DNA from: Burkholderiaceae bacterium
Lineage (GTDB): Bacteria > Pseudomonadota > Gammaproteobacteria > Burkholderiales > Burkholderiaceae_B
NCBI GenBank assembly: GCA_004322135.1
Contig: SCSG01000032.1
Coordinates: 1 to 64,000 of the forward strand
DNA length: 64,000 bases
Direction: 5' to 3'
Shown: one piece after another, positions 1 through 64,000 of the stretch
How the letters are laid out: the number at the start of each line of letters is the position of its first letter
How positions within the stretch are numbered: the first letter of the stretch is position 1
Position numbers and translations under genes: made by a program
Notes under the pieces: generated by a model
What the model was told of the DNA's origin: nothing
The model's input: the letters and a program-made list of their open reading frames with translations, nothing else
Database searches by the model: none

Positions 1-14
1 ACCCCTATTGTCCT

Positions 15-1142
15 TTGGCCTACATGCCCATTTCACGTCAGGTGGCGGCTACTTTCGAGCTGGCGCACCGGTTGGGAAAAGACTACGAAAAACCAGAGTG
101 GGGCATTGCCGGCACCATTGTTGACGACAAGGAAGCCGCCATTACCGAACGCACGATATTGTCGAAGCCGTTCTGCAACCTCGTGCACTTCAAACGCACT
201 CTGCCGCGCTCGCGCAAGCCTGATCCCACCGTCCTGCTGGTCGCGCCACTGTCTGGCCACCATGCCACACTGCTGCGTGACACGGTAAAGGCCCTGCTGC
301 CCGCGCACGACGTCATTGTTACCGACTGGGTCGATGCGCGGATGGTGCCGGTTTCCAGTGGGGCCTTCCATCTGAACGACTACGTGAAATACGTGCAGGA
401 ATTCATTCGCCTGCTCGGCCCCGATGTGCATGTCATTTCGGTATGCCAGCCTACCGTGCCGGTGCTGGCGGCCATTTCGCTCATGGCAGCAAACAAAGAC
501 CCCTGTCTGCCGCGCAGCATGATCATGATGGGCGGCCCCATCGATACACGTCTGTCGCCGACCCAGGTGGATCGGCTGGCAACCACCAAGCCCTATTCAT
601 GGTTTGAAGACAACGTGATCGACCGCGTACCAGCCCGCTACCCTGGTGTGGGTCGTCTGGTATACCCGGGCTTTCTGCAGCACGCCGGGTTCATTGCCAT
701 GAACCCCGACCGCCACCTGCGCTCGTACTACGATTTCTATCTCGACCTGCTCAAGGGCGACGAAAGCGATGCTCAGGCACATCGAAGCTTCTACGATGAA
801 TACAACGCCGTTCTGGATATGCCGGCCGAATTCTACCTGGACACCATAAAGATGATTTTCCAGGAATACCAACTGCCACGCGGCGTGTGGACCGTCGATG
901 GGCAAACTGTAGATACCTCAGCCATCACCAACGTGGCACTGTTCACCATTGAAGGTGAACTCGACGACATCTCCGGCCAAGGTCAGACTCACGTGGCGCA
1001 AACCCTTTGCCGCAATATTCCCTCGCGCCTCAAATCGCACTACACTGCGGCGGGCTGCGGCCACTACGGTATATTTTCGGGACGCCGCTGGCGTTCGACC
1101 ATATGCCCTAAAATAACAGAGTTCATACGCCATTCGGCGTAG
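15..1142 (+). CDS. phaZ: Intracellular polyhydroxyalkanoate depolymerase, PhaZ-like; probably 5'-truncated by the window edge
   Basis: Protein reads as the PhaZ family ([54 protein letters not shown]). The frame stays open to the window start, so the true start may lie upstream. Confidence 0.85.
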
Positions 1143-1197
1143 CCGTCTTCTCTCCTTACCAAGCACTGGGACCCGAGAGGTCCCTTTTTGTTGCCCC

Positions 1198-1833
1198 ATG
1201 CCATCTGATGATTCCCCTATCGACCGCGTCAACGCAGCGCTTCCGCAGACGCAATGCACCAAGTGCGGCTACCCCGGCTGTCTGCCTTACGCCAGGGCCA
1301 TGGTCATGGACGGCGAAGCCATCAACCGCTGCCCGCCCGGCGGGCAGGAAGGCGTGCGCACGCTTGCGCGGATACTTGGCCGCGAGGAACTGCCACTGGA
1401 CACCGACTGCGGAAAGCATCTGCCGCTGCAGCGCGCCGTTATCGACGAAGAACACTGCATAGGCTGCACACTTTGCATTCAGGCCTGCCCGGTCGATGCC
1501 ATCGTAGGGGCAAACAAATTCATGCATACCGTGCTGGCCGACGTTTGCACCGGCTGTGATCTGTGCGTTGCGCCATGCCCAGTGGATTGCATCACCATGG
1601 TGCCCGCGGGCCACGACTGGACTGCGCAACTGGCCGCACAAGCGCGCACCAACTACGAACACCGCCAGAAGCGCCTTGACGTCACGCACCACGAAACGCT
1701 GTCAGCTGCGGCGCGCACTCTGGCCAACAAACCCGTCCTGTCGGCTACGGCTTCAAACGAAGCCATCAAGCAGGAAACCATTGCCCGGGCGCTGGCACGT
1801 GCGCGTTCCCGCCGTCACGGCACCCAGTCATGA
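1198..1833 (+). CDS. rnfB: RnfB-like electron transport protein (4Fe-4S domain plus two ferredoxin-type clusters)
   Basis: [13 protein letters not shown] motif, then [16 protein letters not shown] and [16 protein letters not shown]; overlaps nth by ATGA. Confidence 0.85.
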
Positions 1834-2468
1834 ACAACGCCATACGCCGCAAAATCTTCGCCCGGCTTGCAGCGGCCAATCCCAACCCCACGACCGAACT
1901 GCATTACGGCACGCCATTTCAACTTCTCATTGCCGTCATCCTCTCGGCCCAGGCAACGGACAAATCGGTCAATCTGGCAACAGCCCATTTCTTTCCGCAG
2001 CACGGCACGCCCCAGGGCCTGCTCGACCTGGGACTTGACGCGCTGACCGACTACATAAAAACCATAGGCCTGTTCAGAACCAAGGCCAAGAACATCATCA
2101 AGACCTGCCAGATCTTGCTTGACCTGCATGACGGCGAGGTTCCCGATGACCGTGACGCGCTGGAAGCGTTGCCCGGGGTGGGACGCAAAACAGCCAATGT
2201 CATGCTCAACACGGCCTTTGGTCACCCCACTATTGCCGTGGACACCCACATATTCAGGGTTGCCAACCGTACTGGCCTTGCGCGTGGCAACAACGTCCTG
2301 GAAGTCGAACGCAAACTGGAAAAAGCCGTCCCCGCCGAATACCGCCTCAATGCCCACCACTGGCTGATTCTGCACGGCCGCTACGTGTGCGTGGCGCGCA
2401 CACCGAAGTGCCCGCAATGCGGTATTGCCGACCTGTGCGAATACAAAGACAAGACCCCCATCAAATAA
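1830..2468 (+). CDS. nth: Endonuclease III
   Basis: [25 protein letters not shown], and a C-terminal 4Fe-4S cysteine pattern ([17 protein letters not shown]). Confidence 0.96.
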
Positions 2469-2755
2469 GCAGCGCAAGACCGCGACAGGCGCAACGCCAC
2501 GCGCTAGCCCAACCCACTGCAAGCATCGCGCAAGGCCGCGCAAGCCCACTATCCATGCGGATTCGGGGTTTTCCATACCCCTATGACAAACCCGCATGTT
2601 CATTTAAAAAGGAAGCCCCCATACTGCTTGCGTGATGCTGAATCGGTGCCTCACGCAAAACATCCCTCTCCACCCAGAACATCACGCGGCTGGCCAGCAA
2701 ATCTCACACGCCAGCCTGCAGCGGCACCCGACCCGATGGCCAAGGAACGGTATAC

Positions 2756-3466
2756 ATGACAAACCTCGCGCTTGAAGTTACCGACCTGCAGGCGTGGCAC
2801 GACGATGCCCACGTCCTGCACAACGTGAATTTCAATGCCGCTCCTGGCGAAGCTGTCACGCTGCTGGGGCGCCGCGGGTCTGGCCGCAGCACGGCACTGC
2901 GCGCGCTGCTTGGGCTAACAGTCAAGCGCTCGGGGTCCATTCGCATACATGGTGCCGAATCCATCCACTTGCCCGCCAGCAAAATTACCCATCTTGGCGT
3001 TGGTTATTGCTTCGAAGACTACAACATCATCGCAGACCTCACCTGCGAAGAGAACCTGCTGCTGCCGCCGTCAACCGAAGACACGCTCGGGGGCGGCATG
3101 TCCCTGGCCGAAATTTACGAGCTGCTTCCTTACCTTGAAGAGCGCCGGGATTCACTGGGCACGCACTTCTCACGAGGTGGGCAGCAAATCCTTGCCATCG
3201 CGCGCATCCTGCGCAGCGGCGCCAACATACTGCTTCTGAACAAAACATCGGAAGACCTCACCCCGGTCGTCACGCGCACTCTGGCAAGCATGATCACGAC
3301 ACTGAAGGAAAAGGGCTATGCCATTGTCCTGGTCGACCAAAACGAGCAATTTTCGGCGCCATTGGCCGACCGCTTTTATGTCATGGACCATGGGCACATC
3401 ATCGACCATTTCGAAGCTGCCGAACTCAGTGCCAAGAAAGGAGTGCTTAACGCGTTGAATGCGTAA
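2756..3466 (+). CDS. LivF-like ABC transporter ATP-binding protein with degenerate catalytic motifs
   Basis: LivF-like layout (GVGYCFEDYNIIADLTCEENLLLP), but Walker A is GRRGSGRST, signature FSRGG and Walker B ILLLNKTSEDL. Confidence 0.8.
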   Translation: MTNLALEVTDLQAWHDDAHVLHNVNFNAAPGEAVTLLGRRGSGRSTALRALLGLTVKRSGSIRIHGAESIHLPASKITHLGVGYCFEDYNIIADLTCEENLLLPPSTEDTLGGGMSLAEIYELLPYLEERRDSLGTHFSRGGQQILAIARILRSGANILLLNKTSEDLTPVVTRTLASMITTLKEKGYAIVLVDQNEQFSAPLADRFYVMDHGHIIDHFEAAELSAKKGVLNALNA

Positions 3467-3559
3467 AAGCGGCTACACGGTGCCCAAGACAGAAAACCTC
3501 ACTGGGCAAAGTAAGCGGAGCACCGCAAGCGTACAGGATAGGCCCACCATGTGGCGACT

Positions 3560-3585
3560 ATGGGCCAGGCGCGGGCCTGGCCCAT
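3560..3585. terminator. Perfect 11-bp-stem hairpin between convergent livF-like genes
   Basis: atgggccaggc-gcgg-gcctggcccat; no clear T-run on either side, so the terminator role is tentative. Confidence 0.5.
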
Positions 3586-3595
3586 CACGGCGAGA

Positions 3596-4357
3596 CTACT
3601 CAGCCTTTTTTCCAAGACCAAGGTAGCTTTCAATGACCTTCGGGTTGCCGCTAAGATCCTTGGCTGGACCTTCCAGGACGATCTCGCCGGTTTCCAGGAC
3701 GTAGCCGTAATCAGCCACCTGCAGGGCGGCGCGAGCGTTTTGCTCGACCAGCAAAATTGAAACACCTGTGCTGCGCAGACGCGCAATGATGTGGAAAATC
3801 TCGCGCACGATACGCGGAGCCAGGCCCAGGCTGGGTTCGTCCAGCATCAGCAACTGCGGCTGAGCCATCAGCGCACGCGCCACGGCCAGCATCTGCCGCT
3901 CGCCACCCGACAACGTACCGGCCTCCTGCATGCGCCGTTCGCGCAAGCGCGGAAAGATGTCGTAGACCTCTTCCATTTTCTGCTTCCAGCCGGGTCTTTT
4001 CTGGCGGTACAGACGGAATCCGCCCAACAGCAGATTATCTTCGACGGACATGCTGCCAAACAGTTCGCGCAGCTCGGGCACCAGCGACATGCCGTGGCCA
4101 ACACGATGCTCGACTTCCCAGCCCGACACCTCCGCGCCCAGATAGCGGATCTCGCCCGTGGCGCGACCGGCTGTCGGCAAGGAGCCCATGATCGAATTGA
4201 GCAACGTGGACTTGCCCGCACCATTGCCACCGATAACCGTCACGATGCTGCCAGCCGGAACCGTTATCTTGGCGCCCACCAGCGCATGGACCTTGCCATA
4301 CTGGGTGGACAAATTATTGACATCCAGAACCGCTTGCTGATTCGCGGGCGTCGTCAT
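3596..4357 (-). CDS. livF: Branched-chain amino acid-type ABC transporter ATP-binding protein LivF
   Basis: GGNGAGKST Walker A, LSGGERQM signature, LLMLDEPSLGLAP Walker B, LLVEQNA. Confidence 0.92.
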   Translation of the reverse strand: MTTPANQQAVLDVNNLSTQYGKVHALVGAKITVPAGSIVTVIGGNGAGKSTLLNSIMGSLPTAGRATGEIRYLGAEVSGWEVEHRVGHGMSLVPELRELFGSMSVEDNLLLGGFRLYRQKRPGWKQKMEEVYDIFPRLRERRMQEAGTLSGGERQMLAVARALMAQPQLLMLDEPSLGLAPRIVREIFHIIARLRSTGVSILLVEQNARAALQVADYGYVLETGEIVLEGPAKDLSGNPKVIESYLGLGKKAE

Positions 4358-6234
4358 ACCGCACCTCCTGCTGTCACGGGCGCGGACGCCTGTTCATCGT
4401 CTGACTCTGATTCATCGATACCACCCAGATAGGCCTCCATGACCTTTGGGTTCCTCTGCACTTCCTCGGGAAGACCTTCCGCCAGCTTGGTACCAAAATC
4501 CATGACGACAAGATGGTCGGTGAGGTTCATGACAAAATCCATATCGTGCTCGACCAGCAGAATGCTCATGCCTTCTTCACGCAAACGGCTCAGTACCTGC
4601 GCAAGTTCCTGTTTTTCTTTGTAGCGCAACCCTGCTGCCGGCTCATCAAGCAACAACAGAACCGGGTCGGCCGCCAACGCCCTCGCAATCTCGATGACGC
4701 GCTGCTGGCCCAGGGCCAGGTTGCCGGCCTGCTCGTACAGGTAATCGCCCAGTCCAACGCGCTGCAACTGCTTGGCGGCCTCATACAGAAGCTCGGACTC
4801 ATCCTTGCGCTCAAGATGCAGGGCGGCCGAAACGACGCCGACACTTCGGCGTAAATGCGCGCCCAGCGCAACGTTCTCGATAACGGTCATGGTGGGCAGC
4901 AGTTGCACGTGCTGAAAGGTTCTTCCAACGCCAAGCTTGGCAATTTCACGTGAGCGAAGCTTGTCGAGCCGCTTGCCCTGGAAGCTGATTTTTCCACTGG
5001 TGGACGGCAACACGCCAGTGATGAGGTTGAACGTCGTGGATTTGCCGGCACCGTTAGGGCCAATGAGCCCCATGATTTCACCCGCATGCAGTGAAAAGCT
5101 GATGTCGTTGACTGCCACCAGACCGCCGAACTCTTTTCGGGCTGCTTCCAATTGCAGTACCAGTGACCCTTTTTCAGGACGTTGACGCTGAGGCAGCGCC
5201 GTGGCTTCAGGAGGCGGCGCCAGCTTGCGTTGCGTCGTCTTCTGGCGGCTGATCGCATACCACCATCCGGCAATGATGTGCCACACGCCATCACGCGCGT
5301 ATTGCAACACCAGCACCATGAGCACGCCAAATACAACCAGCTCGAAGTTGGCTGTGGTGTGCAGGATCTGCGGCAGCACGTTCTGGATCTGGTCCTTGAG
5401 GAAAAGGATGAGACCGGAACCCACAAAGGCACCCCATACGCTGCTGCCACCTCCTACCACCGCCATGAACAGGTATTCAATGCTGTAGTCCAGCCCAAAC
5501 GGACTGGGGCTGACGGCACGCTGCATGTGGGCATACAGCCAGCCCGACACGCAGGCAAGCAGGGCCGAATACACAAAGATGATGATCTTGTACGACAGCA
5601 TGTTGATGCCGAAAGACTCGGCCATGCCGCTGCCGCCCTTCAGCGCGCGAATGGCACGCCCCGGACGGGAATTGAGCAAGTTACTCGTTGCCCACATCGA
5701 CACCAGCACCGCAAACCAGATGAGGTAGTAAATGTGCCGCCCGTGAGAAAGCGATATGCCGAAGATATGGATGGGCTCAATGCCGGCTATGCCGTCGTAT
5801 TGCCCAAGAAACTGCAGGTTGCCGAACAGGTAATACAACGACAGACCCCAGGCAATGGTTCCCAACGGAAGATAATGCCCCGAAAGGCGCAGCGTGATTG
5901 CTCCCAGGATATAGGAGACGATAGCCGTGAATACCAGGCCAAGGACCAGAGCCGCCCAAGGCGACCAACCCATTGCGGTAGTAAGGTAGGCCGTGGCGTA
6001 GGCACCTATCCCCACAAATGCAGCCTGCCCGAACGATGTCAGGCCTCCCACTCCGGTAAGAAGTACCAGGCCCAAAACCACCAGCGTGGCAAGGCCAATG
6101 TAATTGAGCTGGGTAATCCAGAACTCCGGAGTGGCAGCAAACGCCGGCAACCCGATCAACAGAATAAGAAAAACGACAAGTGGTAGTCGACGTATCATGG
6201 CCCTACACCTCGTCATCGGATTGAGTAGCGCCAA
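4354..6234 (-). CDS. Fused LivM permease / LivG ATPase
   Basis: N-terminal LivM-type membrane domain joined to a C-terminal ABC ATPase (GPNGAGKST, LALGQQRVIEIARAL, LLLLDEPAAGL) in one 626-aa ORF. Confidence 0.92.
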   Translation of the reverse strand: MALLNPMTRCRAMIRRLPLVVFLILLIGLPAFAATPEFWITQLNYIGLATLVVLGLVLLTGVGGLTSFGQAAFVGIGAYATAYLTTAMGWSPWAALVLGLVFTAIVSYILGAITLRLSGHYLPLGTIAWGLSLYYLFGNLQFLGQYDGIAGIEPIHIFGISLSHGRHIYYLIWFAVLVSMWATSNLLNSRPGRAIRALKGGSGMAESFGINMLSYKIIIFVYSALLACVSGWLYAHMQRAVSPSPFGLDYSIEYLFMAVVGGGSSVWGAFVGSGLILFLKDQIQNVLPQILHTTANFELVVFGVLMVLVLQYARDGVWHIIAGWWYAISRQKTTQRKLAPPPEATALPQRQRPEKGSLVLQLEAARKEFGGLVAVNDISFSLHAGEIMGLIGPNGAGKSTTFNLITGVLPSTSGKISFQGKRLDKLRSREIAKLGVGRTFQHVQLLPTMTVIENVALGAHLRRSVGVVSAALHLERKDESELLYEAAKQLQRVGLGDYLYEQAGNLALGQQRVIEIARALAADPVLLLLDEPAAGLRYKEKQELAQVLSRLREEGMSILLVEHDMDFVMNLTDHLVVMDFGTKLAEGLPEEVQRNPKVMEAYLGGIDESESDDEQASAPVTAGGAV

Positions 6235-7240
6235 ACGAACGCCACATAAGCACCGGAATAATCAACGTGAACACTATTACCTCTTTATAAGCACTGGCCC
6301 AGAACGACGAAAAAGCTTCGAGAATACCCACAAACAGCGCACCGGCCGCGGCCAGCGGGTAACTGACCATGCCTCCCACGATGGCGGCAACGAACCCCTT
6401 GAGGCCGACGATGAAGCCCGTATCGTAATAAATGGTGGTGACAGGCGAAATAAGCATGCCCGACAGCGCCCCGATGGCCGCCGCCAGGGTGAACGTGAGG
6501 CTGCCCGACAGGTTGGTGCTGATACCGACAAGGCGAGCACCGCGCCGGTTTACCGCTGTGGCGCGCAACGCACGACCATATAGCGTTTTTCCGAAAAATA
6601 GCCAAAGTATGAGGATAAGCGCGGCGCAAGTCCCCAGAACGAAAAACGTTTGCGCCGACCAGGTCACCGCGCCGAACTTGACTTCGCCCTCAAGGAACGG
6701 GGGAGTACGCCAGCCTTCGGCACCAAAAAACACCAGTCCCAGCCCGGTAAGCACAAAGTGAACGGCCACACCAATGATCAGCAGCACCAGCACACTGGCC
6801 TCGGCGATGGGCTGAAAAACCAACCGGTACGTCATCGGACCAAGTGGAATAACCAGTGCCAGTGAAAACAGCACGTCGATCCAAAGTGGGGTTTTCGTAC
6901 TGACCACATACGGTGCCGCAATGAACAAGAGGCCCGGGAGCACCAGCGTCCAGGCAATGGTCTTGGGGAGTTTTTTCCAGTCGTTATGCCTCATGCAGGA
7001 AAATACCTCGACCAGGAACACGACAACGCCGACAATCAGCAGCAAATGCACCGTCCCGGGGATTTTGCCATTTACCATGAAGGCAAGAGTCAGCGCCCCG
7101 TAAGCAACAAACTCGCCTTGTGGTATGAATACAACGCGAGTCACTACAAACACAAGCACTAGCGCCAAACCCAGCAATGCATAGACAGCGCCGTTCAGGA
7201 TACCGTCCTGCAGCAAGATAAAGATGATTGTCGAATCCAT
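6203..7240 (-). CDS. livH: Branched-chain amino acid-type ABC transporter permease LivH
   Basis: Hydrophobic LivH-type permease (LQDGILNGAVYALLGLALVLVF, GFVAAIVGGMVSYPLAAAGALFVGILEAF); overlaps the livMG fusion. Confidence 0.9.
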   Translation of the reverse strand: MDSTIIFILLQDGILNGAVYALLGLALVLVFVVTRVVFIPQGEFVAYGALTLAFMVNGKIPGTVHLLLIVGVVVFLVEVFSCMRHNDWKKLPKTIAWTLVLPGLLFIAAPYVVSTKTPLWIDVLFSLALVIPLGPMTYRLVFQPIAEASVLVLLIIGVAVHFVLTGLGLVFFGAEGWRTPPFLEGEVKFGAVTWSAQTFFVLGTCAALILILWLFFGKTLYGRALRATAVNRRGARLVGISTNLSGSLTFTLAAAIGALSGMLISPVTTIYYDTGFIVGLKGFVAAIVGGMVSYPLAAAGALFVGILEAFSSFWASAYKEVIVFTLIIPVLMWRSFGATQSDDEV

Positions 7241-7617
7241 TTATCACAACACCAAAAATGTATGAGGTTAGGAAAAGTCCGCTGCCTCATGACAGCCGAC
7301 ACAATGCAGGGCCCAAGGGACCCACGCGTATGTCGAAAAAGCAAGGAAGCTGACCCAGCCTGTACGGCTATACACATATATAACCCAGCTCGTTTCAGCG
7401 ATAACGGTATGTCAGTAACGGCGGGAGGTGCCCCTTCAACTGTACGTCAGACTCAAGTTACCTGACACGAACCCTTGATTATCGACAAATAACGATACAA
7501 AGTCTTTTAGGGGATTCCCTGCGTAGACAAGAAAAAAGAACGAAACTACCAACAGCGGGCGCACGTTTCGCGCAACCCAAGTAAAATCTACAGTTATGAA
7601 TACCAAGGTCGATCAAA

Positions 7618-8013
7618 ATGGAAAAGGTTCAAAAAACCGACGCCCAGTGGCGGGCTGAACTTACGCCACACGAATACAGCGTCGCACGTCAAAAAAATAC
7701 GGAGCGGCCATTCACCGGACGCTACTGGAACACTACGGCGCACGGAATATACCGTTGTGTCGGCTGCGGAACGCCGCTGTTTGCCTCCGACACCAAATTC
7801 GATGCCGGCTGTGGATGGCCCAGCTACTTTGAAGCCATTGACCCGGCAAATGTACGCGAAGAGCGCGACACCTCGCTGGGCATGGTGCGCACCGAAGTCC
7901 TGTGCAACGTGTGTGGTTCACATCTCGGTCATGTCTTTCCCGACGGCCCACCGCCCACCGGCATACGCTACTGCATCAACTCGCTATCGTTGAAATTCGA
8001 ACCCGCGCAATGA
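7618..8013 (+). CDS. msrB: Peptide-methionine (R)-S-oxide reductase
   Basis: [55 protein letters not shown]. Confidence 0.97.
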
Positions 8014-8597
8014 AAAAGTTCCTGTTCGATCTGTTCCCGCTGATCCTGTTCTTCGTAGCGTTCAAGTTCTCCGACATCTTTACCGCGACAGCGGCCGCCA
8101 TTGCCGCCGGTATTGTACAGATTATCTGGCTTAAGGCACGCAGCAAACCCATCGAAGCCACACACTGGATCAACCTGACCATTATTGTGGTGTTCGGCGG
8201 CGCAACGCTGCTCCTGCACGACGATACATTCATCAAATGGAAGCCCACCGTGCTGTATTGGCTCTTTGCGGGAATCCTCCTGGGAGGCAAGTGGCTCTTT
8301 GGGCGCAACCTCATACAAAAAGCCATGGGCAGCAAAGTGGCGTTGCCAGACGCCGCGTGGAACAGGCTGAACCTGAGTTGGGCGCTTTTTTTCATTGTCT
8401 CGGGTGCATTGAATCTGTACGTTGCGTTCTCAGGCCAATTCACCGAATCACAATGGGTCAATTTCAAGGTGTTCGGGCTGATGGCGCTAATGCTGCTCTT
8501 TGTTGTTGTCCAGTCCATCTGGATCGGGCGCTACATCAAAGATGACTCTCCTGCGGCCGCTGTACCCGAACCCAGCAAGTCCGGAAAGCAACTGTGA
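8010..8597 (+). CDS. yciB: Septation protein A / YciB family inner-membrane protein
   Basis: [43 protein letters not shown] at 8010 overlaps the msrB stop (ATGA). Confidence 0.95.
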
Positions 8598-8854
8598 CAA
8601 CTACACTCCAAGAGCAAATCCACGAACGGCTGGCGGCGTTAAACCCCACCCAGCTTGACATCATCGACGAGTCGCACCTCCATAGCGGCCATGCAGGCGC
8701 GCGGGGCGGGGCGCGCCATTTGCGCATCGTGATCACCTCCAGCCAGTTTGACGGAATGGCGCCGCTGGCACGACATCGACTCGTGTATGATCGCATGCAC
8801 GATCTAATCCCCTACCCCATTCACGCACTGGCAATCGTTGCCAAGGCAACTTAG
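8594..8854 (+). CDS. BolA family protein
   Basis: DESHLHSGHAGARGGARHLRIVITSSQFDGMAPLARHRLVYDRM; GTG start overlapping the yciB stop. Confidence 0.93.
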   Translation: MTTTLQEQIHERLAALNPTQLDIIDESHLHSGHAGARGGARHLRIVITSSQFDGMAPLARHRLVYDRMHDLIPYPIHALAIVAKAT

Positions 8855-8867
8855 TAAAGGCAATTTA

Positions 8868-9647
8868 ATGAAACGACTCGTAATGTTCGCCGCGGCTTTC
8901 GCCATCGCTGCCCCGGTTTACGCCCAGACTGTGGCCACCGTCAATGGCAAAGCCATTACACAAAAGCAGGTGGACCAATTCGTGTCTCTGCTGGTCGCCC
9001 AGCAGGGTGCCAAAGACTCGCCGGATCTTCGCGCACAAGTCAAGCAAGAAATGATAGGCCGCCTCGTGGCAGTCCAGGCTGCTGAAAAGGCGGGGATCGA
9101 CAAGCGGGCCGACGTCAAGCAGGAACTGGATATCGCCCGCCAAAGTATTCTTGTGCGCGCCCTCATGGCCGACTACCTGAAAAAAAACCCCATCACGGAC
9201 GAAAAAATCCAGGCTGACTACGACAACATCAAGAAGGAACAGGCTGGACGCCTTGAATACAAGGTACGCCACATACTGGTCAAAGACGAAAAAACTGCAC
9301 AAGACCTGATTACACAGATCAAGAACAAAAAAATCACGTTCGACGAAGCCGCCAAGAAGGACTCCATCGACCCGGGTAGTGGCAAGAACGGCGGCGAGCT
9401 TGGCTGGGCGCCAACCAGCAACTATGTACCCGAATTTGCCCAGGCTGTTGAAAGCCTTAAAAAGGGACAAACCACCGACAAGCCCGTGCATACGCAGTTT
9501 GGCTGGCACATCATCGAAGTCGAAGACACGCGCCCCATCAAATTCCCTTCGTTTGAGGAAGTCAAACCTCAAATCACCGAAATGCTGCGCCAGCAAGAAC
9601 TGGGCGAGTACCAGCAACAACTCATGAAAGCCGCCACCATCAAATAA
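8868..9647 (+). CDS. Parvulin-type peptidyl-prolyl cis-trans isomerase with signal peptide
   Basis: Signal peptide MKRLVMFAAAFAIAAPVYAQ; YKVRHILVKDEKTAQDLI ... SIDPGSGKNGGELGWAP ... HTQFGWHIIEVEDTR. ATG at 8868 preferred over the ORF start at 8838. Confidence 0.93.
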   Translation: MKRLVMFAAAFAIAAPVYAQTVATVNGKAITQKQVDQFVSLLVAQQGAKDSPDLRAQVKQEMIGRLVAVQAAEKAGIDKRADVKQELDIARQSILVRALMADYLKKNPITDEKIQADYDNIKKEQAGRLEYKVRHILVKDEKTAQDLITQIKNKKITFDEAAKKDSIDPGSGKNGGELGWAPTSNYVPEFAQAVESLKKGQTTDKPVHTQFGWHIIEVEDTRPIKFPSFEEVKPQITEMLRQQELGEYQQQLMKAATIK

Positions 9648-9674
9648 CACCGGCTGCTTTCATTCCCGAAAGCA

Positions 9675-9724
9675 CCATAATGGAAAGGGCCCGACTGCAT
9701 GCAGCCGGGCCCTTTCCATTATGG
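9675..9724. terminator. Bidirectional intrinsic terminator between ppiC-like gene and ligA
   Basis: Perfect 19-bp inverted repeat (ccataatggaaagggcccg / cgggccctttccattatgg) around a 12-nt loop, between convergent genes. Confidence 0.88.
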
Positions 9725-9737
9725 GACGCAAAGCTAC

Positions 9738-12880
<3,143 letters not shown>

Positions 12881-12922
12881 TTTTTGTTCCGCCGCATCAC
12901 GATACGTTAACCCTGTTTTGCA

Positions 12923-15900
12923 CTACACCTCGGCCAGTTGCATGGCCGAATCGATATCCACTGCAACAATACGGGAAACCCCCTGTTCCTGCATCGTCAC
13001 ACCCACCAACTGGCGGGCAATCTGCATGGCAATCTTATTATGGGAAATAAACAAAAATTGCGTCTGATCACTCATGCTGTTCACCAAATTGGCATAACGC
13101 TCGGTATTGGCGTCATCCAGCGGCGCGTCGACTTCATCGAGCAGGCAGAACGGCGCCGGATTCAACTTGAACAACGCAAAGACAAGGGCCGTGGCAGCCA
13201 GAGCCTTCTCGCCGCCAGACAGCAGATAAATGCTGGTGTTGCGCTTACCCGGCGGCTGGGCCATGACCTGCACACCGGCATCCAGGATTTCGTCGCCAGT
13301 GATGATCAGCTTGGCTTCACCTCCCCCAAAAAGCTTGGGGAACAATTCGCCAAAGTGTCCGTTGACGGTATCGAAGGTTTCCCGCAGCAATTCGCGCGTT
13401 TCACGATCGATCTTGCGTATGGCATCTTCCAGCGTTTCAATCGCATTGCGCAGATCCTGGTACTGTAAATCCAGAAACCCCTTGCGCTCGCGTCCGGCAT
13501 TGAGTTCGTCCAGAGCCGCAAGGTTCACCGAACCCAGGCCGTCGATCTGGCGCGAGATGCGCTGCACTTCCGACTGCAGCCAGTCAACACGCTTCCACTC
13601 CTTCGGGTGTCCTTCCAGCAAGGCACGCAACGCCACGCGGTCAACCTCGGCTTCGTCAAGCTGCGCTGAAAACTGCTCGACCGCCAAACGCGCGGCCTGT
13701 TCCTGCAGCTGCAGTTCGGTAATGTGCGCGCGCCGCGGCTCGAGCGTCATCTCCAGCTTGACCCGATCTTCGTCGGCCGTGCGCAGCAAGGCGGCAAGGT
13801 TATCCAGTTCAATGCGCGAACGATTAAGAGACTCTTCGCGCGCGGCGCGTTGCTCGAGCGCATCCTGCAGTCCCGCCTGCGCAGCGGAAGCATCCAGCTC
13901 GAAAAGCTCGCCCTGAAGGCCTTCAAGTTCGACACCCGCGCGGCGGGCCTGCTCGGCGGCAAGTTGCTGATTGCGCTCGAGATCGGCCATGCGGCTGCGC
14001 AGCGACTTTTCGGCAAACTCTGCTTCGTGTACCTGGCGTTCGCATTCGCGCACCCGCAGACGCGCTGCTTCAGTCTCATCGGCCAGCGCCTCGCCCGAAA
14101 GCTCGGCATCGGAAAAACGCGACTGATGCTCGGCCAGCTCGGCGTCAAACGCCTCGAAACGGCCCTCGGCTTCTTCGCGGTTGGCGTTCTGCTCTTCCTG
14201 CTGCGCTGAAATCTCGGCGATTTCCTGTCGTATGCGGTCCGCGCGCTCGCCCGATTGCAGTGCCTGCTGGCGCAGGCGCGAGAGCTCGAGCTGCACATCA
14301 TGCAAGCGCTGGGTCAGCTCGGATACACGCAGCCGCGCCGGCGCCATGGCCTGCGACACTTGCTGCCACGCCGCGTCGGCATGCGCGGCCGCGCTGACAG
14401 ACTGATCCGCCACCAACTGTGCCGCCTTGATTTCCCGATGCAGGTTTTCGATTTCCTGCTGGCGGGCCAGCAAACCGGCCTGTTCTGAATCCGGAGCGTA
14501 AAACCGCACGCTGTTGCGGTCGACCAGATGCCCCTCCTTGACCACGTATCGCGCCGCTTCGGACAATTGATCACGCCCGGCCAGCGCTTCCGAAATATCC
14601 TGCGCTACATAGACATCGCGCAGCCACTGGCCAAGCAGGGAACGCAAATCAGGATCGGTAATACGCAGGAATGAAAATAGTGCCGTCTTACCCGCTATCG
14701 TGGCAGGTGCCGGCTGGGCTGGGGGAATCTGATAAAAGGCCAGGCGCGCGGGTGGCACGTCGGCCGTGAAAGCCCTGGCGTGCTCGAGCTGGCGAATTTC
14801 CAGCCCGGCCATGCGTTCACGCAACACCGCCTCGAAGGCCGTTTCCCAGCCTGGCTCCACATGCAGCTTTTGCCACAGGCGCCCCAGCGTATCCAATTCG
14901 TGCTTCTCGAGCCAGGGCTGGAGCGCACCCCGCTTCTGGACGTCTTCCTGCAGCTTGACGAGCGCCGACAGCCGCGCATCCAGCCGCGCAAGATTCCGCG
15001 CATCCTCCTGCGCGACAGCCTGCGCCTGACTGCGCTCGTGATCGAGTTCAGGCAGGCGTCCTTCAAGCGTGGCCAGCTGCTCGTGAGATTCCTTTACCTG
15101 CTGTTCAACAGCGGCACTATCGCCAGCCAGGCGCTCGACGTCGGCCGGATCCGGCGCGTTGAGTTCACGCAGTTCCTGCTCAAGACGCTCCCGCCGCAGC
15201 ACCAGCGCGGCGACCTGATGACCGGCATCACGTCCAGCCTGAGCAGCCAGGGCCAGATTCTGTTCCACTTGCGCCAGGACGGTGCGCATCTCGTCGCGCG
15301 AAATGCGCGCCTCGCGCACCCGGGCTTCCATCTCGGGCAAGCTGCCCGAAGCTTCCTCCGCGCGCGCCCTGGCCTCCTCTGTGCGACCACCCGCAACCTG
15401 CAGCTCGGTCTCGGCCAGCGCCAGCTGCTCGGCGCAATGCGTCTGCTGGTCAGTCCACTCTTGCATCTGCGCCTGCAACTGGCCGCGCCGTGACTGCACC
15501 CGGTTGCGGGAATCCACAACATGACGTATCTCAGCTTCGAGCCGGCTGACCAAGGCTCCTGCCTCGAAAAGCTGCCCCTGAGCGGCATGCACGGAATCAG
15601 CCGCAGCGTAGTGCGCTTGCCTGCGCGATTCCAGGACGGATTCGGTGGCACGCAGGCCTGCCGTAGCCTCTTCCAGCTCGTTCTGCGCCTGCTCGATAGC
15701 CAGGAATCGGGCCTTTTGCTCTTCGCGCGCGGCTTCTTCCCGAAGCAGCCACAATGCCTGCTGTTTGTGCTTGCCGTCTTCCTGCAGACTGCGGTAGCGG
15801 CCAGCAACTTCGGCCTGCACCTCGAGTCTTTCGAGCTGAGCATCGAGCTCGCGCATGATGTCTTCGACGCGGGTCAGGTTCTCGCGCGTGTCGCCAAGCC

Positions 15901-16447
15901 GGTTCTCGGTTTCCCGGCGCCTTTCCTTGTAGCGTGACACCCCCGCGGCCTCCTCAAGGAAAACACGCAGTTCTTCGGGCCGAGCTTCGATAAGGCGATT
16001 GATCATGCCCTGGCCGATAATGGCATAACCGCGGGCGCCCAGGCCAGTACCAAGGAAAATGTCGTGAATATCGCGCCGCCTGACCTGCTGATTATTCACA
16101 AAATAGCTGCTGGCCCCGTCGCGCGTCAGTACACGCCGCACGGCAATCTCGGTGTAGGCGCTCCATTGGCCTACCGCCCGACCTTCGGAATTGTCGAATA
16201 CCAGCTCAACGGACGCCCGGGCCGCGGGCTTGCGATTACCCGACCCATTGAAAATGACGTCCTGCATGGATTCGCCACGCAATTCGGAGGCCTTGGACTC
16301 GCCCAGCACCCACCGCACCGCGTCGATAATGTTGGATTTGCCGCAGCCATTTGGCCCAACAACCCCCACCAGCTGACTGGGTGTGGGGATAACCGTCGGC
16401 TCAACAAATGACTTGAAACCCGCTAGCTTTATTTGAGTCAAACGCAC
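12923..16447 (-). CDS. smc: Chromosome segregation protein SMC
   Basis: VRLTQIKLAGFKSFVEPT, GPNGCGKSNIIDAVRWVLGE, long coiled coil, YLLSGGEKALAATALVFALF, FCLLDEVDAPLDDAN. GTG at 16447 is a better start than the ORF start at 16654. Confidence 0.96.
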   Translation of the reverse strand: MRLTQIKLAGFKSFVEPTVIPTPSQLVGVVGPNGCGKSNIIDAVRWVLGESKASELRGESMQDVIFNGSGNRKPAARASVELVFDNSEGRAVGQWSAYTEIAVRRVLTRDGASSYFVNNQQVRRRDIHDIFLGTGLGARGYAIIGQGMINRLIEARPEELRVFLEEAAGVSRYKERRRETENRLGDTRENLTRVEDIMRELDAQLERLEVQAEVAGRYRSLQEDGKHKQQALWLLREEAAREEQKARFLAIEQAQNELEEATAGLRATESVLESRRQAHYAAADSVHAAQGQLFEAGALVSRLEAEIRHVVDSRNRVQSRRGQLQAQMQEWTDQQTHCAEQLALAETELQVAGGRTEEARARAEEASGSLPEMEARVREARISRDEMRTVLAQVEQNLALAAQAGRDAGHQVAALVLRRERLEQELRELNAPDPADVERLAGDSAAVEQQVKESHEQLATLEGRLPELDHERSQAQAVAQEDARNLARLDARLSALVKLQEDVQKRGALQPWLEKHELDTLGRLWQKLHVEPGWETAFEAVLRERMAGLEIRQLEHARAFTADVPPARLAFYQIPPAQPAPATIAGKTALFSFLRITDPDLRSLLGQWLRDVYVAQDISEALAGRDQLSEAARYVVKEGHLVDRNSVRFYAPDSEQAGLLARQQEIENLHREIKAAQLVADQSVSAAAHADAAWQQVSQAMAPARLRVSELTQRLHDVQLELSRLRQQALQSGERADRIRQEIAEISAQQEEQNANREEAEGRFEAFDAELAEHQSRFSDAELSGEALADETEAARLRVRECERQVHEAEFAEKSLRSRMADLERNQQLAAEQARRAGVELEGLQGELFELDASAAQAGLQDALEQRAAREESLNRSRIELDNLAALLRTADEDRVKLEMTLEPRRAHITELQLQEQAARLAVEQFSAQLDEAEVDRVALRALLEGHPKEWKRVDWLQSEVQRISRQIDGLGSVNLAALDELNAGRERKGFLDLQYQDLRNAIETLEDAIRKIDRETRELLRETFDTVNGHFGELFPKLFGGGEAKLIITGDEILDAGVQVMAQPPGKRNTSIYLLSGGEKALAATALVFALFKLNPAPFCLLDEVDAPLDDANTERYANLVNSMSDQTQFLFISHNKIAMQIARQLVGVTMQEQGVSRIVAVDIDSAMQLAEV

Positions 16448-16711
16448 AATAGGAACGCTAAGTTGGCAATGAATGGTTGACAAAGCGGATTGGGCAGGCC
16501 GCTGGCGAGTGCAATGCACACCGCCCCCGAACGCCGGACGCCCGACGCCGTCGTGAAACTGTTTCGTATGATAACGCACCGCAGGGGCGATCCCTAGCCA
16601 TGTGTAATTTACGGAAAATTTCCGATACGTCCGCGTGGCTAACGCTATACTCACTAACTGTTTTTGTTATTTGTTCACACTTCCCGCCCAACCCACACCA
16701 GAGACTGTCGA

Positions 16712-18016
16712 TTGAAAAAAGGCTTCTATCTCGTAATGACGGCCCAAGCGCTCTCATCTCTGGCTGACAACGCATTACTTATTGCTGCTATTGCACTGAT
16801 CGCCGACCTGCAGGGCCCGGACTGGCTGGTGCCCATGATGAAGTGGTGGTTTGCCCTTGCCTACGTCGTGCTGGCGGCATTCGTGGGCGCCTTCGCCGAC
16901 TCGTTCCCCAAAGGCCGGGTCATGTTTGCCACCAACGCCATCAAGCTTGCCGGCTGCATTCTCATGTTCACCTCGCAAATGATGGCGATGAACAACGACG
17001 CGCAACTGGTGCAAGTGTTCGTCGCCTACACCCTGGTCGGCATCGGGGCTGCGGCGTATTCGCCTGCCAAGTACGGCATTGTGACTGAAATGCTGCCGCC
17101 CGACCTGCTGGTCAAGGGCAATAGCTGGATCGAAGGCCTGACCGTACTGTCGATCATACTGGGAACCGTACTGGGTGGCTTCCTGATCAGCCCTGCGGCA
17201 TCCACCAGCCTGCTTTCGCACGCCTGGGTCAGTGCGGTGGCACAAAGCCGCACCGAAGCTGCAATTCTAATCATCGGCGTCGTCTATTTCCTGGCGGCCG
17301 CCTGCAACCTTCTTATCCCGCGCACCGGCGTCAGCTACCCCAAGCAGCAGACAAACCCCACCAAACTCTTCGCTGAATTCGCCAATTACGTCGTCATACT
17401 CTGGAAAGACAAGCTGGGGCAGATTTCGCTGGCGGTAACCACGCTCTTCTGGGGCGCGGGCGCAACGCTGCAACTGATTGTCATCGAGTGGGGTGCGCGC
17501 CATCTGGGCCTGCCGCTGGAGCGCTCATCCATACTAATGGGCGTCGCTGCAGTGGGTACGGTGGTCGGGTCGGTCAGTGCCGGGAAAATCCCGCTGAAGC
17601 GCGCGTTGACTGTTCTGCCGCTGGGCGTCGTGATGGGCCTTACAGTGCTGCTCATGCCACACGTTTATGCCGCCTGGGCCGTCTACGGCCTGCTGCTGCT
17701 GATAGGCGCGCTTTCGGGTTTCTTTGTCGTGCCCATGAATGCCCTGCTGCAACATCGCGGCCACGTCCTGCTGTCGGCGGGCCATTCCATTGCCGTGCAA
17801 AATTTCAATGAACAACTGAACATACTGCTCATGCTGGCCCTGTACAGCGCAATGCTGTGGCTTGAAGTGCCGATCAACGTCATCATCACCTTCTTCGGCC
17901 TGCTGGTGGCCATCCTGATGCTGCTGTTCATGCAATGGAGCCGCATGAACATCCGCAACGACCCCACACTGCTGACACAGATAGGCCAGCACGGCCACGG
18001 GCAGGCCCTACACTGA
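16712..18016 (+). CDS. lplT: Lysophospholipid transporter LplT (MFS)
   Basis: LKKGFYLVMTAQALSSLADNALLIAAIALI; 12-TM MFS pattern. TTG start proposed at 16712. Confidence 0.88.
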   Translation: MKKGFYLVMTAQALSSLADNALLIAAIALIADLQGPDWLVPMMKWWFALAYVVLAAFVGAFADSFPKGRVMFATNAIKLAGCILMFTSQMMAMNNDAQLVQVFVAYTLVGIGAAAYSPAKYGIVTEMLPPDLLVKGNSWIEGLTVLSIILGTVLGGFLISPAASTSLLSHAWVSAVAQSRTEAAILIIGVVYFLAAACNLLIPRTGVSYPKQQTNPTKLFAEFANYVVILWKDKLGQISLAVTTLFWGAGATLQLIVIEWGARHLGLPLERSSILMGVAAVGTVVGSVSAGKIPLKRALTVLPLGVVMGLTVLLMPHVYAAWAVYGLLLLIGALSGFFVVPMNALLQHRGHVLLSAGHSIAVQNFNEQLNILLMLALYSAMLWLEVPINVIITFFGLLVAILMLLFMQWSRMNIRNDPTLLTQIGQHGHGQALH

Positions 18017-19021
18017 ACGCGCCAGGTTCAAGTCACGCCAGGCATCAGCCTTGGCCTGCCCGCGCAACAACAGCCAGGCGGGGTGGTAGGTGGCCACGAC
18101 GGGAATCCGCGTGGCGCCATCAACGTCCAGCCAATGCACCTGCCCGCGTAATTGCTCCAGATCCAGCGGGTTTTGCAGCAACGACTGGGCGGCAAGATGC
18201 CCCAGCGCCAGAATGCGGTGCGGCTTGAGCAAGGTTATCTGACGCAGCAAATAAGGCCGGCACGCGGCAATTTCCTCGGGCGTGGGGTTGCGGCTGCCGC
18301 GTGGCTGGCACTTGACAAGGTTGGTGTAAAACACGGAAGCGTCCGGCCCGACGCCAACAGCCCGCAACATGGCATGCAGCAGTTCGCCTGCACGGCCCTG
18401 GAAAGGCAGGCCGACGCGATCGTCGTGGCCTCCGGGCGCTTCACCAATGACCATCCACTGAACCGTATCGACAGCTCCGGAGCCAAACACCGTCTGGGTG
18501 CGCCCGAGATAGAGGGGGCACGCCTCACACACAGCCACCTCATCGCGCAGCGCGGATAATTCGGTTGGCAAGGCGGGCGGCGGCACGGTGCCCGGTGCGG
18601 CGCTTGGTGCCCGCACACCCGCCGTCGAAGCCGCCATGCTCCCAACTGGAGCCTCGCGTCGGGGCGCCTTGCCCACGCGGGGTGCGCTGCCATCGGCACG
18701 GCCACCATTGCCAGCGATATTTCCACCTTTCAAAATCTGCGCGACGGAGCGCAGTCCATCCAGTTCGGGCGAAGGTGGCACGACCGAGTGTTGTCCCGCC
18801 TGTCCCGGGGAGGGCAGCGCGCCGCCCGCCGCTGGCATGGCAGCGTGTTCCGCCTGATCCGCGGATGGCGCCCCCTGCCGTATGGACGGCGCCTCGGCCG
18901 GAGCAAGGGGCACTTCCTGCGCAAACCGCCGTAACTGGCGCGGTTCAATACCAATCTCTTGCAGCCACACCCGTTGCACGGGAGAAAGCGTCCAGTCGGC
19001 GTGACCGTCGGCGGCCATCAC
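18008..19021 (-). CDS. Uracil-DNA glycosylase, family 4/5-like, with a long Pro/Ala-rich N-terminal region
   Basis: VCEACPLYLGRTQTVFGSG, WMVIGEAPGGHDDRVGLPFQGRAGELLHAML, VFYTNLVKCQPRGSRNPTPEEI, ATYHPAWLLLRGQAKADAW. Confidence 0.88.
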   Translation of the reverse strand: MMAADGHADWTLSPVQRVWLQEIGIEPRQLRRFAQEVPLAPAEAPSIRQGAPSADQAEHAAMPAAGGALPSPGQAGQHSVVPPSPELDGLRSVAQILKGGNIAGNGGRADGSAPRVGKAPRREAPVGSMAASTAGVRAPSAAPGTVPPPALPTELSALRDEVAVCEACPLYLGRTQTVFGSGAVDTVQWMVIGEAPGGHDDRVGLPFQGRAGELLHAMLRAVGVGPDASVFYTNLVKCQPRGSRNPTPEEIAACRPYLLRQITLLKPHRILALGHLAAQSLLQNPLDLEQLRGQVHWLDVDGATRIPVVATYHPAWLLLRGQAKADAWRDLNLARSV

Positions 19022-20274
19022 CCATGCCCTCCTGCAATTTTCAACACTTTCTCCATGATCCAGGCATCCTCGCGCTCACCACCACCCGTCGGGTAATAGC
19101 CCTTACGCGTGTTCATGTGAACATAGCCCCGATTAGCGTAAAAAGCCACGGCTCTCTCATTGGACGGCCTTACTTCCAGCATGATCCGGGGTAACTCATG
19201 CCGCACTGTCTCGTACTCGCAGTGGCGCAGCAGCGTATAGCCCACCCCCTTGCGCTGCGCATCCGGAAGGACGGCAATAAGCAGCAGATGGGCAATGTCC
19301 GGCGCAAACATGGCAAGACTGAATCCCACAATCCGCTCACCCAGGCGTGCCACCCACGCGCCATAGCCCGCCTCCAGCGCATCACGAAAATTGCCTGCGG
19401 TCCAGGGAAATGCCTGCACCGATGCTTCAATACTTGCCACTTCGCTTACATCGGCCATCTGCATGGGGACAATGGCCACCGGCGCTTGGGCCTTGGGATT
19501 GCCACCCAGCCCTTTTTCCCGCTCGACGGTGGTGTAAGCAACTTTGTCCCGCACATAAAGCGGCACCGCCCGATCGGGGGCAACGGTTTCACCCGCCAGC
19601 CAGGCCCGTTGCGCCAGGTGTGCCACCGCCTCGGCCGTGGCACGCTGCGCATCGCCCCGAACGGTCTGCAGCGAAGGGGTTTCTCTTAAGGTGACGACCA
19701 AGGAGGAAAGAGCCGGATAAGCCTCCGGCGCATCCCCCAGCAGCCGGATGGAAACCAGCGGCGGCGCAGCCGACTCGACACGCAGCCGCCAGCGCAGCTG
19801 TTCGAGCCATACACCTACATCAGACACGTTCAACAAAGCCGCCCCACACAGCACGTGCCAGCTGCCATCGACGGGCCGGTACGCGGCCGCGTAAACCTCG
19901 TTCATCCGAGCATCCTGCAGCACTACACGTACCGCCCCACCTGCGCCGCCATCCTGCTCGGCCACCGCCAGGAGCGATGGCACCGGAATCACCGGTATAT
20001 CCAGCGCATAAGCCATGCCCTGCGCCACCCCGCAAGCTACTCGCAGGCCTGTAAAGCCACCTGGCCCCTGCCCGAACGCAATCGCGGCCAATTGGCTGCG
20101 CCCGATATGCGCTTCGTCCAGCAGTTGATCCACCATGGGCAACAGGCGCTGTGCGTGTTCGCCAACGGCGTCGTGCCCCAGCGAGCGCACCTGTGTCTGG
20201 CCGCCACTTACCGACAGCAAGGCGACGCCGCACAGGCTGGAAGACGTCTCTAGCGCAAGAATATGTAGATCCAT
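19018..20274 (-). CDS. Fused TsaB (t6A37 biosynthesis) and RimI-like N-acetyltransferase
   Basis: N-terminus MDLHILALETSSSLCGVAL ... GQGPGGFTGLRVACGVAQGMA (TsaB); C-terminus VASIEASVQAFPWTAGNFRDALEAGYGAWV ... LLLIAVLPDAQRKGVGYTLL ... LEVRPSNERAVAFYANRGY (RimI). ATG at 20274. Confidence 0.9.
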   Translation of the reverse strand: MDLHILALETSSSLCGVALLSVSGGQTQVRSLGHDAVGEHAQRLLPMVDQLLDEAHIGRSQLAAIAFGQGPGGFTGLRVACGVAQGMAYALDIPVIPVPSLLAVAEQDGGAGGAVRVVLQDARMNEVYAAAYRPVDGSWHVLCGAALLNVSDVGVWLEQLRWRLRVESAAPPLVSIRLLGDAPEAYPALSSLVVTLRETPSLQTVRGDAQRATAEAVAHLAQRAWLAGETVAPDRAVPLYVRDKVAYTTVEREKGLGGNPKAQAPVAIVPMQMADVSEVASIEASVQAFPWTAGNFRDALEAGYGAWVARLGERIVGFSLAMFAPDIAHLLLIAVLPDAQRKGVGYTLLRHCEYETVRHELPRIMLEVRPSNERAVAFYANRGYVHMNTRKGYYPTGGGEREDAWIMEKVLKIAGGHG

Positions 20275-20669
20275 AAAGAATATTTTAAGCCGTCGCCGTT
20301 GCGGCACGCTCCATGCAACACGATGGCAAGGCATCTGAAGCCTGCTTACATTTACGATTCGGAATCCCGGCGTGAACAGTGCGTTGAACCCAGAGCCCTG
20401 CGCGCCGTGGCACCCCCACTTTGCGAACGGCACGCTGGACGCAAACACCTTGAATTAGCGGATTAATTATGAGCCATTCAGCGTAATCAACAAAAATCTC
20501 TACCATTTTTACAAGTGTAATGATAGGCTATCCACATTGGGAGTAAGGTCAAATATTGCGCGGCGGAGCACGGCCGAAATTGTAATGCACGTTGTACCAA
20601 ACGCTTAATGTGTAATATCTTGTTACTTTCCCCTTCACGGGCCTTCTCGATGCTGTTACATTTTCAGTT

Positions 20670-21404
20670 ATGAACACACAAAACCAATCTTTGACACGCA
20701 AAATTCTTGTTGTCGACGACGACCCCAGGCTGCGTGACCTGTTGCGTCGATATCTATCGGAACAAGGCTTCAATGTCTTTGTTGCCGAAGACGCCAAGGA
20801 GATGTCGAAAATCTGGCAACGCGAACACTTCGATCTGCTTGTGCTCGACCTCATGCTGCCCGGCGAAGACGGCCTATCCATCTGCCGCCGCCTGCGAGGT
20901 GGACACGACAACACACCCATCATCATGCTCACTGCCAAGGCCGAAGAAATCGACCGTATCGTCGGGCTTGAAATGGGCGCGGACGATTACCTTTCCAAGC
21001 CGTTCAACCCGCGCGAGCTGCTCGCTCGCGTCAACGCCATCCTGCGCCGCCGCGGCACCGAAGAACACCCCGGCGCGCCCAGCCAGGAAAACGAATCCAT
21101 CGAGTTCGGCCCCTACATGCTCAACCTCTCCACCCGCACGCTCACGCGCAACGACGAGCAGGTGCCCATTACCACGGGCGAATTCTCCGTACTCAAGGTT
21201 TTCGCGCGCCATCCAAAAATCCCGCTGTCCCGCGACAAACTCATGGAACTGGCCAGGGGACGCGAATACGAAGCCTTCGACCGCAGCCTGGACGTACAGA
21301 TTTCCCGGTTACGCAAGCTGATCGAGCCCAATCCCTCCAAGCCCGTATTCATCCAGACCGTCTGGGGGCTGGGCTATGTATTTGTCCCCGACGGCGGTCG
21401 ATAA
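20670..21404 (+). CDS. ompR: OmpR-type response regulator
   Basis: Receiver domain (KILVVDDDPRLRDLLRRYL, LVLDLMLPGEDGLSICRRLR) and winged-helix DNA-binding domain (DVQISRLRKLIEPNPSKPVFIQTVWGLGYVFVPDG). Confidence 0.94.
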   Translation: MNTQNQSLTRKILVVDDDPRLRDLLRRYLSEQGFNVFVAEDAKEMSKIWQREHFDLLVLDLMLPGEDGLSICRRLRGGHDNTPIIMLTAKAEEIDRIVGLEMGADDYLSKPFNPRELLARVNAILRRRGTEEHPGAPSQENESIEFGPYMLNLSTRTLTRNDEQVPITTGEFSVLKVFARHPKIPLSRDKLMELARGREYEAFDRSLDVQISRLRKLIEPNPSKPVFIQTVWGLGYVFVPDGGR

Positions 21405-21437
21405 CTCCCCCCGAAGGCAACACTTCGGGAAGCTTAA

Positions 21438-22826
21438 ATGTCGCTTTCCCTGCAGCACTTCGGCCAGCTGACTTCACGCCTCAAGCTGGGCCTGTTCAGT
21501 CGCTCGTTCCTGCTGCTGGCCGCACTGATGCTGGTCAGTCTGGGGGCTTGGCTGCAGGTGTTCTTCAGCATGGAAGAAGGTCCGCGCGCCATACAAATGG
21601 CGCAACGCGTTGCTACGTCCGTCAGCATCACCCGATCGGCGCTGGTCTATGCTCCGCCCAGTGTAAGACCGGCCCTGATGCTCGATCTGGCCACCAAAGA
21701 AAGCCTGCGCGTGCAGCCACGTGAATACTCAGACAGGCTTGAGCCGCTGCCCAACTCGAACTACTGGAATCACGTCGCCGCCGAAATCAAGAAGCGCCAG
21801 GGCACCAATACGCAAATCATGTGGGCTGTCAACGGCATGCCCGGCATCTGGGTCAGCTTTGACATCAACAAAGACCATTACTGGCTCGTATTCGACAGGG
21901 AGCAACTGGGCCTGACGGCTGGCATTGAATGGTTCAGCTGGGGCGCGACTGCCCTGCTCCTGGCCCTGATCGGTTCTGCAGTCAGTGTGCGGTTCGTCAA
22001 CCGCCCCCTGGCTCAGCTGGCCAAGGTGGCCCAGCAGGTGGCACGCGGGGAAACGCCTTCACCGCTGCCCGAAAAAGGACCCCTTGAAATACGCGACATG
22101 AACATCGCGTTCAACCGAATGGCGCGCGACCTGAGACAAACGGAAGCCGACCGCGAAATCATGCTGGCCGGCATCTCGCACGACCTGCGCACACCGTTGG
22201 CGCGCATGCGGCTGGAAATCGAAATGAGCACCGTCAGCGAAGAGGCGCGCCAGGCCATTGACGAAGACCTCGCCCAGATCGACCACAGCATCGGGCAACT
22301 GATGGAATATGCGCGGCCGGCCGGCGCCGTACCCGAGCAGGGAATTGACGTTTCCGCCGTCCTGCATGACCTGTACGAACGGGAACGTTCGCACACCGAG
22401 TCGCTGGGCGGCCACCTTACCTCGTCCATCACAGGCGGGCTATACGCGCGCATCACGGCGCACGACCTCAAGCGCGTCGTCAGCAACCTCATCGAAAACG
22501 CCCGCCGCTATGGCCGTTCGCCCAGTGACGACAACGTCTACATTAACCTGGCCGCAAGGCCCGAAAGCGGCCTGGTCGTCATAGAAGTCACCGACCAGGG
22601 AACAGGGATCGCCGAGGCCGACGTCGAGCGGTTGCTGCGCCCGTTCTCGCGCGGTGAATCGGCGCGTACCGGGGTCAGTGGCGCCGGACTGGGGCTGGCC
22701 ATCGTCGAACGCCTTCTGGGTCAGGTGGGTGGACAGCTGAAACTGCTTTCACGCGCCTCAGGCGGGCTGGTAGCCCACATAGAATTGCCGCGAAGCCGAG
22801 GCAAAGGCCTGCCGCAGGAGGCCTGA
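21438..22826 (+). CDS. envZ: EnvZ-type sensor histidine kinase
   Basis: N-terminal TM, HAMP, HisKA (AGISHDLRTPLARMRLEIEMS), HATPase (NLIENARRYG, DQGTGI, GAGLGLAIVERL); downstream of ompR. Confidence 0.92.
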   Translation: MSLSLQHFGQLTSRLKLGLFSRSFLLLAALMLVSLGAWLQVFFSMEEGPRAIQMAQRVATSVSITRSALVYAPPSVRPALMLDLATKESLRVQPREYSDRLEPLPNSNYWNHVAAEIKKRQGTNTQIMWAVNGMPGIWVSFDINKDHYWLVFDREQLGLTAGIEWFSWGATALLLALIGSAVSVRFVNRPLAQLAKVAQQVARGETPSPLPEKGPLEIRDMNIAFNRMARDLRQTEADREIMLAGISHDLRTPLARMRLEIEMSTVSEEARQAIDEDLAQIDHSIGQLMEYARPAGAVPEQGIDVSAVLHDLYERERSHTESLGGHLTSSITGGLYARITAHDLKRVVSNLIENARRYGRSPSDDNVYINLAARPESGLVVIEVTDQGTGIAEADVERLLRPFSRGESARTGVSGAGLGLAIVERLLGQVGGQLKLLSRASGGLVAHIELPRSRGKGLPQEA

Positions 22827-22879
22827 ATCCAATGGCATAATGTAGACACAAATACGCCATTCGCAAGTCGGGAGTTCAC

Positions 22880-23428
22880 ATGAAAACGGTAGGCGACACA
22901 CTCGAGCCATTCAAAGTCATCGGAGTCAAGCCGGGGTTTACACAACACGAGGAAAATGGAGTATCCGCGTTCGAAGAGGTCACTGAAAGCTCGTTTCCGG
23001 GAAAATGGAAGGTCATCTATTTCTATCCCAAGGATTTCACCTTCGTTTGCCCCACAGAAATCGTGGGCTTCAACAAACTGGTCGACGAATTCGAAGAGCG
23101 CGACGCTGTCCTCATGGGCGGGTCGTCCGACAATGAATACGTAAAGTTGGCCTGGCGCCGGACACAGACCGATCACGCAAAACTCGCTCACTACCAGTTT
23201 GCCGACACCAACGGATCACTCATAGACCAGCTGGGCATCCGCGACCGCATCGAAGGGGTGGCGCTGCGCGCTACCTTCGTGGTGGATCCGGACAACGTCA
23301 TTCAGCATGTGTCGGTCTACACCGCCAATGTGGGGCGCAGCCCCGACGAAACCCTCAGGGTGCTGGACTGCCTGCAGACCGAGGGCATGTGCGCCTGCAA
23401 TCGCCAGGTAGGCGGCGCTACGCTTTAG
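22880..23428 (+). CDS. AhpC-type peroxiredoxin
   Basis: Peroxidatic [18 protein letters not shown]-terminal [12 protein letters not shown]. Confidence 0.93.
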
Positions 23429-23909
23429 CCAGAAGCACCGCCACCGTGGCAGCAATGCCTTCTTTGCGACCCACGTATCCCAACCCTTCGTTCGTCTTGG
23501 CCTTGATGCTTACCTGATGCTCGTCCAGGCCCAGATCGGCCGCAATGTTGACCACCATGGCATGGGTGTAGGGCGCCATTCTGGGCCCTTGGACATGAAT
23601 GGTGGCATCAACGTTGCCAGCCACCCACCCCGCCGCCACAACCTTCCCGTAAGCTGCACGCAGCAGAACCCGGCTGTCGGCGTCTTTGAACACCGGATCC
23701 GTATCGGGAAAATGATGCCCAATGTCACCCAGCCCCGCACCGCCCAACAGGGCGTCGGTCAGGGCGTGCAACAGTGCATCGGCGTCCGAATGCCCGAGCA
23801 GGCCATGTGTGTGCGGAATGCTGACGCCACCCAGCACCAGTCTTCTGCCTTCCACCAGCGCATGTACGTCGAACCCCTGACCCACCCGAAACGGAATGTT
23901 CATAGCCAT
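23418..23909 (-). CDS. ispF: 2-C-methyl-D-erythritol 2,4-cyclodiphosphate synthase
   Basis: [70 protein letters not shown]. Confidence 0.97.
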
Positions 23910-24700
23910 TTCCCCATCAACTCGAAATCGTCAGGCCATGTTACTTTGAAATTTCTTGCTGAGCCGGCAACAAGCATCGAGCTGTACCCAGCCCGTTCCA
24001 TGGCCGAGGCCTCGTCAGTTATGACAGCCCCATCGGCACGGGCCGCAAGCAGGGCCCGCAACAACGGACCCGCAGGAAACATCTGCGGTGTCTGCGCCAG
24101 CCACAACCCATCGCGCGATATCGTCGCGTGCACGACAAACTGGTCGCGGGTTTGGTCGCCACTGGCTGCCTGAACGGCCGAACCGGCGGCATGTAATCCT
24201 TGACGTGTATTCGTGGCGGCGCTGGTTCGACCGGCGCGCTGGCTCGTCTCGTCGATTCGCAGGCCACGCTTGACCGTGTCGGCGACAGGCAGGGCCAGCA
24301 AGCCGCCCGTGCCGCTGGCCAGGCACGCATCAATGAGACGGGCCAGCGCATCCGCAGGCAAGCCGGGGCGCGCCGCATCGTGCACCAGCACCCAGTCGTC
24401 ATCCTTCAACGCGGCTTCGCTCAGCGCCGCCACCACGGTATCGGCCCGGCGGGGGCCACCGCACGGGCTCCATACGGTGCGCGGCAGGCCCGCCAGCGCC
24501 GCCACCACCCGGTCATCGCCCGGCGCAACGCCCACCCGCACCTGATCGATGCGCCCGTCGGCCAGCAAGGACCTGACCGCCAGGCGCAGCATGGGCTCGC
24601 CACGAATAAGGCGATACTGCTTGGGCGCGGGTTGCGCACCACCCCGGGCACGCTCGCCTGTGCCGGCGGCGGGGACAATACCAATGATTTTCTTTGTCAT
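23900..24700 (-). CDS. ispD: 2-C-methyl-D-erythritol 4-phosphate cytidylyltransferase
   Basis: [56 protein letters not shown]. Overlaps ispF by 10 bp. Confidence 0.94.
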
Positions 24701-24729
24701 GGAAAAGAGATTTTATAATGATAGGCTAA

Positions 24730-27700
24730 ATGGCCTCTAAAACTGCAGTCCGCCCTTCGCTTGCGTCCACCCCTTCGTTGATTCGCGCCCTGAAACCCGG
24801 GCTTCGATACGCTGTGCCCTGCCCGCCCGGATCCGGCGACGCCTGGCTGCTGGCCGACCTGGCGCGTACCACGCGGCAAACCCTGGTGGTGCTTTGCGCC
24901 GACCCGCTGACGGCGCAGCGTGTGGCTGAAGAAACACTGCTGTTTGCCCCGGAGCTGCACATAAGGCAACTGCCCGACTGGGAGACCCTGCCTTACGACA
25001 GCTTCTCGCCGCACCAGGACCTGATTTCCGAACGCCTGCAAACCCTGCACGCACTGATGCTCCGGGACGTGGATATTCTGACGGTACCGGTCACCACGGC
25101 ACTATACCGCCTTGCGCCGCCTTCATTCCTGGCCGCCTACACATTCTCGTTCAAACAAGGTGACAAACTGAACGAGGAAGCGCTCCGACGCCAGCTTACC
25201 CTGGCCAACTACAGTCATGTCACGCAAGTGACTGCGCCGGGGGAATTCTGCATCCGGGGCGGACTGATCGACCTGTTTCCGATGGGGTCGGCGCTGCCCT
25301 ATCGAATCGACCTCTTCGACGACGAAATCGAATCCATACGAAGCTTTGACATCGACACCCAGCGCAGCCTATACCCAGTCAAGGAAGTGGAACTTCTTCC
25401 TGGACGCGAATTCCCTATGGATGAAACGGCGCGCAATCATTTCCGCACGCGTTTTCGCGAAATCTTTGAAGGCGATCCGTCGCGCGCGCTTCCTTACAAG
25501 GATATCGGAAACGGCATTACCTTTGCGGGCGTTGAATACTATCTGCCGCTATTCTTCGATGAAACGGCCTCACTATTCGATTACCTCAGCGAGCAAACAC
25601 TGACAGTGACGCTGGGCGACATAGACAACGCCATGCAACGCTTTGCACAGGACACGCACGGGCGCTACCAATTCCTGAAAAGCGATCGCGAGCGGCCCAT
25701 TCTGGACCCACACACGCTCTTCCTGAACGTCGAATCCTTCTATCTGGGCCTAAAAAATTTCAGCCGACTGTCGCTCGTCCAGGGCGCTGACACGCACCCC
25801 GACTACGCCAAGGCGCCAGACGTGGCCGTAGCGCGCCGCGCCGAGGACCCTGTGGCCCGGCTGCGGTCATTGCTGAAGCACCCCAAAGGCCGCATCGTGC
25901 TGTGTGCCGATTCGGCCGGCCGGCGCGAAACACTGCTGCTCATGCTGCGCGAATACGGTATAGAGCCGGACACGCAGTTCGACAACCTGCACGATTGCCT
26001 CCTCTCGGACAGCCGCTTCTCACTGACCGTGGCGGCGCTGGATACTGGCTTTAGCCTGGCCTCCGGCGAACTGACGCTGCTCACCGAAAACAACCTTTAC
26101 CCTGGGCAAGGAACGACGACGCGGCGCAAGCGTCGCGCGCAGGAAGGCACCCATGACGTCGAAGCCATGGTGCGCGACCTGTCGGAGTTGCGTGAGGGCG
26201 ATCCCATCGTCCACGCACAGCACGGCATTGGCCGCTACCGAGGGCTCATCAATATGGACCTGGGCGACGGCGCCATGGAATTCCTGCATCTGGAATACGC
26301 CAACAACAGCACGCTATACGTACCGGTTGCGCAGTTGCACGTCATTGCACGCTACAGTGGCGCAGACCCCGAACACGCACCGCTGCATCAACTGGGCTCG
26401 GGCCAGTGGGACAAGGCTCGCCGCAAGGCGGCCAAACAAGTGCGCGATGCCGCCGCCGAGTTGCTGGCCCTATATGCCCTGCGTGCTTCGCGCGAAGGTT
26501 TCTCGTTCAAGCTGCCGCTGAACGACTACCAGACATTCGTTGAGGGGTTCGAATTCGAGGAAACACCGGACCAGACTGCGGCAATTGAAGCGGTCCTTGG
26601 CGACATGACTTCCGGACGCCCCATGGACCGCCTGGTATGTGGCGATGTGGGATTCGGCAAGACCGAGGTAGCGCTGCGTGCAGCCTTCCTGGCCGTGGCC
26701 AACAACAAACAGGTAGCCATCCTGTGCCCCACGACGCTGCTCGCTGAACAGCACGCACATACGTTCTCGGACCGTTTCGCGGACTGGCCCGTGAAAGTGG
26801 TGGAGTTGTCGCGCTTTCGCTCTACACAGGAGGTCAGCGCAGCCGTGGAAGGCCTGGGTGACGGACGCGTGGACATCGTCATTGGCACACACAAGATTTT
26901 GTCCAAAAGCGTCAAGTTCAAACGGCTGGGCCTGGTTGTCATTGACGAGGAGCATCGCTTTGGCGTGCGCCAGAAAGAAACGCTCAAGGCCTTGCGCGCT
27001 GAAGTGGATGTGCTGACGCTCACCGCCACTCCCATTCCACGTACGCTGGGCATGTCGCTGGAAGGCATCCGCGATTTTTCCGTCATTGCCACGGCGCCCC
27101 AAAAACGTTTGGCCATCAAGACGTTCGTGCGGCGGGAAGACGGCAGCACCATACGCGAGGCGTTGCTGCGCGAACTGAAACGCGGCGGTCAGGCGTATTT
27201 CCTGCACAACGAAGTCGAAACAATCTACAACCGCCTTGCCCGGCTGGAAGAACTGGTACCAGAAGCCCGTATCGCGGTGGCCCACGGCCAGATGCCCGAG
27301 CGCGAGCTTGAAGAGGTCATGAAGGGCTTTTACCAGCAACGCTATAACGTCCTGCTGTGTACCACAATTATTGAAACCGGTATCGATGTCCCATCAGCCA
27401 ACACAATAGTGATCCACCGCGCGGACCGGCTGGGACTGGCGCAACTGCATCAGCTGCGCGGCCGCGTGGGACGCTCGCATCACCAGGCTTATGCATACCT
27501 GCTGACCCCCGGCGAAGATGCCATTACAGGTAATGCAAAGAAGCGCCTCGAGGCCATTCAGACAATGGAAGAATTGGGCTCGGGGTTTTATCTGGCAATG
27601 CACGACCTGGAAATCCGCGGCACGGGCGAGGTCCTTGGCGAGTCGCAGTCAGGCAATATCCACGAGATCGGCTTTTCGATGTATTCGGAAATGCTTAATA

Positions 27701-28233
27701 CGGCGGTCCGCGCGCTGAAGGCGGGCGAAGAACCGGATCTGGACTCGCCCTTTGCCGCTTTGTGCGAAGTGAATCTGCACGCGTCGGCGTTGCTCCCAGC
27801 CGACTATTGCCCCGACGTGCACGCGCGCCTGAGTTTCTACAAGAAGTTGTCTCACGCCAATGATGAGGATGCCCTGATTGGCATCCAGGAAGAGTTGATA
27901 GACCGCTACGGCAGGCTGCCGGAGGCAGCACGGAATTTATTGGCAACGCACCGTTTACGTCTGCACGCCGAGCCCCTGGGCGTCGTCAAGATCGACGCCA
28001 CCGAAGCACAAGCGATGATTCAATTCAACGCAAAGCCGAATATCGACCCGCTGCGCATCATTCAACTGATTCAGACACGACGCAACGTCAAGCTGGCGGG
28101 GCAGGACAAGATCAAGATAGATATCAGGCCCGCGGGTGGAAGCAAGCCTGCCGCGCCGGCGGGAGCCCCAACGGCCAACGTCGTGAGCGCGCGCATAGAT
28201 GCGGTGCGCGACGTGCTCACGGCGCTGGCATAG
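24730..28233 (+). CDS. mfd: Transcription-repair coupling factor
   Basis: 1167 aa with Mfd layout: GEFCIRGGLIDLFP, RID helicase motifs GDVGFGKTEVALRAAF, DEEHRFGV, LTATPIPRTLGMS, QLRGRVGRS. Confidence 0.97.
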   Translation: MASKTAVRPSLASTPSLIRALKPGLRYAVPCPPGSGDAWLLADLARTTRQTLVVLCADPLTAQRVAEETLLFAPELHIRQLPDWETLPYDSFSPHQDLISERLQTLHALMLRDVDILTVPVTTALYRLAPPSFLAAYTFSFKQGDKLNEEALRRQLTLANYSHVTQVTAPGEFCIRGGLIDLFPMGSALPYRIDLFDDEIESIRSFDIDTQRSLYPVKEVELLPGREFPMDETARNHFRTRFREIFEGDPSRALPYKDIGNGITFAGVEYYLPLFFDETASLFDYLSEQTLTVTLGDIDNAMQRFAQDTHGRYQFLKSDRERPILDPHTLFLNVESFYLGLKNFSRLSLVQGADTHPDYAKAPDVAVARRAEDPVARLRSLLKHPKGRIVLCADSAGRRETLLLMLREYGIEPDTQFDNLHDCLLSDSRFSLTVAALDTGFSLASGELTLLTENNLYPGQGTTTRRKRRAQEGTHDVEAMVRDLSELREGDPIVHAQHGIGRYRGLINMDLGDGAMEFLHLEYANNSTLYVPVAQLHVIARYSGADPEHAPLHQLGSGQWDKARRKAAKQVRDAAAELLALYALRASREGFSFKLPLNDYQTFVEGFEFEETPDQTAAIEAVLGDMTSGRPMDRLVCGDVGFGKTEVALRAAFLAVANNKQVAILCPTTLLAEQHAHTFSDRFADWPVKVVELSRFRSTQEVSAAVEGLGDGRVDIVIGTHKILSKSVKFKRLGLVVIDEEHRFGVRQKETLKALRAEVDVLTLTATPIPRTLGMSLEGIRDFSVIATAPQKRLAIKTFVRREDGSTIREALLRELKRGGQAYFLHNEVETIYNRLARLEELVPEARIAVAHGQMPERELEEVMKGFYQQRYNVLLCTTIIETGIDVPSANTIVIHRADRLGLAQLHQLRGRVGRSHHQAYAYLLTPGEDAITGNAKKRLEAIQTMEELGSGFYLAMHDLEIRGTGEVLGESQSGNIHEIGFSMYSEMLNTAVRALKAGEEPDLDSPFAALCEVNLHASALLPADYCPDVHARLSFYKKLSHANDEDALIGIQEELIDRYGRLPEAARNLLATHRLRLHAEPLGVVKIDATEAQAMIQFNAKPNIDPLRIIQLIQTRRNVKLAGQDKIKIDIRPAGGSKPAAPAGAPTANVVSARIDAVRDVLTALA

Positions 28234-28294
28234 GATCCGCACGGCCTTTACACTGTTTACCACTATTCACTCTCGCCTTTATGCTGCCGACTCG

Positions 28295-29140
28295 ATGACT
28301 TATCTCATACTTCAATCGCCCAGTCTGAATACTGAACGCATCGAGAACATTGCCGCCATATCACGGGCGGGAGGAGTGCAGGTTCTTGGCAATACGGCGG
28401 CACGGCTGATCGATGTGGACGTCGATGAATCTGATGAGGTGGCGCGTCAATGTGAGGCGATGAGCCTTGACTACGCGTTCCTTGATGAAATCCGGCGTTT
28501 CAATGAATGCAAGATTCTGGCGATGGACATGGATTCGACGCTTATCAACATTGAATGCATCGATGAGATCGCGGATGAGGTGGGACGCAAGGCGCAGGTC
28601 GCGGCAATTACAGAGGCGGCAATGCGCGGCGAGATCAAGGATTTTTCGGAGAGCCTGCGGCGTCGTGTTGCCTTGCTTGAGGGCGTGCCGATCCAGGCGC
28701 TGGAACGGGTTTACGCAGAGCGGCTGCAATTGAATGCCGGGGCGGAACGATTGATTGCCGCGGCGAAGCGGGTGCGAGTAAGGGTAATGGTGGTTTCAGG
28801 AGGGTTCACGTTTTTTACCGAGAGGCTAAAACTGCGTTTGGGTCTGGATGAAGCCCATGCAAATACGCTGGAAGTAGTCGATGGAGTACTGACCGGGCGG
28901 GTGCTGGGGGACATTGTGGATGGGCAGCGCAAGGCCGATTGTCTGCGGGCACTGGCGCATAAATTGGGAGCGAAGCGGGATCAGATCATTGCGCTGGGAG
29001 ACGGAGCAAATGATTTGAAAATGTTGGCGCTGGCGGGCTATTCGGTGGCGTACAGGGCGAAGCCGGCGGTGCAGGAGCAAGCTGGTTTTGCATTGAATGT
29101 CAGCGGGCTGGATGGGGTGCTTAACTGGTTTCGGGCCTGA
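28295..29140 (+). CDS. serB: Phosphoserine phosphatase
   Basis: AMDMDSTLINIECIDEIADEVG; VSGGFTFFTERL; IALGDGANDLKML. ATG at 28295 chosen. Confidence 0.95.
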   Translation: MTYLILQSPSLNTERIENIAAISRAGGVQVLGNTAARLIDVDVDESDEVARQCEAMSLDYAFLDEIRRFNECKILAMDMDSTLINIECIDEIADEVGRKAQVAAITEAAMRGEIKDFSESLRRRVALLEGVPIQALERVYAERLQLNAGAERLIAAAKRVRVRVMVVSGGFTFFTERLKLRLGLDEAHANTLEVVDGVLTGRVLGDIVDGQRKADCLRALAHKLGAKRDQIIALGDGANDLKMLALAGYSVAYRAKPAVQEQAGFALNVSGLDGVLNWFRA

Positions 29141-29180
29141 TTTGGCGGTCGGCTCTTGAGTGGCCGTTGAGTTCTTAAAC

Positions 29181-29237
29181 GGCCGTTTTAGCCGGGGCAG
29201 TTTTGCTCGGGTCGCTGCGGCCCCGGCTAAAACGGCC
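29181..29237. terminator. Intrinsic-type hairpin between convergent serB and the DUF2818-like gene
   Basis: Perfect 17-bp inverted repeat ggccgttttagccgggg / ccccggctaaaacggcc, 23-nt loop. Confidence 0.75.
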
Positions 29238-29290
29238 TTGCGATGGAGTGCGGCCCACGGGGGTAGGCCCACAGATTCAGCCACCGACAG

Positions 29291-29845
29291 TCACTCGGGG
29301 GAATCGTTGCTGTGGCGGTAATGGCGGCGCAAAAGGTAGCGGAATACAAAACCGGGGTATGCCAGCACCAGATACAGGCAAAGGGTAATAAGGTAGAACT
29401 CCCAGGTCTTGGGAAAGAAATTGCCAATATTGATTTCGAAGGCAAAGCCCAGTGTTCCCAGCATGAAGTACAGCACCAGCACTTCAAGAAGGCGCGAAAT
29501 GAATGGCTTGCGTGTACTTTTATTCAAATCACGCCAGCCAGCGTAGCTCAATACCAGGACAACCGCCACGGCCAGCACAATAATCTTCAGCACGAACAGG
29601 CCTACCGAAGCACTATCCGAGGGGATCACCAACGACCCTCCTACCCAGATAAGAATGGCGTAGTGCAGTCCGGCCAGCACCGCAAAGAACACAATCGACT
29701 CAAGCAGGCGCAGCCAGCCTGGCCGACCGTCTTCACCCTTTTGGGCCCAAGGCAGCACGAGAAGAGGCCGCTCTACGAAGAAAGGCAAGCTGGCAGTCGC
29801 CAATGCCAGGATGATCAAAATCCAGATTGCTACTGACTGCTCCAT
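29291..29845 (-). CDS. DUF2818-like membrane protein downstream of nuoN
   Basis: MEQSVAIWILIILALATASLPFFVERPL N-terminus resembles the small DUF2818 proteins after nuo operons in betaproteobacteria; extended by more TM segments. Confidence 0.65.
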   Translation of the reverse strand: MEQSVAIWILIILALATASLPFFVERPLLVLPWAQKGEDGRPGWLRLLESIVFFAVLAGLHYAILIWVGGSLVIPSDSASVGLFVLKIIVLAVAVVLVLSYAGWRDLNKSTRKPFISRLLEVLVLYFMLGTLGFAFEINIGNFFPKTWEFYLITLCLYLVLAYPGFVFRYLLRRHYRHSNDSPE

Positions 29846-29854
29846 CGCCGTCCT

Positions 29855-31339
29855 TTAAAAACCCAGCGACGTCTGAATCGCGTGTACGCATAGGGCCAGC
29901 AACCCGCCTGGCAACACACCAAGGACAAGCAGCGCGAGCCCATTGATAGACATGAGTCCCTGCGGAATTGCCCCGGAAACTATCGCCGCCGGATCACCCT
30001 CGGGCTCATCGAAGTACGCCATCTTGACCACTCGCAAATAGTAGAAGCAGCCAATCAGGGAGAACATCACCGCCACCACGGCCCAGGCCACGTGCCCTGC
30101 GCCTACCAGTGCCTGCAGCACCACAAGCTTGGCGTAAAAGCCCGCCAGTGGCGGGATGCCGGCCAGCGAGAACATAGCCAGCAGCAACACGCCGGCCAGC
30201 ACCGGGTTGCGTCGATTCAGGCCCTTGAGATCGGAAATTTTCTGGCACTCGAAGCCCTTGCGGCTAAGCAGCATGATCAGTCCGAACGTAATGAGTGTCG
30301 TCAGGACATAAATGATCATGTAGTACAGCGCTGCCCCATAGGCGCCGCCCGTTGCCGACGGGTCGCCCGCCACCACGCCGGAGAGCAGGCCAAGCATGAC
30401 ATAGCCCATGTGCGCAATGGTTGAGTACGCAAGCATGCGCTTGAAATCGGTTTGCGCAATAGCCGTAAGGTTACCAACCGCCAGCGAAAGCACCGCAAGG
30501 ATCAGCAGCATGGGCTGCCAATCGAGCGCCACACTGTGCAGGCCCTCGATAAGCAAACGCAATGTCAGCACGATGGCCGCCAGCTTGGGCGCTGTGGCAA
30601 CCAGCAGCGTAACCGCCGTAGGCGCACCCTGAAAGACGTCGGGCAGCCACATGTGGAAAGGCGCTGCGCCCAGCTTGAACGCCAGCCCCGCCACAATAAA
30701 TGCGACGCCAAAAACCAGTGGCAATGTATGCACCCTGCCGCTGGCGATAATGTGGATAACACGCGCCAGGTCGAGCTCGCCCGTTGCGCCATAGATCATT
30801 GAAAGGCCGTACAACAACACCCCCGATGCCAGCGCACCCAGCACGAAGTATTTCATCGCCGCCTCGGTGGCTTCGACATTCTCGCGGCGCAGCGCAATCA
30901 GTGCGTACAGCGAGAACGACATAAGCTCCACGCCCAGGTACACGATCAGCAGGCTGCCCGCGGAAATCATGACCATCTCGCCCAGCAGCGCGAGCAACGA
31001 CAGCGTATACAGCTCGCCCCCGCGACTTAACATGTCGCGCTCTTCGGCGTACTGGCGACCATAAATGAGCGTGGCAGCCACCGTGACGTACGACGCAATT
31101 TTCAGGAAATGCGATAGCGAGTCGACGACATACATGCCATTGAACGCCGAACCGGCAACGCCGTCGCTCCACTGCACCGCGTCAGCCACTGTCACTACAA
31201 GCAGCGCCACCAGGGTAAGTAGAAACGTCGCGTGACGCCCCTCGGATTTGCTGAACGAGTCAAAAATCAGCACAACGCCAATCAATATCAGCAGCAGGAT
31301 TTCGGGTAGAGCCAGAATGACTTCAAAATGATTTTGCAT
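29855..31339 (-). CDS. nuoN: NADH-quinone oxidoreductase subunit N
   Basis: Antiporter-like TM protein; last gene in nuo order; [38 protein letters not shown]. Confidence 0.96.
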
Positions 31340-31351
31340 GATTATCCGGGC

Positions 31352-32851
31352 TTACAGTTTCGAGATGGCCGCATGTTGCAACAGGTTCTGCACAGACACG
31401 TGCATGACATCGGTAAATGGCTTGGGATGAATGCCCAGGTACAGGACCAGGACCGCCAGCACCGCCAGTATCAGGAATTCGCGCTTGCCCACATCGTGCA
31501 TGGCGCGCACCTTGTCGTTTGCAATGGCGCCGAACGTCACACGTTTGTACATCCACAATGAATAAGCAGCGCCCCAGATCAATGCCGTCGCCGTCAGCAG
31601 ACCGATCCAGAAGTTATGCTGAACCGCACCCATGATGACGGTGAACTCGCCCACAAACCCGCTGGTACCCGGCAGGCCACAATTGGCCATCGAAAACAAC
31701 AGGAAGTACGTGGCGAAGCGTGGCATCACGTTGATGACACCACCGTATGCGTCTATGCGGCGCGTATGCAGTCTGTCGTACAGCACCCCTATGCAGAAGA
31801 ACATGGCGCCCGACACGAAACCGTGCGAGATCATCTGCACCAACGCGCCTTCCAGGCCCGCCGTGTTGAACAGAAAAAAGCCCAGCGTGACGAAGCCCAT
31901 GTGCGCGACGGATGAATAGGCAACAACCTTTTTCATATCGTCCTGGACAATGGCAACCAGACCAATGTAAATGATGGCAATCAGTGAAAGCGCAATCATC
32001 ATGCCCGACAGGCTGTGCGATGCATCCGGGGCAATAGGCAGCGAAAAGCGCAGAAAGGCGTAGGCTCCGAGCTTGAGCATGATGGCAGCCAGAATAATCG
32101 AACCGCCCGTCGGCGCCTCGACGTGGGCATCGGGCAACCACGTGTGCACTGGCCACATCGGCACCTTTACGGCAAAGGCCGCAAGCAATGCAAAGAACAC
32201 AAAAAGCTGCGGCGTATAGCCCAACTTGAGCTGCTGCCACGTCATGATGTCGAACGAGTCGCCCGACGCATGCCACAAATAGATAAACGCGATAAGGGTC
32301 AACAACGATCCGGCCAGCGTGAACAGAAAAAACTTGACCGCCGCGTGCACCCGGTTCGGACCGCCCCACGCGCCGATGATGATGTACATCGGGATCAGCG
32401 TGGCCTCGAAAAACACGTAGAACAGCATGCCGTCCAGCGCCACGAACACGCCCACCATCAGGCCCGACAAAATAAGGAACGAAGCCATGTACTGAGCCAC
32501 GTGCTTGGTGATGACCTCCCAGCCCGCCAGCACCACAATGACGGTAAAGAAGGCAGTCAGCAGCACGAACCACAACGAAATGCCATCGACACCCAGATGG
32601 TAGTTCATGGAAATGGTCTTGATCCACGGCACGTTCTCGACAAATTGCATGTCGGCCGTGTCGTACCGGAAATTCGTGTACAGCGGAACGGTGACCAGCA
32701 GGCCAAGCACCGAGCCGACCAGGGCCACCCAGCGCGTGCGATTGGGGCTGCCTTCGCGCCCGACGGCCAAGACGATAAGTCCTGCCAGAATGGGAACGAA
32801 AATGGAAAGAGTCAGCCAGGGAAAGGTAAAAGACGCCATATCGCTAGTCAT
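31352..32851 (-). CDS. nuoM: NADH-quinone oxidoreductase subunit M
   Basis: YHLGVDGISLWFVLLTAF, FFEATLIPMYIIIGAWGG, KKVVAYSSVAHMGFVTLG. Confidence 0.97.
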   Translation of the reverse strand: MTSDMASFTFPWLTLSIFVPILAGLIVLAVGREGSPNRTRWVALVGSVLGLLVTVPLYTNFRYDTADMQFVENVPWIKTISMNYHLGVDGISLWFVLLTAFFTVIVVLAGWEVITKHVAQYMASFLILSGLMVGVFVALDGMLFYVFFEATLIPMYIIIGAWGGPNRVHAAVKFFLFTLAGSLLTLIAFIYLWHASGDSFDIMTWQQLKLGYTPQLFVFFALLAAFAVKVPMWPVHTWLPDAHVEAPTGGSIILAAIMLKLGAYAFLRFSLPIAPDASHSLSGMMIALSLIAIIYIGLVAIVQDDMKKVVAYSSVAHMGFVTLGFFLFNTAGLEGALVQMISHGFVSGAMFFCIGVLYDRLHTRRIDAYGGVINVMPRFATYFLLFSMANCGLPGTSGFVGEFTVIMGAVQHNFWIGLLTATALIWGAAYSLWMYKRVTFGAIANDKVRAMHDVGKREFLILAVLAVLVLYLGIHPKPFTDVMHVSVQNLLQHAAISKL

Positions 32852-34851
32852 CAGTAAACCGTCAGAACAAAAAAGGTTAGAAACGTCATGATGCCAAGAA
32901 TCATTGCGAAGGCGTAATGATAAATGTAGCCAGACTGCAGGTAACGGCCCACTATTGAAAACCAGTTCACGACACGCGCGCTACCGGCCACCACGAAGCC
33001 ATCAATGACACCGCGATCCCCGCCCTGCCACAAGCCGCGGCCGATGGCGCGTGCGCCACGCGCCAGCACCTCTTCGTTGAACCAATCGGCGTAGTACTTG
33101 TTTTCAAGAATGATGTAGAGCCAATTGAATTTGCGTTTCACGGCCTCAGGGAAGCGCGGATTGATGAGATACCCGTACCACGAGATCAGGAACCCCGCCA
33201 GAAGCAGCCAGAACGCTGGCGCCGTAAAGCCGCTCAAGCCAAATTCAACCCAGCCATGCCAGTGCTCGGCAATCTCGGCCATGGCCGGATGCACCGGCAA
33301 TACAACGATGGAGTTCGTGAAGAAGTTGTCGAACAACAACGGGTCAATGAACAGACCCCCCGCAACTACAGATAGAATCGCAAGCAATATCATCGGAACC
33401 GTAACCACCCACGGCGTCTCGTGCGGCTTGCCGTGGTGCTCTGCGTGTCCAGGCTCATCGCCATGGTGGGCAGCGGCCTTGCTGAACCGCTCTTCGCCGT
33501 GGAACACCAGGAAATACAGACGGAACGAATACAACGACGTGACAAACACGCCAAACAGTGTGGCATAGTAGGCAAAGCCCGCGCCCCAGACATTCGCGGC
33601 GCCAGCCGCTTCAATAATGTGCTCTTTTGAGTAGAACCCCGAGAAGAACGGCGTCCCCACCAGGGCCAGCGTACCGGCCAGAAACGTGATCCAGGTAATG
33701 GGCATGTACTTGCGCAGGCCGCCCATATTGCGGATGTCCTGATCATGATGCATGGCCATGATGACCGAACCGGCCCCCAGGAAGAGCAGTGCCTTGAAGA
33801 ACGCGTGGGTCGTAAGATGGAAGATGGCCACCGAATAGGCCGAAGCGCCCAGCGCCACGGTCATGTACCCAAGCTGCGACAGCGTGGAATACGCCACCAC
33901 TCGCTTGATGTCGTTCTGGACGATGCCAAGTATGCCCATGAACAGCGCACCGATGGCGCCGATGATCATGACAAACGACAACGCCGACGACGACAACTCG
34001 AACACTGGCGAAAAGCGTGCCACCATGAAAATGCCTGCGGTGACCATGGTTGCAGCGTGAATCAGGGCAGAGATAGGGGTTGGGCCTTCCATGGAATCGG
34101 GCAGCCAGGTGTGCAAGGGCACCTGTGCCGATTTACCCATGGCGCCCACAAACAGCGAAATGCAGGCCACAGTGACCATTTTCCAGTCCGTGCCCGGAAA
34201 GCCGATTCCCGCAAGCTTTTCGGTCTGGTGAAAAATCTCGCCGTAGTGCATGGTGCCCGTGTAGGCGAACAACAGGCCTATGCCCAGAATGAACCCGAAA
34301 TCACCGACACGGTTGACCATGAAGGCCTTCAGATTCGCAAAAATGGCGGTCGGACGCTCATACCAGAAGCCGATCAGCAGATAAGAGACCAGCCCCACCG
34401 CCTCCCAGCCGAAGAACAACTGCAGCATGTTGTTCGACATGACCAGCATCAGCATGGAAAATGTGAACAACGAAATATATGAGAAGAATCGCTGGTAGCC
34501 CGGGTCGTCGGCCATATAGCCTATGGTGTAAATATGCACCATGAGCGATACAAACGAGACCACCACGATCATCAGCGCCGTCAACGGATCGATCAGGAAG
34601 CCGATCTCAAGCTTGACCGCACCGATAAAGTCCCATGCATAAATCGTGCCATCAAACGTGTGGCCACCCAGCACCTGAAGCAACACGATGACCGAGCAGA
34701 CAAATGAAATGAATACGCCCAGGATGGCAATGGAGTGCGCAGCGCGGCGCCCTATCCAACTTCCCAGGAAGCCTGTTCCGAAAAACCCGACCACCAGGGC
34801 ACCAACCAGCGGCGCCAGTGCGATAACGAGATAAAGACTGGTTGAACTCAT
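32851..34851 (-). CDS. nuoL: NADH-quinone oxidoreductase subunit L
   Basis: FFGWEAVGLVSYLLIGFWYERPTA, LPDSMEGPTPISALIHAATMVTAGIF, 666 aa. Confidence 0.97.
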   Translation of the reverse strand: MSSTSLYLVIALAPLVGALVVGFFGTGFLGSWIGRRAAHSIAILGVFISFVCSVIVLLQVLGGHTFDGTIYAWDFIGAVKLEIGFLIDPLTALMIVVVSFVSLMVHIYTIGYMADDPGYQRFFSYISLFTFSMLMLVMSNNMLQLFFGWEAVGLVSYLLIGFWYERPTAIFANLKAFMVNRVGDFGFILGIGLLFAYTGTMHYGEIFHQTEKLAGIGFPGTDWKMVTVACISLFVGAMGKSAQVPLHTWLPDSMEGPTPISALIHAATMVTAGIFMVARFSPVFELSSSALSFVMIIGAIGALFMGILGIVQNDIKRVVAYSTLSQLGYMTVALGASAYSVAIFHLTTHAFFKALLFLGAGSVIMAMHHDQDIRNMGGLRKYMPITWITFLAGTLALVGTPFFSGFYSKEHIIEAAGAANVWGAGFAYYATLFGVFVTSLYSFRLYFLVFHGEERFSKAAAHHGDEPGHAEHHGKPHETPWVVTVPMILLAILSVVAGGLFIDPLLFDNFFTNSIVVLPVHPAMAEIAEHWHGWVEFGLSGFTAPAFWLLLAGFLISWYGYLINPRFPEAVKRKFNWLYIILENKYYADWFNEEVLARGARAIGRGLWQGGDRGVIDGFVVAGSARVVNWFSIVGRYLQSGYIYHYAFAMILGIMTFLTFFVLTVY

Positions 34852-34867
34852 AGTTTCGGTAACCCCT

Positions 34868-35179
34868 TCAGCCTTTAAGGCGGTCTAGCTCTTCGACATT
34901 GATCGTGCTCAGGTTCCGGAACAACAGCACCAGAATCGCCAGGCCGATGGCAGCCTCGGCGGCCGCGACAGTCAGGATGAAAAAGACAAACACCTGGCCG
35001 GCAGCATCGCCGGACCATGTGGAAAACGCCACGAAGTTGAAGTCCGCGGCAAGCAGGAACAGCTCGATGGACATCAACAGGATAAGAAGATTGCGACGAT
35101 TCAGGAAGAACCCGAACACGCCTATGGCAAACAGGATGGCGCCGAGCACCAGATAGTGCGCCAGTGTGATGGTCATCAT
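34868..35179 (-). CDS. nuoK: NADH-quinone oxidoreductase subunit K
   Basis: [48 protein letters not shown]. Confidence 0.96.
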
Positions 35180-35805
35180 TTTTGTTCCCCCGGTGCGACG
35201 GGCTCGGCCCGTTCTTCAGTTTGGGACGGGATACTTACCAGGCGCAGACGATCCTTGGCGCGCACGCGAACCTGAGCGGCGGGATTGTTGTACTTGGCGT
35301 CGTGGCGGCGCCGATGTGTCAGCGCAATCGCCGCCACCATCCCCACCAGCAAAATAACTGCGCCTACTTCCACCGCAAACACAAAATCGGTGTACATGAG
35401 CGTGCCCAGTGCCCGCGTATTGTCATAATCGGCCGCAACCGGAGCCTGGGCGCCAGCACCAGACCACAGCTTGGCAATGACGAACGCCATTTCCAGGACC
35501 ATGATCAGGCCAATACCCAACCCTAGCGGCAGGTAGATCTTGAGCCCCTTGCGCAGCGACTCCATGCGCATATCGAGCATCATGACCACAAACAAAAAAA
35601 GCACCATGACCGCGCCTACATACACCAGCACCAGCACAAGGCCAAGGAATTCGGCCCCGGCAAGCACCCAGAGCATGGAGGCCGTAAAGAACGTCAAAAT
35701 CAGATGCAGGACGCCGGTCACCGGATTCGGCGCCGAAATGACGCGGAACGCCGCCACGATCATCACGATGGACAATAAGTAGAACAGAACAGCGGAAAAT
35801 GTCAT
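35176..35805 (-). CDS. nuoJ: NADH-quinone oxidoreductase subunit J
   Basis: [43 protein letters not shown] at 35805 preferred. Confidence 0.94.
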
Positions 35806-35819
35806 GTCAGGCCCGGGAA

Positions 35820-36308
35820 TCAACGATACGGCGCATCTTCGGCGCGACGACGCGCAATTTCTGGCTCGTATTTGTCACCGATGGCCAGGAGCATGTCTTT
35901 GGTGTAGTAAAGATCACCGCGCTTTTCACCGTGATATTCATGAATGTGTGTTTCAACAATAGAGTCAACCGGACAGCTTTCCTCACAGAAGCCGCAGAAA
36001 ATACACTTGGCCAGATCAATGTCGTAACGCGTCGTGCGGCGGGAACCATCTTCGCGCTCTTCAGACTCGATAGTGATGGCCAACGCCGGACACACCGCCT
36101 CGCACAGCTTGCACGCAATGCAGCGTTCCTCGCCGTTGGGGTAGCGGCGCAGCGCGTGCAGCCCGCGAAAACGCGGTGAGGCTGGTGTCTTTTCATTCGG
36201 ATAGCGCAAGGTAATCTTGCGTTTGAAAAAATACTTGCCCGTCAGGCGCAAGCCCTTGATCATTTCAGACAGCATCAGGCTGCCGAGAAAATCCTTGATT
36301 GCTTCCAT
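35820..36308 (-). CDS. nuoI: NADH-quinone oxidoreductase subunit I
   Basis: [21 protein letters not shown] and [22 protein letters not shown] at 36308 preferred over the ORF start at 36557. Confidence 0.96.
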
Positions 36309-36325
36309 ATCTAGCCCCTGTACAC

Positions 36326-37399
36326 CTAAGACCAAATGTTCCAGGGCGTGCGCATCCATATCGCCACGACCACCAGCCACACACCTGTGAAGGGAATGAA
36401 TACCTTCCAGCCCAGACGCATGATCTGGTCGTAGCGGTAGCGCGGGAATGTCGCCCGGGACCAAATGAACATAGAAACCACACAAAACGTTTTTATGCCC
36501 AGCCATAACCAGCCAGGCACCCACGTGAACGGTGCCACATCGATAATGGGCAGCCAACCGCCCAGGAACATGATGGCGGCCACCGAAGACAACAGAATCA
36601 TGTTGGCGTATTCACCCAGGAAGAACAGCGCGAAGGCTGTCCCCGAATACTCCACCATATGACCGGCAACAATCTCGGACTCGCCCTCGACCACGTCGAA
36701 AGGATGGCGGTTGGTTTCCGCCACGGACGACACCACATAAATGACAAACAGCGGCAGCAACGGCAACCAGTTCCACGACATGAAATTGATGCCGTGCGAG
36801 GCGAACCAGCCGCGGTCCTGCCCCAGCACGATCGCGTTCATGTTGAGCGAGCCCGACACGAGCAGCACTGTGATCATGACAAAACCGACGGCGAGCTCGT
36901 ACGACACCATTTGTGCGGCAGCGCGCATGGCACCCAGCAGCGCGTATTTCGAGTTCGACGCCCAGCCGGCAACAATAACACCATAGACGCCAAGTGAGGT
37001 AACCGCCATGACAAACAGCAGGCCAGCATTGATGTTGGACAAGACCAGCGACGGGCTGAACGGAATGACCGCCCAGGCTGCGAGTGAGGGCATGAGTGTC
37101 ACCACAGGCGCCAGAAAGAACAACACCCGATTGGATTTTGTGGGCGTGACGAGTTCCTTGCTCAGCAACTTGAACACATCGGCAAACGGCTGCAGGAGCC
37201 CCGCAAAGCCCACACGGTTCGGACCCAGCCGAACGTGCATGAAGCCGATCATCTTGCGTTCCCAGTACGTGAGATAGGCCACGCACAAGATAACCGGAAT
37301 CGCCACCACCAGAATCTTGATGACCGTCCAGACCACATACCAGGACGTCGTGCCTATCAGGCCAGCGCCATAGTTTTCCAGCGCAGTCAACCAATCCAT
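36326..37399 (-). CDS. nuoH: NADH-quinone oxidoreductase subunit H
   Basis: [59 protein letters not shown]. Confidence 0.97.
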
Positions 37400-39727
37400 T
37401 TAGACACCCTCCACGGAAAGCGGCCCAAAAGCGCTGCCCAAAGGCTCGGTCTCGGCAAATGCACAAGAAATGTGCACAGCACCCGGTGCCACGGTATCGT
37501 CCAGCACCGCTTCCAGCGCAATTTCGCCCTCTTGCGAACGGATGCGCAACATCCGTCCGGCCTCCAGTCCCAGACTGGTCAGCGTCGCAGCACACAGGCG
37601 CGCGAGCGGCGGCTGCGACGCGGCAGTTTGCTGCAGGGGTTCGGCACGGCGCACCATGGCATCGCTGCGATAAATGGGAACGTCGGCAAGACGCTCCAGC
37701 CCAGGCTGAACGCCAGCCAGGCCGATTGCGCCGTGAATCTCGTTGGACAGTTGTGGTTCGACCCCGCCCACCAGGACACTATCGCGAATGGACTCGGAGC
37801 TTTCGTCGTCAAATCCCGGCAAATCGAACAAATTGCCCATGACGCGCAGGACCTTCCAGGCCGGCCGCGTATCGACGAACGGTGCGGTGGAACCCTTGAA
37901 GCTCTGCGGGCGCCCCTCGGCATTGATGAATGTACCTGACGTTTCAGTGAACGGAGAAATCGGCAGCATGACGTGAGCCCAATCCTCGGCCGCCGAGCGA
38001 TAGGAAGTCAGCGCCACCGTGAACTCGGCGGACTTCAGTGCCCGCATGGCCTGCACGCCGTTATCGGCATCGAGCGCCGGTTCGGCATGCAACACAATAT
38101 ACGCCTTTAACCCAGCTGCCAGCATTTTGGACGCGCTGAGGCCATCACCCTCGGGCACAGCACCGGCTACGTAGCCGCCCACCGTGTTGCCGCCTGCAAC
38201 CAGAAAGCCCAACCGGGCGTTGGCAGCGCCTGCCAGCGCCTGCGCATTGGCGCAGATCAGCGAAGCCAGAGGCGAAGCCAGAGCCGCGTTGCCCAGCAAT
38301 ATGGCGGTCTTCTTGCCAGAAGCCAGGCTCGCGGCAATACGCAACGCCTGTTCCGAAGGAACGAGCCGGCCAAAGACATCTGGCACGGGCTGACCTGCGG
38401 CCTGGGCCAGTGCCACCAACACTTCGGCCAACGCATTGGGCCAAGCGCCAGGGGCGACGGTCAGGCGGGCATGCACCGGGAACAGCGGGTCTACGGCCGC
38501 ACCGTCAATAAAGGAAACCTGTGTGCCACGCTTTACGGACTGACGCAGACGCTGCGCAAACAACGGGTGGTCCTTGCGCAGAAATGAACCCACCACCAGC
38601 ACACGATCAAGCTCGCCCAGGTCGGTAATGGGCATGCCCAGCCAAGGCACGCCGCGAATCGCGCGATCAAGACCGTCATCGGTCTGGCGCAGGCGGAAGT
38701 CTACATTTTCGGAGCCCAGGCTGCGCGTCAGACGTGCCAGCAGCGCCAGCTCTTCCAGCGTGCCTTCCTGGCTGCCCAGCGCACCAATTTGCGCCGCGCC
38801 ATGTTGGTCGCGCACGCGGTTCAGCCCTTCGACAACGGCGTGCAGCGCATCGCTCCAGGACGCCTCGCGCCACTGCCCTTGCTCTCCACGAATCATGGGA
38901 TGCGCGAGACGGTCTTCTGTGTACAGGCCGGTATAGGCCCAACGGTCGCGATCGCTTATCCAGCACTCGTTGACGTCTTCGTTTTCAAAGGGCACGACAC
39001 GCATGACGCGTTCGTTCTTGACCTGAATGACAAGGTTCGAGCCTACGCTGTCGTGCGGGCTGACTGAACGGCGTCGCGCCAGTTCCCAGGTACGCGCCGT
39101 AAAACGGAACGGCTTGGACGTAAGCGCCCCAACGGGGCAAACGTCGATCATATTGCCCGAAAGTTCGGATTCGACCGCGCGCCCAACAAACGACGTGATT
39201 TCGGAAAACTCGCTGCGATTGACCATGCCCAGTTCCATGATCCCGCCCACTTCCTGTCCGAAGCGCACACAGCGCGTGCAGTGGATGCAACGCTGCATTT
39301 CTTCGGCGGAAATCAGCGGGCCCATTTCCTTGCGCACGACGACACGTTTCTCTTCCTTGTAGCGTGAAGCCGATGCACCATAACCAACCGCCAGATCCTG
39401 CAACTGGCACTCGCCGCCCTGATCGCACACCGGGCAATCCAGCGGGTGGTTGATCAGCAGGAATTCCATGACGCCTTTTTGCGCCGCCACCGCCTTGGCC
39501 GATGCCGTATGCACGATCATTCCGTTGGTGGCGGGCGTGGCGCAGGCCGGCAGGGTCTTGGAAACCTTTTCCACCTCGACCAGACACATGCGGCAATTGG
39601 CCGCAATGGAAAGCTTTTTGTGATAACAAAAGTGTGGCACGTACAGCCCGAGCTTGTGCGCGGCCTGCAGGACCATGCTGCCCTCGGGCACTTCAACCTT
39701 CTTACCGTCGATGGTGAGTTCAACCAT
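37400..39727 (-). CDS. nuoG: NADH-quinone oxidoreductase subunit G
   Basis: N-terminal [2Fe-2S] and His-Cys motifs (HFCYHKKLSIAANCRMCLVEVE, CDQGGECQLQD, CIHCTRCVRF), molybdopterin-type C-terminus; ATG at 39727. Confidence 0.96.
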   Translation of the reverse strand: MVELTIDGKKVEVPEGSMVLQAAHKLGLYVPHFCYHKKLSIAANCRMCLVEVEKVSKTLPACATPATNGMIVHTASAKAVAAQKGVMEFLLINHPLDCPVCDQGGECQLQDLAVGYGASASRYKEEKRVVVRKEMGPLISAEEMQRCIHCTRCVRFGQEVGGIMELGMVNRSEFSEITSFVGRAVESELSGNMIDVCPVGALTSKPFRFTARTWELARRRSVSPHDSVGSNLVIQVKNERVMRVVPFENEDVNECWISDRDRWAYTGLYTEDRLAHPMIRGEQGQWREASWSDALHAVVEGLNRVRDQHGAAQIGALGSQEGTLEELALLARLTRSLGSENVDFRLRQTDDGLDRAIRGVPWLGMPITDLGELDRVLVVGSFLRKDHPLFAQRLRQSVKRGTQVSFIDGAAVDPLFPVHARLTVAPGAWPNALAEVLVALAQAAGQPVPDVFGRLVPSEQALRIAASLASGKKTAILLGNAALASPLASLICANAQALAGAANARLGFLVAGGNTVGGYVAGAVPEGDGLSASKMLAAGLKAYIVLHAEPALDADNGVQAMRALKSAEFTVALTSYRSAAEDWAHVMLPISPFTETSGTFINAEGRPQSFKGSTAPFVDTRPAWKVLRVMGNLFDLPGFDDESSESIRDSVLVGGVEPQLSNEIHGAIGLAGVQPGLERLADVPIYRSDAMVRRAEPLQQTAASQPPLARLCAATLTSLGLEAGRMLRIRSQEGEIALEAVLDDTVAPGAVHISCAFAETEPLGSAFGPLSVEGV

Positions 39728-39741
39728 TGCTTGTCTCGAGC

Positions 39742-41109
39742 CTACAAATATTTGGGCACCACACAGCACTTGTGCTCAATGTGGTATGCGAACTCGTCGC
39801 GAAAATGTTTAACAAAGCTGCGAACAGGCATGGCAGCCGCATCGCCAAACGCACAAATAGTGCGCCCCATGATGTTGGAGGCCACGGAGTCAAGGACTTC
39901 CATGTCCTCGTCGCGGCCCTCGCCGTCTTCAACCCGGCGCGCCATGCGAAACAGCCAGCCCGTGCCTTCACGGCATGGTGTGCATTGCCCGCAGCTTTCG
40001 TCGAAGTAAAAGGAAGAAAGGCGCAACAGCGACTTGACCATGCAGCGCGTTTCGTCCATGACAATGATGGCCCCGGAACCCAGCATGGATCCCGCTTTCG
40101 CAATCGAGTCGTAATCCATATTCATGCCCATGGCGATGTCGGCGGGCAGCACTGGTGCGCTGGAACCCCCCGGAATCACTGCCTTGAGCTTGCGCCCGCC
40201 CCTGACTCCACCTGCCAGCTCCAGCATGGTTGCAAACGGCGTGCCCAACGGCACCTCATAATTGCCCGGAAGCTCGACGTCGCCCGAGATCGAAAAGAGC
40301 TTGGTCCCGCCATTGTTGGGCAGGCCGGTTTCAAGGAACTCCTTGGCACCATTACGGATGATCCACGGCACGGCCGCGAAGGTCTCGGTATTGTTGATGG
40401 TGGTGGGCTTGCCGTACAGGCCGAAACCCGCGGGGAACGGGGGCTTGAAACGCGGCAGGCCTTTTTTCCCTTCCAGCGACTCCAGCATGGCTGTTTCTTC
40501 GCCACAAATATAGGCGCCAAAACCATGAAACGCATGAAGCTGGAAATTGAAATCCGAACCCAGAATCTTGTCGCCCAGAAAGCCGGCGGCGCGGGCTTCT
40601 TCCAGGGCTTCTTCGAAACGCTCGTATATTTCGAAGATCTCGCCATGAATATAGTTGTAGCCAACGCTTACGCCCATGGCGTAGGCGCCAATGATGATGC
40701 CCTCGATAACAATATGCGGGTTAAAACGCAGAATGTCGCGGTCTTTGAATGTACCCGGCTCGCCTTCGTCGGAATTGCACACCAGGTACTTCTGGCCGGG
40801 CAGGCCACGCGGCATGAAGCTCCATTTGAGTCCGGTGGGAAAGCCAGCGCCTCCGCGCCCGCGCAGGCCCGAAGCCTTGACCTCGGCGATGACATCTTCG
40901 GGCTTCATCCCCGTGGTAAGCACCTTGCGCAAGGCCTCGTAGCCGCCACGCTTGACGTAATCGTCCAGACGCCAGTTGGTGCCGTCCAGACCCGCCACGA
41001 TCTGCGGCTCGATGTGGCGCCCATGAAAGATCATGCTGCGCGAAGGGTCGTCTTTGGGGGCAATGACCAGGCCGTGGGAAAACTGCTGCAGTATGCCCGG
41101 AACACTCAT
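39742..41109 (-). CDS. nuoF: NADH-quinone oxidoreductase subunit F
   Basis: [32 protein letters not shown]-type motif ([17 protein letters not shown]). Confidence 0.97.
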
Positions 41110-41600
41110 AGCGCGCCCCCGTCTTTCTTGAGTGCGTCGAGCAGTACGTCAGCCTCTTCCGGAACCATGCGCACGCACATGTGCTTGTCGTTGACAAGCA
41201 TCACCGGAGCGTCGCCACAGGCGCCCATGCATTCGCCTTCCTGCAGCGTAAACATGCCGTCTTCGGTGGTTTCAGACAAATCAACACCAAGCTTTCGTTT
41301 GAGATGGTCAATGGTTACGACGCTGCCCTGCAGCGCACACGGCAAATTGGAGCACACCGTGATCTTGTACCGGCCCACAGGCTTGGTGTTGAGCATGTTG
41401 TAGAACGAGGCGACTTCCTGCACCGCAATAGGCGCCAGACGCAGGTAGTTGGCCACTTCTTCAATAACTTCGGTCGACACCCAACCCTTTTCGTCCTGGG
41501 CAATGGTCAACGCCGCCAGCGTGGCCGAACGCCTTCTATTGGCGGGAAACTTGGTCAGTTCCTTGTCGATCTTTCGGTAAGCTTGTTCAGAAAGCAGCAT
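41106..41600 (-). CDS. nuoE: NADH-quinone oxidoreductase subunit E
   Basis: [32 protein letters not shown] at 41600 ([15 protein letters not shown]) preferred. Confidence 0.95.
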
Positions 41601-41634
41601 AGTTTGTACCTGGTATTTACCTTGGCGAGTGGAA

Positions 41635-42891
41635 TCAGCGGTCGATCTCGCCAAACACGATATCTAAAGTCCCGATAATAGTGACAACGTCGGAAATCAT
41701 GTGGCCACGCGACATTTCATCGAGGGCCTCCAGATGCACGAAGCCCGGAGCGCGGATTTTCAGACGGTAAGGCTTGTTGGCCCCATCGGAAATAATGTAG
41801 GTGCCGAACTCGCCCTTGGGGTGTTCGACGGCGGCATAGGCTTCACCCCTGGGCACGTGCATGCCTTCGCTAAAAAGCTTGAAGTGATGGATAAGGTCTT
41901 CCATGCCGGTTTTCATGCGTTCGCGCGGAGGCGGCGCCACCTTGTAATTGTCGATGATGACCGGGCCCGGGTTATTGCGCAGCCACTCGACACATTGGCG
42001 AACGATGCGATTGCTTTCGCGCATTTCGGCAATGCGCACCAGATAGCGGTCATAGCAGTCGCCGTTGGTGCCTACAGGTATATCGAAATCCAGGCGGTCA
42101 TAGACTTCGTAAGGCTGCATCCGGCGCAGATCCCACTCAATGCCCGAGCCACGCAGCATGGGGCCGGTAAAGCCCAGCGCCTTGGCGCGATCAGGATCCA
42201 CTACGCCTATGCCTACAAGGCGCTGCTTCCAGATACGATTGTCGGTAAGCAGGACTTCATATTCGTCCACACAAGTGGGGAAGCGATTGGTGAAGTCTTC
42301 GATGAAATCCAGCAAAGACCCGGAGCGCGCCTCGTTCATGGCCTTGAGCTCTTTGGCGCCACGGTATTTGCTGGATTCGCCATACTGCGGCATGGCGTCG
42401 GGCAAGTCACGATACACACCGCCCGGACGATAATACGCGGCGTGCATGCGCGCGCCCGAAGCGGCTTCGTAGCAGTCCATCAGGTCTTCACGCTCGCGGA
42501 AGGCATACAGGAAAACTGCCATGGCGCCCACGTCAAGCGCGTGCGAGCCAATGGACATGAGATGATTGAGAATACGCGTGATCTCGTCGAACATGACGCG
42601 GATATATTGTGCGCGCAGCGGCACCTGAATGCCCAGCAGCCTCTCGATGGTCATGACGTAAGCGTGCTCGTTGCACATCATGGACACATAATCAAGCCTG
42701 TCCATGTAGGGCAAGGCCTGCAGGAAGGTACGGTTCTCGGCCAGCTTTTCAGTGGCACGGTGCAATAGCCCGATGTGCGGGTCTGCACGCTGGACCACCT
42801 CGCCGTCAAGCTCCAGGACCAAACGCAAGACGCCATGCGCGGCTGGGTGCTGGGGGCCAAAGTTCAGGGTGTAGTTCTTTATCTCAGCCAT
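41635..42891 (-). CDS. nuoD: NADH-quinone oxidoreductase subunit D
   Basis: [40 protein letters not shown]. Confidence 0.97.
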
Positions 42892-42894
42892 GTC

Positions 42895-43506
42895 TCAACG
42901 CTCTATTCCGTAGCCTTCTTCACGCACGATGCGCGGGGTGACCTCGCGCGGCTCTATTGTTACCGGCTGGTACACCACGCGCTTTTGCTCCGTGTCATAA
43001 CGCATTTCCACGTTGCCCGATATGGGGAAGTCTTTGCGGAACGGGTGGCCGATAAAGCCATAGTCGGTAAGGATGCGGCGCAAATCCGGGTGGCCTTCGA
43101 ACACAATGCCGTACAGGTCGAAAGCCTCGCGTTCATACCAGTTGACGCTGGGCCAGATGTCGATGAGAGACGCCACCATGGGGAAGTCTTCGTCGGGCAG
43201 CCATGTGCGTAACCGCAAACGCCAGTTGTGATCGATGGAAAGCAGATGAACGACCACCGCGAAGCGCTGCGGGAACTGCTTGCTGGCTTCTGGATACGTC
43301 GGTGCGCCCCACCCCGAGTAATCAACCCCGCACAAGTCGATGCAGGTGGCGAAGGCCAGCTGTGGCTGGTCGCGCAGCGTTCGACAGGTGTCTATCCACT
43401 TTTCGACCGGCACTTGGAGCGTGAGTTCGCCCAAGGCTTCAGTGCAGTTAATGGATTCGCCAAACTGGGCAACTAAATTGGTCTTTAGCGTTTCGAGCCG
43501 TGTCAT
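42895..43506 (-). CDS. nuoC: NADH-quinone oxidoreductase subunit C
   Basis: [39 protein letters not shown]. Confidence 0.97.
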
Positions 43507-43548
43507 AGTGCTAGCAGCTGGATCGTGAAGGGACTAGGCACAACCAGC

Positions 43549-44025
43549 CTAGCGCGCAATAGTGTTGGTCAGGTTGATCTTGTTCTGCAATTGCAGCAGA
43601 CCATATACCAGAGCCTCGGCTGTGGGAGGACAGCCCGGCACATAAATATCGACAGGCACGATGCGGTCGCACCCGCGCACCACCGAATACGAATAGTGAT
43701 AGTAGCCACCACCGTTGGCACAGGAGCCCATGGAAACCACCCAGCGCGGCTCGGGCATCTGGTCGTACACCTTGCGCAATGCGGGTGCCATCTTGTTACA
43801 TAAGGTGCCGGCAACAATCATCAGGTCGGACTGGCGCGGGCTAGGTCGAAAAATAATGCCGAACTGATCCAGATCATAGCGGGCCGCGCCCGCGTGCATC
43901 ATCTCGACGGCACAACAGGCCAGGCCAAACGTCATGGGCCAGAGCGACCCGGTTTTAGCCCAATTCAGGAATTTATCCGCACTTGTGGTTACAAAGCCTT
44001 CTTTCAGAACACCATCAATAGCCAT
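43549..44025 (-). CDS. nuoB: NADH-quinone oxidoreductase subunit B
   Basis: [51 protein letters not shown]. Confidence 0.97.
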
Positions 44026-44122
44026 GATTTTTGCCTAATAACTCGTGAAGCGACATGCGTGAGCAGCGCTCTACACTAAAACCAGAAGGCGGGGCCAACC
44101 GCCAGGGATACAATACTGCGCC

Positions 44123-44488
44123 CTATTCCCAGTCGAGCGCGCCTTTTTTCCACTCGTAGATAAAGCCGGCGGCAAGCACCGCCAGGAATACCATGACGGT
44201 CCAGAACCCGACCATCCCGACCTCGTTGCTGGCAATGGCCCACGGAAACAGAAAGGCAATTTCCAGATCGAACATAATGAACAGTATGGCCACAAGGTAG
44301 TAGCGCACGTCGAAGTTCATGCGGGAGTCATCGAAGGCGTCAAAGCCACATTCGTAGGGCGAGAGTTTTTGCTCGTCGGGGCGATAAGGCCCCAGTACGC
44401 GGCCAATCCCCAGTAAGGCGAAACCAATCAGGGTGGCAACGATGATAAATAGCAGTACGGGAAAATACTGTTGTAAATTCATGCCCAA
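44123..44488 (-). CDS. nuoA: NADH-quinone oxidoreductase subunit A
   Basis: [40 protein letters not shown]. Confidence 0.96.
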
Positions 44489-45009
44489 CGTCCAATCATA
44501 ATGAGTCAGCCATGAGATTGTAGCATTTTGAACATGTCTTCCACCTGAACTTTTTCAGCCCGGCAACAAGTCCACGACCGCAGAAAAACAACGTGGCCAA
44601 TGCCCTGCTATCGCCATCAAGGCGGCTCGGAATCCGGACGCACGAGCGCTACTCGCCTGGAAAAGCGACCTGAAGCAAACTGCACTCAAGTAATCTGAAT
44701 AGAACGCTTCACGTCAGCAATCGGTAGCGACACCGCTTGAAATCCATCGTACGTCTAGGCAAAGCAACGTCAACTGCGCAAAGCCTGCAAATGTAGACCG
44801 GACGCCACGAGTCTATAATATTAATTGCTGCAATGCGGCGTATTTGACTCAACTGGGCCTTCAGTACGCTGCACTGGCGCCCTGTTTGGCTAGTTTGTGC
44901 ACGTAAATTCGGATGCACGGGCTTGTCACACAAGGTGCAAACTGCAGCGATAGCCGTGGCTATCCTTGCACACCGATACAGCTACCCAATAAACTTTTAG
45001 CTATTTTTT

Positions 45010-45042
45010 GGGCGAGTTTCAACAACTCGCCCGGAATCCGGG
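45010..45042 (+). promoter_or_regulatory. Two overlapping, mutually exclusive hairpins directly upstream of the ClC start codon
   Basis: gggcgagtt-tcaac-aactcgccc (45010-45032) and cccgg-aat-ccggg (45030-45042) share ccc at 45030-45032; ATG at 45050. Confidence 0.45.
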
Positions 45043-45049
45043 ATTTTGA

Positions 45050-47008
45050 ATGGAGAAACGCAAGCTCGTGCGCCCGACACCGTCGGTGATCAAATCAGGA
45101 AGTCCAGGTGCAGTGCCTATCGCACCGGCGCTGGACGCCACCCTGGACGACGCACACGTCACGCGCGGATCGACCATGCTTGGCCGCCGAATCCTTTGGA
45201 TCGGACTCCTGTCCGTCATATTGGGTGTCGCCGCGGCAGAGATAGCCCAACTGCTGATGTTCATGATCAATATCATTACAGACATCACCTTCTACGGGCG
45301 CGTGGCGGACGTCATCAATCGTCCCTTTACAAAAAATTCCGGCTCGTTCGTATTGTCGCCTGCCAACAATCATCTGGGCCCGTGGGTTATCGTGATGCCT
45401 GCGATCGGCGGCCTGATTGCGGGCGCCATGGCGCGCTGGGGTTCACGTGCCATCCAGGGCCACGGTATTCCCGAAGCCATGGAGCAAATACTTCAGAATG
45501 AGGCGAACATTCCACCCAGGGTTACGTGGCTGAAGCCTGTTTCGTCAGCATTTGCAATCGGCACCGGCGGCCCGTTCGGCGCAGAAGGCCCTATTATTTC
45601 CACCGGCGGTGCGATGGGTTCAGTGCTCGGACAGCTTCTTTCCGTCACTGCCACGGAACGCAAGACGCTGCTGGCTGCTGGTGCGGCCGCGGGCATGGCA
45701 GCCGTATTCGGCGCCCCTGTGTCTGCACTGGTCATGGCCGTGGAATTACTGCTGTTCGAACTGCGTCCACGTTCACTGATCCCCGTCGCCCTTGCCACTG
45801 TCGCGGCAACTGGCGTGCGTTACGCCACGTACGGCGCCAGCGCGGTTTTCACCATGCCAACCGTGTTTGAACCCAGCGGCTCGGCGCTGACCAGTTACAT
45901 TGTGCTTGGTGCCATAGTCGGGGTGCTCAGCGTGTGGGTCACCAAAGCGGTATATGGTATTGAGGACGCATTTGCGAAATTACCTGTCCACTGGATGTGG
46001 TGGCCGGCCATCGGTGGACTCGTGGCTGGCGTAATAGGCTGGTACGCGCCGCGCACGATGGGGGTTGGCTACGACAATATCGATGCCATCATATCGGGAA
46101 CGTTCAGCGTTCAGATGCTGATCACCATATGCGTGCTGAAATTCGCAGCCTGGTCAATTGCACTGGGTAGCGGCACGTCGGGGGGAACACTGGCGCCACT
46201 GTTCATCATTGGCGGCTCATTTGGCGCCCTGCTGGGAATCGGCGTAACCCACATCCTGCCAGTACTTGGAGTGGATCCGCGCATCGCCGCCCTGGTAGGA
46301 ATGGCGGCAATCTTCGCGGGCTCTTCCCGAGCGCTGCTCACTGCCATCGTGTTCGCCTTCGAAACAACCCGGCAACCGGCCGTGTTACTGCCTTTATTGG
46401 GGGGGTGCACTGCCGCGTACATGGTGTCGGCCCTTATCATGCGCAACACCATCATGACCGAAAAAATTGTGCGCCGAGGCGTTCTTGTGCCGTTGGAATA
46501 TAGCGCCGATTATCTTCAGAGAATGACTGTCGGGCAGGTGTACAACCGCAGCGTGGTGACACTCAAGGCTGAAGACACGCTAGAGCAAGTTCAACAATGG
46601 CTGCGATTGGGCGGTCCCGATGCGCGCCACCACGGCTACCCAATTGTCGACGCCGACGGCGCGGCCAAAGGTCTGCTGACCATACGCGAGTTGCTCGACC
46701 CAACGGCCAACGTGACGACCCCCATCAGCCAACTGGTGCAACGACCCCCAATAGTGGTCACCGAAGACTACTCTTTGCGCGAGGCGTCCGACCTGATGGT
46801 CAACGAAAGTATCGGTCGGCTGATCGTGGTCAGCCGCACTCAGCCACGCAAGCTTCTGGGCATGCTTACCTTTGGCGATTTGTTCAAGGCCCATACCTAT
46901 CGCATGCGGGAAAATCGTGATGCCCGCCGCCAACTGCGCGTCGACCTGCGGCGCCCGCTAAAACCGCTACGGCCTGTGCGGCAACGACGATCAAGAAGGC
47001 CATCCTGA
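45050..47008 (+). CDS. ClC-family chloride channel/transporter with C-terminal CBS domains
   Basis: GPFGAEGPIISTGGAMGSVLGQ, GSGTSGGTLAPLFIIGGSFGALLG, tandem CBS region (MTVGQVYNRSVVTLKAEDTL...; VTEDYSLREASDLMVNESIGRLIVV). Confidence 0.93.
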   Translation: MEKRKLVRPTPSVIKSGSPGAVPIAPALDATLDDAHVTRGSTMLGRRILWIGLLSVILGVAAAEIAQLLMFMINIITDITFYGRVADVINRPFTKNSGSFVLSPANNHLGPWVIVMPAIGGLIAGAMARWGSRAIQGHGIPEAMEQILQNEANIPPRVTWLKPVSSAFAIGTGGPFGAEGPIISTGGAMGSVLGQLLSVTATERKTLLAAGAAAGMAAVFGAPVSALVMAVELLLFELRPRSLIPVALATVAATGVRYATYGASAVFTMPTVFEPSGSALTSYIVLGAIVGVLSVWVTKAVYGIEDAFAKLPVHWMWWPAIGGLVAGVIGWYAPRTMGVGYDNIDAIISGTFSVQMLITICVLKFAAWSIALGSGTSGGTLAPLFIIGGSFGALLGIGVTHILPVLGVDPRIAALVGMAAIFAGSSRALLTAIVFAFETTRQPAVLLPLLGGCTAAYMVSALIMRNTIMTEKIVRRGVLVPLEYSADYLQRMTVGQVYNRSVVTLKAEDTLEQVQQWLRLGGPDARHHGYPIVDADGAAKGLLTIRELLDPTANVTTPISQLVQRPPIVVTEDYSLREASDLMVNESIGRLIVVSRTQPRKLLGMLTFGDLFKAHTYRMRENRDARRQLRVDLRRPLKPLRPVRQRRSRRPS

Positions 47009-47243
47009 CCACACAGCAACCAGTGGCGGACGCTGAGCCCTGGCCCACACAGTCAGTCATGCGGCCGCAGCGAGTGTCGCGCGCTACAGCGCCACTGCAG
47101 CAACGGCAAGAAGGTTGGCAAGGCTCGTTTACAGCGTATAAGAAAGGGGCGAGTCCGGCCCGCGCCAAACCCGTCCCTGAGGCAACTTTGGATTTTTAAC
47201 TGCCCAGTTCTTCAATTTGCACAGTTCTTCAATTCAAAAAAAA

Positions 47244-47267
47244 CGCCTTTTAAAAAAGGCGCTTTTT
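47244..47267 (-). terminator. Likely intrinsic terminator of the first porin gene
   Basis: cgcctttt / aaaaggcg flanked by A-run and T-run, just downstream of the minus-strand porin. Confidence 0.7.
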
Positions 47268-47318
47268 GTACTGACACCGCACAGGACGCGCAGCCAAGCC
47301 ACGCGCCCTGCAACCCCA

Positions 47319-48485
47319 TCAGAACTGATGGCGAATGCCGGCACCAACAAACGTCGAATTCAGGTCGTTGGCAAATTCAACATGGGTGCCATAAGAACCA
47401 ATGGCGTAAAGATTGGTCCGTTTGGATAGCGCATAGGTATAGCCCAAGCTATAGATATTCTGCTTGTGCGTACCCAGAACGTCGGTATGTACACCGCCAT
47501 CACGTGGATCGGCCATACCCCACGATGCCATAACCTCGCCATTGACGCCAACCGGGGCGCTGAGTCCAACCGTGTATGAATTGACCCTCAGGCCACTGTC
47601 TGCGTAGTAGCCGGTAGCATTACCCGAATCGGTATAGGTCTGACCACCAAGCGTGGCGTACTGAATGGGCGACAACCAGCCGTTGCGGGTTTGGCCGAAA
47701 CCAACATGAAGCTTGACGACATTGAAGTCATAGCTGCCGCCAATGTTCCAAGTATTGATGTTGACGCCGTTGTCGGCTGGGTCACCAAATGTGCTGGCCG
47801 ACTTGATCTGGTCGTAGGTAAGCGCCGCAGCAATGGGGCCGTTGGTGTAGCGTAGGCCAGTAGTCCATGCGCGCGAATTAGGTTGGCTGTTCCCACTTAG
47901 CTTGAACTGCTGATTACCGCTATTGTTGAACGAATAACCTAGACCAAACTGGAAGCCCGCATACGTAGGCGTCTGGTACATGATCATGTTGTCGAAGCGG
48001 ACATTATCGGTAGCGCTAAACGTGGCGCCAGAGCGGGCCTGGCTGAAATCGTGGCCAAATGGGCTGATAACGTCAGACAAGTACTTGTAAGCAATATTCG
48101 ACTGGCGGCCAAAATCCAGGCGGCCCCACGCATTGGACTGCAAACCAATAGTTGCCTGCCGTCCAAAGAATCGATTGTTGTATTGCGACGTCGTACCAGT
48201 GCCTAAGTCAAAACCGTTTTCCAGCACAAAAACCGCTTGCAGGCCGTCACCCAAGTCCTCAGTGCCCCTTAAGCCCCAGCGGTTATCAGATTCGCCGCCG
48301 CTCAGAAATCCCGTTTTTGTACCCCTGTAGTCTTCACCTGTAGCCGGATTGGTCCCCTTGACCCGCTGGTATGAGATACCGCCGTCCACAAGACCGTATA
48401 GGGTTACCGATGTTTCGGCCTGAGCCATGCCGCCAAAGCCGACGAAACCGGCCATTAGCGCTGCAGTAAGCAGTGTCTTTTTCAT
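47319..48485 (-). CDS. Gram-negative general porin (Bordetella/Burkholderia-type)
   Basis: Signal peptide MKKTLLTAALMAGFVGFGGMAQA, ETSVTLYGLVDGGISYQ, C-terminal ...NSTFVGAGIRHQF. ATG at 48485. Confidence 0.95.
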   Translation of the reverse strand: MKKTLLTAALMAGFVGFGGMAQAETSVTLYGLVDGGISYQRVKGTNPATGEDYRGTKTGFLSGGESDNRWGLRGTEDLGDGLQAVFVLENGFDLGTGTTSQYNNRFFGRQATIGLQSNAWGRLDFGRQSNIAYKYLSDVISPFGHDFSQARSGATFSATDNVRFDNMIMYQTPTYAGFQFGLGYSFNNSGNQQFKLSGNSQPNSRAWTTGLRYTNGPIAAALTYDQIKSASTFGDPADNGVNINTWNIGGSYDFNVVKLHVGFGQTRNGWLSPIQYATLGGQTYTDSGNATGYYADSGLRVNSYTVGLSAPVGVNGEVMASWGMADPRDGGVHTDVLGTHKQNIYSLGYTYALSKRTNLYAIGSYGTHVEFANDLNSTFVGAGIRHQF

Positions 48486-48782
48486 TTTGGCAATTCTCCG
48501 TAGTTTGAGTAAATCGGGATCATGGTGTTGTGAGCACATCCGAGCCCGGTGCCTTGCTTCAACCCGGAAAACCGGGCCAGGCAGCCGCTAAGCATCCTAA
48601 TGAATGCGTACGGCTTATAGAGAACATGCTAAACCCAACCTTCACGCAATAAAAGCGAAAGTCACGACATAGTGGCCTTTTACATACGAAAGGTAAAAAC
48701 GTATTTCACAGACGTAAGAGTCGATGTCATTACCCACAGGGCGTATCGCATACTATTCTGTACCAGACGAAACACGTCATAA

Positions 48783-48810
48783 AAAAAGCCACTCTGCAGA
48801 GTGGCTTTTT
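48783..48810 (-). terminator. Intrinsic terminator of the second porin gene
   Basis: 28-bp perfect palindrome aaaaagccactctg/cagagtggcttttt. Confidence 0.88.
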
Positions 48811-48891
48811 GCGGGGTGACCCCGTTATTGCGGATGCGGCAACCCGGCAAGCCGGACCGCACCGTACATGGCCAAAGGCCATGCGAACCAA

Positions 48892-50067
48892 TTAGAACTG
48901 ATGGCGGACACCAGCACCAATAAACGTCGACTTCAGATCGTCGGCAAACGCAACGTGCTGGGCATACGAACCAATAGCATACAAATCGGTGCGCTTGGAC
49001 AACGCGTAGGTATAAGCCAGGCTATAGACATTCTGCTTCGATCCCCGTTCGTCGGAGCCATTGGCGCTGCGACGAGGATCAGCCATGGTCCAGCCAGCAA
49101 GAACCTTGCCATTGATACCCACCGGAGCACTCAGACCCAGCGTGTAGGAATTGATCTTCGCACCGTCTGCGGCAATCAGATTCCCCACATCGGCACCGTA
49201 GTAGCCCGCGACCTTGCTAGGCAAAAGGGCAGAGGGGAGCGTGAACCAGCCATTGCGGGTCTGACCAAAACCAGCAAAAACCTTAACTACTTCAAAGTCA
49301 TAGCTACCGCCAATGCTCCAGGACTTGACCGACACGTCACGATCACCGATAACGGTCGCAGTATCAGCAGACTTGAACTGATCATAGACCAACGCCGCAG
49401 CGATGGGGCCATTGGTATACCGCAGGCCGGTCGTCCAGGCACGGGTGTTGGGCTGTTCACCACCACTCTTTTTGAACTGCTGATTGCCATCGGCATTGAA
49501 CGAATAGCCAACACCAAACTGGAAGCCCGAGAAACTGGGCGTTTGGTACATGATCATATTGTCGTAGCGCTGGTTGGCGGCGGCACTAAATGCTGTGCCA
49601 ACCTGGGCCTGACTATAGTCGGTGCCAAACGGGCTGGCCGCCCATGCGAAATACTTGGTGGCGATATTGGTTTGACGACCAAAGTCCAACCGGCCCCAGG
49701 CGTCAGACATTAAGCCAACAGTGGCTTGACGACCAAAGAAACGGTTCGTGCCGGTCGAAGTGCTGTTGGAAGACGTGCCAGTGCCAATATCAAAGCCGTT
49801 TTCCAGCACGAAGACCGCCTTGAGCCCGTCGCCCAGATCTTCAGTACCCTTCAGGCCCCAACGGTTGCTTGACTGGCCACCGCTCAAAAGGCCTATGTTT
49901 CTAGCCTTGACGGAACTGCCGGTGTCCTCGTTGGTACCCCTGAACTGTTGATAACCAATCCCGCTGTCGAGCAGGCCGTACAGGGTTACCGATGTTTCAG
50001 CTTGAGCAACACCGGTAAGGCCGGCAAAGCCAGCGACCAGTGCAGCGGCGAGCAGAGTCTTTTTCAT
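48892..50067 (-). CDS. Gram-negative general porin, tandem paralogue of 47319-48485
   Basis: MKKTLLAAALVAGFAGLTGVAQAETSVTLYGLLDSGIGYQ ... LKSTFIGAGVRHQF. Confidence 0.95.
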   Translation of the reverse strand: MKKTLLAAALVAGFAGLTGVAQAETSVTLYGLLDSGIGYQQFRGTNEDTGSSVKARNIGLLSGGQSSNRWGLKGTEDLGDGLKAVFVLENGFDIGTGTSSNSTSTGTNRFFGRQATVGLMSDAWGRLDFGRQTNIATKYFAWAASPFGTDYSQAQVGTAFSAAANQRYDNMIMYQTPSFSGFQFGVGYSFNADGNQQFKKSGGEQPNTRAWTTGLRYTNGPIAAALVYDQFKSADTATVIGDRDVSVKSWSIGGSYDFEVVKVFAGFGQTRNGWFTLPSALLPSKVAGYYGADVGNLIAADGAKINSYTLGLSAPVGINGKVLAGWTMADPRRSANGSDERGSKQNVYSLAYTYALSKRTDLYAIGSYAQHVAFADDLKSTFIGAGVRHQF

Positions 50068-50645
50068 GTAACGTTTCTCCGTAATTTAAGCAATTAGGCG
50101 GCACAACTTCGAATTACCTTGCCGCCTACTTCATCCCCGATGGGAGCTCTATCTATTGCACCAAAATTCCGCCGTGATGACTATCGCGCAGCCCGGAAAG
50201 AAGCAAATTTCCCGCCATTCGTTGTAAATAAGCTACGTTATCTGGAAACTAGCCGCCTGCAACTACCATCACGACCGACCTACCAGCGCAAGGATACGAT
50301 TTTTTTATGACAGTCTTATGACTTCCGTATCTATAAATATTCTAAATGTAGGGCGTAACCATATGTTTATGCGCAAATTATTATTTGCATGGTTCGAATC
50401 TATGCACATCCAAGCATTTATTGCAATAATCCGCAACGTAACAAACCCTTTGTTTTCATTGAAAAATCTTAGGGGTAAACGCGTACGTCAAATACTTATT
50501 TAATGAAAATAATTCAATAAAACTGCAGTTCGTATTTATGGCTGCGAGCGGCCACGGCATCAGCACGACGACCACGCATCGGCTCGGGCAACCCGCGATT
50601 TTTCGCCGTCTACGTCCACTCGCCGTCGACGGCACAACGCCCACT

Positions 50646-52091
50646 TCAGAATTTAATCGTCGTACGCAACCCGACGACGAACGCATGGTTCAGGCTGGTT
50701 CCAGGATTATCCGGGTTCTGGCCCCCGTTTGGCCGCACGATGTATTGCAGGTCAGGCTGCAACGTCCACCAGGGCGTAATTTGTGCCGTGTAATTAAGCT
50801 CATACACGATCTCATCACGCCGCACAGCGTAAGGGTCACCACCAAAAAGCCCTGCGTCCCGATCAGCCGCCACGGCGTCGCGGCTGATCTTCGCGTAAGC
50901 AACACCCAACGTTAATTGGTCGTTCGGGCGCCCCGCAACCAAACCCTTTATCCCGACACCCCCATTAGCATAAAAAGACACGAGGTTTCGGTTGGATGGC
51001 GTAAAGCCGCCGCGCAGAAAGACGCTCAGGCTGCTGGTTTCACCCTTCCAGAGGGTTTGATCCGCCACCCCGTAAACCCCCCAGCTGCCCTTGTGCGCAA
51101 GCGGCCGATCCAGCGTCTGATCAGAAACCGAGACGACGGCGTCGTCGCTATCCAGGCCATATCGCAGATCGTCATAGCGGCTGCTCGAATACCAGGCGCC
51201 AAGCTTGTAAATACCGGGCTTGCCAGGAGCGTCCTCAGACTGATTGACACCGTACTGCAATTCCCCCATCCAAAGCGCGCCCTGCCCCAATGGAAATTTA
51301 GTGCCATGCCGATCGCATTGCTGCGCATCATCCTCGCAGTTCCGGCCCGCCGGATCACCATTGAACACCGCAGCCAGCACCGCAAACTGCTCTGAAGGTT
51401 GAACCTTGAATCGAAGGCCCGGAGTGGCCAGCGGGTACGCGGGGCCGCCACTGGTCATGTTGGCGGACATCAGTCCCGCCCAGCCAAACGTTCCATTGAT
51501 CAGGTTTCCGGCGGTAGGGCTGGTGAAAAATTCGTCATCGGCGGCGAGCTGGCCTGCACGAATCGAGAGGCGACCATCCCATAGACTTTGTTCGAGCCAC
51601 GCCGTGTACAGCCGTGTCGTGGACAGCGCATCGATATTGCTCGGATCGGCAATGCTGCCTACATTTTGCGCAACATTGCGGCCACCGTTATGAATGTTGA
51701 AAACCGTGACGTGCGCCGTTGCACCACGCCAACCGATGGCTTTGCCCAGGTCGCTATCGACTGAGAATTCAAAACGTCCTTCGTAGCTGCCCTGCCTGTG
51801 CAGGCCGCCCGAGATGACATTGAAGCCCTCGCCGACATAATCTAGCGTAATATCGGTGCCTTTGTCCCCAAGCGCGGTACGCAGCCCACCCCAGTCACCA
51901 GTCAGCGTGTCGCGCGTCCAAAACGACTCGGACGCGGTCGCCTGCGCAGGGCTGGCAGCTGATTGCGCGGCAGCGTTTCCCATAGCACACACCCCTAAAA
52001 CACCCAGCAATGCCAGCGCTCCTGCTCCTGCTGACCTGCGCCGCACCCACTTGCCGAGAATAGCTCGGGCACCGACTGCAAACCACTGCAT
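50646..52091 (-). CDS. OprB-family carbohydrate-selective porin
   Basis: FWTRDTLTGDWGGLRTALGDKGTDITLDYVGEGFNVISGG ... RRDEIVYELNYTAQITPWWTLQPDLQYIVRPNGGQNPDNPGTSLNHAFVVGLRTTIKF. Confidence 0.92.
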   Translation of the reverse strand: MQWFAVGARAILGKWVRRRSAGAGALALLGVLGVCAMGNAAAQSAASPAQATASESFWTRDTLTGDWGGLRTALGDKGTDITLDYVGEGFNVISGGLHRQGSYEGRFEFSVDSDLGKAIGWRGATAHVTVFNIHNGGRNVAQNVGSIADPSNIDALSTTRLYTAWLEQSLWDGRLSIRAGQLAADDEFFTSPTAGNLINGTFGWAGLMSANMTSGGPAYPLATPGLRFKVQPSEQFAVLAAVFNGDPAGRNCEDDAQQCDRHGTKFPLGQGALWMGELQYGVNQSEDAPGKPGIYKLGAWYSSSRYDDLRYGLDSDDAVVSVSDQTLDRPLAHKGSWGVYGVADQTLWKGETSSLSVFLRGGFTPSNRNLVSFYANGGVGIKGLVAGRPNDQLTLGVAYAKISRDAVAADRDAGLFGGDPYAVRRDEIVYELNYTAQITPWWTLQPDLQYIVRPNGGQNPDNPGTSLNHAFVVGLRTTIKF

Positions 52092-52190
52092 GAATTTCCC
52101 CTTTTCAAAGATGCAAATGATAACTTTTCTTATTCTCTACTGCAATGGGAACTGGCGTGTCGTTTGAGCAGTCCAGGCCTCAAGCTGGCT

Positions 52191-53114
52191 CTACGGTATT
52201 AGCGGCGCTTCACGGATCTCGTCCAGCAGTGCCGAAAAGGCGTGCGCGGCAGGCGAGAGCGGGCGCCCGGTGCGATTCAACCGGAACAATGGGCGCCTGA
52301 GTGTGGCCGCCCCCGCCAGTTCCAGGGTTTGCACCTTACCCAGCGCAACCAGGTCCTGCACCGCCACCCACGGCAACATGGCTACCCCAAGGCCTCCTGC
52401 CACGGCGCGTGCAATACCTTCGTTGCTCCCCATCTCGGTTTGATGAATTGGCTCCAGCCCGCTCTTCTTCAGCAGCTGCTGGGTTACCTCGCGCGTTCCC
52501 GAGCCCGGCTCTCTGATCAGCCACGTTTCGTCGCCAAGCATGTCGGGTGTCAGCGGGGACCTCGTAGCCAGCGGATAGTGGCCAGGGCAAATCACCACCA
52601 GCGCTTCATCGCGCCAGTAGCGCGAGGTAATGCCCGGATCGTCCACGCTGCCTTCAACCAGGGCCAGATCCATGCGGCAATCCGCCAGGCCCTGGGCAAT
52701 GAAATGGGTGTTTCCCACCGCCACGTGCAGTTGAATGGCCGGATAGTCACGCGCGTACCGGGCGAGGTAGAACGGCAGCCAATACGCCGCCACCGTCGTG
52801 CTGGCACCCAGGGTCAATTCCCCGCGCCGCAACTCGGCCCGAGCCCGCAAGTCGTCGGCCGCCGCACGCTCCAGCGCAAAAATGCCGCGGGCATGCTCGA
52901 ACAGGGCCTGCCCACCTTCAGTAAGTTGCAAGCCGCGTGATCGCCTGCCCCCCTGGCCCACCCCTCTTTCTATCAGTGGCACGTTCAATTGCTGTTCGAG
53001 CTCGCGCACCCCCTTGGAGGCGGCAGACTGGCTGATCGACAGGGACTCGGCCCCGCGCGAAAAACTGCGTTGCTGGGCAACATGAAAAAAAATTCGGGTC
53101 AGGTGCAGGTTCAT
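52191..53114 (-). CDS. LysR-family transcriptional regulator, likely YeiE-like
   Basis: N-terminal HTH (FFHVAQQRSFSRGAESLSISQSAASKGVRELEQQLNVPLIER), LysR substrate domain; divergent from YeiH-type transporter. Confidence 0.9.
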   Translation of the reverse strand: MNLHLTRIFFHVAQQRSFSRGAESLSISQSAASKGVRELEQQLNVPLIERGVGQGGRRSRGLQLTEGGQALFEHARGIFALERAAADDLRARAELRRGELTLGASTTVAAYWLPFYLARYARDYPAIQLHVAVGNTHFIAQGLADCRMDLALVEGSVDDPGITSRYWRDEALVVICPGHYPLATRSPLTPDMLGDETWLIREPGSGTREVTQQLLKKSGLEPIHQTEMGSNEGIARAVAGGLGVAMLPWVAVQDLVALGKVQTLELAGAATLRRPLFRLNRTGRPLSPAAHAFSALLDEIREAPLIP

Positions 53115-53253
53115 GAAAATTAGAACTAAAACTCATGAATATGTGAAATATATGCGTTTGAACCATATTACTTCATCATATATGCTTATGCAAACACTGA
53201 AGTTTTCCCGTCAACCACTCATTCCACGTGCCGGAACGGCATCGAATCCGAAC

Positions 53254-54318
53254 ATGAATCAAGCTACCGCACTCCCAACCCGCGCCGCGCCACCCACGTC
53301 TTCGGCCCTTTGGCCGGGGCTGATGCTTACCGGCGCCCTGACGGTAGCCAGCCTTTATGCCGCCCAGCTGGAATGGGTACACCACATGGGTATCAGCGCC
53401 CTCACGCTGGCAATTGTCTTCGGCATTGCCATCGGCAACACCCTCTTCCCCCGTATCGCCACGCATACCGCCACGGGCGTCGACTTCTCCAAGAACAAGC
53501 TGTTGCGCCTTGGTGTCATCCTGTTCGGATTCAACATCACCTTTCAGCAAATCGGCGACATCGGCCTGGCCGGGGTCCTGATCGCCGTACTGATGGTGGG
53601 GCTGACATTCACCCTGGCGGTCCAGCTTGGCACCCGAGTATTCAAACTGGACAAGCAAACAGCCATGCTGATTGGCGCCGGCAGCTCAATCTGTGGCGCG
53701 GCCGCCGTGATGGCAACGGAACCTGTGGTGCACGGACAAGCGCACAAAGTGTCCATCGCCGTAGCTACCGTAGTGGTGTTCGGCACACTGTCAATGTTTC
53801 TTTATCCCGTGCTGTTTACCTTGCTTCCGCTGACCGATCACGCTTATGGTGTATTTGCCGGGTCAACCATCCATGAAGTGGCACAAGTGGTTGCTGCGGG
53901 CAAGGCAGTCAGCGACGCGGCGGCGAACACAGCCGTCATCGAGAAAATGCTGCGTGTCATGATGCTGGCACCCTTCCTGCTGATCCTTTCGGGGATACTG
54001 CGCAGACATCCTCACAACGGCACCCCGGGGGCAGCACCTCAGAAAGCGCCCATTGCCATTCCATGGTTTGCCGTGCTGTTCATTGTGGTCAGTGGCATCA
54101 ATTCACTGCAAGTGCTGCCCACCAACATTGTCCACACCATAACAATCATCGACACTGGCATACTGGCCATGGCCATGGCAGCGCTGGGCTTACGCACCCA
54201 TGTCAGCGCCATCCGTCAGGCCGGCCTCAAGCCACTGATGCTCGCGGCGGCACTGTTCATATTCCTGATTATTGGCGGCTACTGCATCAACGTGGGGGTC
54301 ATGCACCTTCTGGGGTAA
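53254..54318 (+). CDS. YeiH/UPF0324-family putative sulfate exporter-type membrane protein
   Basis: GISALTLAIVFGIAIGNT, FSKNKLLRLGVILFGFNITFQQIGDIG, LIGAGSSICGAAAVMATEPVV, STIHEVAQVVAAGKAVS. ORF opens at 53113; ATG at 53254 proposed. Confidence 0.88.
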   Translation: MNQATALPTRAAPPTSSALWPGLMLTGALTVASLYAAQLEWVHHMGISALTLAIVFGIAIGNTLFPRIATHTATGVDFSKNKLLRLGVILFGFNITFQQIGDIGLAGVLIAVLMVGLTFTLAVQLGTRVFKLDKQTAMLIGAGSSICGAAAVMATEPVVHGQAHKVSIAVATVVVFGTLSMFLYPVLFTLLPLTDHAYGVFAGSTIHEVAQVVAAGKAVSDAAANTAVIEKMLRVMMLAPFLLILSGILRRHPHNGTPGAAPQKAPIAIPWFAVLFIVVSGINSLQVLPTNIVHTITIIDTGILAMAMAALGLRTHVSAIRQAGLKPLMLAAALFIFLIIGGYCINVGVMHLLG

Positions 54319-54421
54319 TCAGCAAGCCACATCCAAACGCAGGAGCCGCACCCAGCCAAGGCATTACCTTTTTCCATCATCTCGCCACGCCGTGGGCGCA
54401 GGCAACGGCGTGGCGCACAGC

Positions 54422-55216
54422 TCAGTGAGCGCTCTTGGCCGCCTGTTGCCTGAACAGCACGATACCCAATACGATGAATGCGAGAAGGGCGAGCGAAGCC
54501 GAATAGCGGCTTAATGCCAGGCCCCCATGGGCGACAGGCTTGTCCAAGAAGTCGCCGACCACAGCACCCAATGGACGGGTCAGAATAAACGCAGCCCAGA
54601 AAAGCAGCGTATGTGAGAGATTCGTCCAGTAATACGCCACAGCAACCAACACCAGCAAGCCGCCAAAGAGAACCGCTGCTGCGCTATAGCCTGCACCCAT
54701 GGAGTCTGCCGTCCAGTCACCCAGCGCGGTGCCCAACGTCTGTGAGAACATGATCGTTACCCAGTAGAAAACCTCTACCTTGGGCGAATCCACCGTGTTG
54801 ATGGACACGGACCCCAGGGTGTGGTGCCACACGAAAAGAGACAGAAGCAGTAAAGCCAGAAGCAGGCTGGAGCCACCCAAATAGCCGATACCCAGCGACC
54901 GATCCACAAAATCAGCCAGAGTGGTCCCAACAGTCGTGGTGGCAACAATAGTGGCCCAATACAGCGCTGAATGGAATTTCGTGGCTCGCACCTGCGCGAT
55001 GACGAAGGCGATGAACAGCGCCGCAAAAATTCCCGTGGCGATAAGGTAGCCCAGATTCAACGACATCGAGACAGCGTCGCCCCCGGTTTCACCCAGTGTG
55101 GTGGCGGCGATCTTGATCACCCAAAAGCCAAGCGTCACTTCAGGAACCTTGGCAAGGGCCTGAATGGATGCGTCGGTGCGCCGTCCTGTGGAATTAAGGG
55201 CAGACAGCTGATTCAC
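54422..55216 (-). CDS. COG4705-like multi-pass membrane protein with fourfold internal repeat
   Basis: KVPEVTLGFWVIKIAATTLGETGGDAVSMSLNLGY; four [FY]W-x9-G-x4-D-x8-G repeats. GTG start with upstream ggaga. Confidence 0.8.
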   Translation of the reverse strand: MNQLSALNSTGRRTDASIQALAKVPEVTLGFWVIKIAATTLGETGGDAVSMSLNLGYLIATGIFAALFIAFVIAQVRATKFHSALYWATIVATTTVGTTLADFVDRSLGIGYLGGSSLLLALLLLSLFVWHHTLGSVSINTVDSPKVEVFYWVTIMFSQTLGTALGDWTADSMGAGYSAAAVLFGGLLVLVAVAYYWTNLSHTLLFWAAFILTRPLGAVVGDFLDKPVAHGGLALSRYSASLALLAFIVLGIVLFRQQAAKSAH

Positions 55217-55250
55217 AATGTTCTCCTGTCAACGTAAAACTACCTGCAAG

Positions 55251-55281
55251 GTTAGGGGAGCAAACTTAGGCCACCCTTAGG
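55251..55281 (-). promoter_or_regulatory. Candidate response-regulator operator: phased CTTAGG repeats
   Basis: GTTAGG 55251-55256, CTTAGG 55265-55270, CTTAGG 55276-55281; last two exactly 11 bp apart, upstream of the COG4705-like start. Confidence 0.45.
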
Positions 55282-55436
55282 GCCACCTGGATCGTCAGGT
55301 CATCTTCAGCCGGCAGCACGCATTGGTAAAACCCATGGCGAACCCTTCTGCCGCAAGACCTTTATAACCAACATAGTGTACGCACGCCAGCGTAGGGCAC
55401 ACTCGGAATAGGCGCCTCTGATACACACTGACAACA

Positions 55437-55465
55437 AAAAACCCGCAGAGAATATGCGGGTTTTT
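55437..55465 (-). terminator. Intrinsic terminator downstream of tRNA-Leu(GAG)
   Basis: aaaaacccgca-gagaata-tgcgggttttt. Confidence 0.85.
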
Positions 55466-55509
55466 GGGATTTCTGCAGCTGTGCTGTGAAGCGGCCTGAT
55501 CTTAAACTA

Positions 55510-55594
55510 TGGTGCCGACGGCGAGACTCGAACTCGCACAGCTCTCGCCACTACCCCCTCAAGATAGCGTGTCTACCAATTCCACCACGTCGGC
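55510..55594 (-). tRNA. tRNA-Leu (GAG)
   Basis: Reverse complement GCCGACGTGGTGGAATTGGTAGACACGCTATCTTGAGGGGGTAG...GTTCGAGTCTCGCCGTCGGCACCA; acceptor stem and encoded CCA present. Confidence 0.96.
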
Positions 55595-55797
55595 TAATAC
55601 CAAAATCACACTGCAAAACTGCTTTTATGAAGCTGCGGCAAGGCCGTCTTCATAGCCATCGCTCTTCATAAAGAGGGGTATTCTAGCATGAATGTCCTGT
55701 CGAAATTCCACCGCCTGCCATCGGCAGAATCAGGCTAATCCTACCCCCGCACCTTCCCGCGGGGCGTGCCTCAATGACGCGCGTACGTCCCTTATTC

Positions 55798-56514
55798 CTA
55801 CTTTGCCGGTGCTCCACTGGCAGGCGTGGTTCCGCTTTGGGGAACGGGCGCCTTGGGAACACTGGCGGCTGCTTGCGCCGCAGACTGCTCCGCCGAGAGG
55901 GCAGGTGCCTGAGTGCCGGCCGCAGCACCAGCGGGCGCGCTAACGCCGTTGGCATGCAAGCCCACGCCACCAGAAGACGCTCTAATGCCGCTGCCTTCGT
56001 CATGACCCGTAGAGGAGGAAATGCCCGGCGCACTGACACCGGAGGGAACGGCCGCGCTACTTGAAGGACCGGCAGCGCTCGAGACAGCGCCGGCCTTGGA
56101 ACTACTTGTCCCGGAAGGAGTGCCCGTGCCAGGATGGCTTGCGCCCGAGGGCGCCGCACTACCGGGCGCAGAAGGAACCGCCGAGCCCGTCGGGGCAACG
56201 GGTGCCGGAGCAACAGGTGCCGCAGGCTTCTGCGTGAACCCCTGCATAATGCCGCCATCGAGAATGGAATTGGTTGTGTGGTGCGACACGTACGCCAGAC
56301 CCAGCGTGGAAGCAAAAAAGATGACGGCCACCCACTTCGTGGTACGTGACAGGAAATTGGCTGCGCCACTGGCACCAAACAGGCTACCCGCCGAGCCGGC
56401 ACCGAACGAGGACCCCATGTCAGCCCCCTGACCCTGCTGCAGCAGGACAAGCACAATAATGGCTATTGACGTAATGACCTGAATCGTCAATAAAACAGAA
56501 TTCAACCAATGCAT
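55798..56514 (-). CDS. secG: Preprotein translocase subunit SecG with long low-complexity C-terminal tail
   Basis: MHWLNSVLLTIQVITSIAIIVLVLLQQGQGADMGSSFGAGSAGSLFGASGAANFLSRTTKWVAVIFF; then about 140 residues rich in Ala/Pro/Ser/Gly. Confidence 0.93.
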   Translation of the reverse strand: MHWLNSVLLTIQVITSIAIIVLVLLQQGQGADMGSSFGAGSAGSLFGASGAANFLSRTTKWVAVIFFASTLGLAYVSHHTTNSILDGGIMQGFTQKPAAPVAPAPVAPTGSAVPSAPGSAAPSGASHPGTGTPSGTSSSKAGAVSSAAGPSSSAAVPSGVSAPGISSSTGHDEGSGIRASSGGVGLHANGVSAPAGAAAGTQAPALSAEQSAAQAAASVPKAPVPQSGTTPASGAPAK

Positions 56515-56530
56515 TTGAAAACTCCGAAGC

Positions 56531-57295
56531 CTATGCGGCCGCTATACGTAAAAACTCTTCCGCCGCCAACGACGCGCCGCCAACCAGTGCCCCATCGATA
56601 TCGGGCATGGCAAACAGGCTAGCCGCATTGGACGCCTTGACGCTACCTCCGTACAACACACGCACATCGGGCGTAGCCAGAACCGCGAGCGATGCGCGTA
56701 TGTGCGCATGCACGTCCTGAGCCTGTTGCGGCGTAGCGGTACGCCCCGTGCCAATAGCCCAGACCGGCTCGTAAGCCACAACCACTTTTGCCACGGCCGC
56801 GGCACCCAGCGCCATCACTGGCGCCAACTGACGCGTAATAACGTCAGTCGTGCGGCCCGACTCCCGCTCTTGCAGGGTTTCGCCGACACACACAACCGGC
56901 GTAATACCCACAGCCAGCGCGGCACTGGCCTTGTCAGCCACCAACTGATCACCTTCGGCGTGCATGGAGCGGCGCTCGGAGTGGCCCACCAGTACCCAGC
57001 GGCAGGCAAAATCATCAAGCATGGTACCGGCTACTTCACCCGTGTATGCACCAAGGGTATGCGCACTGATGTCCTGGGCACCCCACGACACCGCACTACT
57101 TTGCAAAACACCCTGAACCTGGGCCAGATATGGAAACGGCGCGCATACTGCGATGTCGCAATGACCCACCACCCCCTCACCTTCGCGCAATTGCGCCAGC
57201 AACGCGGCATTGCCGGAAAGACTGCCATGCATCTTCCAATTGCCAATAACCAGACGCCTGCGCACTTGAGGAGCACTCGAATCAAAAACACCCAT
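56531..57295 (-). CDS. tpiA: Triosephosphate isomerase
   Basis: RLVIGNWKMHGS, WVLVGHSERRS, AYEPVWAIGTGRTATP, VLYGGSVKASNA. Confidence 0.97.
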   Translation of the reverse strand: MGVFDSSAPQVRRRLVIGNWKMHGSLSGNAALLAQLREGEGVVGHCDIAVCAPFPYLAQVQGVLQSSAVSWGAQDISAHTLGAYTGEVAGTMLDDFACRWVLVGHSERRSMHAEGDQLVADKASAALAVGITPVVCVGETLQERESGRTTDVITRQLAPVMALGAAAVAKVVVAYEPVWAIGTGRTATPQQAQDVHAHIRASLAVLATPDVRVLYGGSVKASNAASLFAMPDIDGALVGGASLAAEEFLRIAAA

Positions 57296-57449
57296 GTAGA
57301 CTTCAGCCTGACCTTTAACCGACCTTGAACGGCCCGCTCAATACGTACGGAACAAAAAGAGAATAGCCGATTATTGTAGCGTGTTAAAAGCCAAACCGCC
57401 TAATACAAGTGGTATTGAGGCCCAGGCATAACTTTCCCGAATGAAAGCC

Positions 57450-58430
57450 CTATTTCAGCACGAGCACGATTTTTCCGATCTGCTCACCCGCTTCCATCAT
57501 GGCATGCGCGTCGCACGCCTGAGCCAGCGGAAAAGTGGCATGCACAATAGGCCTGATTTTCTTCGCCTCCAGCAGGGGCCAGACGTGCTGCTTCAGGGAC
57601 GCAGCGATCTTGCCCTTGAACTCGACAGGACGAGGGCGCAGGGTGGAACCGGTTACCGTCATGCGCCGGCGCATCAGCTGGCTGAAGTCGACTGTACCCT
57701 TTGGCCCACCCAGCAGGGCAATAATGACGATGCGGCCTTCGTCGGCCAGGCACTTTTGATCGCGGTTGATGTAATCGCCCGCCACCATATCCAGGATGAC
57801 ATTCACCCCTTTACCCTGCGTAAGCGCCTTGATCTCTTCGACGAAGTCCTGGCTGCGGTAATTGATTCCCTTCGCTGCTCCAAGCTTTTCGACCGCGCGA
57901 ACCCGCTCGTCGCTGCCTACCGTGGCGTACACGGTACTGCCCATGGCTACGGCCAATTGAATGGCCGTCGTACCAATACCGCTGGCGCCGCCATGAACCA
58001 ACAAAGCCTCGCCTTTGGACAAGCGGCCACGGTCGAACACATTGCTCCAGACCGTGAAGTAAGTTTCCGGCAAGCCCGCCGCTTCGACATCGGACAAACC
58101 CTTGGGAATCGGCAAACATTGCAGCGCCGGCGCCACACAATATTCGGCGTAGCCTCCTCCAGCCAGTAACGCACACACTTTACTGCCCATAGCAAGGCCA
58201 CCTGCCGCCACATCGCCTCCGACGATTTCACCGGCCACCTCCAGCCCTGGCAGATCCGAGGCGCCGGGAGGCGCCGGGTAGTTGCCCGCGCGCTGGAAGG
58301 TGTCGGGCCGATTCACACCAGCCGCCGCAACCTTGATAAGCACTTCGCCCGCCCCCGGCCTGGGAATTGGCCGCTCGACAACCTTCAACACCTCGGGTCC
58401 ACCGGGAACGGAAATTTCCACCGCTTTCAT
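57450..58430 (-). CDS. NAD(P)H-quinone oxidoreductase, MDR/PIG3-like
   Basis: MKAVEISVPGGPEVLKVVERPIP, VNRPDTFQRAGNYPAPPGASDLPGLEVAGEIV, LLVHGGASGIGTTAIQLA. Confidence 0.92.
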   Translation of the reverse strand: MKAVEISVPGGPEVLKVVERPIPRPGAGEVLIKVAAAGVNRPDTFQRAGNYPAPPGASDLPGLEVAGEIVGGDVAAGGLAMGSKVCALLAGGGYAEYCVAPALQCLPIPKGLSDVEAAGLPETYFTVWSNVFDRGRLSKGEALLVHGGASGIGTTAIQLAVAMGSTVYATVGSDERVRAVEKLGAAKGINYRSQDFVEEIKALTQGKGVNVILDMVAGDYINRDQKCLADEGRIVIIALLGGPKGTVDFSQLMRRRMTVTGSTLRPRPVEFKGKIAASLKQHVWPLLEAKKIRPIVHATFPLAQACDAHAMMEAGEQIGKIVLVLK

Positions 58431-58726
58431 GACGACTCCTGTTCATGGGAGCCAGGGCCGCGACACGGCACACCTGGCTCACGCATGGATTATGGGTATG
58501 GGCTTACATTCCAAAAGGAATTCTATTATCACCGATGAGCGGCACGAACGAAAACGTAGAGTACTTGAGCATCCTTAAGGAGCGGCTCATGCATTCATAC
58601 GCAGGCCACATGCCCACCTTCACGCCCGATTTGCCCAAAAAAAATCAAAGGTGCAGGCCAAAAGTGACAAGGGAATTCACATGGGCTACACTTTCGACCT
58701 TTGTAAAAGCCCCATTTGTAAACCGG

Positions 58727-58816
58727 GGAAGCGTGCCAGAGTGGTTGAATGGACTGGTCTTGAAAACCAGCGACGGGGCAACCCGTCCGTGAGTTCGAAT
58801 CTCACCGCTTCCGCCA
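58727..58816 (+). tRNA. tRNA-Ser (UGA)
   Basis: GGAAGCGTGCCAGAGTGGTTGAATGGACTGGTCTTGAAAACCAGC...GTTCGAATCTCACCGCTTCCGCCA; long variable arm, encoded CCA. Confidence 0.96.
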
Positions 58817-59049
58817 GAATCGGGGCTCTTGCACATTAACGGCGAATGAGCGGGGCTTCTGCCCCAGACAAACACCTGCCAGCCTGCCAGCCACGATTTC
58901 AACGACGAAAAGAACACCCAGCGCAATCGCGCAGGCGATGTTCACATTGCTGTACCACCACAGCGAGTCGCTGCGGCGTGCCCACAACGCCGTCACTCCG
59001 ACGCGAATACAATCCCTCATAACCATGCCATTTGAGGTCACACGAACAC

Positions 59050-61005
59050 ATGTGCGGAATTGCCGGATTTGTTGACAGGCACCCTGCGCCTGGCCGCTTC
59101 GACCCCCTGCGGGGGATGATCAATACCATCCGCCACCGGGGGCCGGACGAATCTGGCATGTGGGTGGATGAGGTATCGGGCGTGGCATTGGGGCACAGGC
59201 GTCTTTCAATATTGGAACTGTCGGCCGCAGGCAGCCAACCCATGCACTCGGCCGACGGACGTCACGTCATGGTTTTCAATGGCGAAATCTACAATCACCT
59301 TCACCTGCGTGAACAGCTACAAAACGCAGCCCCGTCGTGGCGCGGCCACTCCGACACGGAAACGCTGCTGGCCTGCATCAGCACGTGGGGTCTCGAACAC
59401 ACCCTGAAGGAAGCCGTCGGCATGTTTGCCATCGCCGTGTGGGACCGCCATCGACGCGTGCTGTCGCTGGCACGTGATCGCACCGGCGAAAAGCCGCTGT
59501 ACTGGGGCTGGCAAGGCGATACGCTCATGTTCGGATCAGAGCTCAAGGCGTTGAAGGCCCACCCGGCTTGCCGCGCGCAAATCGACCGCAACGTGTTGGC
59601 CCTTTACCTGCGTCACGGCTACATAGCCGCTCCCTATAGCATTTACCAGGGCATCAACAAGCTTCCCCCGGGACACTACATCGAAATTCCATTGGCCAAT
59701 CTCCAAGGGGCACGCGAGGCGGCGAGCCACCCATACTGGTCCATGAATCAGGCCATTCAGACGGGGCTGGCGCATCCCTTCGAAGGCAGCGACGCCGAGG
59801 CAATCGACGCGCTGGAACGGCAGCTGCTACAAAGCGTGCGCGGGCAGATGCTGGCCGACGTGCCACTTGGTGCATTTCTGAGCGGCGGTGTGGACAGCAG
59901 CGTGATCGCGGCACTGATGCAGGCGCAAGGCCGCGGGACCATACGCACTTTTACGATGGGATTCAGCGACAAGCGCTACAACGAAGCACCATTTGCACGC
60001 GCCGTGGCGGAACACCTCGGCACCACGCATACTGAAGTAACCGTTACACCCGAGGATGCGCTGGCAGTTGTTCCCAGTCTGCCACACATTTACGACGAGC
60101 CCTTCGCCGACAGCTCGCAAATCCCCACCTACATGGTCAGCCGCCTGGCCCGGCAGCACGTCACGGTCGCGCTGAGCGGCGACGGTGGTGATGAGTTGTT
60201 TGGTGGCTACAACACGTACAAAATTGCACCGCGTACCTGGAGCAGGCTCAGCCGCCTGCCCGTTGCCGCGCGCCGCACCGCGGGCGCCGTGCTCAGCGCA
60301 CCCATCTCCTCGTCGTTAATGGCCACAACCCTCAACAGCCTGCACCCCTTTCTCCCTGCGCGCCTGCGCCAGACGGCGACGGGTGCAAAGGCGGACAAAT
60401 TCGCAGACCTGCTGCGTGCGGGCAGCCGTGAAGCGTTTTACCGAAAAATGGTAAGCCGCTGGCGCGTACCGGAAAAAGCCGTACCCGATTCTCGGGAGCC
60501 GACCACACAACTGAACAACCCCGAATCCTGGCCGGGTGAAGGCCTGCCATTTGAACAATGGCTGATGGCCATGGACGCGCAAACCTATCTTCCGGGCGAC
60601 ATCCTCACCAAGGTGGATCGTGCCGCCATGGCCAACAGCCTGGAAACGCGCGTACCACTGCTGGACCACCGCGTCATCGAGCTCGCATGGCGTCTGCCAC
60701 TGCACATGAAAATACGTGACGGCAAAGGTAAATGGCTGCTGCGCCAGGTGCTGTTCCGGCACGTGCCAGCCAGCCTTATCGAGCGCCCCAAGAAGGGTTT
60801 CTCGGTGCCGCTTGCGGCATGGCTGCGCGGTCCGCTGCACGACTGGGCAGAAAGCCTGCTGGACGAAGCCAGGCTGCGGCGTGAAGGCTATTTCAACCCC
60901 ATCCCCATCCGCAAGGCCTGGGAGCGCCACCTGAACGGCAAGGACGATTGTTCAAGACGCCTGTGGCCCGTACTCATGTTCCAGGCCTGGCTGGAAACGC
61001 AATAA
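59050..61005 (+). CDS. asnB: Asparagine synthase (glutamine-hydrolysing)
   Basis: MCGIAGFVDRH (N-terminal nucleophile Cys), RHRGPDESGMW, FLSGGVDSSVIAALM, LSGDGGDELFGGYNTYK, PGDILTKVDRAAMANSLETRVPLLDHRVIELA. Confidence 0.93.
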   Translation: MCGIAGFVDRHPAPGRFDPLRGMINTIRHRGPDESGMWVDEVSGVALGHRRLSILELSAAGSQPMHSADGRHVMVFNGEIYNHLHLREQLQNAAPSWRGHSDTETLLACISTWGLEHTLKEAVGMFAIAVWDRHRRVLSLARDRTGEKPLYWGWQGDTLMFGSELKALKAHPACRAQIDRNVLALYLRHGYIAAPYSIYQGINKLPPGHYIEIPLANLQGAREAASHPYWSMNQAIQTGLAHPFEGSDAEAIDALERQLLQSVRGQMLADVPLGAFLSGGVDSSVIAALMQAQGRGTIRTFTMGFSDKRYNEAPFARAVAEHLGTTHTEVTVTPEDALAVVPSLPHIYDEPFADSSQIPTYMVSRLARQHVTVALSGDGGDELFGGYNTYKIAPRTWSRLSRLPVAARRTAGAVLSAPISSSLMATTLNSLHPFLPARLRQTATGAKADKFADLLRAGSREAFYRKMVSRWRVPEKAVPDSREPTTQLNNPESWPGEGLPFEQWLMAMDAQTYLPGDILTKVDRAAMANSLETRVPLLDHRVIELAWRLPLHMKIRDGKGKWLLRQVLFRHVPASLIERPKKGFSVPLAAWLRGPLHDWAESLLDEARLRREGYFNPIPIRKAWERHLNGKDDCSRRLWPVLMFQAWLETQ

Positions 61006-61089
61006 CGCGCGCATCATGCGCTTGCAGACATGGAGCCAACGGCACGGCGGCATGCAGGGAATAATCGTTCATGCAATAATTGCAGGCTC

Positions 61090-61175
61090 GCGTCCATGGC
61101 GGAATTGGTAGACGCAAGAGACTTAAAATCTCTCGATCATTGATCGTGCCGGTTCGATTCCGGCTGGACGCACCA
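61090..61175 (+). tRNA. tRNA-Leu (UAA)
   Basis: GCGTCCATGGCGGAATTGGTAGACGCAAGAGACTTAAAATCTCT...GTTCGATTCCGGCTGGACGCACCA. Confidence 0.96.
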
Positions 61176-61364
61176 GTAAAATCAAGTACCCCCAACCACG
61201 TTATGCGCGCCACATCGGCGTCGAGCCCCACCAGGCGCGCATTGCGGTACACCGCACCCACATCAACAAAGAAGGCACCTTGCCACTGGTCAGGCGGGGG
61301 CAAGCACAACAAAAAGCGCGGACGAGCCGCGCCAAATGTTGCCTATCGTGCTGCTGTCTGCTAC

Positions 61365-63524
61365 CTATTGCGCAGGCGTATCAGGCGTTGCTGCAGACGG
61401 ACCCTGCGGGCCTCCCTGAGCTTCGATACCGCCGATGGCCTTCATGGACAGGCGCAGGCGCCCCTTGTCGTCGGCTTCAATAACCTTGATGCGCACGGTC
61501 TGACCGACCTTGAGCACGTCATTGATGTTATTGATGCGGTAATTGGCGATTTCGGAAATATGCAGCAGCCCATCGCGGCCGGGCAGGACCTGAATAATGG
61601 CGCCGAAATCCAGCAGACGCAGCACCGGACCCTCGTACTCCTGACCCACTTCCACGTCGGCGGTAAGCTCTTTGATGCGGCGTTCGGCGTCGCGGGCGCG
61701 ATCAAGATCGGCGCTGGCAATAGTAATGGTGCCGTCATCGCCGATGTCAATCTGAGTGCCGGTTTCCTCGGTCAGCGCACGAATGGTGGCGCCGCCCTTG
61801 CCGATCACATCGCGGATTTTTTCAGGGTTGATCTTGACCGTAAGCATGCGCGGCGCAAATTCGGATAGCTCGGTGCGTGAGCCTTCCAGTGCTTCACGCA
61901 TCTTGGAAAGAATATGCAGGCGGCCTTCACGGGCTTGCGTCAATGCGACCTGCATGATTTCCTTGGTGATGCCCTGAATCTTGATGTCCATTTGCAAGGC
62001 AGTAATACCGTTCACCGTACCGGCAACCTTGAAGTCCATGTCACCCAAATGATCCTCGTCACCCAAAATGTCGGTCAGGACCGCGAACTTGCCCCCGTCC
62101 TTGATCAGACCCATGGCGACACCAGCAACGTGATCCTTGATGGGAACACCGGCATCCATCAGCGCCAACGATCCGCCACACACCGACGCCATCGACGAGG
62201 ATCCGTTGGATTCGGTAATTTCGGACACGACACGAATGGTGTACTGGAATTCCTGGGCATCCGGCAACAACGCGATAAGAGCACGCTTGGCAAGCCGGCC
62301 GTGCCCGATTTCGCGGCGTTTTGGCACACCAAACCGCCCGGTTTCGCCGGTGGCAAACGGCGGCATGTTGTAGTGCATCATGAAGCGGTCGCGCGACTCG
62401 CCCATGATCGAATCAATAATCTGTTCGTCCTGGCGCGTGCCCAGCGTGGCCACAACCAATGCCTGGGTTTCACCGCGGGTGAACAGGGCGCTGCCATGGG
62501 CGCGCGGCAACACGCTCAGGCGCACGCTGATGGGGCGCACGGTACGGGTGTCGCGACCGTCGATACGGGGCTCGCCGTTAAGGATACGGCCGCGCACGAT
62601 GTGGGCTTCCAGATCAAACAGAATATTTTCGACTTCGACACTGTCGGGAGCTTCCTCACCCTTGGCCTCGGCATGCGCAAGCAGTGTTTCTTTGACCTGT
62701 GCATAGACTTCACGCAGTTTGGCCGTACGCTCTTGTTTCTCGCGAATTTGGTAGACTTCCTGCAGCCTTTCCTGGGCTGCGGCGCTGACTGCCGTGATAA
62801 GCGCGTCGTTGCGCGGCGCGGCGTGCCAGTCCCACTCGGGCTTGCCAGCCTGCGCCACCAGGTCATGAATAGCATTGATGACAATCTGCAGCTGTTCGTG
62901 CCCGAAGACTACGCCACCCAGCATGACCTCTTCCGACAACTGCTGCGCCTCGGACTCGACCATCAGCACGGCCGCTTCCGTACCCGCCACCACCAGGTTC
63001 ATCTTGGATTCATGCAGTTGCGTGGTGGTGGGATTGACGACGTACTCGCCATTCACATACCCGACACGCGCAGCACCAATGGGTCCGTTGAACGGAATGC
63101 CCGAGATGGCCAGCGCCGCCGAAGCGCCAATCATGGCAGCAATGTCGGGATCGATTTCAGGATTGACCGACACGGTGTGGATGATGACCTGAACGTCGTT
63201 GTAGAAGCCTTCGGGAAACAGCGGACGCAACGGGCGGTCGATAAGACGCGACGTAAGCGTTTCTTTTTCGGAAGGCTTGCCTTCACGCTTGAAAAAGCCG
63301 CCAGGAATGCGCCCCGCGGCGTATGTCTTTTCAACATAGTCCACCGTCAGCGGGAAAAAATCCTGTCCCGGCTTGGCCTTCCTGGATGCGACAACAGTAG
63401 CCAAAATGACTGTGTCCTCGATGGACACCAGCACGGCGCCGGACGCCTGGCGAGCAATCTCGCCGGTTTCAAGCACTACCGTATGCTGACCGTACTGGAA
63501 TGATTTGGTCACTTTATTAAACAT
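61365..63524 (-). CDS. pnp: Polyribonucleotide nucleotidyltransferase
   Basis: [54 protein letters not shown] and S1 domains ([27 protein letters not shown]). Confidence 0.97.
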
Positions 63525-63548
63525 TACGGACTATCCTTAAAATAGAAA

Positions 63549-63589
63549 AACCGTGTGCGCCGCGAATTATCGTCGCAGCACCCACGGTT
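63549..63589 (-). terminator. Hairpin in the rpsO-pnp intergenic region (candidate rpsO terminator / processing site)
   Basis: aaccgtg ... cacggtt perfect arms; on the minus strand the 3' arm is followed by a T-rich run (cacggtttttctatttt). Confidence 0.65.
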
Positions 63590-63617
63590 ATACATAATGG
63601 GGAGCCAGCCCCGGGTA

Positions 63618-63887
63618 TCACTTACGCAGACCGAGCTTTTCGATCAGGGAGCGGTATGAATCGGGGTTGCGGCCCTTGAGGTAATCGAGCAGTTTGCGAC
63701 GGCGGCTAACCATGCGCAGCAAGCCGCGACGCGAATGGTGATCTTTCATGTGCGTTTTGAAATGGTCGGTCAGCCCGTTGATGCGAGCCGTCAACAGCGC
63801 CACTTGCACTTCAGGAGAGCCGGTATCACCCTGCGCGCGTTGATACTGCGCAACGATATCGGATTTATTGATGTCGGATACAGACAT
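63618..63887 (-). CDS. rpsO: 30S ribosomal protein S15
   Basis: [55 protein letters not shown]. Confidence 0.98.
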
Positions 63888-64000
63888 TATTTCGCCTCTT
63901 TAACATGCGCCAAAGCCGAGGTGCCGTGGCGTGGAATGAATGACAATAAATTTTTGGCCCAGAGCCTGCCGCACGCGGGTCCACCAGGGCGAATTCAACG

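Follow-up and report, generated by a model that had tools for sequence, protein, structure and literature searches.

The gene at positions 2,756–3,466 of the 64,000-nucleotide stretch of DNA analysed here (the window), which we call X, is very probably a maintained orphan pseudo-ATPase that has outlived its own transporter. X occupies the same locus in 26 genomes from nine genera (g1, g2, g5, g7, g17, g19, g27, g35 and g65), and it shows the combination that marks a pseudoenzyme, namely lost catalytic motifs in a gene under purifying selection. Because selection keeps X intact despite the loss of its ATP-handling motifs and, in most related bacteria, of its pump, X probably has another, ATP-independent job. 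ABC NBDs are usually held to be useless without a permease and ATP; X is an NBD that has been conserved across those genera after its ATP-site motifs and, mostly, its permease were lost. We know of no described case of an orphan pseudo-NBD of an ABC importer kept after transporter loss, and a search of the open-access literature for a gene like X returned no description.

The gene and its locus

The following features of the window frame the analysis.

1,830–2,468, + strand: nth (endonuclease III), conserved neighbour upstream of X (sequence, synteny)
2,581–2,597, + strand: promoter-like element CTATGACAAACCCGCAT, then CATACT; also upstream of livG in parental cassettes (sequence comparison)
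2,756–3,466, + strand: X, LivF-derived pseudo-ATPase, 236 aa (ORF, ABC_tran match, same-locus orthologues in 25 other genomes)
3,596–4,357, − strand: livF2, the canonical LivF in the convergent Liv system; X does not derive from it (ORF, NCBIfam, motifs)
4,354–6,234, − strand: livM–livG fusion (permease and ATPase) of the convergent Liv system, 626 aa (ORF, relatives)
6,203–7,240, − strand: livH2, permease of the convergent Liv system (ORF, synteny)

The X reading frame begins with ATG and runs without an internal stop. Its product matches the Pfam profile ABC_tran (PF00005) at 72 bits, whereas the best-scoring NCBIfam profiles, UrtE and LivF, both stay well under their own cut-offs. A PDB sequence search gave 1ji0 as the best match, which was also the top fold match (TM 0.89) of the AlphaFold model of X (pLDDT 87.8). 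Judged by sequence and predicted fold, X is an ABC NBD. The first-pass annotation had proposed an intact LivF-like frame of 236 aa here, and the ORF check, the ABC_tran match and the 1ji0 fold match bear this out. The label 'ABC transporter ATP-binding protein' that automatic annotation gives to X genes misleads.

X sits between nth and livF2–livMG2–livH2, convergent to this liv operon as had been annotated, and the adjoining LivF is indeed canonical, reading GGNGAGKST, LSGGE and LLMLDEPS. The gene order phaZ–rnfB–nth–[...]–livF2–livMG2–livH2–msrB is conserved in the host's family, the bracket being filled by an R-type cassette (livG–livF–livK–livH–livM) in most family genomes and by X alone in others. 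Eoetvoesiella caeni (L078, NZ_QNRQ01000001.1; G001) has both, and there X immediately precedes the complete cassette (X–livG–livF–livK–livH–livM). In the window genome, X is at the nth locus and an R-type cassette lies on a different contig (L031). The livM–livG fusion is kept at the same locus in relatives.

Of 20 X genomes, 16 have the promoter-like element CTATGACAAACCCGCAT upstream of X (search within 320 bases, at most 4 mismatches in 16). E. caeni carries two copies, before X and before livG (G001:C1:657301 and 658208), and the window genome likewise carries two, upstream of X and of its other R-type cassette; at one mismatch these genome-wide hits number only two. Since this ancestral liv element has been retained so widely, X is probably not simply part of the nth transcript. 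The element is dyad-like (CTATG-AMAAACCCK-CAT(AG), with CATACT downstream), and stands before R-type liv cassettes and X; its sites include G000:C21:129340-129356.

Origin of X and loss of its transporter

The parent of X is the R-type livF of the livG–livF–livK–livH–livM cassette, which is now gone from the window site. The nearest otherwise canonical relatives of X are the LivF proteins of this cassette. Walker A has Arg (GRNG(A/S)GR) in every one of the 92 distinct canonical sequences scored from across Burkholderiales; this set was chosen by LSGGEQQ and DEISEG, which are hence present in all of its members. Of the nearest outgroups examined, two have GRNGAGK with DEPTEG and one has GRNGAGR with DEITEG. 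This Burkholderiales-wide LivF subfamily (L046, L031, L077-L156) thus combines a Walker A Lys-to-Arg change and an Ile after DE (DEIS rather than DEPS) with a canonical signature and canonical Walker B acids. The neighbouring livF2 was rejected as the source of X: it belongs to a distant LivF subfamily on a long outside branch, whereas X falls within the R-type family.

The LivG of the parental cassette has normal Walker motifs and the signature LPYGRKR, which suggests that the parental LivG/LivF pair may already have had one weak ATP site. Human ABCG5/G8 carries the Walker A Lys-to-Arg change in its degenerate site (PMC7756269). An otherwise canonical parent family with Walker A Arg suggests a bacterial importer family that runs on one asymmetric ATP site.

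The cognate R-type LivH was missing from 18 of the 22 X genomes tested and found in four, as it was in all three cassette controls; canonical R-type LivF is likewise gone from most X genomes. LivF proteins are typically encoded with their cognate LivH and LivM, whereas X is located apart from its own permease genes and has no cassette beside it in the window. As most X genomes lack R-type livF or LivH, we rejected an accessory role to the R-type cassette as the general role of X. Of 20 X genomes tested, 19 had the convergent Liv system, the LivM–LivG fusion giving no match in G027 (X present; draft, 96% complete), which weakens an obligate tie of X to that system.

In a tree of the flanking genes, the X-only state falls in four places, and its largest clade holds nine genomes of five genera, the window and E. 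caeni among them (SH-aLRT 99). The X protein tree neither supports nor rejects a single origin (bootstrap 12–28%, p-AU 0.44). The g5 genomes that carry X are small, at about 2 Mb. In G027:C242 (L044), X has a C-terminal extension (273 aa) and is followed by an oppositely oriented livK-like gene.

The part of the NBD that X keeps

One block stood out when alignment columns of X were compared with those of its parents.

3,038–3,136, + strand: conserved helical-subdomain block, residues 95–127, LTCEENLLLPP..TLGGGMSLAEIYELLPYL, best kept part across X (column comparison with parents)

Across X this block is nearly invariant (LSCEENLLLP...LGGGMSLAEIYELFP; pattern LSCEENLLLP, LGGG(M/L)SLxEIYxLxP). 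X keeps 81% of the parent-conserved columns in residues 95–127 against 36–37% in the Q-loop and switch; the signature helix block and the second beta block each retain 72%. Where the parent family is at least 95% invariant, X keeps 3 of 24 columns in the ATP motifs and 47 of 129 elsewhere (Fisher p 0.03), a modest support for specific ATP-motif loss because X diverges at other columns too; the comparison of blocks is more telling. At residue 71, 88% of X representatives have His, whereas the parents vary, with Asp in 46%.

Residues 95–127 form the start of the helical subdomain, whose face is the side of an NBD that meets the coupling helices of the permease. In LptB, a groove atop the monomer takes the permease coupling helix (PMC6703430), and the X block appears from the alignment to map to an LptB-like coupling-helix groove. 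X may accordingly dock with a partner, of which the convergent Liv system (LivH2, LivM–LivG, LivF2) would be the likeliest. That X acts on a Liv-type permease at all is a tentative proposal with a less than even chance, and action on the neighbouring convergent system in particular is doubtful; an inhibitory or partner-subunit role for that adjacent system is possible.

X might instead work outside transport altogether, as a stand-alone scaffold whose partner could be, for example, the nth product or some other protein of the cytosol. X outlives its transporter, persists in the small g5 genomes and in G027 without a LivM–LivG fusion, and follows nth in a conserved order, all of which would fit a scaffold. 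We nevertheless consider this unlikely, given the liv promoter-like element retained in most X genomes and the helical subdomain as the best kept block.

ATP-site motifs

The ATP-site positions of X in the window are as follows.

2,798–2,800, + strand: A-loop position, His15; Tyr in the canonical parent family (alignment to parents)
2,867–2,893, + strand: Walker A GRRGSGRST, residues 38–46 (sequence, parent motif listing)
3,005–3,025, + strand: Q-loop region YCFEDYN; parents YCPEERG (alignment to parents)
3,167–3,181, + strand: signature FSRGG, residues 138–142; parents LSGGE (sequence, alignment)
3,227–3,259, + strand: Walker B and D-loop ILLLNKTSEDL, from residue 158; parents LLLLDEISEGL (sequence, alignment)

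The Walker A, signature and Walker B motifs lie exactly where the first-pass annotation had placed them. LivF-type NBDs are recognized by a Walker A Lys, an LSGGQ/E signature and a Walker B DE pair, and the window copy has none of the three, NK replacing the Walker B Asp and the catalytic Glu. The Lys-to-Arg change had been counted among the alterations of X, but it is no loss in X: Arg44 is the state of the whole canonical parent family, whereas Arg40 is not (the family has Asn). The changes specific to X are therefore confined to Walker B, the signature, the Q-loop and the A-loop.

Conservation of K-to-R, D-to-N and E-to-K among orthologues had been named as a check. The exact pair of D-to-N and E-to-K is not conserved, and each single change recurs, D-to-N in X of E. 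caeni, G035, G007 and G176, and E-to-K in the g2 genomes and G007. Other X lineages carry different ATP-site losses. The g5 copies have neither a P-loop (VSSCKxxQ) nor the Walker B acid pair (VLHDL) and keep the signature LSPGEQ(Q/H); E. caeni, g35 and G017 have lost Walker A and B and retain LSGGEQQ; further signatures outside the window are LSTPERQ, LPRGDRR and LAAEQRH. As the losses vary by lineage and some copies (g19) retain the Walker B DE, residual ATP binding is possible. A nucleotide-sensing role, which had been suggested for X, is unlikely because several orthologues lack a P-loop entirely.

The retained signatures raise the prospect of a half-site NBD, in which X would contribute its signature and coupling face, and the Walker motifs of a LivG-type partner would form the one active site. 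Degenerate-site heterodimers (TAP1/2, ABCG5/G8, Pdr5 and TM287/288) resemble X in having altered Walker A/B or signature motifs under selection, and ABCG5/G8 shares the Lys-to-Arg change (PMC7756269). The cassette LivG has good Walker motifs but the signature LPYGRKR, so that the parental pair already looks asymmetric. Such degenerate NBDs, however, are fused to or encoded with a permease and have a catalytic partner, whereas X is an orphan whose cognate LivH is lost in most genomes, and the linked liv2 system already supplies LivF2 and a LivG domain. A kept signature is also typical of the degenerate-site proteins; E. caeni, g35 and G017 have one, and the window copy, with FSRGG, does not, nor do the copies with LSTPERQ, LPRGDRR or LAAEQRH. 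On motif grounds a half-site would be plausible for the lineages keeping LSGGEQQ and unlikely for the window copy; as an explanation of X overall, we regard it as improbable.

Intactness and selection

The X reading frame is open in all 26 genomes, in agreement with the earlier argument that an uninterrupted frame speaks against simple decay. Codon models gave dN/dS (omega) values for X of 0.051 in g2, 0.086 in g5, 0.061 in g19 and 0.050 in g35, and 0.054 in the set with the window, so that even copies with an erased P-loop remain in the low range of 0.05–0.09. For nth and livF2, omega was 0.018–0.074 in the sets in which they were run, X usually being higher than both. Fixing omega at 1 fitted X worse by 2dlnL 234–623, values that are approximate because these fits used a fixed kappa of 2. 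Between the window and E. caeni copies, pairwise omega was 0.15–0.20 at dS 1.3–1.6, a distant pair on which the constraint on the window copy rests, as the comparison covered only one other genome of the window's genus. In the seven g2 genomes, the altered motifs LSRxRAGRS, LSTGEQK and LLLLDKVSEG are kept in all, at dS up to 1.9. Constraint at the DNA level (for example, from an overlapping gene) is unlikely as the cause of this conservation, because in most pairs X and nth have about equally high dS.

These data weigh on the view that X is a recently inactivated leftover of a deleted liv cassette, with stops still to come. Such decay would fit the absence of the cassette from the nth site in the window, the differing motifs among lineages and the faster evolution of X than of its neighbours. 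However, neutral drift simulated from E. caeni X over 0.3–1.0 substitutions per site left the frame stop-free in at most 1% of runs, and simple decay was rejected by this simulation together with the intact frames across nine genera and the omega values; a pseudogene would be expected to have broken frames among its relatives or an omega close to 1, the signs that the first-pass annotation had named as refuting a maintained pseudo-ATPase, and X shows neither. The genomes without X or cassette (G216, G221, G112 and G011) have no recognizable X remnant beside nth, the longer gaps of G031 and G137 being left out of this comparison. The window branch is not specially accelerated either: branch lengths of 0.51 (window) and 0.30 (E. 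caeni) in the X tree stand in the same ratio as 0.16 and 0.10 in the locus tree. Decay is thus a very improbable explanation. That X could be active as an ATPase despite its unusual motifs is hardly credible: R-type parents with Walker A Arg are otherwise canonical and presumably functional, but the g5 copies lack both the P-loop and the Walker B acid pair, and in the window copy the signature, the Walker B Asp and the catalytic Glu are all missing.

Proposed history and relation to known systems

For the maintained orphan pseudo-ATPase, we consider probable a full account, naming no partner, in which an R-type livF duplicate lost its ATP site stepwise and came to dock or regulate independently of ATP. 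In the simplest history, R-type livF would have been duplicated in the cassette after nth, the X copy keeping the promoter-like element and losing livG. Repeated loss of the cassette would then have left X as an orphan, its ATP-site residues going stepwise and differently in each lineage. The product would fold as an NBD, work without ATP hydrolysis, and dock or regulate through the helical-subdomain face. We see as evenly balanced the proposition that X is a stand-alone ABC pseudo-ATPase lineage that arose by duplication within a Liv cassette, ceased to bind ATP, persisted in several genera after its transporter was gone and acquired a new function independent of ATP, whether regulating another transporter, serving it as a decoy subunit or acting as a cytosolic scaffold. 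Comparison of the 26 natural variants shows which NBD surface matters without catalysis, and they offer a direct test of ATP-independent NBD roles.

Like orphan multitask NBDs of the MsmK/MsmX type, X is free-standing and encoded apart from a permease; those proteins are active ATPases energizing several importers (PMC7658222), whereas X lacks the catalytic residues. With pseudoenzymes in general (reviewed in PMC10211241), X shares a conserved fold, lost catalysis and purifying selection. Its closest likeness is to the R-type Burkholderiales LivF of HAAT (LivFGHMJ) branched-chain amino acid importers, in sequence (57–66% to the close relatives listed), fold, locus, promoter-like element and Walker A Arg. 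Canonical R-type members have LSGGEQQ, LLLLDEISEG and a livGFKHM cassette, whereas X has lost these motifs and the cassette.

Two further observations concern R-type livF itself. G018 (L033, L034) has two near-identical copies in two liv cassettes, a recent duplication. In G031 (L041:9205-9885), a second orphan, divergent R-type livF with intact motifs lies between ligA and yciB/msrB, away from nth.
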